From the NCBI GenBank assembly GCA_947476675.1, contig CANJRL010000011.1:1-39128 (forward strand): a stretch of DNA of 39,128 bases. Direction: 5' to 3'. This DNA comes from Phycisphaerales bacterium. Its GTDB lineage: Bacteria > Planctomycetota > Phycisphaerae > Phycisphaerales > UBA1924. Below the pieces are notes generated by a model, which made no database searches, was not told the DNA's origin, and saw nothing but the letters and a program-made list of their open reading frames with translations. Shown in pieces: positions 1 to 39,128 of the stretch. Both the position numbers and the translations under genes were made by a program. How positions within the stretch are numbered: position 1 is the first letter of the stretch; each line of letters starts with the position of its first letter.

Positions 1-735
1 AACTCCGCCGAGCTCAACATCATGACCCTCGAGGACCCGATCGAGTACGAGCTGCCCGGGATCAGCCAGGCCCAGGTGGGGACGCGCAAGGGACTGACCT
101 TCGCGACCGGGCTGCGGCACGTCTTGCGGCAGGACCCCGACGTGATCATGGTGGGCGAGATCCGCGACGGCGAGACGGCGCGGATCGCCATCCAGGCGGC
201 GCTGACCGGGCACCTGGTGCTCTCGACCCTGCACACCAACTCCGCGGCCGCGGCGGTGACCCGGCTGATCGACCTCGGCGTCGAGCCCTTCCTCATCAAC
301 GCCGCGGTGTCGGGGGTGCTGGCCCAGAGGCTGGTGCGGACGCGCTGCGCACGCTGCGGCGGCAGCGGGGCCGTGGGCTCAGAGCGCTGCGGGCACTGCC
401 GGGGGAGCGGGCTGCGAGGGCGCATGGGGCTCTTTGAGCTGCTGGTGATGACACCCGCGCTGCGCGAGCGGCTGGCCCGCGGCGGCAGCGCCGCCGAGAT
501 CGAGGCGGCGGCGCGGGCGGCGGGGATGAAGACCCTGCGCGAGGCCGGGCTGGAGGCGGCGAGCGCCGGGCGAACGACACAAGACGAGGTCGACCGGACC
601 ACGCTGTCGGACGCCGATCTGAGCGAAGGCGGCCCGCCCCCGGAACCCCCGGCACCCCCGGAACCACCGGAACCCCCGGAATCCCCGGCATCCCCGGAAT
701 CCTCGGCGTCCCCGGCCGCCGAGGGGGCGCTCTAG
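1..735 (+). CDS. gspE: Type II secretion ATPase GspE (C-terminal part)
   Basis: Cytoplasmic hexameric ATPase that powers pseudopilus assembly in type II secretion. The frame is open at base 1, so the N-terminal domain and Walker A lie outside the window. Visible are the Asp box ([12 protein letters not shown]), Walker B ([15 protein letters not shown]) and the His box ([13 protein letters not shown]), followed by a cysteine motif CARC-x9-CGHC. That motif is much shorter than the CxxC-x29-CxxC of classical GspE and looks like a compact zinc knuckle. The last ~33 residues are a Pro/Glu/Ser-rich tail encoded by 9-base CCCCGGAAY-like units, unusual for the family. The stop is 2 bases before gspF. 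PilB is the alternative reading, but the pseudopilin and gspK neighbours favour GspE. Confidence 0.93.
640..720 (+). repeat. 9-base tandem repeat encoding the Pro-rich tail of GspE
   Basis: Degenerate CCCCGGAAY/CCCCGGCAY units run through the last codons of gspE and encode PPE/PPA/SPA triplets. Similar C-rich units reappear after gspF at 2106-2215. Confidence 0.7.
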
Positions 736-737
736 CC

Positions 738-2105
738 GTGCCGCTCTACCGCTACACCGCGTCGGACCCGGCGGCCGCAGCGCTGCAGCGCGGCGAGATC
801 ACCGCCGACTCCGGCCACCAGGTGCGGGCGGCGCTGCGGCGCATGGGCCTCACGCCGCTGCGCGTGGATGCGCTGGCATCTTCGCGGCCGAGGCGCGGAG
901 GAGACCGCGCCGAGCAGGAGACGGCCGGGGCGGGCGGCGCGGAGGGCGGAGTGAGGCAGGTGCTCTCGCGGTCGCTGTCGCGCTGGCGGCAGGGCCGGCG
1001 GAGGGCCGCGCTGGTCGAGTGCTACGAGTCCCTGGGCACGCTGCTGGCCACCGGGACCGAGCTCAGCGCTGCGCTCGCGCTGCTGGCCCCGCAGAGCGCG
1101 CCGATGCCTCTCGACGGCGCGCGCCGCCCAGCGCGGACGTCTTCAGCCGCCGCTGCCCGCATCGCCGGCGCATGGCTGAGCGAGCGCGGCGGCGGCGTGG
1201 CCCTCTCCAGGCTGGCCGCGGGATTGGCCGAGCGGGTCCGCGGCGGGGACTCGCTCGCCGAGGCGATGGAGGCGCAGCCGGGGTGGTTCGGGCAGGTGGA
1301 CATCGCCGTGGTCCGCGCCGGCGAGCAGGCCGGCGAACTCTCCCGGGCCCTGGCCGATCTCGCCGAGCACCACGGCCGCCGCGAAGAGGTCTCAGGGAGG
1401 CTCGCGGCCACCCTGGCCTACCCGGCGCTGCTCCTGCTCTTCGGCCTGGGCGTGGTGGTGTTCCTGTCGACCACCACCATCCCGCAGCTGGCCGCGGTCC
1501 TGCGCGACGCGGGCGCCGACCTGCCCCGCCCCACACGCATCCTGCTCACTGTGGGAGAGACACTGGCCGGGCGCTGGTGGCTGATCCTGCTGCTCTCTCT
1601 GCCCGCGGTCGCGGCGCTGAGCTGGGCGTGGAACTCTCGGCCCTTGGCGCGGTGGCGCCTGCGCGTGCCTCTGATCGGGCGGGCAGCGCTGCGCGGCCAG
1701 GTCGGCTCGCTGAGCGTGCTGCTGGCCCGCCTGCTCGAATGCGGCGTGCCGCTGGCCGAGGCCCTGGCCCTAGTCCTGCCCACCATCCGCAACCCCGCCA
1801 TCGCGGCCGAGCTCGGCCGCGTCCGCGCCGCCCTGCTGGCGGGCCGGCCGGTCACCGAGGAACTGCGCGCCGGCGGGGTCTTCGAGCCGGTCTTCTGCCG
1901 GGTGCTCGAGGTCGCGGAGCAGAGCGGGGAACTCGCCGGGGCCTTGCGCACCATCGGTCAGCGCATGAGCGCCTCCAGCCGCCGCTTGGTCGATCGCCTG
2001 GGCGCCGTCCTCGAGCCCGCCGTCATCCTCCTGCTCGCGGCGATGATCGGCTTTGTGGTCTACGCCGCCATCGCCCCCATGCTCAAAATCGCGCAAACCC
2101 TCTAG
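738..2105 (+). CDS. gspF: Type II secretion inner-membrane protein GspF
   Basis: Polytopic inner-membrane platform protein of the T2SS that contacts GspE and GspL. The start MPLYRYTA is typical of the family; the codon is GTG, 2 bases after the gspE stop. Two T2SSF helical domains are visible, about residues 93-250 and 322-445. Three hydrophobic segments lie near 227-250, 279-298 and 428-449. The motif VVRAGEQAGELSRAL in the first domain matches VAEQSGELAGAL in the second, the internal duplication expected of GspF/PilC. The first domain carries an Ala/Arg-rich insertion at about 120-155, and residues 46-85 form a low-complexity linker. Total length of 455 is slightly above the usual ~400 because of these additions. 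Confidence 0.95.
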   Translation: MPLYRYTASDPAAAALQRGEITADSGHQVRAALRRMGLTPLRVDALASSRPRRGGDRAEQETAGAGGAEGGVRQVLSRSLSRWRQGRRRAALVECYESLGTLLATGTELSAALALLAPQSAPMPLDGARRPARTSSAAAARIAGAWLSERGGGVALSRLAAGLAERVRGGDSLAEAMEAQPGWFGQVDIAVVRAGEQAGELSRALADLAEHHGRREEVSGRLAATLAYPALLLLFGLGVVVFLSTTTIPQLAAVLRDAGADLPRPTRILLTVGETLAGRWWLILLLSLPAVAALSWAWNSRPLARWRLRVPLIGRAALRGQVGSLSVLLARLLECGVPLAEALALVLPTIRNPAIAAELGRVRAALLAGRPVTEELRAGGVFEPVFCRVLEVAEQSGELAGALRTIGQRMSASSRRLVDRLGAVLEPAVILLLAAMIGFVVYAAIAPMLKIAQTL

Positions 2106-2215
2106 CCCCCGGAATCCCAGAGCCCCGGAATCCCAGAACCCCGCAACCCCGCAACCCCGCAACCCCGCAACCCCGGAACCCCGGAACCCCGAAGCCCCAG
2201 ACCCCCCGCCGCCGG
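2106..2215. repeat. C-rich short tandem repeats between gspF and gspG
   Basis: The gap after the gspF stop is built of CCCCGGAATCCCAG units and at least three tandem copies of the 8-mer CAACCCCG, then CCGGAACC units. It resembles the unit repeated in the gspE tail. It separates two genes of an otherwise overlapping operon; no gene is seen in it. Confidence 0.8.
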
Positions 2216-2238
2216 GATCACCCGCTGGAGCCCTTCCC

Positions 2239-2736
2239 ATGAATTCGCTCATTCAGGCATCGCGCGATCGGCGGAACCGAACGCCGCCGGCCCGCCGCGG
2301 CATGACCCTGGTCGAGGTGCTGGCGGTGGTGATCATCCTGGGCCTGATCGCGGCCACGCTGACGCTCTCGTTCCGGGGGCAGGTGGGCCGGGCCAAGCGC
2401 GAGCTGGCCAAGACCGGCATCGCGCTCATCGTGAACGCCATCGAGACCTACGCCCTGGAGACCGGCGCCATCCCCACGATGGAAGATGGGCTCGACGTGC
2501 TCACCCGCGCCCCCGCCGGGCGCGCCGAGCCCTTCCTCAAGCCCGACAAGCTCATCGACCCCTGGGGCCACCGCTACCAGTACGTCACCCCCGGGCCGCA
2601 GAGCGCGTACCAAGTCCTGTCGCTGGGCGCCGACGGCAGGCCGGGCGTGTCGGCAGGCGGCGCGGGCAGCGAGGATGAGGACATCAGCAGCGACCAGCTC
2701 GGGCAAACGACCAAGCCGGCCGGGGGCAAGCCGTGA
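2239..2736 (+). CDS. gspG: Type II secretion major pseudopilin GspG
   Basis: Major subunit of the T2SS pseudopilus. The prepilin motif RRG|MTLVEVLAVV has the cleavage glycine at residue 21 and the conserved Glu+5 at residue 26, followed by a hydrophobic helix. Hallmarks of GspG follow: YALETGAIPT, LIDPWGHRYQYVTPG, SLGADGRPG and the acidic calcium-site region EDEDI. Length of 165 residues is near normal with a short extra tail. The frame extends upstream through the C-rich repeat, but that part encodes Pro/Arg repeats and I chose ATG 2239. The product would be processed by a prepilin peptidase not present in this window. Confidence 0.95.
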   Translation: MNSLIQASRDRRNRTPPARRGMTLVEVLAVVIILGLIAATLTLSFRGQVGRAKRELAKTGIALIVNAIETYALETGAIPTMEDGLDVLTRAPAGRAEPFLKPDKLIDPWGHRYQYVTPGPQSAYQVLSLGADGRPGVSAGGAGSEDEDISSDQLGQTTKPAGGKP

Positions 2737-3293
2737 CCTCGCGCGCTGATAGGTCCTTCCGGGGCGGGCTCACGCTGGTCGAGCTGCTGGCGGTGCTGAT
2801 CCTGCTGACCCTTGCGGCGGGCATGCTGGCGGGCGTGGCCGGGCCGATGCGGGCTGCGCAGGCGCGGCCCGCGGCCATCGCGGCGGTGCGCAGCGCGGTC
2901 GAGCGCGCCGCCCTCCTCGCCGAGCGGGCCCCGGAGCGCACGCCGGGCGGAGGAACGGTCGAACTGGTGTTCCCCGATGCCGGCGACCAGCGGTCCACGG
3001 TCACCGTGCTCCGCGCTGTCCGCACCGTCGCTTCGCCGCTCCCGGAGCAGTCCACGGCTCTGCCCCGGGGGTGGACGGCCTCGCTGTCGACCCGGAGGGC
3101 GGGCGATCCCGCGATGCGATCGTCGGCGTTGCTCCGCTTCTACCGCGACGGGACCAGCGACGACGCGGTGATCGCCCTGTCATGCGCTGGAACTCCCGGT
3201 GAGAGCGCGGCGCGCATCGAGGTGCTGGGCCTGAGCGGCCAGGTGCGCGTTGACGATCCAGAGCCCATGCGGCCGTCCGGGGGCGGGCTGTGA
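2733..3293 (+). CDS. gspH: Type II secretion minor pseudopilin GspH-like
   Basis: Minor pseudopilin of the T2SS. The GTG start overlaps the gspG stop by 4 bases. The leader ends at GG|LTLVELLAVLILL with the cleavage glycine at residue 12 and Glu+5 at residue 17; a single hydrophobic helix follows, then a periplasmic domain. Order between gspG and the gspI-like segment fits GspH. The C-terminal domain is too divergent for a motif match, so the subunit letter is inferred from position. Confidence 0.85.
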   Translation: MTSRADRSFRGGLTLVELLAVLILLTLAAGMLAGVAGPMRAAQARPAAIAAVRSAVERAALLAERAPERTPGGGTVELVFPDAGDQRSTVTVLRAVRTVASPLPEQSTALPRGWTASLSTRRAGDPAMRSSALLRFYRDGTSDDAVIALSCAGTPGESAARIEVLGLSGQVRVDDPEPMRPSGGGL

Positions 3294-4405
3294 CGCGGCG
3301 CGGGCTGACCATGCTGGAGGTGCTGGTCGCGACGGTGATCCTGGCCGTCGCCAGCGGCGCGGTCGCGGTCACGCTGCGGGACGCGGCCCGGGCCACGCGC
3401 GAGGCCGCGGATCAGGCCGGCGCGCTGCGGGCCCTCTCGTGGTGGCGGGCCGAGGCGGACCTGTCCGACTCGGGCGAGGTCTCGTCCGAGCGCCTCTGGT
3501 CGCGCATCGATGCCGAAGGGCGGCGCTGGACGGTTGCGGCCGAGCTCCCCGCCGAGGACAGCGTTGCGGCGCCGATTTCCGCAGAGGCGGGCTCGGCTGT
3601 CCAAGCGCCCCCGCCGCGCTGGTGGAGGGTGGTCGTGCGGGTGCAGGAGCGCGTCGACGCCGCGCCGCGCGAGGCGCTGTCGATCGCGCGGCTGGCGCCG
3701 GTCGCGCCCCGGCGCCGGCAGCCGCGCCGGGCTGCCCGGATGCGGCGTGCGCCGGGCGGGCCTCGCGAGAGCGGGCTTCCAGCGGACACGCTCCTACGTC
3801 GACAACTTGCGGGGGGGAGGCGCGGGCTGACACTGCTGGAGGTGCTCGCAGCGCTCTCGCTGCTCTCGGTCTTCCTGGTGGGTGTGGGCAGCTGGCTGGG
3901 CGTGGCCACCAGGACAGCGCGCGACGCGGCGCTCGGGGCGGGCGCGGGAGGGCCGGTCCGCCGCGCCGCGGCCGCGATCGAGCGCGACTTGGCCGCGGCG
4001 GCGCTGCGCCCACGCTCGGTGGTGGTCGACGCGAGCGGGGCAGCGCTGAGAATCGTCCAGGGCGGATTCGACGAGCGCGAGCGGAAGACGCGCTGGCGCG
4101 AAGTCGAGTGGCGGCTTGCCCCCGGGGTGCCCGGGTCGACTGGGCGCAGCGCCCGCGGCGGAACACTGATCCGCGGCGAGCGCTGGCTGGACGGGCAGGA
4201 GCCGGCGCTGGAGCGGATCGCCCTGCGCGGGGTGGAGAGATTCGAGATCGGGGATGGGGGGATGCCCGAGCAAGACAGGTCGCGTTCGGCGCCGCGGGCC
4301 GGCGAGACGCAAGCGCCGCAGCGCATCCACGCCCTGATCGTGCTGAACCCCGGCGAGTCGGCCGGGCCGGAGAGCGCCGAGATCACCTGGGAGCGTGCCC
4401 CGTGA
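3290..4405 (+). CDS. Fused minor pseudopilins, GspI-like plus GspJ-like
   Basis: One uninterrupted frame holds two complete prepilin signatures. The first, RRG|LTMLEVLVATVILA, has glycine at residue 5 and Glu+5 at residue 10 and heads a GspI-like domain of about 140 residues. After an Arg/Pro-rich linker (about 138-176) a second, RRG|LTLLEVLAALSLL, has glycine at residue 179 and Glu+5 at residue 184, and heads a GspJ-like domain with ERDLAAAALRPR and a C-terminal half typical of GspJ. No stop separates them. A run of seven G at 3811-3817 sits just before the second motif, so an indel could have joined the genes. Internal initiation, for example at ATG 3737 (residue 150), could release GspJ. 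The gene overlaps gspH and gspK by 4 bases each. Confidence 0.85.
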   Translation: MTRRGLTMLEVLVATVILAVASGAVAVTLRDAARATREAADQAGALRALSWWRAEADLSDSGEVSSERLWSRIDAEGRRWTVAAELPAEDSVAAPISAEAGSAVQAPPPRWWRVVVRVQERVDAAPREALSIARLAPVAPRRRQPRRAARMRRAPGGPRESGLPADTLLRRQLAGGRRGLTLLEVLAALSLLSVFLVGVGSWLGVATRTARDAALGAGAGGPVRRAAAAIERDLAAAALRPRSVVVDASGAALRIVQGGFDERERKTRWREVEWRLAPGVPGSTGRSARGGTLIRGERWLDGQEPALERIALRGVERFEIGDGGMPEQDRSRSAPRAGETQAPQRIHALIVLNPGESAGPESAEITWERAP

Positions 4406-5457
4406 GCGCTCGCCCGCAGCCTCTCCATCGCGGATCGCGCCGCGGGGCGGCGCTGCTCATCGCGCTGGTGGCGTTGACCGGGCTCACGGTCGCGGGCGCC
4501 GCCGCGATCCGAGCGGCCACCGCAGCGCAGCGAGGGGCGCGCGCAGCGCTGGCCGATGCCCAGGCGCAGGCCCTGCTGCAGGACGCCGAGCCCATCCTGC
4601 TCGACGCGCTGGCGCGGCTCGGGGATGCGCAAGGCAACCAGCCGGACGCCGCAGCCCCTCGGGACGCCAGTGGGTGGCGAACGCTGGTTGATGTTGCCGA
4701 GCGCGACGCTCACGAAGGCCAAGCCGGGGCCGGGGGCGGGGCCGGGGGCGGGGCCGGGGGCGGGGCCGGGGCCGGGGCCGGGGGCGCTTTGCTGCGGGCG
4801 GCGACGCTCGATCTCTCCGGCCGCCTGCACATCTCGCGGCTCGGGTCGCGCGCCCGGGCCGGGCTGCCTGCCGCGCTGCGGGGCGTCGAGCCGGTGAGAG
4901 CGGAGGAGGGAAGACCGCCGATGACCCTCGCCGACGCGCTGGGCGCGGAGGTCTTTGGCGATGCGCTGTCCCTCTACCCGCGCACTGCTCGATCGGGGCA
5001 GGCGGGCGCGGAAGGTCCGCACGTCGTCGCCGCCGAATGGCTGACCGCCCACGGCTCGGGGGCTCTCAACATCAACGCCGCGCCCCTGCCGCTCCTCGAG
5101 GCCGCCCTGCTCGGCCGCGACCCGGACGCGGCACGGGTGGCGCTCGCGGCCAGGCGATGCAACGAAGAGGTCCCAGCGGCCGCGCTGGCACGGCTCCAGG
5201 GCGGTTCGGCGCCGCAGGGCGCAGAGGCGCAGGACCTCGCCCTGACCACCGCTTCGGACGCCGCGGCGATCCTCGTCGAGATCGGCTGTGTTGGTGGAGA
5301 GCGGCGGCGCTGGTGGCTGGTCGCGCTGCGCGGCCAATCTCCTGTGTCCGAGCGCAACGCGCCGCGCTACCAGCCCCGCTGGCCCAGGGCGCGAGTGCCC
5401 GCTTCCATGCGGGCCGGCGAGTGGCGCATCGCCGAGCGCGTGGAGCTGGACCGATGA
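4402..5457 (+). CDS. gspK: Type II secretion minor pseudopilin GspK
   Basis: Large minor pseudopilin that caps the pseudopilus tip together with GspI and GspJ. GTG start in a GTGA overlap with the preceding stop. The N-terminal signature RRG|AALLIALVALTGL has glycine at residue 15 and lacks Glu+5, which is characteristic of GspK. Further GspK marks are LTAHGSGALNINAAPLPLL (the NxNTAP-like motif) and a total length of 351. A Gly/Ala run at about residues 108-128 is encoded by a GC-only repeat and looks like a flexible surface insertion. The same frame is open far upstream (from 3250), but that is GC-driven and antiphase to the pseudopilin genes. Confidence 0.92.
   Translation: MSARPQPLHRGSRRGAALLIALVALTGLTVAGAAAIRAATAAQRGARAALADAQAQALLQDAEPILLDALARLGDAQGNQPDAAAPRDASGWRTLVDVAERDAHEGQAGAGGGAGGGAGGGAGAGAGGALLRAATLDLSGRLHISRLGSRARAGLPAALRGVEPVRAEEGRPPMTLADALGAEVFGDALSLYPRTARSGQAGAEGPHVVAAEWLTAHGSGALNINAAPLPLLEAALLGRDPDAARVALAARRCNEEVPAAALARLQGGSAPQGAEAQDLALTTASDAAAILVEIGCVGGERRRWWLVALRGQSPVSERNAPRYQPRWPRARVPASMRAGEWRIAERVELDR
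4724..4790 (+). repeat. GCCGGGGGCGGG tandem repeat inside gspK
   Basis: About five copies of a 12-base GCCGGGGGCGGG/GCCGGGGCCGGG unit, in frame, encoding alternating Ala and Gly. The unit is a multiple of three, so copy-number change would lengthen or shorten GspK without a frameshift. Confidence 0.8.
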
Positions 5458-6053
5458 GCCCCGCCCCAACCCCCGGCCCCGGAAACGCCCCCGGAAGCGT
5501 GGCCACCAGCCCGCCCGCGCCGGCCGCGGCCCCACGCCCGCGGATCCTCGCCGACCGCCGCGTCGTGAGCTCGGTCGCCGGCGGCGCCGCGCTCTTCGCC
5601 GCGTGCGTCGCATGGTCGCTCTCGCAGATCGGCCCGCAGCGCCGGTACCGCTCGGCGATCGATCCCCCCGCGGCACGCGCTGCGCCCGACCTCGGGCAAT
5701 CAATCACGACCGTCCCTCCGGGAGCCCTCGCGGTGTCGCTCTGGGACGATCTCTTCCCCGAGTCCCGCCCGGAGCCCGAGCCTCCGCCGCCACCGCGCCT
5801 GGCCCTCGAACTCGTCGCGCTCCTCGGCCCGGCGGGGGCGCGGCGCGCCTTTGTCTATGACGCCGACCTGCGCGAGTACTTCGACCTCGCGCCCGGGGAC
5901 ACCGCGGCCCTCGCCGCGGACGAGCGGTCCTTCCCGCCGCGCAGCGCCGAGGCCACGGCGACCGACTCGCGCCCGCGCCTGCTGCGCATCGACGACGCCG
6001 GCGCTGTCTTCGCCCACGCCGGGCGCGAGGTGCGCGTGGAGCTCAAGCCATGA
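5454..6053 (+). CDS. GspC-like inner-membrane T2SS protein
   Basis: Probable T2SS inner-membrane linker that would contact the outer-membrane secretin. ATG overlaps the gspK stop (ATGA). A Pro/Ala-rich cytoplasmic N-terminus of ~35 residues is followed by one membrane segment (about 38-57) and a Pro-rich periplasmic linker. The small C-terminal domain (LALELVALLGP ... AFVYDADLREYFDLAPGD ... LLRIDDAGAVFAHAGREVRVEL) resembles the homology region of GspC/PilP: short beta strands presenting a property and a final regulatory-like strand. Length is 199. No PDZ domain is present. Assignment rests on topology, this domain and position; confidence in the exact letter is moderate. Confidence 0.7.
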   Translation: MSPAPTPGPGNAPGSVATSPPAPAAAPRPRILADRRVVSSVAGGAALFAACVAWSLSQIGPQRRYRSAIDPPAARAAPDLGQSITTVPPGALAVSLWDDLFPESRPEPEPPPPPRLALELVALLGPAGARRAFVYDADLREYFDLAPGDTAALAADERSFPPRSAEATATDSRPRLLRIDDAGAVFAHAGREVRVELKP

Positions 6054-7102
6054 ACTCCACCCCCGGAAGTCCCGGACGGGATCACGGTGTTCCGCCGACA
6101 GCGCGCGATGGCGTCGGGCTGGCGCTCCCGGCAGATGCCCTCTATTGGGCGGTGCTGGCGCCGATCCCGGGACTCGCCAGGGGGAGACGGGCCCGGGGCA
6201 GCGCCGCCAGGACCGAGGCCCTGCGGTACGCCTTCGAGCCGTGGCTGCCGGTCGCCCTCGACGAGGTCGAGGCACGGTTCGTGACGCTGGGGGATGGACG
6301 CACGCTGGCTTGCGGCATCGAGTCGCGGCGGCTCGACGAGGCGATCGGGGGCGCCGACCCGGCCAGCGTTGTTCCCGCGGCTTTGCCCGAGTGCGTGCGC
6401 CGCGAGATCGGCTCGGCGCAGGTTGACCTGAGCGCGCTGGAGTTCCGCAGCGGCGCGTTCGTCAGCCCCCGAGCCCGGCGGCGCGCCGCGGCCCTGCAGG
6501 CGGCCGCGGTGTGTTCCCTGTGCGTCTCTCTGCTGACGCTCGCGGCGGGGATGCAGCAGGGCGCAGCGCGGGATCGCCGCGACGCCGCGGCCGCGCGCGA
6601 CGCCGCCTCACGGCTCGCCGTCTCTGCCCTTGGTCTTGACACCGCCGCCGCGGCCCGCGGCCCGGCGCCGGAGCTCCGCCTCGCCGCCGAGGTCCGCGCC
6701 CTGCAGCGCACGCGGGTCAAGAGCGGACTGGCGTCCGGCAGCCCTTCGAGAGGCGAGGTCGAGGGCGCCGGGGGCGATCGCACCGCAGATCTGCTCGCGC
6801 TCTTGGGCGGCTGGCCGGAGTCGATCCCCGTCCGAGTCGAATCGATCGTCCTGGACCGCGACTCGCTCGCGCTGCGCGGCGTGGTGCGCGACGCGGGCGA
6901 CTTTGAGCGCCTGACGCTGGGGCTCGGCGAGTCGCTCCGCGCCTGGTCGCCGCAGGCCAAGTCGGCGGCCAAGGCCCGCGAGGGCTACAGCTTCGCCCTG
7001 ACCCTCCAGCGCTCATCACCACCGCCCCCGCCGCCGGCGACTGCGCCGCGTGTGTCGTCGGACGCTGCCACGCTCCACATCAGCAAGGCGGGATCGCCAT
7101 GA
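6050..7102 (+). CDS. GspL-like (PilN-like) T2SS assembly protein
   Basis: Probable T2SS inner-membrane protein that couples the ATPase to the platform. ATGA overlap with the preceding gene. Residues 1-145 form a soluble cytoplasmic part, a single membrane helix lies at about 147-167, and a periplasmic part follows with a heptad-like Ala/Arg region and a ferredoxin-like fold (LLALLGGWPESIPVRVESIVLDRDSLALRGVVRDAGDF), the hallmark of the PilN/GspL periplasmic domain. The tail is Pro-rich. The cytoplasmic part is shorter than in classical GspL and shows no clear actin-fold motifs. Identification is by topology and gene order before a GspM-like gene. Confidence 0.7.
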   Translation: MNSTPGSPGRDHGVPPTARDGVGLALPADALYWAVLAPIPGLARGRRARGSAARTEALRYAFEPWLPVALDEVEARFVTLGDGRTLACGIESRRLDEAIGGADPASVVPAALPECVRREIGSAQVDLSALEFRSGAFVSPRARRRAAALQAAAVCSLCVSLLTLAAGMQQGAARDRRDAAAARDAASRLAVSALGLDTAAAARGPAPELRLAAEVRALQRTRVKSGLASGSPSRGEVEGAGGDRTADLLALLGGWPESIPVRVESIVLDRDSLALRGVVRDAGDFERLTLGLGESLRAWSPQAKSAAKAREGYSFALTLQRSSPPPPPPATAPRVSSDAATLHISKAGSP

Positions 7103-7719
7103 GCCGAACGCGCCGAACGACTCTCTCGGGCCGCGCCCTGGCCGCGGTCTGCCTGACGGTGGCGGCGTGCGCGCTCGCGCTGAGCGCGCGGTCGCGCAGC
7201 GCAGCCGCGGCGGCGCTGGCCGACGCCGAGTCGTCGCACGCGCTGGTGGCCGAACAAGCCGACTCGCTGGTCCGGCTGCGGGCAGAGAAGGCAACGGTCG
7301 GCGACCGCCCCAGGGCCCAGGCCGACGTGGTGGCCCGGCTTCAGGCGTGCATGCACGCCGCCGGAGTGAATCCGTCGAGCCTCACCAGGGTCACCGCTTC
7401 GCAGGCCCAGCCGGTCTCAGCGCCGGCGGGCGGGACGGGGACGAGCGCTGCGCCCTTCTACATGCGGCAGACGCTGTCGTTCACCATCGAGAACGCCGGC
7501 CCCGCCGAGGTGGCGAGGTTCGCGGCGGGGTGGAGGGACGCCGAGCCCCTTTGGTCGCTGCGCTCGATCAGCCTGCAACACGCGGCCGCGCCCGCTGCGC
7601 CCCCGGCCCCGGCCCCGCCTCAGGGGGCCGCGCCCGCCCAGAACGACCGCTACACCGCCACCCTCACCATCGAGAACGTATTTCTCGCACAGCCCCCGAC
7701 CGGGAGATCGAGCCCGTGA
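7099..7719 (+). CDS. GspM-like (PilO-like) T2SS assembly protein
   Basis: Probable partner of the GspL-like protein. ATGA overlap with the preceding gene. One N-terminal membrane segment (about residues 12-30) leads into a short coiled-coil region (ALADAESSHALVAEQADSLVRLRAEKA) and a small periplasmic domain, the layout of GspM/PilO. A Pro/Ala-rich insertion sits near residues 162-180 before the last beta strand (YTATLTIENVFLA). Length of 206 is normal for the family. Sequence identity to any named family member is not obvious by eye, so position carries much of the weight. Confidence 0.68.
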   Translation: MSRTRRTTLSGRALAAVCLTVAACALALSARSRSAAAAALADAESSHALVAEQADSLVRLRAEKATVGDRPRAQADVVARLQACMHAAGVNPSSLTRVTASQAQPVSAPAGGTGTSAAPFYMRQTLSFTIENAGPAEVARFAAGWRDAEPLWSLRSISLQHAAAPAAPPAPAPPQGAAPAQNDRYTATLTIENVFLAQPPTGRSSP

Positions 7720-8351
7720 GCATGACCACGCAACCTCGTCGCGTCTCGCCGCGCGCGCCTCTCCTTCTCGCGGCCGCCGCCGCGTGCGCTGCGCTGGCCG
7801 GTCCCCTTGGCTGCGCGACGACAACCTCGCGCAGCCCCTACAGCGAGCGCGGACCGATGGAGCGGGACCCCGAGAAGGCCCGGCGCCTGCACGCCGAGGC
7901 CAGCGCCCTCGAATCCAAGGGCGGCGAACCCGCCGAGGTCGAGCGTCTGCTCCGCGACGCCCTCGCCGCCGACCTCTACCACGGCCCCGCCCACAACAAC
8001 CTCGGCGTCCTGCTGCTCCGCCGCGGCGAACTCTTCGAGGCCGCGAACGAGTTCGAGTGGGCCAGGAAGCTCATGCCCGGCCACCCCGATCCGCGGGTCA
8101 ACCTGGCCCTCACGCTGGAGAAAGCCGGCAAGGTCGACGAGGCCCTGCGATCCTACGACTCGGCGCTGAGCGTCTACGACAACTACCTGCCCGCGCTGCA
8201 GGGCAAGGCCCGGCTGGAGATCGCTTCCGGCCGCGCCGATCGCGCCACCGGAGCGGCCCTCGACGAGATCGCCCTCCGCGGCGACTCCGCCTGGCGGCAG
8301 TGGGCGCTGGTGTGGAAGGCCAAATTGGAGCGGGCGAGTTCCCGGGAGTGA
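7716..8351 (+). CDS. TPR-repeat lipoprotein at the end of the T2SS operon
   Basis: Predicted lipoprotein with tetratricopeptide repeats. A hydrophobic leader ends in a lipobox (LAGPLGC) with the lipidated Cys at about residue 33 counted from GTG 7716. The repeats include LYHGPAHNNLGVLLLRRGELFEAANEFEWARKL and PDPRVNLALTLEKAGKVDEALRSYDSAL, each split here across helices A and B. The GTG start overlaps the previous stop (GTGA); ATG 7722 is an alternative two codons in. Its place in the operon suggests a role in T2SS assembly, perhaps a pilotin-like partner of the secretin (inference). The gene ends 40 bases from the convergent helicase gene. Confidence 0.85.
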   Translation: MSMTTQPRRVSPRAPLLLAAAAACAALAGPLGCATTTSRSPYSERGPMERDPEKARRLHAEASALESKGGEPAEVERLLRDALAADLYHGPAHNNLGVLLLRRGELFEAANEFEWARKLMPGHPDPRVNLALTLEKAGKVDEALRSYDSALSVYDNYLPALQGKARLEIASGRADRATGAALDEIALRGDSAWRQWALVWKAKLERASSRE

Positions 8352-8391
8352 TCCGATTGCTAAACGCTTTCCCGCAAACCGGCCGTGCTGT

Positions 8392-10635
8392 TCATGTCTG
8401 AAGCCACTCTCTCCAACCGGCAGGCTCGATGAGTCGATCAGCGGCGATCCCGACATCCAGCAGCTCGTCGGTCAGATACTCGTCGTATTTCCTTGCCTGC
8501 TTGGGAACAACGTGCCCGGCAAGCAGTTCGATCGGGGGCGACGCCGCCACGCCCCGAAGCGCCGACACCGCATCTTCAGCACCGAGTGCGCACTCGATCC
8601 CGATCCTTGTCTCCTCGGCTATGACGCCCATGCTTCTCAGAAGCGCCGCGAGCCATCGCTGCTCCTTGGAGCCGGTCCATGTCAGCCAGAAGCAGGCGCT
8701 GTCGCTGATCCGCGCAAAGCCTCGCCGCCGCCACCCTCGCTCGGCCGCGAGCTCTATCGCACTGATGAGCGCCGACGCGGACGCTGAGTCAAGATACCTT
8801 CGATCAGTCGGCTCGAGGAGCGACGCGAGCATTCGCTCCCGGATCCGCGCATGCGTATCACCGAGTGCCGAGGTGAACGTCGGTTTCCGTCTCCGTGACG
8901 CTGCGCGGAGGAGAATCACCCGTTTCGTGTCATCAACCTCCACCACCTCCCAACGCCTGCCAGCGAACACTAGGTGGTCGCCAGCGGGCGGAGCGGTCGC
9001 GAACGGCATCTCACCAATAGGGCCCCTCGCGGTTACCAGCTGGAACTGATCTGGAGTGGCGAACACCGCATAGAAGCCCCGGTGCGAGCGAAGACGCTCG
9101 CCGCGGAGACCGAGGATGAGTCGCCCGTCGGGACCCTGCTCAATGATGTCGTTCGCGGCGAGCGCGCGCAGCACGCCTCCGAACACCGCCGGCGAAATCT
9201 CGCGAAACGGCCCGCGCACGCAGAGACGCTCGTGCGCCACAGCGGCCGTCACCGAGCCAAGCTCGGCGATAGTTGCGATGACCTGATGGGACAGAGTGCT
9301 CAGATCGACTCGGAGCGGCCGCGTCGGCTCGGTCCAGCCTTCCAGCATCAGATCACAGACTGCGACGGTCTCAAGCAGGTCGAGGGGCAGTGCCATCGAA
9401 GGCTTCGATTCGTCTGACCTGACCGTGCTGTCGGCGTAGCAGCGTAAGATGCGCGGCTCGCCGTCGCGCCGCCCGCTGCGACCCATCCGCTGCTTCAGCG
9501 ACGCGACCGACCAAGGCGCCCCGATCTGGCCTACCGCGCGCACCGAGCCGATGTCGACCCCCATCTCCAACGTGCTGGAACAGATCGTGGTCAGACCGGG
9601 TCTCGACTTCATCGCGGTTTCCGTGTCCTCACGGATCTCCCGCGCCAGCGAGCCGTGATGCACAAGAAACACCTCCGGCAGGCCTTCGCTCCGACACACT
9701 TCGTTGGCCAGGTCGGCGTAGATCTCGATATCGCCCTTGGCGTTAGCGAAGACGAGGTTCGCATGCGTGCGGCAATGCTCGACCAAGTCCGTCGCGATGC
9801 GACGCATTCGCACGAACTCGGGATCGTCATCCTCCGACCGCGCGAGATCCTCTGCCGGCTCTTCTCCGACCTTGTCTTCGCTCTTCTCACGCTCCGAGGG
9901 GTACCCGTGCACCTTGAGCTTGACTTCCTTGGATTCCGTTGGGTCGGAGATGACGCGCACTGTGTGGGGCGCATCCGGGGAGAGAACGGCCTTGGCAGCC
10001 TCCGCATCACCGATGGTGGCGGAGAGCGCCACCAGACGGGGCCGGGCCGAGCCAGTCGGAAGATGCTCCCCCAGCCTTGACAGCAGGCTGGAGAGATGCA
10101 GCCCGCGCTCGTTGCCCAGGAACGCGTGCAGCTCATCGATCACGACCGCTTCCAGCCGGGCGAACATGCGTGGCAGCAGCCGCGTGCGGTTCACCAGCAG
10201 GGACTCGATCGATTCCGGGGTGATCAGCAGCACGCCCCCCGGGTCGTCGAAGAGGCTCTTCTTGCGCGACGCGGACACATCCCCGTGCCAGCGGTGCACC
10301 GGCACGCCGATGTTCTCGCAGAGCGACTCCAGACGCTCGAACTGATCGTTGATCAGCGCCTTGAGCGGGCCGACATAGATCACTCGCACCGAGCCTGAAG
10401 GATCGGATGCGATGCGCGAGAGGATGGGCAGGAACGCGGCCTCGGTCTTGCCGCCGGCCGTCTCAGCCATGATGAGCAGGTCTTCGGGGCCGGTCAGGTA
10501 CGCCCTGATCGCGTGGGTCTGGATCGGCCTCAGACTCGGCCAGCGCATCTGCCAGAGCTTCAGCCGGAGGCCCTCGGCGAGCAGATCGAAAGCGCTGCGC
10601 AGCTGCGGAGGATTCGCGTCCGAGGCGGGTTCCAT
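8392..10635 (-). CDS. sngC: Shango defence helicase SngC (DEAD/DEAH-box, Lhr-like)
   Basis: Superfamily 2 helicase. Motif I is AETAGGKTEAA (GGKT at 61-64), motif II DELH at 167-170, motif III SAT at 205-207, and motif VI QRMGRSGRR at 382-390; LEMGVDIG precedes motif VI. The C-terminal ~340 residues hold an Lhr-like winged-helix and accessory region. Length is 747. It is the last gene of a three-gene minus-strand operon, starting 2 bases after sngB stops. TerB-domain protein + P-loop ATPase + helicase is the composition of the anti-phage system Shango. BREX type 2 also has an ATPase-helicase pair (BrxD-BrxHI), but no pglX, pglZ or other BREX gene is present. Sampled GC is about 63%, lower than in the T2SS operon. 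Confidence 0.85.
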   Translation of the reverse strand: MEPASDANPPQLRSAFDLLAEGLRLKLWQMRWPSLRPIQTHAIRAYLTGPEDLLIMAETAGGKTEAAFLPILSRIASDPSGSVRVIYVGPLKALINDQFERLESLCENIGVPVHRWHGDVSASRKKSLFDDPGGVLLITPESIESLLVNRTRLLPRMFARLEAVVIDELHAFLGNERGLHLSSLLSRLGEHLPTGSARPRLVALSATIGDAEAAKAVLSPDAPHTVRVISDPTESKEVKLKVHGYPSEREKSEDKVGEEPAEDLARSEDDDPEFVRMRRIATDLVEHCRTHANLVFANAKGDIEIYADLANEVCRSEGLPEVFLVHHGSLAREIREDTETAMKSRPGLTTICSSTLEMGVDIGSVRAVGQIGAPWSVASLKQRMGRSGRRDGEPRILRCYADSTVRSDESKPSMALPLDLLETVAVCDLMLEGWTEPTRPLRVDLSTLSHQVIATIAELGSVTAAVAHERLCVRGPFREISPAVFGGVLRALAANDIIEQGPDGRLILGLRGERLRSHRGFYAVFATPDQFQLVTARGPIGEMPFATAPPAGDHLVFAGRRWEVVEVDDTKRVILLRAASRRRKPTFTSALGDTHARIRERMLASLLEPTDRRYLDSASASALISAIELAAERGWRRRGFARISDSACFWLTWTGSKEQRWLAALLRSMGVIAEETRIGIECALGAEDAVSALRGVAASPPIELLAGHVVPKQARKYDEYLTDELLDVGIAADRLIEPAGWREWLQT

Positions 10636-10637
10636 GG

Positions 10638-12068
10638 TCAGAGCCGGAAGGAAGCGAGGTCGCCGTCATCCCTTGCATCCGCGGGGGGAATAGCCCGCGG
10701 AGCCGCCGGGGGAACAACCGGACGCGTCGCCGATTCGTCCGCGTCCTCCGCCGTTGGCACGGGCTCGGTCGTTGCCCGTGTCTTGATGCCGGCGATCAGA
10801 GCGGCCCAGTCGGCGGAAGGGTTCTGCTCGAGGACGTTCAAGAGGCCCACGAAATCTTTCACTGTGTCGCGCGGGGTCTGGAATGATGCAGCGCCCATCC
10901 GCTGCTCGCAGCTGGCCAGGTACCTTTCCAATGCTGGGTCCGGTAGGAGCGCCTGCTCGTCGCGGCCATTGGCGAACACGCGGCGCAGATTGAGCAATAG
11001 AACGTAGCAATCCTCCCGCCTCAGCGGCGCCAGCCTGATCACTGGACCGGAGAGATCGGCGAGGCCGTCCGCCGCGAAGCGGTTGTCGGCAAGGCGCGTC
11101 GCGAGAGCCTCGTAGCTGAACAGACCACGACGGCGATCGGTGAGACAGTCGTCCGTGGCGGCGAAGACCACCCCGAGGCCTTCGACTGATCCTTGCAGGC
11201 AGTCGTTGACAATCCGCAGGATCGCCTCGTAGTTGCGGTCGCGGGCGGTCCGGTTGTTGAGTCGGTGCGAGAGCACCACGAGTTCGTCGAGGCACACCAT
11301 CAGGCCGGCGTACCCCGCAAGGCGAAGAAACCTAGCCCAGAGCTTCAGGTAGTCGTACACCGAGTCGTCGTCGATGATGGTCCTCACGCCGAGGTCAGCG
11401 CGGGCCTCGGTCTTCGACGTGTACTCGCCCCGTAACCAACGCACGGCGGCGGTTTGGAGCTCGGGGTTGTGGTCGAGGAATCCCCGCAGATACGCGCTCA
11501 AGACGGCGGCGAAGTCGTAGCCGCTCACCAGGTCCTGCAGCGGCCGCAGGCGCGTCGTGATCACCGCCTCGATCTGCGGTGTCTTGGGCTTTAACTCCAT
11601 TGGCGAGCCAGCCCCGCTGGCATCGTGGGCAACCTCACCCACCCAACGCTCGATGATGCTGGCAAGGGCCCCGCCATCGGTCCGGGACCTCGTCGCGAAG
11701 TTGCGGGTGAGCTCGGCGTAGAGGCCGCGTGCGGCGCCGCCGGAGCCGCTTAGGCGCCGCTCCGTGGTGATGTCCGCTGCCGCTACCACGAACTTGCGTT
11801 CGAGCGCGACGGCCCGGACGACGTTCAAAAAGAAGCTCTTGCCGGCCCCGAACCGACCCACCACGAAGCGCACCGAGGCCCCGCCGCTCTCCACCGCACG
11901 CAGATCGCGGAGCATGGCGTCCACCTCCGCCCTGCGTCCGACCTGGATGTGCTGGAGACCGATTGAGGGAACCACCCCCGCGCCCAGAGAGCTCAGGATC
12001 GCGGTCCGGACTTTCTCAGGAAGTGGGCTGGGCATCGCGGGGGCTCCGTTGGGCACGAAGGGCGGCAT
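10638..12068 (-). CDS. sngB: Shango defence ATPase SngB (BrxD-like P-loop protein)
   Basis: P-loop ATPase of the DUF2791/BrxD-like group. Walker A is GRFGAGKS at residues 71-78 and Walker B LMVCLDEL at 256-263. VVFAATDDCLTD and APLRREDCYVLLLNLRRVFA match the sensor and C-terminal part of this group. Length is 476. The C-terminal ~50 residues are acidic and Pro-rich. The ATG at 12068 overlaps the end of sngA by 53 bases; ATG 12035 (residue 12) would cut the overlap to 20. Tight linkage to the TerB gene and helicase suggests the three act as one complex. The function in defence is known for the family, not shown here. Confidence 0.85.
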   Translation of the reverse strand: MPPFVPNGAPAMPSPLPEKVRTAILSSLGAGVVPSIGLQHIQVGRRAEVDAMLRDLRAVESGGASVRFVVGRFGAGKSFFLNVVRAVALERKFVVAAADITTERRLSGSGGAARGLYAELTRNFATRSRTDGGALASIIERWVGEVAHDASGAGSPMELKPKTPQIEAVITTRLRPLQDLVSGYDFAAVLSAYLRGFLDHNPELQTAAVRWLRGEYTSKTEARADLGVRTIIDDDSVYDYLKLWARFLRLAGYAGLMVCLDELVVLSHRLNNRTARDRNYEAILRIVNDCLQGSVEGLGVVFAATDDCLTDRRRGLFSYEALATRLADNRFAADGLADLSGPVIRLAPLRREDCYVLLLNLRRVFANGRDEQALLPDPALERYLASCEQRMGAASFQTPRDTVKDFVGLLNVLEQNPSADWAALIAGIKTRATTEPVPTAEDADESATRPVVPPAAPRAIPPADARDDGDLASFRL

Positions 12069-14343
12069 TCACGACAAAGCCCGCCGCATCCTCCTCGACC
12101 ACGGGCGAGCCGTGGGTGTCGAACGACCACTCGTTGATCGCCTCGAGCGCGCCGTCGAGCATAAGGCCCAGACGGGCCGCCTCGCGCGCCAAGTCCTCGC
12201 GCGTCCAGCGCTCGCGTGCGACCAGGGCGAGGAACAGCCCCGCGTAGCGCGGCGGCGGGCCCCCGGGCTGAGCAGGCGATGCAGGCGCCCCGGCCGCAAC
12301 GCTCGGCGGCGGTGCGTCTGCTCCTGCAGGGGCTGGAGACGCGCTATCCGGAGTGTGCCACGTAGGTTCTAGGTCAGTTTCGCCGATATCGTCGACCTGG
12401 ACCGCCTCGGCAAGCAGCCGCGCCACCTCGCGGGTTTCCGCCACGATCGCGTTGATCGCGTCCCGATCGAGCGCAAACGCGGCGGCGCCGGGCGGAGTCG
12501 GGATGGGCTCTCCTGTGGATGACACAGCAGCAGCCTGCCTCACGGTTACGACACCTGCATTGGTCCCCGGGGCGAAGCGACCGATCGCCTCCTCGAGCGC
12601 TTCCGGGGGTAGATCTAACGCCCGGAACGCCCGGCGGAGGGCGACCGTCTCCGCGCGGTCGATATCGCCGCCGGCTGACGCCACGGCCACAAGGGTTCTT
12701 CCCACTGCGGCTCTCGCTTCCACACCCAACATGTCGCGGAGGCGACTTGCCGTCTTCGACGCTCGTCCGGTGTCGCGGCGGAGCACGGCCCTGAGAGCAT
12801 CGAGCCGGCGCTGTTCATGGAGCGGCAATCGGAACGCCGCGTCGATGTGGGATACAAGCCGTTCGAGCTCGGAGGGCTCGATCTCGCCATCCGCAGCCGC
12901 GACAGAGAGGCCCAACTCGAGGATTGTTGAAGCCGCGCGATACCGCGACCGATCCACCTCGGATTCGTCGAGCCGGGGATAGATCGCGACCGCATCGTTC
13001 CAGCCGTATGCGAGAGCGGCCAGCGTGGCGTCCGGCTCGATCGCGAATCCGGCGTGTGTGACCGTCTCCGCCACCTTGCGTGATTGCGCGAGCGTCAGAC
13101 GTGGGCGCTCGGGGATGCCATGCAGCAGAGCGATCTCGCTGACGGCGATGAGGCATTCGAGATCGTCGCTCTCGGCTTCTGCACCAGCCCTTGGCGTCCG
13201 CTCTGCGACGAGCCTTTGGATGCCGGCAGCGAGCGGGTGATCGGTCTCCGAGCGCAGCTCGGGCGGGAGTGCTTCCCAGGCCTCAGACGTGAGACTTTCC
13301 CCGCCGCCGGCCCCGAGTTTCGAGAGTCTCCGGAGATCGTCCACGCAGCTGTTCCAGATGTCCGCAAGCGGCTCGAATTGCTTTGGAGCGCCAAGCGGGG
13401 AGGGGATCTCGCACGTCGCGGGAGTCAGTGACGGGCTGGCGGGCTGGTACACGAATCTCGCCGGACGCTTGGCGATCTTGAGCGCCATGCCCTCGCCGTA
13501 ACGCTCGGCGTACCGCCTGTCGAAGAGATCTTCAAACTCCCTGGGCACGCGGCGCACCACGACGCTGCGGGTCGAGCGGGGGTTGAGCCGTGCAATGCCG
13601 CGGGCGAGACGGGACGGCAGCGGGCGCCCGTGGTGCGCGACCCACGCGAGCGGCGCCCGGACCGAATCCTCCCGCCAAGGGTCAGCCAAGTCGCACACCA
13701 GATCGAACGTGGCCGCCGCGAACCTGGCGGGAGCTCGCGCGAGCTCGAAGCACAGCAGATTCGAGGAATACCTCCGGAAGGAGGCGCCATGATCGCTCGG
13801 CCGGGACTTATCCAGCATCCTCAGCCTCACGACCTCGCGCAGCACCCACTCCTTGTCGAGGTTGTCGAGCAGGAGCCTACGCTCGAGGCCGTAGTAGTAG
13901 AGAAACAGCATCCCCTCGTCCGCCGGTAGATGCGACCTGCCGCTGGCGAGCCATTCGAGGTACTTGCGGCGCTGCGCCGGACTGAGCGCTGAATAGGAGG
14001 ACCAGTAGCCCAGCGGGGCCGCCTCGGTTGACGTTGCGTCGACATCGGCACGGACCATAATCTCTGAAGCGTCGAGTGCCGCAGAGCCATCCGATGCGTA
14101 GACGCACGGCCCTTTGAGACGAAATCCGCCGACACGGATCTCGTCGGCTGGGCCGTGCCAGCGGATACCGAAACCAGCGCGCGGGGGTTCGACGCTGACG
14201 CTTGGAGCGCGCCTTGGCGCCGGCGCGGAAGCTGTCACTGCTCGGACCGGGCCTGCACCGTGTACCGACGACTTGGGCCGCTTGAACGCCACCGCCACGA
14301 TGACGATGCAGAGGACAACAAGCAGTGCCGCTAGGACCGCCAT
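12016..14343 (-). CDS. sngA: Shango defence protein SngA (TerB-domain membrane protein)
   Basis: First gene of the defence operon. A membrane segment (residues 1-20) anchors the protein. A TerB_N-like region follows (PLGYWSSYSALSPAQRRKYLEWL, about 110-132, then LFLYYYGLERRLLLD). A TerB core lies at about 470-510 (ILELGLSVAAADGEIEPSE, with the acidic AADGEIE metal-site motif). The end is a TerB_C-like segment (LEAINEWSFDTHGSPVVEED). Between TerB and TerB_C is a Pro/Ala-rich linker. Length is 775. TerB proteins are thought to sense or bind metal ions at the membrane; in Shango this subunit accompanies the ATPase and helicase. Start ATG 14343 follows GGGAACTTCCG, a weak Shine-Dalgarno. Confidence 0.85.
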   Translation of the reverse strand: MAVLAALLVVLCIVIVAVAFKRPKSSVHGAGPVRAVTASAPAPRRAPSVSVEPPRAGFGIRWHGPADEIRVGGFRLKGPCVYASDGSAALDASEIMVRADVDATSTEAAPLGYWSSYSALSPAQRRKYLEWLASGRSHLPADEGMLFLYYYGLERRLLLDNLDKEWVLREVVRLRMLDKSRPSDHGASFRRYSSNLLCFELARAPARFAAATFDLVCDLADPWREDSVRAPLAWVAHHGRPLPSRLARGIARLNPRSTRSVVVRRVPREFEDLFDRRYAERYGEGMALKIAKRPARFVYQPASPSLTPATCEIPSPLGAPKQFEPLADIWNSCVDDLRRLSKLGAGGGESLTSEAWEALPPELRSETDHPLAAGIQRLVAERTPRAGAEAESDDLECLIAVSEIALLHGIPERPRLTLAQSRKVAETVTHAGFAIEPDATLAALAYGWNDAVAIYPRLDESEVDRSRYRAASTILELGLSVAAADGEIEPSELERLVSHIDAAFRLPLHEQRRLDALRAVLRRDTGRASKTASRLRDMLGVEARAAVGRTLVAVASAGGDIDRAETVALRRAFRALDLPPEALEEAIGRFAPGTNAGVVTVRQAAAVSSTGEPIPTPPGAAAFALDRDAINAIVAETREVARLLAEAVQVDDIGETDLEPTWHTPDSASPAPAGADAPPPSVAAGAPASPAQPGGPPPRYAGLFLALVARERWTREDLAREAARLGLMLDGALEAINEWSFDTHGSPVVEEDAAGFVVNAALRAQRSPRDAQPTS

Positions 14344-14705
14344 CGGAAGTTCCCACGCATCGAGTAAAGCGCTCTCACGGCGCTGAACGATTCACGCCCG
14401 CGTTGCACCAAACGCTCGCAACCTGGTTGAGGATACCCGGCCGGGGAGGAGCTGAGAGTATAGGAATGACCCTGGGTTATCGGACGCTTTCCCAGGTCTT
14501 TTGTACATGGCACACTCGACCCGACTGACATTGCCGCATCTGTCGTGCCCACAGTGCTTAACGAGAGATCAGGCGATTCGGCCATCTGACAAATGCGACA
14601 TCGTATGGCACTCCCAGAGACGGGTTTCCGCACCCCGGGAACTACTCCGCTTAATCCGGGGCAGTGAGCGTGGCGTCGCCCGAGCCTCGGCTTCCCGGGG
14701 GTGGC
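14344..14705. other. Gene-free stretch upstream of sngA
   Basis: About 360 bases between the sngA start and the hairpin. Frames open here on either strand give low-complexity or non-protein-like translations. The defence operon promoter should lie here, but I see no convincing -35/-10 pair. GC is clearly lower than the flanks. Confidence 0.5.
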
Positions 14706-14728
14706 GAGCCGTGAGTCGCTCACGGCTC
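14706..14728. repeat. Perfect 10-bp inverted repeat (hairpin)
   Basis: GAGCCGTGAG, 3-base spacer TCG, CTCACGGCTC: a perfect 10-base stem. It is nested in a wider imperfect pair, CGGCTTCC (near 14688) with GGAAGCCG (near 14749). There is no T tract, so a terminator is unlikely; a REP-like or transposon-end element is more plausible. Confidence 0.7.
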
Positions 14729-14781
14729 CGCTCGCGCTTGTGCGCGGCGGAAGCCGGGAAGAACACAGCCAGCAGCACCGC

Positions 14782-14949
14782 CTACATCGCGCCTGCAGAT
14801 CTCAGAAGGGGCGGCAGGAACCCCTCGGGCGCACCCGGGCGATCTGCGGGCACTCCGACGCGGCCCCCGACCTCGCTCAGGTATCCCCGATAGTCAAGGC
14901 CTACAAATACACCAAAGACCATGAGCGGAATCACGCCAAGGACATTCAT
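14782..14949 (-). CDS. Small membrane protein coupled to the Imm53 remnant
   Basis: A 55-codon frame whose ATG overlaps the stop of the Imm53 gene in TAATG, an arrangement typical of translational coupling. It encodes one hydrophobic segment (VLGVIPLMVFGVFVGL) and then YRGYLSEVGGRVGVPADRPG. It ends at a TAG; immediately beyond, the same frame continues with a second hydrophobic stretch (VLLAVFFPASA) and a basic run, so a two-helix protein may have been truncated by the amber codon. I do not recognise the family. It may be a second decayed gene of the same small locus. Confidence 0.4.
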   Translation of the reverse strand: MNVLGVIPLMVFGVFVGLDYRGYLSEVGGRVGVPADRPGAPEGFLPPLLRSAGAM

Positions 14950-15251
14950 TACGTTGCTTGGGTCGCCCACTCCAAGAAGATGCGGATGATCTCCTCAAGC
15001 TTGTCAGATCCACCACGACCGCAGAACATCTTGTCTCTCTTGAAACAGGAGATTCAATCAGCGTCCGACCTGAGGATCTTCTTGGCGGCGAAGTCGCGAT
15101 CCTCAAGATCAGTGTCCTCAAGATTGATGTCGACACTCCAGCCCGGATTGTCGAGCGTACTGATGCGAATGCGAAAGGAGTGCTCCCAATCGCCGTTTGA
15201 GTGATCGCGGCGCCAAGCCATGAGCCGTGAAAGCGTGCTGTTGTCTGTCAT
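14949..15251 (-). pseudogene. Imm53-family immunity protein with an in-frame TGA
   Basis: Immunity proteins of this family protect against a polymorphic toxin. Codons 1-65 read with typical Imm53 features: LMAWRRDHSNGDWEHSF, then ISTLDNPGWSVDINLEDTDL, then KKILRSDAD. Codon 66 (bases 15054-15056) is TGA where the family has Trp. The same frame then continues to a TAA with ISCFKRD, CGRGGSDKLEEIIRIFLEWA, the expected C-terminus. Total of 100 codons matches the family. A single G-to-A change (TGG to TGA) explains it. TGA is a normal stop in the neighbouring genes, so recoding is unlikely; decay or a base error remains. Sampled GC is about 45%, far below the flanks, suggesting transfer. No toxin gene is seen beside it. 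Confidence 0.75.
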
Positions 15252-15343
15252 GATGCGATTCTCTTTGAACAAGAAACTCGGCGGATGAGACCCCACCCCC
15301 GGGGCCGTCATCAACGCCCGTGAACCGCTTCCGGGCTTGGGGG

Positions 15344-17500
15344 CTACTCCCGCTCGCGCGTGGGGCTGCCGTCGCCGGTTCCCCGCGAGGTCGGCGACAT
15401 GGGGCTGGTGGCGATGAGCGAGGCTCGGGCCCGGGATGCGTTGTCCGCTCGGGCGGGGTCGGCGAGCCACTCCGGGCCGCAGAGACGCTCGAGGCGCGTG
15501 AGGGCGAGGGCGCGCAGGAGCGAACCGTCGGCTGCCGCCCCGAGTGCCGCCTGCGCCGCTTCGAGCCGAGCCGCCACCTCGCGGGCCCGGGCCTTTGTCT
15601 CGGATGTTGGGGGCGAATTGATCAGCGCGTTGGCCTCGGCGCACGCGGCGAGCATCGAAGCCACGCCCCCGAGCGTGGGGCCGAGTTCCTCCGGGGGCCA
15701 CGCGCCTCGCAGGTCCGCGAGCAGCGCGAGGGCCTCGTCCGCGTCCCCGGCGCTGACCAGCCACCTGGCGAGTTCGAGGCTCCAGATCGCGGCGGCGGGA
15801 GACCGCGGCCCTTCGGCGCGGCTGGCGTCGAGGTTCCGCCTCGCGATCCGGATGTTTCGTTCGACGAACTGCGCTGTGTATTCCGGCGCCGTGGCCGGCC
15901 CGAGGAACATGTTGGAATACACCTGGGTCACGCCCAGCGACGCGCCCTCCCAGCCCTCGCGCACCAGCCTCCGGTACTGTTCCAGCATGGCTCGGTTCGA
16001 TTCTCTGATGATCCCCTGTATCCGGTCCTGCTCCTCGGCGCGGGCGCGGGCAACCACGGCCCTGGCCTGGAGCGTGACGTACACCGCTGCGGCGGCGGCG
16101 ATGGCGAGGGCGGCCGCGACGATTGAAGCCGCGGTCAGGGGGCTGCGTCTGGCCCACAGCCACGCGGCCCGAGCGGCGCTGGTGCGACGCCACCGGAGCG
16201 GCTGGCGGAGCCGCCAGGCTTCGAGATCGTCGGCGAACTGGGCCGCGGCGGCGTAACGCTCGGCGCGGCGCGCCGAGGTAGCGCGGGCGCAGATGGCGTG
16301 GAGGTCCCGGCCGATGCGGGGCGCCGCCGAACGAAGCCGCTCGCCGAGTGATTCGGCCTTGGGCTGGGTGTGGCGGCGGACGACCTCCTCGGGCGTCGCG
16401 CCGTTGGGCAGGTCGCCGGTGAGCAGCCAGAAGAGGACGCCGCCGAGCGCGTAGACGTCCGACGCGGGGGTTGCCCCGTCGTCCTCGCCCCGGAACTGCT
16501 CCGGGGCGATGAAGCCCAGCGCGCCCCTGGGGCGCGACGAGCCGCGGCCCATGGCCTCGCCCGGGTCGGAGACGGCGATGCCGAAGTCGATCACCTTGGG
16601 CGTGCCGTCGCGGGTGATCATGATGTTCGAGGGCTTGAGGTCGCAGTGGGTCAGGCCCGCGGCGTGGGCGGCCTGGACGCCGCGCGCCGCCTGCTCGACG
16701 AGGCGGGCGGCCTCGCGTTGCGGCAGGGGGAGCGTCCGCGTGCGCGCCCACCTCGCGAGGTCGATGCCGTCGACGAACTCATAGACGATGAACTCATCGC
16801 CCTCGCTCGTGGCCCCGTACTGGAGCACCTTGGCGACGTTCGGGTGGTCCACACGCCGCGCCCGGGCCGCCTCCCGCATCAGCCGCCTCCCCGGCTCGGC
16901 GCCCGCGACCCCCGGGCGCAGCATCTTGATCGCGACGAGCGCTTCGTGGTCGCCCTCCGACAGCATCCGGTCCCGCGCCAGCACCACCTCGCCGAACGAG
17001 CCCTGTCCGAGCACGCGCAGCAGGTCATATTGCGGGGCCCCGTCCTCGGCCAGCGGGCCGAACGGCCTCGGGAACTCGCCGGAGAGGCGGCTCGTGGGGG
17101 CGGAGGAGAGGTCGGTCGTCAGCATCGCGGCGTTGAGTGCCGCGGCGTCGCGGATCGCGGCCTCCAGGTGCGGGAACTGTCGCGTCAGCCGCTCGACCGC
17201 CCCGCCGGACTGCCGCCGGACCCCCACGAGCGAGCGGAGCACCATGTCGATCGACGCGTCGAGCGACACCGGCTTGTCCGAGAGCGACGGCATGGCGCGG
17301 AGGTAGTCGCCGAGGTCAAGCCGCTCACCCTGGGCGATCCGCTCGCGGGCATCGTGCTCGATAGCCTCCGCGAGCGTCTCGTCGTCGAGCGCGGCGCAGG
17401 CGGCGAGGAAGTCCCCCAAGGCCCCGCGCCCCGGCCCGGGAGGCGGTCCTCGTTCGGGGCCTGTCGGCCCGGTGCGCGCTGGGCGGCGTCCGTCGCTCAT
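15344..17500 (-). CDS. Membrane Ser/Thr protein kinase
   Basis: Hanks-type kinase. A ~155-residue N-terminal region precedes the kinase domain (about 157-430), which shows the glycine loop LGQGSFGEVVLA, Lys192 in VAIKML, Glu210, catalytic loop HCDLKPSNIM (285-294), DFG at 305-307, and GALGFIAPEQF. The residue before the catalytic Asp is Cys instead of Arg (HCD), a non-RD kinase, often less dependent on activation-loop phosphorylation. One membrane helix lies at about 455-477, followed by a helical extracytoplasmic part of ~240 residues without a recognised sensor motif. It starts 6 bases after the sigma-factor gene, forming an ECF sigma/kinase pair as is common in planctomycetes; the kinase probably controls the sigma factor (inference). 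Confidence 0.92.
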   Translation of the reverse strand: MSDGRRPARTGPTGPERGPPPGPGRGALGDFLAACAALDDETLAEAIEHDARERIAQGERLDLGDYLRAMPSLSDKPVSLDASIDMVLRSLVGVRRQSGGAVERLTRQFPHLEAAIRDAAALNAAMLTTDLSSAPTSRLSGEFPRPFGPLAEDGAPQYDLLRVLGQGSFGEVVLARDRMLSEGDHEALVAIKMLRPGVAGAEPGRRLMREAARARRVDHPNVAKVLQYGATSEGDEFIVYEFVDGIDLARWARTRTLPLPQREAARLVEQAARGVQAAHAAGLTHCDLKPSNIMITRDGTPKVIDFGIAVSDPGEAMGRGSSRPRGALGFIAPEQFRGEDDGATPASDVYALGGVLFWLLTGDLPNGATPEEVVRRHTQPKAESLGERLRSAAPRIGRDLHAICARATSARRAERYAAAAQFADDLEAWRLRQPLRWRRTSAARAAWLWARRSPLTAASIVAAALAIAAAAAVYVTLQARAVVARARAEEQDRIQGIIRESNRAMLEQYRRLVREGWEGASLGVTQVYSNMFLGPATAPEYTAQFVERNIRIARRNLDASRAEGPRSPAAAIWSLELARWLVSAGDADEALALLADLRGAWPPEELGPTLGGVASMLAACAEANALINSPPTSETKARAREVAARLEAAQAALGAAADGSLLRALALTRLERLCGPEWLADPARADNASRARASLIATSPMSPTSRGTGDGSPTRERE

Positions 17501-17506
17501 GCGCGC

Positions 17507-18142
17507 TCAGCGACGCAGCCGCGACCCGATCCTCGCCCGCATGCGCTCCCACCGCTTGCGGACCGCCGCGGCGGACATCTTGATCTCTTCCGCGATCTGC
17601 GCGTGCGTGCGGCCGGAGAGCCAGTGCCAGAGGATCTGCCGCTCGACGTCGCTCTCGAGCGACTCGAAGGCGCGGGTGAGGATCGAATCGGCGGTGAGGC
17701 CGGCGAGGGGCGCCGCGACCCCCGCCGACGCCGCGTCGCGATCTCGTGCGTGCATCTCCCCGAGCGACTCGGCGCGGGACAGACGCCTCATGACCCGGAC
17801 CTTGTCGGCGACCGCGGCGTCGGAGATTCGAGTGACGAGGGTGAGCAGCTCGGACTCGCTGGACGCGCGGATGGCGTGGCCGCACATGTAGCGGTCGAGC
17901 CTGCGCATCACCGTGGAGAGCATCTCGTCCGATTCCACCAGCACACGGAGCCTCCGGCTGAGCTGCCCGCGGAGGCGACGGCGAAGAAACGGGCCGTAGG
18001 CGAGAACGAACGCGGCTGCGGCGGCTCGATCGCCGCCGCTCACGCTCCGGGCGATGGTCGCGAGATCCGACGCGCGGGATACCCCGCGGGGCGCATCCCC
18101 GGCCGCGGCAACCCCGCCACCGCTGATTGAGTCAACCGTCAC
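17507..18142 (-). CDS. ECF-like RNA polymerase sigma factor
   Basis: Sigma-70 family factor of the planctomycete ECF-like type. A region-2-like part (RRLRGQLSRRLRVLVESDEMLSTVMRRLDRYM) is followed by region 4 with a helix-turn-helix (LSGRTHAQIAEEIKMSAAAV then RKRWERMRARI) at the C-terminus. The frame is open to 18406, but the upstream part is Arg-rich and overlaps the divergent gene; GTG 18142 gives 211 residues. It is followed after 6 bases by the kinase gene, and 89 bases separate it from the divergent small secreted protein, so a shared promoter region probably lies at 18143-18231. Confidence 0.85.
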   Translation of the reverse strand: MTVDSISGGGVAAAGDAPRGVSRASDLATIARSVSGGDRAAAAAFVLAYGPFLRRRLRGQLSRRLRVLVESDEMLSTVMRRLDRYMCGHAIRASSESELLTLVTRISDAAVADKVRVMRRLSRAESLGEMHARDRDAASAGVAAPLAGLTADSILTRAFESLESDVERQILWHWLSGRTHAQIAEEIKMSAAAVRKRWERMRARIGSRLRR

Positions 18143-18231
18143 AAGCCGCCCTCGAGACGCGACAGGTGTTGCGCTGGCCGCGCCGCGGCGTCGCGGGCGA
18201 TGCAGCGAACTCTCACGACGGAGCGTACCAC

Positions 18232-18615
18232 ATGAACCAGCGTCCTGGCGCGGTTTTCCTGCGCGCATGCGCCATCGCGGCCCTGGCGATCGCAACAGAC
18301 CATCACGTCCGAGCCTCGCTTGCCGAGCCTCCCGAGCGCGCCCAGGCGGAGGCAACGGCGATGGTCCCCGGCAACGACGTCGACTGTGCGATGCTCGAGA
18401 TGGCATACCTCGACTGCGTGCTCAGCGGGGGCGGGAACAAGTGCGTGCCTCCCCCGCCCGAATGCCGCAGTGGGACCCCGGCCAACCCGCTCACCGGGTT
18501 TGCCGACTCGGCTGCCGTGGTGCGATTCGCGGAGGAAGCGGCAGCGTGGAACCCGGGCGCGAGCCGCGATGCCGTCACCGAGGGCATCGTCCGCTGGCTG
18601 AGCCCCCTCCTGTAG
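18232..18615 (+). CDS. Small secreted Cys-containing protein
   Basis: A 127-residue protein of unknown family. The ATG at 18232 begins a hydrophobic leader (AVFLRACAIAALAIA), probably a signal peptide, though there is no clean cleavage motif. The mature part holds four Cys (CAMLEMAYLDC ... CVPPPPEC), which suggests two disulfides, and ends in an amphipathic helix (GIVRWLSPLL). Divergent from the ECF sigma gene, hence a candidate for its control (inference from position only). Codon use is GC-biased at third positions, supporting that it is real. Confidence 0.55.
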   Translation: MNQRPGAVFLRACAIAALAIATDHHVRASLAEPPERAQAEATAMVPGNDVDCAMLEMAYLDCVLSGGGNKCVPPPPECRSGTPANPLTGFADSAAVVRFAEEAAAWNPGASRDAVTEGIVRWLSPLL

Positions 18616-18733
18616 CGCGGCACTAACTATCGGACGGGTCCGTTCGCAACCACGCATCCAATGCCGAAATCACGTCACGAACCCTGCCCCACACTCGACT
18701 GATCAAACAAGGTTCCCGCCAAGACTGCGGGGG

Positions 18734-18763
18734 GCGGAGGATGGGGGGCGCCCCGTCCTCCGC
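18734..18763. repeat. Inverted repeat, 8-bp stem with GC-rich core
   Basis: GCGGAGGA and TCCTCCGC flank a 14-base core that contains GGGGCGCCCC, itself a palindrome. A hairpin is likely. No T run follows on either strand, so terminator function is uncertain. The rest of 18616-18875 shows no gene. Confidence 0.5.
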
Positions 18764-18875
18764 GATTTAGGAATATCCCCGGTCCATCGTGCGCGGGTCG
18801 CCCGACGCGGAGACGGCTGTGGTCGGGGCCGCGTCGGCGAGACAACAAACCCAAAGAAAAATTCTTGGATGGACG

Positions 18876-19412
18876 TCACGTCGCATCCCCGGGAAACGAC
18901 CGATCCCGGGCGGCGCCGTGATTTTGATTGCAATCCGACCCGCGCTGCGTTCGGTGCGCCGGGTGGGCTCGGCCAAAGCCGGGCCCATGCCCTTTGATGC
19001 CGCGGCGTTCTCTGTTCTGTCGCGGGGTCTCGTCGCCCGCCGGGGCGGACCCGTCGCGAAGCGAGCGCGTCTGCTCTTGCAGATTGACCACCGCGTACAG
19101 CCCCCGCATGGACGCGCCGGCGTGCGTCACGCGCCCGCTCGCGTGCACGGATCTGGCAACCCGGATCGGCTCCCCCTCGACCCACGCCGGGCGCCCCAGG
19201 ACCGCGATCGAATCCTTCTCCGAGATGCTCATCCCGGCGTCCTCAAGGCGACGCTTCGGCCCGAGCGACCCGATCGCATCTCCACCCTGCTCGTACCGCA
19301 CCCTCGCAAGCAGGGCCTGCTCGCCCGCGCCCGGCGACACGGTCTTGGTGTCGACCGCGATGCCCTTGCGCCACAGCAAACCCCGATCCGCGGACACCGC
19401 CACGTGGTACAC
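18876..19412 (-). CDS. Unrecognised protein, possibly 5'-truncated
   Basis: A minus-strand frame with strongly GC-biased third codon positions over about 150 codons, which supports true coding. The visible part reads VAVSADRGLLWRKGIAVDTK, then PGAGEQALLARVRYEQGG, RPAWVEGEPIRVARSVHA and MRGLYAVVNLQEQ. Upstream of the only GTG (19412) the same frame keeps a protein-like stretch (TNDLFTVGAAVGVYHV) back to a TGA at 19488-19490 without a good start codon. This suggests a lost 5' end, a frameshift, or a CTG-type start. The last ~60 residues look less protein-like. No family recognised. Low confidence. Confidence 0.4.
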   Translation of the reverse strand: MYHVAVSADRGLLWRKGIAVDTKTVSPGAGEQALLARVRYEQGGDAIGSLGPKRRLEDAGMSISEKDSIAVLGRPAWVEGEPIRVARSVHASGRVTHAGASMRGLYAVVNLQEQTRSLRDGSAPAGDETPRQNRERRGIKGHGPGFGRAHPAHRTQRGSDCNQNHGAARDRSFPGDAT

Positions 19413-19487
19413 GCCGACAGCCGCACCGACCGTGAACAGGTCATTGGTAGCACATGAGCAGCGCTCAACCCCGCGCCGGACCGGCCC

Positions 19488-20888
19488 TCACACCTCGATC
19501 GTGTCCCCGTATTCCGGGGTCGCGGCCTCGATGCCCCACCGATCGGCGATCTTCTTGGCCAGCGCCCCGCGCTGGCGGTCTTCGCCGTGGTTCAGCATCA
19601 CCCGCGGCCTGGCCTGCATCAGCGGCTCGGCCCACCACAGCAGGTCGGTCTGGCCGGCGTGGGCGCTGAAGCCGCCGAGCGTGTGGATCTCCGCCCGGAC
19701 CGGCACCGTCTGCCCCATGATGCGCACGCTCGGCGCGCCGTCGACGAGCCGCCGGCCCAGCGACCCCACGGCCTGGTAGCCCGCGATCACCACGTGCACG
19801 CCTCGCTTCCACAGGTTGTGCTTGAGGTGGTGCAGGATCCGCCCGCCCGTGCACATCCCGGACGCCGCGATGACCGCCGCCGCCCCCTCCAGCGTGTTGA
19901 TCGCCTTGCTCTCATCGCTGGTGCAGGTGAAGTGCACGTCGGGGATGGCCCCCGGCGCTCGCAGGAACGCGATCACCGCCTGGGCCTCGGCTTCGATCTC
20001 CTCGCCGTGCTTGCCGTACACCTCCGTCGCCCGGATGGCCATCGGGCTGTCGAGGTATGCCGGGAAGCGCGGCACGCGCCCGCGCATGCCCAGTTCGCCG
20101 AGGTGGAAGAGCAGTTGCTGGCTCCGACCGACGGCGAACGCCGGCATGAGCACCTTCTCCTTCTCCCAGACGGCACGCTTCACGATGCCCTCGAACTCCG
20201 CCACGGTGTCCGCCAGGGAGCGGTGGTCGCGGTCGCCGTAGGTGGATTCGAGGATGACAAGATCGGCGCGGGCCAGCCGCTCGGCGTCGCGGAGCAGAGG
20301 CAGGCCTCGCGGGCCGAGGTCGCCGGAGAAGACGATCACCTTCTCCGCGCCCCCGTCGCGGACGGTCATCTCCACGCTGGCGGCGCCGAGGATGTGCCCC
20401 GAGTTGACGAGCCTGATCTCGACGCCCGGGGCGATCTCGCGGCGCTGATTGAACTCCAGCGGGGCGAGCATCGGGAGGAGGCGCTCGACGTCCGCCTCGG
20501 TATAGAGCGGCGGCGGCGGCACGCCGTCCTCCGGCTCGCCTCTCGACGTGTGCCTGATCTGGCGCTCCACCTCCGATTCCTGCAGGTTCGCCGAGTCGCG
20601 CAGCATGATGTCGCTGAGGTCGATCGTCGCCGGCGTCGCCCAGACCTTGCCCGTGTACCCGAGTCGCGGGAGCATCGGCATGCGGCCCGCGTGGTCCATG
20701 TGGGCGTGGGTGAGCACCGCCGCGTCGAGCCGGGGCGGATCGATCGGCGGGATCAGCCGGTTTCGCGCCTCCTCCTCGGCGCGGCCCTGGTGCAGCCCGA
20801 AGTCGATCAGGACCCGGGCTCTGTCGGTCTCCACGAGTGTGCACGATCCGGTCACCTCGCCAGCCGCGCCGAAGAAAGCGATTCTCAT
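19488..20888 (-). CDS. Metallo-beta-lactamase/beta-CASP RNase-like protein
   Basis: Member of the MBL-fold, beta-CASP group (YSH1/COG1236 type), probably an RNA-processing exo- or endonuclease acting in the cytoplasm. The metal-binding motif HAHMDH sits at residues 61-66, followed by SGHILGAASVEM, FSGDLG, ESTYGDRDH, the beta-CASP signature SGMCTGGRILHHLKHNL and a C-terminal GGFSAHAGQ. Length is 466 from ATG 20888; the longer frame from 20963 runs through a Pro/Arg-rich leader over the terminator of the neighbouring gene and was rejected. No membrane segment. Confidence 0.92.
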   Translation of the reverse strand: MRIAFFGAAGEVTGSCTLVETDRARVLIDFGLHQGRAEEEARNRLIPPIDPPRLDAAVLTHAHMDHAGRMPMLPRLGYTGKVWATPATIDLSDIMLRDSANLQESEVERQIRHTSRGEPEDGVPPPPLYTEADVERLLPMLAPLEFNQRREIAPGVEIRLVNSGHILGAASVEMTVRDGGAEKVIVFSGDLGPRGLPLLRDAERLARADLVILESTYGDRDHRSLADTVAEFEGIVKRAVWEKEKVLMPAFAVGRSQQLLFHLGELGMRGRVPRFPAYLDSPMAIRATEVYGKHGEEIEAEAQAVIAFLRAPGAIPDVHFTCTSDESKAINTLEGAAAVIAASGMCTGGRILHHLKHNLWKRGVHVVIAGYQAVGSLGRRLVDGAPSVRIMGQTVPVRAEIHTLGGFSAHAGQTDLLWWAEPLMQARPRVMLNHGEDRQRGALAKKIADRWGIEAATPEYGDTIEV

Positions 20889-20923
20889 GATGGGCAGCCT
20901 ACCCGGCCCCGGGGCGCGGAATG

Positions 20924-20950
20924 AAAAACGCCGACCCGCGAGGGTCGGCG
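20924..20950 (-). terminator. Rho-independent terminator of the dockerin-protein gene
   Basis: On the minus strand CGCCGACCC, a 4-base loop, GGGTCGGCG, then TTTTT. A perfect 9-bp stem with a T tract about 30 bases past the stop at 20982. Confidence 0.9.
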
Positions 20951-20981
20951 CGCGAGGGTGCACGCTCGGGGGCCGCGCAGA

Positions 20982-22460
20982 TCAGCCCGGGGTGTTCCGC
21001 CCGAAGTTGCCCAGGACGATGTTGAGATCGGCGAAGTTCACCGCGTTGTCGAGGTTGAGGTCGCCCTGAAGGCCGGGGCCGGTCAGGCCGAACTGGCCGA
21101 GGATGATGTTGAGGTCGGCGAAGTTGGTGACGCCGTCGCGGTTCACGTCGCCCCGCACGCCCACCGCGAGGTAGACGTCATAGACGTTGGACGACGGGTA
21201 GGTGACCGGGTCGGGCGCGGGGAGCGGAGCCTGAAGGCCGCCGAAGACGCGGCCCAGGAGTATCTCGTTGCGAGGCAGGCTGTCGATGAGCACCTGCCCC
21301 CGGTCATCGACGGGGATGTTGGGCCTCAGGACGAGCCTGGTGTTGGTGGTCGGGAGCAGCGCGCGGCCGATCACCTTCTCGCTGTTGGGGACCGGCACGC
21401 CGTTGGCATAGGTCGTCTCGGTCACGATGTCGACCCACGGCACCAGGAAGTCGTAATAGAACTGCTGGTACTGCTCGTCCCACACCTTGTAGGAGAGGCC
21501 GCCGAAGATCACGACGCGATTCGTCCCCGCCGACGCCGAGTAGAACGAGGCGCTCGCGGCCTCGTACTGATTGGTCGCCTGCAGATAGGTGTCGTGCACG
21601 GTCGCGACCGCGTCGTTGAGACCGATGGTGACCGGCTCCTCCCACGGCGCGGATGAGTTGAACACGCCGCCGTGCAGCACGACCGCCGGGGCATTGTTGA
21701 CGGTGATCGGCAGCGCGTTGAGGTCGCGGCGGTGGAGCCAGTACGGGTCGGTGAAGGTCTTGAACGGGACGGCGGGCGTGACCGACGAATCGTCGAAGAA
21801 CGCCACCGTGTTGCTGTAGATGTTGGTGAACGGGTCGACGCCCAGTTCGCCCAGGCCGTAGTCGCCGGTGAAGTTCGAGCCGCCCACCAGCGCCCATCGC
21901 TGCCCGCCGAGTTTCACGCCCACCGCGCCGGCGACCTGGGCCGCGGCGGAGGGCACGATGGTGAAAGCGGACTCTGGGACCGGCGTCCCGGCGCGGAGCG
22001 CGTCGCGCACGGCCGGGAGGTTGATGCGGAGCATGCTGGCCTTGGTCGTCCACCGGTTGCCGCCGTCGAGCGGGCCGTAGCCGCCGGGGATGATCAGGGT
22101 GTTGCCGATCTGGACGTGCGCAGCGCCGGTGTGCCGGAGCGCCTGGCGCACCGCCTGGGAGAGATGCGACACCCCGCCGGAGTAGCGGGTCTGCGAGGCC
22201 TGATCGACGAGGTAGATCTGATCGGAGTAGACGGAGAGGGGGAAGGCGACATCGCCACCGGATTGGGTCAGGGTGTGGAGGCCCTGCCCGCGGATCCCGC
22301 CGAAGAACAGGACCTGCTCGCCGAGTTCGCCGGCGGAGTAGGAATGCAGCGGAGTGAAGGGCTGTGTGCTGGCGGCGTAGCGGACCTTGAGGGGCTGCGC
22401 GATTCCGGACACGGACATCCCCAGAAGGAGACAGGCCGCAAGGGCAACCTTGAGCTTCAT
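20982..22460 (-). CDS. Secreted protein with two C-terminal dockerin-like repeats
   Basis: A 492-residue exported protein. Signal peptide MKLKVALAACLLLGMSVSG precedes the cleavage site near IAQ. The body (about 25-435) is rich in Gly, Tyr and Phe and contains repeated VLFFGG/VIFGG-type strands (LGEQVLFFGGIRGQ, RVVIFGGLSYK), which suggests a beta-propeller or Kelch-like fold, though this is a guess. The last ~55 residues hold two EF-hand-like dockerin repeats, GDVNRDGVTNFADLNIILGQFG and GDLNLDNAVNFADLNIVLGNFG in part, a common end of secreted Phycisphaerae proteins. Start ATG 22460 chosen because it directly begins the signal peptide. Function unknown; dockerin partner (cohesin) not in the window. 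Confidence 0.85.
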   Translation of the reverse strand: MKLKVALAACLLLGMSVSGIAQPLKVRYAASTQPFTPLHSYSAGELGEQVLFFGGIRGQGLHTLTQSGGDVAFPLSVYSDQIYLVDQASQTRYSGGVSHLSQAVRQALRHTGAAHVQIGNTLIIPGGYGPLDGGNRWTTKASMLRINLPAVRDALRAGTPVPESAFTIVPSAAAQVAGAVGVKLGGQRWALVGGSNFTGDYGLGELGVDPFTNIYSNTVAFFDDSSVTPAVPFKTFTDPYWLHRRDLNALPITVNNAPAVVLHGGVFNSSAPWEEPVTIGLNDAVATVHDTYLQATNQYEAASASFYSASAGTNRVVIFGGLSYKVWDEQYQQFYYDFLVPWVDIVTETTYANGVPVPNSEKVIGRALLPTTNTRLVLRPNIPVDDRGQVLIDSLPRNEILLGRVFGGLQAPLPAPDPVTYPSSNVYDVYLAVGVRGDVNRDGVTNFADLNIILGQFGLTGPGLQGDLNLDNAVNFADLNIVLGNFGRNTPG

Positions 22461-22820
22461 GTCGCAAACCCTTATGAGCCTCGGGCTTGCGCCGTTGGCG
22501 GGGTGAGGGGACCGGCGGCTGACGCTGGACGGCGGCGGCAACCGGCTTGATCGTCCAGTCTACCAGCCCACTGGGCCAAAGCCAGCGGTTTGTGGCTCCT
22601 GGGAGGCCAGATCGAGCGTTCGCGCGCGCACAATGGAGGGGCAAGCCGCGACGCAAAGGCCCGGTTTTCTCGGACGTTTTGCGGGGCGCCACTTGTGCGG
22701 CATTGCCGGGGACGGTACAACCCCTAGTGGCCTGACCGACAAAAGGGCCGATAATCGCCGGGCGAACTCGGCGGTCGGCGCCACGGATGGTCACGACGCC
22801 AGATTCATTGGAGCAAGCGC
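22461..22820. other. Divergent intergenic region before HU
   Basis: 360 bases between the divergent dockerin-protein and HU genes. No gene seen. It must contain promoters for both; one weak candidate is listed separately. Confidence 0.6.
22693..22721 (+). promoter_or_regulatory. Possible sigma-70-type promoter for the HU gene
   Basis: TTGTGC (22693-22698), a 17-base spacer, and TACAAC (22716-22721), about 100 bases upstream of the HU start. The match to consensus is partial, so this is a weak call. Confidence 0.25.
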
Positions 22821-23210
22821 ATGGCGAAGAAGATGTCGAAGAAGGTCGCGAAGAAGGCCGCCCCCAAGGCTGGGCCGAGTGCCGGACCGGTCAAGCTGGC
22901 CACCGCCGCCAAGCCGCGGAGCAAGGGCGAGTTCTACCGGGCCATCGCGGAGAACAGCGGGCTCTCGCGCCAGCAGGTGGCGCGGGTGTTCGAGGTGATG
23001 GTCGCCATCATGGAGAAGGACCTGAGCAAGTCCGGCCCCGGGATGGTCAACGTGCCGGGCATGATGCGGGTGATGGTCAAGCGGATGCCCGCCACCAAGG
23101 CGCGCGAGGGGATCAACCCCTTCACCAAGGAGCCCACCACGTTCAAGGCCAAGCCGGCCCGCAACGTCGTCAAGGTCCGCGCCCTCAAGGGCCTCAAGGC
23201 CCTTGTCTGA
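22821..23210 (+). CDS. HU-family DNA-binding protein with Lys-rich N-terminal tail
   Basis: Nucleoid-associated histone-like protein. Residues 1-33 are a Lys/Ala/Pro-rich extension (KKMSKKVAKKAAPKAG), then the HU/IHF fold with helices SKGEFYRAIAENSGLSRQQV and FEVMVAIMEKDL and the beta-arm region ending NPFTKEPTTFKAKPARNVV. Length of 129 exceeds the usual ~90 because of the tail, a pattern found in some planctomycete and actinobacterial HU proteins. The tail may add nonspecific DNA contacts (inference). RBS GGAG lies 9 bases before ATG 22821. A strong terminator follows, so it is monocistronic. Confidence 0.93.
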   Translation: MAKKMSKKVAKKAAPKAGPSAGPVKLATAAKPRSKGEFYRAIAENSGLSRQQVARVFEVMVAIMEKDLSKSGPGMVNVPGMMRVMVKRMPATKAREGINPFTKEPTTFKAKPARNVVKVRALKGLKALV

Positions 23211-23273
23211 TCGATCTGTCCCGTCTCCCGGCGCTCGGCGCGGAGGCGCGCCGGAGCGCCGCATGTCTCCGAG

Positions 23274-23302
23274 AGGCCCGCCGCGCGAACCGCGGCGGGC
23301 CT
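23274..23302 (+). terminator. Rho-independent terminator after HU
   Basis: AGGCCCGCCGCG, a 5-base loop CGAAC, CGCGGCGGGCCT: a perfect 12-bp stem, followed by TGTGCGTTTT. About 65 bases past the HU stop. Confidence 0.85.
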
Positions 23303-23370
23303 TGTGCGTTTTGCGCAGGGAGCGGCCGCGGTCCGCCGCTCCGTATCCTGAGTCTTTCACGCGACCACGC

Positions 23371-24237
23371 ATGGCCACACACGCCGAATACCCCGCGATA
23401 TCCGCCCCGAAACCCGCTCTCGCCCGGGCCGACGCGGACGCCCTGGCGCGCATGCGCGCGGTCAACCCGGCGTGCGACCCCCTCGGCCTGCTGCCCGATG
23501 TGCCCCCCTCGCGCATCCCGAGGCACATCGCGGTGATCATGGACGGTAACGGGCGATGGGCCAACCGCCAGGGCCTGCCCCGCGCTCTGGGTCATCAGGC
23601 GGGCGCGCAGGCGGTGCACCTGCTCATGGAGTCCGCCGCCGCGATCGGCGTCGAGATCCTCACGCTGTACTCGTTCTCCTCCGAGAACTGGAAGCGGCCC
23701 CGCGAGGAGGTGGACGCGCTGATGGCGCTCTACGTGCACAAGCTCCGGGGCGAGCGCGACCGGCTGGTGCGGAACAACATCAGGCTCCGCCAGATCGGGC
23801 GCCGCGACGGCCTGCCCCCCGAGGTGCTGCGCGAACTCGACGAGACCATCGGCGCCACCGCGACCTGCGCCGGGCCGATGCTCTGCCTCGCGGTGAACTA
23901 CGGCTCGCGGGCCGAGATCGCCGACGCGGCGCGGACCCTCGCGGCGCGCGCGGCGCGGGGCGAGATCGACCCTGCTTCGATCGATGAGGCGGCCATCGAC
24001 GCGGCCCTCACCACCGCCGGCATCCCCCACCCCGACATGGTCCTGCGCACGGCGGGGGAACTGCGGCTCTCGAACTTCCTGCTGTGGCAGGCGTCGTACG
24101 CGGAGATCGTGGTCACCGACGTGCTCTGGCCGGACTTTTCCACAGCCGACCTGCACGCGGCGGTGCGGGAGTTCGCCGGGCGGACGCGGCGGTTCGGGGG
24201 GCTGGAGCGTGCGGCCGGCGGGGGGGAGGGAGAATGA
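23371..24237 (+). CDS. uppS: Isoprenyl transferase / undecaprenyl diphosphate synthase UppS
   Basis: cis-Prenyltransferase that makes the C55 lipid carrier for peptidoglycan and cell-surface glycans, cytoplasmic face of the membrane. Family motifs in order: HIAVIMDGNGRWANRQGLPR with the catalytic Asp at residue 58, ALGHQAGAQAVHLL, LYSFSSENWKRPREEV, NYGSRAEI and VLRTAGELRLSNFLLWQASY. The usual RTSGE is RTAGE here. Length of 288 includes a ~50-residue N-terminal extension. ATG 23371 chosen as the first start after the HU terminator; the open frame upstream runs across that terminator. It usually sits next to cdsA; here cdsA is ~1.9 kb away. Confidence 0.95.
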   Translation: MATHAEYPAISAPKPALARADADALARMRAVNPACDPLGLLPDVPPSRIPRHIAVIMDGNGRWANRQGLPRALGHQAGAQAVHLLMESAAAIGVEILTLYSFSSENWKRPREEVDALMALYVHKLRGERDRLVRNNIRLRQIGRRDGLPPEVLRELDETIGATATCAGPMLCLAVNYGSRAEIADAARTLAARAARGEIDPASIDEAAIDAALTTAGIPHPDMVLRTAGELRLSNFLLWQASYAEIVVTDVLWPDFSTADLHAAVREFAGRTRRFGGLERAAGGGEGE

Positions 24238-24359
24238 AGGCTGTCGCGGGGATGGAGGGTTCGTCTCTGGGAAGCGGGTGCCCCGCCGCGGCCCCGACGC
24301 CGCTCAGCGGAACGAGGAGGTTGCGGTTGGCGACCTTCGTGCCGCACGGAGCGGACGGG

Positions 24360-24591
24360 TCATGAACGCCTCCTCTGAGAGATGAGACTTCCTCCGTATG
24401 CCGCGACGAGCAGCGCGACCGGTGGTGACGGAACGATGCTTGCGAGCCGAAACGTCGTGTTAAAGGGCAGCGGATCCTCCGGGAGAACCCAGCCCCACCT
24501 GTTGATCTGGTCGTTCTCCTGAAGAAAGAAGCCCCCCGGAGGGGTGCCCTTCCCCAAGAGGTAGTTCCCGAAACTCCCGGGCAACAGTTCG
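24360..24591 (-). other. Out-of-frame C-terminus of the SUMF1-like gene (PEP-CTERM-like tail)
   Basis: The frame that a shorter G tract would join to the upstream gene. It reads ELLPGSFGNYLLGKGTPPGG, then NDQINRWGWVLPEDP, FRLASIVPSPPVALLVAAYG and ends SQRRRS, TGA. FRLAS is the usual end of the SUMF1 domain, followed by a Pro-rich motif, a hydrophobic segment and an Arg cluster, a PEP-CTERM-like sorting tail. It lacks its own plausible start. Confidence 0.75.
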
Positions 24592-25413
24592 CCCCCCCCC
24601 CCCCGACACATCCAGCAACCCCCACGGCGCCGAGACGTTGGGATACGACCCGACGTCAGGCGGAAAGCCGAACGGCAAGTTCGCCCCGTACGAGGTCTGC
24701 GCCCCCGGCTGACCGGGAAGACCCGGCCGCAGCGGCGTGTCCTGGCCTCCGGGATGGAACCAGTAACCCTCCCGACCAGGGCCGTACTTGTTCGGGTCGT
24801 AGTAGGCCGCTTTGATGAACTGATCGAGATTCGGGATCCAGAACTTCGCGCCAGCCGCGGGGGTCGTGATATCGGTGAGGTTGCCGTTGGCGTCGCGCCC
24901 GAAGGTCGAGGTGTCGTAGACGCCGCGCTCGAAGTCGGCGGCGGTGGCGCGGGTGTGGTCGGGCTTGCCGTTGTTGATCCAGTTCACGAAGCGGGCCATG
25001 TAGCGCCAGCCGGCCTCGCGGGCGATGTTGAACCCCGCCGTGCCCTGCGGCGGGAAGTACTGCGGCACGCCGTTGGGATCAAAGCCGCCGAACCAGTTCG
25101 TGCCCGTGAAGCCGAAGTCACGGGCGTTCTCTGGCGCGATGAAGTACTTGTAGGTCTGCATGAAGTCCCACCACTGGCCGTACGTGACCGGGGTGGTGGC
25201 CATGCGGAAGGTCTGGGCGACCGCACCGACGCTGGGGAGCCCGGGAACGTAGCCCACCTCGGACGGCAGCGTCCCCCGGTTGCCGGGCGCGCCGATGGTG
25301 ACCCAGTTCCACGAGTAGTTGGGCGGCACGCCCTGGGCGGTCGACGGGGCCGACATCATCGCGATCGCGGACGCGGCGACGAGACTCCCGGGGATTCCTC
25401 TTTTCCACGCCAT
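24460..25413 (-). CDS. Formylglycine-generating-enzyme-like (SUMF1) exported protein, frameshifted at a G13 tract
   Basis: Exported protein of the SUMF1/FGE-like fold. ATG 25413 is preceded by a strong Shine-Dalgarno AAGGAGGTG five bases away and begins a signal peptide (SLVAASAIAMMSAPSTAQG). The domain shows FRMATTPVTYGQWWDFMQ, then GWRYMARFVNWINNGKP, FWIPNLDQFIKAAYYDPNK and APWGLLDVSGG, the usual SUMF1 order. As assembled, reading through 13 G gives an unrelated tail and a stop at 24460 (317 residues). With 12 G (one fewer) the frame continues to 24360 and gives a 350-residue protein with a PEP-CTERM-like tail. Either the tract is phase-variable, the gene is broken, or the read count is wrong. 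Confidence 0.8.
   Translation of the reverse strand: MAWKRGIPGSLVAASAIAMMSAPSTAQGVPPNYSWNWVTIGAPGNRGTLPSEVGYVPGLPSVGAVAQTFRMATTPVTYGQWWDFMQTYKYFIAPENARDFGFTGTNWFGGFDPNGVPQYFPPQGTAGFNIAREAGWRYMARFVNWINNGKPDHTRATAADFERGVYDTSTFGRDANGNLTDITTPAAGAKFWIPNLDQFIKAAYYDPNKYGPGREGYWFHPGGQDTPLRPGLPGQPGAQTSYGANLPFGFPPDVGSYPNVSAPWGLLDVSGGGGRTVAREFRELPLGEGHPSGGLLSSGERPDQQVGLGSPGGSAAL
24592..24604 (-). repeat. Homopolymeric G tract (13 G on the coding strand) in the SUMF1-like gene
   Basis: Thirteen consecutive C on the plus strand, G on the coding strand, directly after DVS codons. Such long G/C tracts are prone to slippage and are classic phase-variation switches. The in-frame length for the tail is 12 (or 15). 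Confidence 0.95.
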
Positions 25414-25635
25414 CCGACACCTCCTTGCCACGCCTGCCGCGGAGGATGCACGCCACCCGATCGAAGCAGGCATACGGGCTTCGGCGGTATCGGTTCCGGC
25501 GGGTGAATCGGTCGGCGCGATTCTTGGTCGGCTTGCGGCGTTCTTCACGCGGCGCGCACGCGGCGGTCGCGCAGTGTTTGTCAGCGATGCCGGGAACGCT
25601 CCCTGACGGTCGCGTCTCGTTCAGCAAACAAGACG
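25414..25635. other. Gene-free region upstream of the SUMF1-like gene
   Basis: No gene seen here on either strand. The SUMF1-like promoter probably lies in this stretch. Confidence 0.5.
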
Positions 25636-25820
25636 CCCCCTCACCCGGCGGCTGCTCGGCGACCCTCTCCCACTGGGGGAGAGGGTGCGGAGACGGGCGT
25701 GCAAAGACGAAGACCCCTCACCCTGCCCTCTCCCGGAGGGAGAGGGGTTCTAAAGGCCGTGCCCTCACCCCGCTGCTGCGCGGCGACCCTCTCCCACGCC
25801 CCCGGACGGAAGAGGGTGCG
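25636..25820. repeat. Cluster of CCCTCTCCC...GGGAGAGGG hairpin repeats
   Basis: At least two perfect 9-bp inverted repeats, 25663-25671 with 25677-25685 and 25726-25734 with 25738-25746, plus an imperfect third near 25789-25815. Each is preceded by CCCTCACCC(C/G) and, in the first and third, by GCTGC(T/G)CGGCGA. They look like dispersed intergenic elements. Confidence 0.75.
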
Positions 25821-25844
25821 GGCGCCGGCCCCGAAGGGGTCGCG

Positions 25845-25890
25845 GCGTGTAGCCGCGGGCTTCAGCCCGTGGAAAGCCGGCGCGCTCGAA
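25845..25890. repeat. Imperfect inverted repeat GCGGGCTTCAGCCCG-type element
   Basis: CGGGCTTCAGCCCG forms a short hairpin (CGGGCT / AGCCCG) within GTGTAGCCGCGGGCTT. It is a common type of intergenic repeat; nothing coding is seen around it. Confidence 0.5.
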
Positions 25891-26014
25891 CCCGCCCCGT
25901 GAGGGGCGGCGGAGTGCATGAACTATGTGCACACCCCGTCGCTGGCGCTCCGGGCTCATAGAGAATTGACGAGACGCGACCGTGAGGGAGCGGAAGGCGC
26001 ATGCCCGGCGGAGA

Positions 26015-26147
26015 CCGGGCATGCCACCCGACGTGCCCTCACCCTGCAGCGGCGCATGACCAGCAAATGCCGGGCATGCCGCCCGACGTGCGCTCACCCG
26101 GCTGCGGCGTATGACCAGCAGATGCCGGGCATGCCGCCCGGTGATCG
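26015..26147. repeat. 55-bp direct repeat, 2.4 copies
   Basis: Units begin CCGGGCATGCC(A/G)CCCGACGTG and end ATGACCAGCA(A/G)ATG: 26015-26069, 26070-26124, then a partial copy 26125-26147 that runs up to the cdsA start. Each unit contains the palindrome-like GGGCATGCC. Copies differ at several positions. No spacers of variable sequence, so not a CRISPR. Confidence 0.8.
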
Positions 26148-26167
26148 TGTTCGGTAGGCTGCCGGGG

Positions 26168-27079
26168 GTGCTGAAGCAGCGGTTGTTGTTGGGTCCGGTG
26201 CTGATCGCGGCGCTTCTGGGCGTGTTCGCGTTGGATGAGTGGCTGGCAGGTGCGGCGGTCCCCGGCGTGCTGTCGGGCGCGATGGGCGGGCGCGAGCGGC
26301 TGCCGCCGGGGCTGGCGCTGTTCGTCGCGGCGCTGGCGATCCTGCCGGTGGCGGCGCACGAGCTGGCGAAGATCCTGCGGAACAACGGCGTGCGCGCGAC
26401 GAAGCGGATCACGACGCTAGCCGGCGCCGCCGGGCTGGTTGTCTCGTGCACGGTGCCGACAGGGACCGGCGCGGTGCACGCGGTGGCGCTGGTCTCGACC
26501 GCGGCGATGCTGGTGCTGATGGCGTCGCTGCTGTACTACAGCCGCCGGCAGGTGGTGGAGGGCGTGGTCGCCGCGGCGGGGGGCGCGCTGCTGGCGTTCG
26601 CGTACCTGGGCCTGATGCTCGGGTTCATCCTGGCGCTGAGGCGGGAGCACTCGGCGTGGGTGGTGCTGGGCCTGCTGCTGGTGACCAAGGCGTGCGACAT
26701 CGGGGCGTACTTCACCGGGAGGGCGATCGGTCGGCACAGGCTGATCCCGTGGCTGAGCCCGGGGAAGACGTGGGAGGGGCTGATCGGAGGTGTCGCGGCG
26801 TCGGCGGCGCTGGGGTCGGGGCTGGCGGTGCTGACCGAAGGCGGCCGGGGCGGGGTGTGGCTGACGTGGGCGGAGGGCGCGGCGATCGGCGCGTGCCTCG
26901 GGCTTGTCGGGCAGGCGGGGGATCTGACGGCGAGCCTGCTCAAGCGCGACGCGGGGCTGAAGGATTCGTCCCGCGCGTTGCCGGGGTTCGGGGGCGTGCT
27001 GGACGTGATCGATTCGCCGCTGCTGGCGGCGCCGGCGGCGTACTGGCTGCTGCTGGTGCTGGGCCACCGGGCGCCTTGA
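26168..27079 (+). CDS. cdsA: Phosphatidate cytidylyltransferase CdsA
   Basis: Integral membrane enzyme that makes CDP-diacylglycerol from CTP and phosphatidate, the entry step of phospholipid synthesis. It has about eight hydrophobic segments. Family signatures are LSPGKTWEGLIGGVAAS and GDLTASLLKRDAGLKDSS with RALPGFGGVLDVIDSPLLAAP; the family more often has KDSG and PGHGG. About 303 residues from GTG 26168 (reading VLKQRLLLG). The GTG at 26141 is an alternative and would run into the repeat block. Usually follows uppS directly; here repeats and the minus-strand SUMF1-like gene intervene. Confidence 0.9.
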   Translation: MLKQRLLLGPVLIAALLGVFALDEWLAGAAVPGVLSGAMGGRERLPPGLALFVAALAILPVAAHELAKILRNNGVRATKRITTLAGAAGLVVSCTVPTGTGAVHAVALVSTAAMLVLMASLLYYSRRQVVEGVVAAAGGALLAFAYLGLMLGFILALRREHSAWVVLGLLLVTKACDIGAYFTGRAIGRHRLIPWLSPGKTWEGLIGGVAASAALGSGLAVLTEGGRGGVWLTWAEGAAIGACLGLVGQAGDLTASLLKRDAGLKDSSRALPGFGGVLDVIDSPLLAAPAAYWLLLVLGHRAP

Positions 27080-27163
27080 GGGGCGTTGCCGCGAGGGCGA
27101 GGGGCTCCCTGCCCGGCGGGATGCCGCTACACTGAGGCCGATCGCCGCTGGAGCGCACGCTGC

Positions 27164-27919
27164 ATGAATGTCACGGCCAAACTGGTCCGTCTGCATCTGG
27201 TCGAGAAAAACATCCGGGGTCTGACGGAGCGGCTGAAGCAGGCCGAGACGTACCTGGGGGCGCAGAGCGGGCTGGTGCAGCAGTTGGACGCGCAGCGGGA
27301 ATCGCTCCGCGGGCAGTTGCGGCAGGTCGAGGCGGCGCTGAAGAACGACGAGAACGAGGCGGCGGCGTTCGAGCAGCGGATCGAGCGGCTGCGCGAGCAG
27401 ATGAACGCCGCCAAGAGCAACAAGGAGTACTCGGCGTTCCTCACCGAGATCAACACGCTCAAGGCGGACAAGAAGGCGGTCGACGAGCGCACGCTGGCGT
27501 CGATGCAGAAGGTGGAAGATCTGCGGAAGCAGGTGGCGGCGGTGGAGGAGCAGCGGGCCGAGCGCGAGAAGGTGCGTGGGGTGGCCGAGGCCGAGCGCGA
27601 CCAGCGCCTGGGGGAGATCAAGGGCCGGCTCGACGAGTTGACCCGCGAGCGCGCCGCGGCCGCGGAGGACGTGCCCGAGCGGGCGCTGAAGATCTTCGAC
27701 ACCCGCGTCGCGGAGGGGCACGAGGACATCATGGCCCCGCTCGAGGAGCACGACCGGCGGAACCGCGAGTACGCCTGCGGCTCGTGCCAGGTGCTGCTGC
27801 CCCTGGAGAAGCTCAACGGGCTGCTGGGCCGCGGAGAACTGACCCTGTGCACGAACTGCGGGGTGCTGCTGTACCTCGAGGAGTCTGTGCGCGAGAACGT
27901 GTCGTCGACGCGGCGCTAG
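27164..27919 (+). CDS. Coiled-coil zinc-ribbon protein (C4-type, DUF164-like)
   Basis: Soluble protein with a long helical coiled coil (about residues 10-175) and a C-terminal C4 zinc ribbon (C205-G-S-C208 and C229-T-N-C232). SNKEYSAFLTEI at 85-96 is the typical motif of this family, often annotated as C4-type zinc ribbon protein. Length of 251 is normal. Function is not settled; family members are suggested to take part in nucleic-acid or translation-related processes. ATG 27164 chosen because the coiled coil starts there; the upstream frame is not protein-like. Confidence 0.9.
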   Translation: MNVTAKLVRLHLVEKNIRGLTERLKQAETYLGAQSGLVQQLDAQRESLRGQLRQVEAALKNDENEAAAFEQRIERLREQMNAAKSNKEYSAFLTEINTLKADKKAVDERTLASMQKVEDLRKQVAAVEEQRAEREKVRGVAEAERDQRLGEIKGRLDELTRERAAAAEDVPERALKIFDTRVAEGHEDIMAPLEEHDRRNREYACGSCQVLLPLEKLNGLLGRGELTLCTNCGVLLYLEESVRENVSSTRR

Positions 27920-27954
27920 CGCACCCCGGCCGGTCCGCTCTGTAGACTGCGGGG

Positions 27955-28998
27955 ATGGCACACGTTCACACGTCGTCGTGCGGCTGCGGTCCTGCGATCG
28001 GACGCCGCGGGTTTCTGGGGTCGGTCGGCTGCGGGGCCTACGTGCTGTGGGCGCTGGCGTCGGGGGCGTTCGACGCCAAGCGCGCGTTCGCCGCCCCGGT
28101 GCAGGGGGAAGAGGTGATGAAAGAGCCGTTCGCGCGAGTGGAGAAACTCGCCGACGGCGTGTGGGCGGTCATCGGCACGCCGCAGGGCGGGCGGCAGGTG
28201 GTCTCCAACGCCGGCATCATCGCCGGTAGCCGGGTGACGATGGTGGTTGAGGGGCAGAACACGCCGGAGGGGGCGGCGTGGGTCTCGGAGATCGCGCAGC
28301 AACTGACGGGGCGGCGCCCGCTGTGGGTGGTGCTGACTCACTTCCACGCGGACCACAGCGGCGGGCTGGCGGGTCACCTGGGCGGCAAGATCATGCCGCA
28401 GATCATCGCGACGGACACGACGCGGCGTCTGATGGTTGAGCGGTACAGCGCCGGCCCCACCGAGGAGCAGGCCAAGGGCGCGCGCGAGCAGAACATCCCG
28501 ACGGTGATCGTGCCGCGGATCGTCCTGCCCGACACGGTGATGGTCGACTGCGACAAGCCGATGCCGATCGATCTGGGGGGGCGCACGGCGATGGTGCGCT
28601 GCCGCTCGGGGCACACTCCGAGCGACCTGACCATCGAGGTGAGCGACCCTCGGGTTGTGTGGTGCGGCGATCTGGTGTTCAACGGGCTGTTCCCGTTCTA
28701 CGGCGACGCGATCCCGAGCGAACTCTCGAAGGCCTGCAAGGCGATGCTGACCGACCCGGAGACGACCTATGTGCCCGGGCACGGCAGCGTGGCGACGGCG
28801 GAGGGTCTCAAGAACTACCTGGGCCTGCTCGACGACGTGGAGGCCGCGGCGCGGAAGGCGATCGAGGCCGGGATCCCGGCGTCGGCGGCGTGGCAGCGGT
28901 ACGAGGCGCCCAAGAGCCTGGGCGAGTGGAGCAAGTTCCGCGCCGACGTGTACCGCTTCGCGTTCGAGGCGTGGGAGAAGGAACTCAAGAAGGGCTGA
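27955..28998 (+). CDS. Tat-exported MBL-fold metallo-hydrolase
   Basis: Metallo-beta-lactamase-fold hydrolase. The N-terminus carries a His/Cys-rich patch (HVHTSSCGCG) and then a twin-arginine motif GRRGFLGS (Arg17-Arg18) with a hydrophobic stretch to about residue 45, so export by Tat in folded, metal-loaded form is likely. The zinc motif HFHADH lies at 129-134; later conserved positions include RSGHTPSDL, VVWCGDLVFNG and YVPGHGSVAT. Length is 347. Substrate unknown; class B-like or glyoxalase-II-like hydrolases are both possible. ATG 27955, downstream of the zinc-ribbon gene by 35 bases. Confidence 0.9.
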   Translation: MAHVHTSSCGCGPAIGRRGFLGSVGCGAYVLWALASGAFDAKRAFAAPVQGEEVMKEPFARVEKLADGVWAVIGTPQGGRQVVSNAGIIAGSRVTMVVEGQNTPEGAAWVSEIAQQLTGRRPLWVVLTHFHADHSGGLAGHLGGKIMPQIIATDTTRRLMVERYSAGPTEEQAKGAREQNIPTVIVPRIVLPDTVMVDCDKPMPIDLGGRTAMVRCRSGHTPSDLTIEVSDPRVVWCGDLVFNGLFPFYGDAIPSELSKACKAMLTDPETTYVPGHGSVATAEGLKNYLGLLDDVEAAARKAIEAGIPASAAWQRYEAPKSLGEWSKFRADVYRFAFEAWEKELKKG

Positions 28999-29019
28999 GC
29001 GCGGGTACCTCGGCGGCAA

Positions 29020-29670
29020 TCACTGCGGGGCCATCGGGGGCGAGCGCGGCGCGGCGCTGACGCGGGCGTAGGCGACGTACCGGGCGCGGCCCGGGGCGTC
29101 GGCCGGCAGGGCGCGGACAAGCAGCGCGTCGACAGTCTCGCGCGTGCGGCCCTGCGGGGAGGCGGCGGCGAGCGCGCGGCGAGCCGCGTCGATCGCCCGC
29201 CGGCGCGCGACCACAACGCTGTCGGCCATCGCTTCGGCGGTCACGAGCACGCGAGGCCCTTCGAGGACCGGCCCGGCGAGCCACCACACCGGTCGGCCGT
29301 CGGTGCGCCACAATGTCTCGGTCTCGCCATCGGCGTCGGCGCGGGCGATGTCTGCGAGAGGCTGAGCGGCCGTTCCGCCGGGGGCCGCGGGGGCGGCGGC
29401 GTCGGCCAGCGTCGGGCCGATCTCCGCGGGATCATCCACGGCGTGATCCGCGCCGGCCGCCGGCGGATCGCCCGCACCCGCGATCGAGCCGGCCGGCGCT
29501 TCGGCGGCGTCGCTGATCATTCCGGTGGAAGGGGCCGCCGTCGGCGACCGGGGCGCGCACCCGGCAAGGGCCGCGAGCACCGCGATGGCGCCGCGGCGGG
29601 TCCGGCCGCGCCAGAGCGGGTAGCATCGGGATCTGAGGGGCGACGGTGCGGGCACGGCTGGTCGCTTCAC
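29020..29670 (-). CDS. Hypothetical lipoprotein
   Basis: Predicted lipoprotein of 216 residues. The N-terminal basic stretch is followed by a hydrophobic run and a lipobox (AVLAALAGC). A low-complexity Ala/Pro/Asp-rich region covers about 45-110, then a compact domain with WRTDGRPVWWLAGPVLEGPR and VVVARRRAIDAARRAL. I do not recognise the family; the latter part recalls the LPP20/curli-assembly type outer-membrane lipoproteins but this is a weak impression. Divergent from the PH-domain gene by 17 bases. Confidence 0.6.
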   Translation of the reverse strand: MKRPAVPAPSPLRSRCYPLWRGRTRRGAIAVLAALAGCAPRSPTAAPSTGMISDAAEAPAGSIAGAGDPPAAGADHAVDDPAEIGPTLADAAAPAAPGGTAAQPLADIARADADGETETLWRTDGRPVWWLAGPVLEGPRVLVTAEAMADSVVVARRRAIDAARRALAAASPQGRTRETVDALLVRALPADAPGRARYVAYARVSAAPRSPPMAPQ

Positions 29671-29687
29671 CGAGGAAGGCTCGGGGC

Positions 29688-30230
29688 ATGAGCGGAGCGG
29701 GATCAGATACGGATGGTGGCGATGAGCGGTTCGATCCCGGCGCCGTCACGCGGCCGGCGCCGGAACTGCTGACGTACTACCTCTGGGTGTCCGCGCTGGC
29801 GCTCGTCGGCTTCCCCTTTGTGTTCGCGGCGAAGTATCTGCGCTACGTCTCGCTGCGGTATCGATTCGACGACGAGGGCGTCAGCGTCGCGTGGGGCGTG
29901 CTGTTCAAGCGCGAGGTGCACCTGACGTACCGGCGCATCCAGGACATCCACGTGACGCGGAACCTCTTCCATCGGTGGCTGGGGCTGGCGACCATCGCGG
30001 TGCAGACCGCGTCGGGGGCCCCCGGGGCGGAAGTCAGCATCGAGGGAGTGCGCGACCCCGAGGCTCTGCGCGATTTTCTGTACACCAGGATGCGCGGGGC
30101 CCGCGGGATCGAGGGCGGAACAGAGGAAGGCAACTCCCCCGAGTCGCGGGCCGATGAAGCGCTCGCCCTGCTCCGCGAGATCGCGGCATCGGCTCGCGAA
30201 CTGGCGCGTCGGCGCGGGGGCGGGGCGTGA
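29688..30230 (+). CDS. PH-domain membrane protein, YdbS-like
   Basis: Membrane protein with a bacterial PH (bPH2, DUF304) domain. One or two hydrophobic segments lie near 30-52 (LTYYLWVSALALVGFPFVF). The PH core follows: LRYRFDDEGVSVAWGVLFKREVHLTYRRIQDIHVTRNLFHRWLGLA, given here as successive strands, with the diagnostic YRRIQDI and WLGLA. Length is 180. The start ATG 29688 follows CGGGGC. It overlaps the next PH gene by 4 bases; adjacent bPH2 proteins (YdbS/YdbT) usually act together. Role unknown. Confidence 0.85.
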   Translation: MSGAGSDTDGGDERFDPGAVTRPAPELLTYYLWVSALALVGFPFVFAAKYLRYVSLRYRFDDEGVSVAWGVLFKREVHLTYRRIQDIHVTRNLFHRWLGLATIAVQTASGAPGAEVSIEGVRDPEALRDFLYTRMRGARGIEGGTEEGNSPESRADEALALLREIAASARELARRRGGGA

Positions 30231-30979
30231 GCGGCGTCGCCGACATCGCGGGGCGTTGGATGTACCGCGGTGTGTGGAGCGCCGTCGTGTCGCTTCTCCG
30301 CGTGCCGGAGGAACCGCCGGCGTTGCCGGCGCGTCCCGGCGAATCGGTGGAGCGGTTCCGGCCGTCGCCGGATTACCTGCGGTATCTCAAGTTCTGGTTC
30401 TGGATCGGGCTTCTGCCGATGGACATCGCGATCGGGGCGGGATGGCTCGCGCTGCTCCGGGCCGATCCGGGCTGGGCGGCTGCGCTCGCCGCGCCGGCGT
30501 TTGCGATCGCGGTGCTGCCGGACGTGCTGGTCTACATCGGCTTGCACCTTCGCTACGACACGACGTGGTACGCGATGACGCCTCGGAGCCTGAGGATCCG
30601 CCGGGGGATCCTGGTGCTCGAGGAGATGACGATCACGTTCGAGAACGTGCAGGAGGTGACGGTGCGGCAGGGGCCGGTGCAGCGCTGGTTCGGGATCGCG
30701 GACGTGGTGGTGAGGACCGCCGGGGCCGCCCCGCGCATCGGGCCGCACGGCGAGCGCGGCAGATCCATGAACCAGGGCGTGATCGGGGGGGTTGCGGACG
30801 CCGGGCGGGTGAGGGACGTGATCATGCATCGCGTGCGGGCGTCGCGCAGCGCCGGCCTGGGCGACGAGCGGGCGGGCTTCGCGCCGGCGCCCTCATGGGG
30901 CGGGCCGTCGTGGTCACCGGCGCATGTGGCTGCCCTGCGCGAGATACGGGACAGCATCCGGGCGGCGACGGTGCGCTGA
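30227..30979 (+). CDS. PH-domain membrane protein, YdbT-like
   Basis: Second bPH2 protein of the pair, starting with GTG in a 4-base overlap. Two hydrophobic segments (about 58-78 and 83-104: FWFWIGLLPMDIAIGAGWLA, LAAPAFAIAVLPDVLVYIGL) precede the PH core (YAMTPRSLRIRRGILVLEE, then MTITFENVQEVTVRQGPVQ and RWFGIADVVV). VQEVTV and WFGIADV correspond to the IQDI and WLGLA motifs of the neighbour. C-terminal ~50 residues are low complexity. Length is 250. Confidence 0.85.
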   Translation: MSGVADIAGRWMYRGVWSAVVSLLRVPEEPPALPARPGESVERFRPSPDYLRYLKFWFWIGLLPMDIAIGAGWLALLRADPGWAAALAAPAFAIAVLPDVLVYIGLHLRYDTTWYAMTPRSLRIRRGILVLEEMTITFENVQEVTVRQGPVQRWFGIADVVVRTAGAAPRIGPHGERGRSMNQGVIGGVADAGRVRDVIMHRVRASRSAGLGDERAGFAPAPSWGGPSWSPAHVAALREIRDSIRAATVR

Positions 30980-31238
30980 GGCTCGTCCGGCATCAAGCCC
31001 GTTGCTGACGCCGCGCTGGCGTCGTGCGAACCTCCCACACATTGCTTGCGCCGCGTTCGGGCTGTGGTGGGAGGCCTCGGGGGAATCGCCTTCTTCGCTC
31101 GGAGATTCGACGCCACTTAGCGCAACCTGAACGCGCGGAATCTCGACTCTGTGGCAGGATCGATGCGGAAACACGTCCCGGGCGCGCGCCCGGCGACATC
31201 GGTCGAGATGTCCTTACGGTTCAGGAGGCGAAACACAC

Positions 31239-32015
31239 ATGGTCAAGGCTATCACTCTCGTGGCGCTGCTCGGCGCCGCCGCGTCTGTCAACGCGCAGTC
31301 GCTCACCACGTACGCCGATGGCAGCGCCGCCACGCTCGGCTCGGGCTTCACCGCCACCGTGCAGCCCGGCGGCATCCGCGCCGTTCCGGGCGGCGCGAAC
31401 TTCTTCAACATCGAAGGCCGCAACAACGGCAACTTCGCGTCGTGGGGCGCGGTCCGCTTCGACCTCACCGATGCGTATGCGCAGCTGAACTCGCTGGCCC
31501 AGGCCCAGTTCGGGGCGAGCGGCACGTTCACCATCACCGGCGCCACCGTCACCTTCTCCTCCTCGAACGCCGCGTTCACCCGCCCCGGCCTGCTCGAGGT
31601 CTACCGGGTCGCCAACGACACCCTGAGCATCGACCCCAACGCCCCCGGCGCGGGGTTCGGCATCGGCACGACCCTGGGCGGCAACCGCATGTACAACGGC
31701 GCGCTCGGCGCCGCCTCGTCCCTGCTCGGCACGATCAACTTCACCCAGAGCGGCTCGGGCAACAACAACGTGGCGTTCGGGACCGACATCTCGGGCGTGC
31801 TCGGCCTTGGCGAGCTCAACGGCGTCGACAACGCCCTGACCCTGGTGATCGACACCAACTCGCTGACCACCGCCGCCACCTTCGAGGGCCAGAGCGGCCC
31901 CTTCAACGGCATCAACGCCCCGGCCCTGACCCTCAACTACACCCTGGCCCCGACCCCGGGCGCCGCCGCCGTGTTCGGCGTCGCCGCTGTCGCCGGCCTG
32001 CGCCGCCGCCGCTGA
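31239..32015 (+). CDS. Secreted PEP-CTERM-like protein
   Basis: A 258-residue exported protein. Signal peptide MVKAITLVALLGAAASVNA precedes QSL. The body is Gly/Asn/Thr/Ser-rich with many beta-type strands. The C-terminus has a Pro-containing motif (PTPGAAA), a short hydrophobic segment and an Arg cluster (RRRR), typical of Phycisphaerae PEP-CTERM-like sorting tails. RBS AGGAGG lies ahead of ATG 31239. A terminator follows. Function unknown. Codon choice is unusually uniform (many AAC, ACC, GGC), which suggests high expression. Confidence 0.85.
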   Translation: MVKAITLVALLGAAASVNAQSLTTYADGSAATLGSGFTATVQPGGIRAVPGGANFFNIEGRNNGNFASWGAVRFDLTDAYAQLNSLAQAQFGASGTFTITGATVTFSSSNAAFTRPGLLEVYRVANDTLSIDPNAPGAGFGIGTTLGGNRMYNGALGAASSLLGTINFTQSGSGNNNVAFGTDISGVLGLGELNGVDNALTLVIDTNSLTTAATFEGQSGPFNGINAPALTLNYTLAPTPGAAAVFGVAAVAGLRRRR

Positions 32016-32044
32016 TCGCGGTCTTCCGCGTGTTCTACCCGCAT

Positions 32045-32079
32045 CCCCCCGGCGCACCTCCGGTGCGCGGGGGGTTTTT
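32045..32079 (+). terminator. Rho-independent terminator after the PEP-CTERM-like gene
   Basis: CCCCCC-G-GCGCACC, loop TCC, GGTGCGC-GGGGGG, then TTTTT; one bulged G in the left arm. About 30 bases past the stop. Confidence 0.85.
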
Positions 32080-32106
32080 CGTCCCCACGCCGGGCCGGCG
32101 TGCGCG

Positions 32107-32547
32107 TCACGCGCTGACGTCGACGCCGCTGGCGGGCTGGAGGAGGCTCTGACCGGCCTGCGCGGGCTGCTGGTCGCTGGATTCCTGCCTGGCGTGGCGG
32201 TGGTGGCCGCCGTTGTGCTGGGCCTGCAGGGCCTTGCGGAACTGCTGGACATCGACGCCGTTCTTCTGCAGAACGCCGTCGATGGCGGCGCGGACCGAGT
32301 CGCGCTGGTCGCCGGGCTTGCCGCCGGCGGTCGGCGCGGGGAGGGCCTGCAGCGCGGTCTGGATCTGGGAGTCGATGTCCCCGATCTTCGACGAGTCGAC
32401 GCCGATCGAAGTCAGCGCGGCGTTGATGTGCTTCTGCAGGCGGGCGGAACGGTCGCCGTCATGGTCGCCGTCGGCATCGACGCGGCCCCGCTGCGACGAC
32501 GCGAGCACCTGGGCGAGCGAAGAACCCGACGATTGGATGGATGACAC
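32107..32547 (-). CDS. Small hypothetical protein with acidic DxDxD-like motif
   Basis: A 146-residue protein of unknown family. GTG 32547 is chosen because AGGAG lies 8 bases upstream; the longer frame to 32616 is Arg/Pro-rich. Residues 1-18 are Ser/Gln-rich and 19-33 (RGRVDADGDHDGDRS) contain an EF-hand-like acidic run. Then come amphipathic helices (LQKHINAALTSIGVD, IDSQIQTALQALP, VRAAIDGVLQKNGVDVQQF) and a His/Gln-rich tail. No signal peptide. It could bind Ca2+ (inference). Confidence 0.6.
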   Translation of the reverse strand: MSSIQSSGSSLAQVLASSQRGRVDADGDHDGDRSARLQKHINAALTSIGVDSSKIGDIDSQIQTALQALPAPTAGGKPGDQRDSVRAAIDGVLQKNGVDVQQFRKALQAQHNGGHHRHARQESSDQQPAQAGQSLLQPASGVDVSA

Positions 32548-32794
32548 GGGAAGACTCCTGCGCGGCCGCGTCGCGGGGCGATGCGCCCGGATGGCGCGCG
32601 GCGATGGAGAAGACATCGACGCAGCCCACCCTCCCGTGCGTGTTTTCGGGCGGGTTCCGGGGGCCGGCGCCGAAAAAGAGGGAGTTCACGAGCAGGGAAT
32701 CCCTCGCGTTCGCCGGCGATCGCTTCTCTCCTGGGGCGTGGGCCTGATCCCCCCGCGCCGGGGATCGAATAGCATCGCCATCGAAGGAGCGAGC

Positions 32795-33955
32795 ATGCGG
32801 AACTTGATGCGGGCGGCGGCGGTGGCGATCGGGGGTCTCGGCGTCAGCGCCGCCCTGCCGGCAAGGCCGGAGATCCAGCCGACCGCCGAATCGCCGAGGG
32901 CGACGGGCTGGAAGGCCGTCACGATCGTCTCGGGGCTGGAGCACCCGTGGGCGATGCAATGGCTGCCCGATGGGGCCTTGCTCATCAGCGAACGCCCCGG
33001 GCGGCTGCGGGTGGTCCGCGATGGCCAACTCGACCCCAAGCCCATCGTCGGTGTCCCCCCGGTGCTCGCGCTCGGCCAGGGGGGCCTGATGGACCTTGCG
33101 CTTCACCCCCGGTTCGGGGAGAACCGGCTCGTGTACTTCACCTATGCCACGGGCGACCGCTCCGCCAACCGCACGCGCCTGGCCCGCGGTCGTCTCGAAG
33201 GCCAGGCCATCGTCGACGTGGGGACGATCTTCGAGGCCTCGCCGACGAAAACCGGGGGGCAGCATTTCGGTTCGCGCATCCTGTGGCTGCCCGACGCGAC
33301 GCTGCTGCTCTCGATCGGCGACGGGGGCAACCCGCCGCTCACGATCGACGGCAAGCCGAGCCGCGAGCAGGCGCAGATGATCTCGAGCGCCCTGGGCAAG
33401 GTGCACCGGCTCGACGAGGACGGCAAGCCGCCGCGCGACAACCCGTTCCTCGGGCAGAGCGGCGCCGCCCCCACGGTCTGGACATACGGGCACCGCAACA
33501 TCCAGGGCCTCGCCCTCGACTCTGCGACGGGCCGCGTCTGGTCCACCGAGCACGGCGCCCAGGGGGGCGACGAACTCAACGTGATCCAGCGCGGGAAGAA
33601 TTACGGCTGGCCCCGCGCGACGTACAGCCGCGAGTACACCGGCCCGGCGATCAGCGAGCACCGCTCCCTGCCCGGCATGGAAGACCCCAAGGCGGTGTGG
33701 ACGCCCTGCATCGCGCCGAGCGGGCTGGTGCTCTACACCGGCGACGCGATGCCGGGCTGGAAGGGAGATCTCTTTGCCGGGGGGCTGGTGCTCAAGCAGA
33801 TCCGCCGCGTGCGGCTGGACGGCGACCGCGTGGTCGGCGAGGAAACGCTGCAGTTCGACGAGCGCATCCGCGACGTGCGCCAGGGGCCGGACGGCTTCCT
33901 GTATGTCCTGACCGACGAGGACGACGGGAAGCTGTTGCGGCTCGAGCCCCGGTGA
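32795..33955 (+). CDS. PQQ-dependent sugar dehydrogenase (YliI/Asd type)
   Basis: Periplasmic soluble aldose dehydrogenase of the PQQ beta-propeller family. Signal peptide of about 23 residues (AAAVAIGGLGVSAALPA). Characteristic segments are GLEHPWAMQWLPDG, ISERPGRLRVV, GQGGLMDLALHPRF, a catalytic-type HFGSRI, VWTYGHRNIQGLA and STEHGAQGGDELNVIQ with NYGWP. Length of 386 is normal. Strong RBS GAAGGAG before ATG 32795; the open frame upstream (from 32213) is antisense to the small hypothetical gene. Calcium- and PQQ-binding residues cannot be fully confirmed by eye. Ends 6 bases from the convergent PAP2 gene. Confidence 0.9.
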   Translation: MRNLMRAAAVAIGGLGVSAALPARPEIQPTAESPRATGWKAVTIVSGLEHPWAMQWLPDGALLISERPGRLRVVRDGQLDPKPIVGVPPVLALGQGGLMDLALHPRFGENRLVYFTYATGDRSANRTRLARGRLEGQAIVDVGTIFEASPTKTGGQHFGSRILWLPDATLLLSIGDGGNPPLTIDGKPSREQAQMISSALGKVHRLDEDGKPPRDNPFLGQSGAAPTVWTYGHRNIQGLALDSATGRVWSTEHGAQGGDELNVIQRGKNYGWPRATYSREYTGPAISEHRSLPGMEDPKAVWTPCIAPSGLVLYTGDAMPGWKGDLFAGGLVLKQIRRVRLDGDRVVGEETLQFDERIRDVRQGPDGFLYVLTDEDDGKLLRLEPR

Positions 33956-33961
33956 GCGTTG

Positions 33962-34729
33962 TCAATCGCCGCACGCGGCGCGGAGCGCGGGGCATGCGGG
34001 CGACGCGTTCCTTTCGATGCATCGCAGCCAGAACCAGTCGAGGGCCCGCGTCCCCCAGTACCCGTTGAGCGCGGGCACAGCGCACGCCACGCCGAGCGTG
34101 AAGCCCGCGGCGACATCGCTCGCCCAGTGCGCGCCGGTGAGGACGCGTCCAACCCCGACCACCGCGGCCAGGGCGATCGCGAGCGGGCGCACGCGGGGGT
34201 AGAGGGCGATGAGGAAGCAGGAGGCGACCGCGGCCATCGCCGCGTGCCGCGAGGGGAACGACGCGAGGTCGTACCCGCCCTGCCAGGGCGACACGGTGCG
34301 CTGGCCTGCGCCGGTCTCAACCACGCGCACTCCGAACGGCCCGGTGAAGCCGAAGGGGTCGGCAAGGTGGGGCCGGGACCTGCCGGTCAGCCCCGAGGCA
34401 AGGTTGGTCACGGCGACGGTGATGATCGCGGCGGCAAGCCAATCGAGCAGCCGGCGGCGCCGGACGCGATCGAGCAGGAACACGGCCGCGCCCATCGCGA
34501 CCGAGACCGCGAACTGCCCGTACTGCTGCATCGCGGTGATCTCGCGGAGCACATCGCCGCCGGGGCGGAGCGCGCGAGCGGCGGCGTCGATGGTCGCGTC
34601 GAGGGGCATCAGCGCGGCGGCGGCCGCGGCGCCCGACGCCACGACCCAGAGCCACGCCCGGCGCCGCGGCCGCCGGGAGTGCGGAGCGCTTGCGTCGGGC
34701 TGGCGCATCGCTGAGGCTGTGGGAACCAT
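33962..34729 (-). CDS. PAP2-family membrane phosphatase
   Basis: Membrane phosphatase of the type-2 phosphatidate phosphatase superfamily, possibly acting on undecaprenyl or phosphatidyl phosphates. It has about six hydrophobic segments. C2 is SFPSRHA (PSRH where most have PSGH); C3 is RVLTGAHWASD with Arg195, His201 and Asp205. The C1 motif is GLTGRSRP; the Lys normally seven residues before the RP is not obvious (Ser112). Length is 255. Its ATG overlaps that of the divergent glycosyltransferase within CCATGG; the internal ATG at 34705 is an alternative start. Confidence 0.85.
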   Translation of the reverse strand: MVPTASAMRQPDASAPHSRRPRRRAWLWVVASGAAAAAALMPLDATIDAAARALRPGGDVLREITAMQQYGQFAVSVAMGAAVFLLDRVRRRRLLDWLAAAIITVAVTNLASGLTGRSRPHLADPFGFTGPFGVRVVETGAGQRTVSPWQGGYDLASFPSRHAAMAAVASCFLIALYPRVRPLAIALAAVVGVGRVLTGAHWASDVAAGFTLGVACAVPALNGYWGTRALDWFWLRCIERNASPACPALRAACGD

Positions 34730-36518
34730 GGAACGGACCGACGGGCGGCAATGGAAGCGCCGAGCGGGGGGCGGGCCGGGGGCCTTGGCGCTGCTCGCGC
34801 TGTGCGCCGCAGTCTATCTGCCCGGGCTGTTCTCGATCCCAGCGGTGGACCGCGACGAGGCCCGCTTCGCCCAGGCCAGTCGGCAGATGTTCGAGGCCGC
34901 GGCCCTGCCCGAGGATCGGCTCGACCCCCGGCTGCACTCCGGGGGCTGGGCGTTGCCGATGCTCGGCGACAAGCCCCGGCTCAACAAGCCGCCGCTGGTG
35001 TACTGGCTCCAGGTCGGCGCGGCGTGGGGGTTCACGGGTGGCGACCCGGCGCGCGACGCGGTCTGGATGTACCGCCTGCCCAGCGTGCTCAGCGCCCTGG
35101 TTGCGATGCTTGCCACGTGGCGCTTCGGCGCCCGCTGGTTCGACCCGCGCGCCGCGTGGCTCGCCGCCGCGACGCTGGCCGTAGCGCCGATGGTCGTGTG
35201 GGACGCGCACCAGGCCCGCTCCGACCAGTTGCTGCTCGCGTGCACGACGGTGTGCATGGGGGCGCTCGGGGAAGTCTGGCGACAAGCACGAAGGCCGAGG
35301 CGATCGACGCTCGCGTGGGCGCTGGTCTTCTGGCTCGCGATGGCCGCCGGGGTGATGACCAAGGGGTTCATCACGCCGATGGTCGCGGGGTTTGCGTTGC
35401 TTGCGATGTGCGCCGCGACGAGGCGATGGCGGTGGGCGCTGGGACTCCGCCCCGCCATCGGCGCGGGGATCGTTGCCGCCTGCGTCGCCCCGTGGCTCCT
35501 CGCCATCGCGGATCGGCAGGGAGGGCTCGGGGCGTACGCCGACGAGGTGTGGCGCGAGTTCTTTGTCCGCGGCGCCGCCGGCAGCAGAGAGGGCCACTGG
35601 GCCCCGCCCGGCGCGCACCTCGTCATGCTCACGGCGCTCTTCTGGCCGGGCTCGATGCTCACGCTCGCGGGCATCGCGCGGGCCTGGCGACGAGCCCGCG
35701 GCCCCTCGGCCAACGCGAGAGGCATTGCGCCGCTCCGCGCGCCATGGCGGGGGCGGCGCATAGAGGTGTTCCTGCTCGCGTGGATTGTGCCGGCGTGGGT
35801 CGTCTTCGAACTCTCGCCCGCCAAACTCCCCCACTACACCGTGCCGCTGCTCCCGCCGATCGCGCTGCTCAGCGCCCGGATGGTCTTCGCCGCAGCCGCA
35901 GCATCCCGGCGCGGCGCCCCGGTGATGCCGACCGCGGGGCGACTCATCTGGTTCCTGGTCGGCGCCGCGCCGATCGTTGCCGTCGCCATCGCTGCCGCGG
36001 CGTCGATGCTCGGAATCGAGAGCGCCGCGGCGAGGCTGGCGCCCGGCGGATGGCGGTCCGCCGCGACGCTTCTCGCGGGGATCGCCGCGCTCGGCGCGCT
36101 GATCGCCGGTCTGCGCTCGGTCTCCCGGGGGGGGCCGATCGCGGCGCAGGCCTGGGCGATGCTTGCCGGCGCGGGCCTGCTCGCCCCGGCGCTGCAGTGG
36201 TGGATGCCAGCCCTCGCGCCGGGCGCGGCCGCGGCACGTCTGGGGGCCATCATCGCCTCCCACGACCCCTCCGGAACGCGGCCGATCGCGACAGCCCTTC
36301 ACGAGGACAGCGCGATCTTCGCGACGCGCGCCCGGGCACGTCGCGCCGCGCCGCCGGACCTCGACGCCTGGCTGCGCGATCACCCCGGAGGACTGATCAT
36401 CTGCACGCCCGGGGAGGCCCGCGACCTGGGCGCACAGAGCATCGGCGGGTGGTCCGGACCCTTGCCCTCGGGCGGCAGCAGGTCCTGGGTCGTCGCCGAG
36501 CGGGGCCGGGCGCCGTGA
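34728..36518 (+). CDS. ArnT/PMT-like glycosyltransferase (GT39/83 family)
   Basis: Polytopic membrane glycosyltransferase of the GT-C fold that transfers a sugar from a polyprenyl phosphate donor. The signature DRDEARFAQASRQM (Asp41-Glu44) in the first periplasmic loop is the diagnostic ArnT-type motif, with NKPPLVYWLQ and FELSPAKLPHYTVPLLPPIA. About ten or more hydrophobic segments; length is 596. The C-terminal periplasmic part is Ala/Gly-rich. Start ATG 34728 overlaps the divergent PAP2 start codon. Acceptor (lipid A or protein) unknown. Confidence 0.88.
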   Translation: MERTDGRQWKRRAGGGPGALALLALCAAVYLPGLFSIPAVDRDEARFAQASRQMFEAAALPEDRLDPRLHSGGWALPMLGDKPRLNKPPLVYWLQVGAAWGFTGGDPARDAVWMYRLPSVLSALVAMLATWRFGARWFDPRAAWLAAATLAVAPMVVWDAHQARSDQLLLACTTVCMGALGEVWRQARRPRRSTLAWALVFWLAMAAGVMTKGFITPMVAGFALLAMCAATRRWRWALGLRPAIGAGIVAACVAPWLLAIADRQGGLGAYADEVWREFFVRGAAGSREGHWAPPGAHLVMLTALFWPGSMLTLAGIARAWRRARGPSANARGIAPLRAPWRGRRIEVFLLAWIVPAWVVFELSPAKLPHYTVPLLPPIALLSARMVFAAAAASRRGAPVMPTAGRLIWFLVGAAPIVAVAIAAAASMLGIESAAARLAPGGWRSAATLLAGIAALGALIAGLRSVSRGGPIAAQAWAMLAGAGLLAPALQWWMPALAPGAAAARLGAIIASHDPSGTRPIATALHEDSAIFATRARARRAAPPDLDAWLRDHPGGLIICTPGEARDLGAQSIGGWSGPLPSGGSRSWVVAERGRAP

Positions 36519-36521
36519 GCC

Positions 36522-37730
36522 TCAGCCCCGCGCCGTCACCGCCGACTCCAGTTCTTCGGGGTTCTCATACGCAAGCCCGAAGATCGTCCGGTTGAACATC
36601 TCCAGCGAGCACTGCTCCTGCTTGATGAACCCGGTCTCGGGCAGGTACCCCAGGCGGTGGAGGTCGACCATGGCGCACACCCCGGCCGCCGTGGTCAGTT
36701 CGATCGCCGGCCACACCCGCCCGAACATCTCGGTCGCCCGCACCGCGCGGCGGAAGTTCACCTGCTCGCGCCGGCCGTCCTTCAGCCCGACGCAGTTCAC
36801 GAACACCACCACCACGTCCTGCAGCGTCCGCGCCACGGCGTAGTCCAGCAGGTCCACCGCCAGGCGACGGTCGAAGCAGATGTCGCGGCGGAACGGCGCG
36901 GCGTGCTCGACCCCGAGCCGCAGGTCCTGGAGCAGGAACTTCATCAGGTCGCGGTGCCCCGGGTAGCGAATGGTCTTGTACGCGATCTTCGATTCCTCGC
37001 ACGTGCGGCCCTCGGCGATGAGGCTGTCGACCAGCGTGCCCACCCCCCCCGAGGTGTAGAACGCCTCGTAGTCGACCCCCTCGAACGCGAACCGCTCCAG
37101 CCCCTCCAGCGCCGGGACCTTCACGAACTTCCCGTCCAGCATCACGTTGCAGGGCTCGCAATACTCGTTCACCACGCCCTCGGTCGACCACGTCACGTTG
37201 TACTTGAGCGCGTTGGTCGGGAACTGCGGCAGGGCGCCCACGCGGAGCGTCAGGTCGTGGATCTCGCTGAACCCCCGGGCCACGTCGTACGCCGCGATCC
37301 CGACGTACCCCGGCGCGAGGCCGCACTGCGGCGCCAGGGCGACCCGCGCCCGGCCCTGGTCGGCGATCTGACGCACCCGGTCGGTGGTCTCGACGTCCTC
37401 GGTCACGTCGAAGTAGTGCACCCCCAGGTCGTTGGCGATCTCCGCGACGCCGGCGACCAGGTTGAAGGGCAGCATGCAGACCACGGAGTCGCGCCCGCTC
37501 AGCGCCGCGCGGACCCGGGCCTGGTTCGACGCGTCGACCTCCATGGTCTCGAACTCGACCTTGAACGGCACGCGCCCGCGCAGCCGCTCGAGGTTCGCCG
37601 CCGCCTCGGCCAGGTTCGCCGGGTTCCGGTCGGCGAGCACGACGCGATACTCGCCCTTGCCGCCGGCGAGCAGCAACTCGGCCACCGTCTTCCCGACCTT
37701 GCCCCCGCCGAGAACAACCACCTGTTTCAT
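36522..37730 (-). CDS. Saccharopine dehydrogenase-like oxidoreductase
   Basis: NAD(P)-dependent oxidoreductase of the saccharopine dehydrogenase/LysN-like group. The N-terminal Rossmann motif GGGKVGKTVAEL starts at residue 8, with ADRNP at the end of beta 2, then PFNLVAGVAEIANDLGVHYFDVTED and a substrate-domain with APQCGLAPGYVGIAA. Length is 402-404. ATG 37730 is preferred because AGAGAGG lies 6 bases upstream; ATG 37736 is also in frame. The actual substrate cannot be told. Convergent with the glycosyltransferase by 3 bases, divergent from acetyl-CoA synthetase. Confidence 0.88.
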   Translation of the reverse strand: MKQVVVLGGGKVGKTVAELLLAGGKGEYRVVLADRNPANLAEAAANLERLRGRVPFKVEFETMEVDASNQARVRAALSGRDSVVCMLPFNLVAGVAEIANDLGVHYFDVTEDVETTDRVRQIADQGRARVALAPQCGLAPGYVGIAAYDVARGFSEIHDLTLRVGALPQFPTNALKYNVTWSTEGVVNEYCEPCNVMLDGKFVKVPALEGLERFAFEGVDYEAFYTSGGVGTLVDSLIAEGRTCEESKIAYKTIRYPGHRDLMKFLLQDLRLGVEHAAPFRRDICFDRRLAVDLLDYAVARTLQDVVVVFVNCVGLKDGRREQVNFRRAVRATEMFGRVWPAIELTTAAGVCAMVDLHRLGYLPETGFIKQEQCSLEMFNRTIFGLAYENPEELESAVTARG

Positions 37731-37912
37731 GCCCATCCTCTCTCATTCGCACGCTCGCCGCCCGGACAGACCCGGCGGCACGGGCTCGGATGCTAGCGTC
37801 CGCGCCGCCATCGTCCGGCGCCTCGGCGCCCGTCGATATCCTGCCTGTGCCGCCGGCAGAGGCATGGTCGCGATCCACGCCATCTCTCGTCGGGCCGGCG
37901 AGGAGGACGGCA

Positions 37913-39128
37913 TGGCGACGAACCCGGCGCACGGCGGACACGGCGAACACTCCGTCGACACCCTTCTGCGCGAGAGCCGCGTCTTCCAGCCGCCTTCTCC
38001 ACACAGCCTCGGCTTCGACCGGTGGCACGTCGGCTCCATCGCCGAGTATCGCGCGATGCACGAGCGCAGCATCCGCGAGCCCGAGGCCTTCTGGGCCGAG
38101 GAGGCCTCGCGCCTCGCCTGGTTCCGGCCCTTCGACCGCGTGCTCGAGTGGCGCGCCCCGGACGCGAAGTGGTTCGTCGGCGGCGCCCTCAACGCCTGCT
38201 TCAACTGCGTCGACCGCCACGTCCAGGCCGGCCACGGCGACGCCCTGGCCATCCTCTGGGAGGGCGAGCCGGTCCACGGCGGCGCCCCGGAGACCAGGCG
38301 CCTCACCTACCGCGACCTGCTCGCCGAGACCAGCCGCTGCGCCAACGCCCTGCTGGCGCTGGGCGTGAAGCGCGGCGACGTCGTCACCATCTACATGCCG
38401 ATGATCCCGGAACTGGCGATCGCCATGCTGGCCTGCGCGCGGATCGGCGCAGCGCACTCGGTCATCTTCGGGGGCTTCGCGCCGCAGGCCATCACCGAGC
38501 GGGTCTTGGACGCGCACTCGCGGGTGATCATCACCGCCGACGGCGGCTGGCGCCGCGGCGAAGCTGTCCCGCTGCTCCGGAACGTCAGCGACGCCGTTGT
38601 GGCCTTGGCCAACCACGGGCACATCGTGAACCACGTGCTGGCCGTGCGGCGCACCGGGCAGGGGGGCGACGAGTGCCGCTTCGCCTCGGGCGAGGCCCGC
38701 GTCGAACCGACGCGCTTCCACTGGTGGCACGACGCCGTCGCCAACGCCTCCGACGCCCGGCCCTGCGCCGAGATGGAGAGCGAGGACATGCTCTTCCTCC
38801 TCTATACGAGCGGCTCGACGGGCAAGCCCAAGGGCATCGTGCACACCACCGCCGGCTACCTCGCCTTCGTGCAGATGACCGCGCGGCTCACGTTCAACCT
38901 CCAGCCCGACGCCTCCCAACTCTTCTGGTGCACCGCCGACATCGGCTGGATCACCGGGCACTCCTACGTGCTCTACGGCCTGCTGATGAACCGCGTGCCC
39001 TCGCTCATGTACGAGGGCGCGCCGAACTTCCCGGGCAACGACCGCTTCTGGGACATCATCGCCCGCCGCAAGGTCACGCAGTTCTACACCGCCCCCACCG
39101 CCATCCGCACCTTCATGAAGTGGGGCGA
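37913..39128 (+). CDS. acs: Acetyl-CoA synthetase (N-terminal part)
   Basis: AMP-forming acetate-CoA ligase: acetate + ATP + CoA to acetyl-CoA. Cut by the right window edge; 405 residues are visible. ATG 37913 follows GAGGAGG by 5 bases. Family features in order are WFVGGALNACFNCVDRHV, then VTIYMPMIPELAIAMLACAR, SVIFGGFAP, the A3 P-loop LLYTSGSTGKPKGIVHT (about 297-310) and WCTADIGWITGHSYVLYGL, NRFWDIIARRKVTQFYTAPT in part. The common NVSYNCVDRH is NACFNCVDRH here. Divergent from the saccharopine-dehydrogenase-like gene with about 180 bases between, a likely promoter region. Confidence 0.95.

Follow-up and report, generated by a model that had tools for sequence, protein, structure and literature searches.

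Long pure G/C tracts are a known type of slipping sequence. In meningococci they form the commonest class among the strong phase-variable candidates (PMC5084427), and the locus described here resembles the poly-G/C contingency loci of Neisseria meningitidis (PMC5084427) in that a long pure run lies within the frame of an exported surface protein, where a one-unit change ends the frame early. It differs from the Neisseria meningitidis loci in being a single copy from an uncultured planctomycete, known from one assembled length; in the open-licence papers searched, no such tract switching was found for this organism. The second system to which the locus is close is PEP-CTERM/exosortase sorting (Haft et al. 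2006, PMC1569441), with which it shares a proline motif, a hydrophobic stretch, an Arg cluster, an N-terminal signal-like segment, a multitude of tails and the presence of exosortase genes, whereas its motif is VPSP rather than Pro-Glu-Pro and the genome holds nothing beyond sub-threshold matches to PF07589, a model that recognises just 22% of the tails in that study. Two further papers describe phase-variation elements in PEP-CTERM-using genomes, namely mononucleotide repeats in capsule genes of Akkermansia muciniphila (PMC3048395) and invertons enriched beside PEP-CTERM genes (PMC11892184). There, unlike at the present locus, the repeats named lie in capsule genes and the link to PEP-CTERM runs through DNA inversion and not through an intragenic tract; in the available text of the open-licence literature, no report of tract slippage within a PEP-CTERM gene was found. 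If the tract were real and variable, it would be the earliest case in the literature searched of an exosortase-sorted protein whose phase variation is driven by a repeat, and a mechanism known mainly from work on host-associated bacteria would reach an environmental planctomycete lineage. A frameshift that is fixed, or a run that was miscounted, would instead be nothing unusual for a gene family with redundant copies, and would serve as a homopolymer warning for metagenome-assembled genomes.

The G13 tract and the frames it sets

The assembly comprises 174 contigs (2.72 Mb), and the tract gene lies on contig C11, within the window (the whole 39,128-nt stretch of DNA that was analysed). The gene is encoded on the minus strand and reads leftwards from an ATG at 25413, with the following features:

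25420..25426, minus strand: Shine-Dalgarno sequence AAGGAGG, 6 nt before the ATG at 25413, kept in the paralogues on contigs C97 and C1
25333..25413, minus strand: probable N-terminal signal peptide MAWKRGIPGSLVAASAIAMMSAPSTAQ, judged from sequence alone
24460..25413, minus strand: assembled 13-G open frame, which encodes an exported FGE/SUMF1-like protein of 317 aa that ends off frame and lacks the tail
24592..24604, minus strand: G13 mononucleotide tract (C13 on the plus strand) in the LLDVSGGGGELL segment, which with 12 G reads TCG GGG GGG GGG GGC
24363..24591, minus strand: rest of the gene in the 12-G frame, which takes in the closing portion of the FGE-like domain and then the tail, with a separate six-frame family match at 24363-24665
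24366..24437, minus strand: PEP-CTERM-like tail VPSPPVALLVAAYGGSLISQRRRS, read only with 12 G or with lengths that differ from 12 by a multiple of 3
24395..24536, minus strand: 142-nt repeat that recurs without any difference at the ends of contigs C97 and C36 that face each other, where the assembler broke a paralogue in two; a putative gene-conversion tract and an assembly repeat

The earlier note on this DNA had described 13 G immediately after WGLLDVSGG in the coding strand, an unrelated protein end in the assembled frame and, with one G fewer, a FRLAS end joined to a sorting-like tail, and our analysis agreed with it on all three points, including the position of the run. In the 13-G frame, WGLLDVSGGGG is followed by 43 unrelated residues and a stop at 24460, while the 12-G frame encodes 350 aa with the C-terminal end FRLASIVPSPPVALLVAAYGGSLISQRRRS, FRLAS leading into the tail, and a stop at 24363; either 11 G or 14 G leads into the third frame, which is non-homologous. 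The tract is 13 nt long and pure, and thus has the length and the position within a frame that slippage at a contingency locus calls for. Such a run is unlikely as a chance event in the 39-kb window, where the window's own GG and CC frequencies predict about 0.008 runs of at least 13 on both strands and the second-longest G/C run measures 8.

The tract copy itself matches PF03781 (SUMF1/FGE) at 14.4 bits (E = 0.03), under the cut-off of 23.3, and its assignment as FGE/SUMF1-like follows from the paralogues on contigs C5 (44.2 bits), C15 (47.0 bits) and C123 (28.4 bits), which pass this cut-off. Because the 12-G protein contains no Cys, formylglycine-generating enzyme activity appears unlikely. 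In the 12-G frame, the C-terminal region displays VPSP, the hydrophobic stretch PVALLVAAYGGSLIS and a terminal RRRS, and this combination of proline motif, hydrophobic stretch and basic cluster, as in exosortase substrates, recurs in the paralogues. The tail had been called PEP-CTERM-like with an Arg cluster, a description that holds for these three parts and has to be tempered in that the motif is not canonical and PF07589 gave 0 matches over its cut-off across the genome (best 19.3 bits against 20.7, none at the tract gene).

With the thirteenth G, the 12-G protein loses its last 76 residues (275-350), of which about 52 belong to the domain and 24 to the tail, and with them the positions E275, G289, R322, A324, P328 and P330, which are invariant in the family alignment. 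The 13-G product is therefore probably a truncated, misfolded protein. With both the domain end and the tail missing, a secreted working form is improbable, and on/off would fit any switch better; the suggestion that the tract toggles between an anchored and a secreted protein is thus weak. A search of solved structures with the family profile returned no match, and the predicted structure of the relative L075 (mean pLDDT 29) was too poor to place the tract in the fold.

The tract copy within its gene family

Searched with the 12-G protein, the genome gives 19 matches, some of which are two pieces of one gene, and the nearest paralogues lie on contigs C97 (91%) and C1 (80%). Nearly all copies in which the end is present share one type of tail, consisting of R-hydrophobic-A-S/A, [VIM]-P-x-P, a hydrophobic stretch and an Arg-rich end; the copy on contig C16 deviates in the motif, with VSSP. 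Two exosortase genes score over the TIGR02602 cut-off, on contigs C76 and C2. The closest relative genomes among those compared belong to other genera (about 41% identity), and a scan of named genomes found relatives in Phycisphaerales assemblies at 36-39% only, which makes this order the most likely source of the window. Upstream of the tract gene (25620-25910) we also observed inverted-repeat elements of the CTCTCCCGGAGGGAGAGGG type, and elements resembling the CTCTCCCGGAGGGAGAGGG inverted repeats occur within the N-terminal region of the paralogues on contigs C15 and C16, where the frame stays open through them.

In all other copies in the genome that span the tract site the frame is kept and no G run exceeds 6; at 20 sites from related genomes, the runs measure 4-6. 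In-frame homologues without the tract, whose existence the earlier note had taken to tell against its own reading, are thus found both in the same genome and in relatives, and a repeat kept across related genes, as might be looked for at a contingency locus, is not what the family displays. The counterpart of the tract on contig C97 is GGGCGGTGGGGG, 12 nt long and in frame. The aligned DNA reads GTG TCG GGC GGT GGG GGC GAA CTG on contig C97 and GCG TCT GGA GGC GGG GTG GAA CTC on contig C1. Because paralogues and relatives are in frame with short G runs, the pure run appears to be new in the tract copy; by this alignment, two Gly codons changed synonymously and one G was added, there or in an immediate ancestor, and the run is not a conserved element.

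The comparison between the tract gene and its paralogue on contig C97 changes sharply at the tract. Before it, dS is 0.39, with non-synonymous differences numbering 43.8 and synonymous ones 59.2; the tract and all that follows it hold 5 synonymous differences (two of them inside the tract) and 0 non-synonymous ones, giving a dS of 0.106 and a dN of 0, with a probability of about 0.001 that five of five changes are synonymous by chance. Coding constraint thus continues past the repeat, as would be expected of a contingency locus, and the lack of non-synonymous changes after the tract implies that the 12-G frame was translated until very recently, or is translated in part of the population, or that the extra G is unreal. 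The lesion is accordingly read from these substitutions as recent, reversible or a data error. Decay of an old pseudogene was ruled out, the frameshift being the sole lesion and all changes from the tract on being synonymous. Together with the 142 identical nucleotides, the drop in dS from 0.39 to 0.106 at the tract suggests recent gene conversion among copies of the family. Since the assembler split the other copy at this same 142-nt repeat, the join of the tract to its present tail may be a choice made in resolving the repeat; either possible tail, VAAYGGSLISQRRRS or VAAYAGGLTLLRRRS, is in the same frame.

Long G/C runs and poly-C leaders across the genome

We collected 38 distinct G/C runs of at least 9 nt in the genome (overlaps between contigs C150 and C160 being counted once), scored the codon phase on both flanks of each run with a codon model built from the 39-kb window, and inspected the doubtful ones. 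About 16 runs of 9-10 are clearly intragenic, and all of them keep codon phase. The G13 tract is the only run above 10 recognised in mid-gene and the only one that shifts the frame; the other apparent shifts (L101, L117, contigs C17 and C150, and weakly scored sites) fall at gene ends or in spacers, as judged by eye for L101, L117 and C17. Moderate runs (9-10) are correctly called, and the set holds no intragenic control at 12 or more. Contigs end in G/C runs in three places, on contigs C2 (12 C), C58 (19 C at the right end, the longest G/C run of the assembly) and C150 (11 nt), which indicates that long runs are where the assembler breaks; because contigs end in such runs, length calls at 12 or more are shaky and possibly off by one. 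Untrimmed poly-G read tails from two-colour sequencing are an unlikely source of these contig-end runs, since on the outgoing strand they consist of C rather than G. General frame damage of the tract contig was ruled out, as moderate runs are in phase and neighbouring genes, uppS and cdsA among them, match their Pfam models nearly end to end.

Eight runs of at least 12 were seen, where the decay of runs of at least 9 predicts about 0.9 (P ~6e-6), an excess of the kind expected if runs beyond a threshold grow by slippage. All but the one in the tract gene seem to occupy spacers or contig ends. Three of them (on contigs C16 and C174 and at the end of contig C2) share one repeated leader, GGATTTTCCTTGCAtA followed by a C-rich segment and TGTGGCATACTGCAT, and this leader precedes family members on contigs C15, C16 and C174. 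Its tract is pure on contigs C16 and C174 and at the end of contig C2 (14, 13 and at least 12 C, respectively) and interrupted on contigs C15, C63 and C138. The pure tracts occupy 30952-30965 on contig C16 and 416-428 on contig C174. TTGCAt and CATACT lie 19 nt apart on contigs C15, C16, C63 and C174, and 20 nt apart on contig C138. The pattern TTGC-N(8-26)-TGGCANANTG occurs six times in the genome, each time with a C-rich spacer (6/6); in relatives the same hexamer pattern is present without poly-C, and the poly-C form of the leader was absent from 25 relatives. A slippage-prone tract in a promoter spacer is a classic layout for transcriptional phase variation. The leader looks like a promoter with such a tract as its spacer, and is in this respect a candidate element of transcriptional phase variation. 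A similar layout was observed on contig C71 (6713-6740), where TTGC, a run of 12 C as spacer (6726-6737) and TTGTGGCAGAATG stand before a gene for a MauE-like membrane protein, with a prepilin-like gene behind it; both genes were identified by eye.

Origin of the extra G

Four explanations were ranked, with chance slippage first, miscounting second, selected phase variation third and slippage of the transcript or ribosome last. The one that we tentatively prefer, more plausible than any other taken singly and still far from assured, is that a slippage-prone tract was made by chance in one redundant copy and is not an evolved switch. The gene is one of many copies encoding exported FGE-like (SUMF1/PF03781-related) proteins with an exosortase-type C-terminal tail, and in this copy the change of GGC GGT to GGG GGG, synonymous relative to the nearest copy, would have created an uninterrupted G run. 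Slipped-strand mispairing would then have inserted one G, and at 13 G the ribosome would leave the true frame within the domain, read 43 unrelated codons and stop, so that this copy would presumably be off. Such a run would also be able to slip back, and the tract length is probably unstable in the population. We infer slippage in the pure run as the cause of the extra G; the +1 may predate the two substitutions.

Ranked behind chance slippage is a data artefact, an unlikely explanation that nonetheless deserves serious weight, in which the short-read data or the assembler miscounted a homopolymer that is really 12 G long or interrupted. Overlaps of 141 and 142 nt between contig ends point to de Bruijn assembly of short reads at a k of about 141, three contigs end in G/C runs, the coding constraint past the tract is intact, and the 142-nt segment adjoining the tract is common to another paralogue, all of which would fit a miscount. 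Homopolymer indels are a documented problem of Illumina metagenome data, above all past 14 nt, and are estimated to affect up to 1% of the genes in a metagenome (PMC8808543); the present run, at 13 nt, is shorter than the length said to be worst for Illumina. The intragenic runs of 9-10 that stay in frame also speak against a miscount, though none is as long as 13, and an indel error alone would leave unexplained why two bases differ so as to make the run pure. Among viral contigs, no exact match was found that would represent a second assembly of the tract site.

Selected phase variation would make the gene a contingency locus whose surface protein is on with 12 G and off with 13 or 14, while the poly-C leaders of its sister genes switch transcription. 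The distribution of long runs is in its favour, as one of the eight runs of at least 12 lies in a family gene and two in family leaders (contigs C16 and C174), with a third copy of the leader at the end of contig C2; so are the C-rich spacers in all six occurrences of the leader pattern, the conserved downstream frame, and the fact that surface proteins are typical contingency genes. We nevertheless judge it improbable, given that the coding tract exists in one copy only and is absent from sisters and relatives, that the poly-C leader form was not found in the 25 relatives, that the leader tracts are copies of one repeat and so not fully independent events, and that the off form loses domain positions and permits on/off at best. 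The earlier proposal of a slippage switch is therefore upheld insofar as tract length decides whether the C-terminal end and the tail are read and the downstream frame is constrained, and is weakened by the restriction of the tract to one copy. A wider version, in which poly-G slippage in the coding sequence of the tract gene and poly-C slippage in the promoter spacers of the leaders on contigs C16 and C174 and at the end of contig C2 would together lead cells to display different subsets of the family, seems slightly more doubtful still. Long homopolymers can also cause RNA polymerase to slip, and transcriptional or translational slippage on G13 could yield some in-frame protein, so that the 13-G gene would keep a low level of activity. 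The constraint on the frame past the tract would agree with this, whereas the paralogues lack the tract and hence offer no conserved recoding site, and we consider such slippage very improbable.

A diversity-generating retroelement, suggested by the lectin-like FGE fold, was rejected as well, on the reverse transcriptase search, in which the sole match looks fused to a TIR domain by eye. This match is an open frame on contig C22 (L129, 743-2425) with a PF00078 reverse transcriptase domain, a YADD motif and the apparent TIR domain at its C-terminus, and in its sequence it resembles retron-type or other defence reverse transcriptases.
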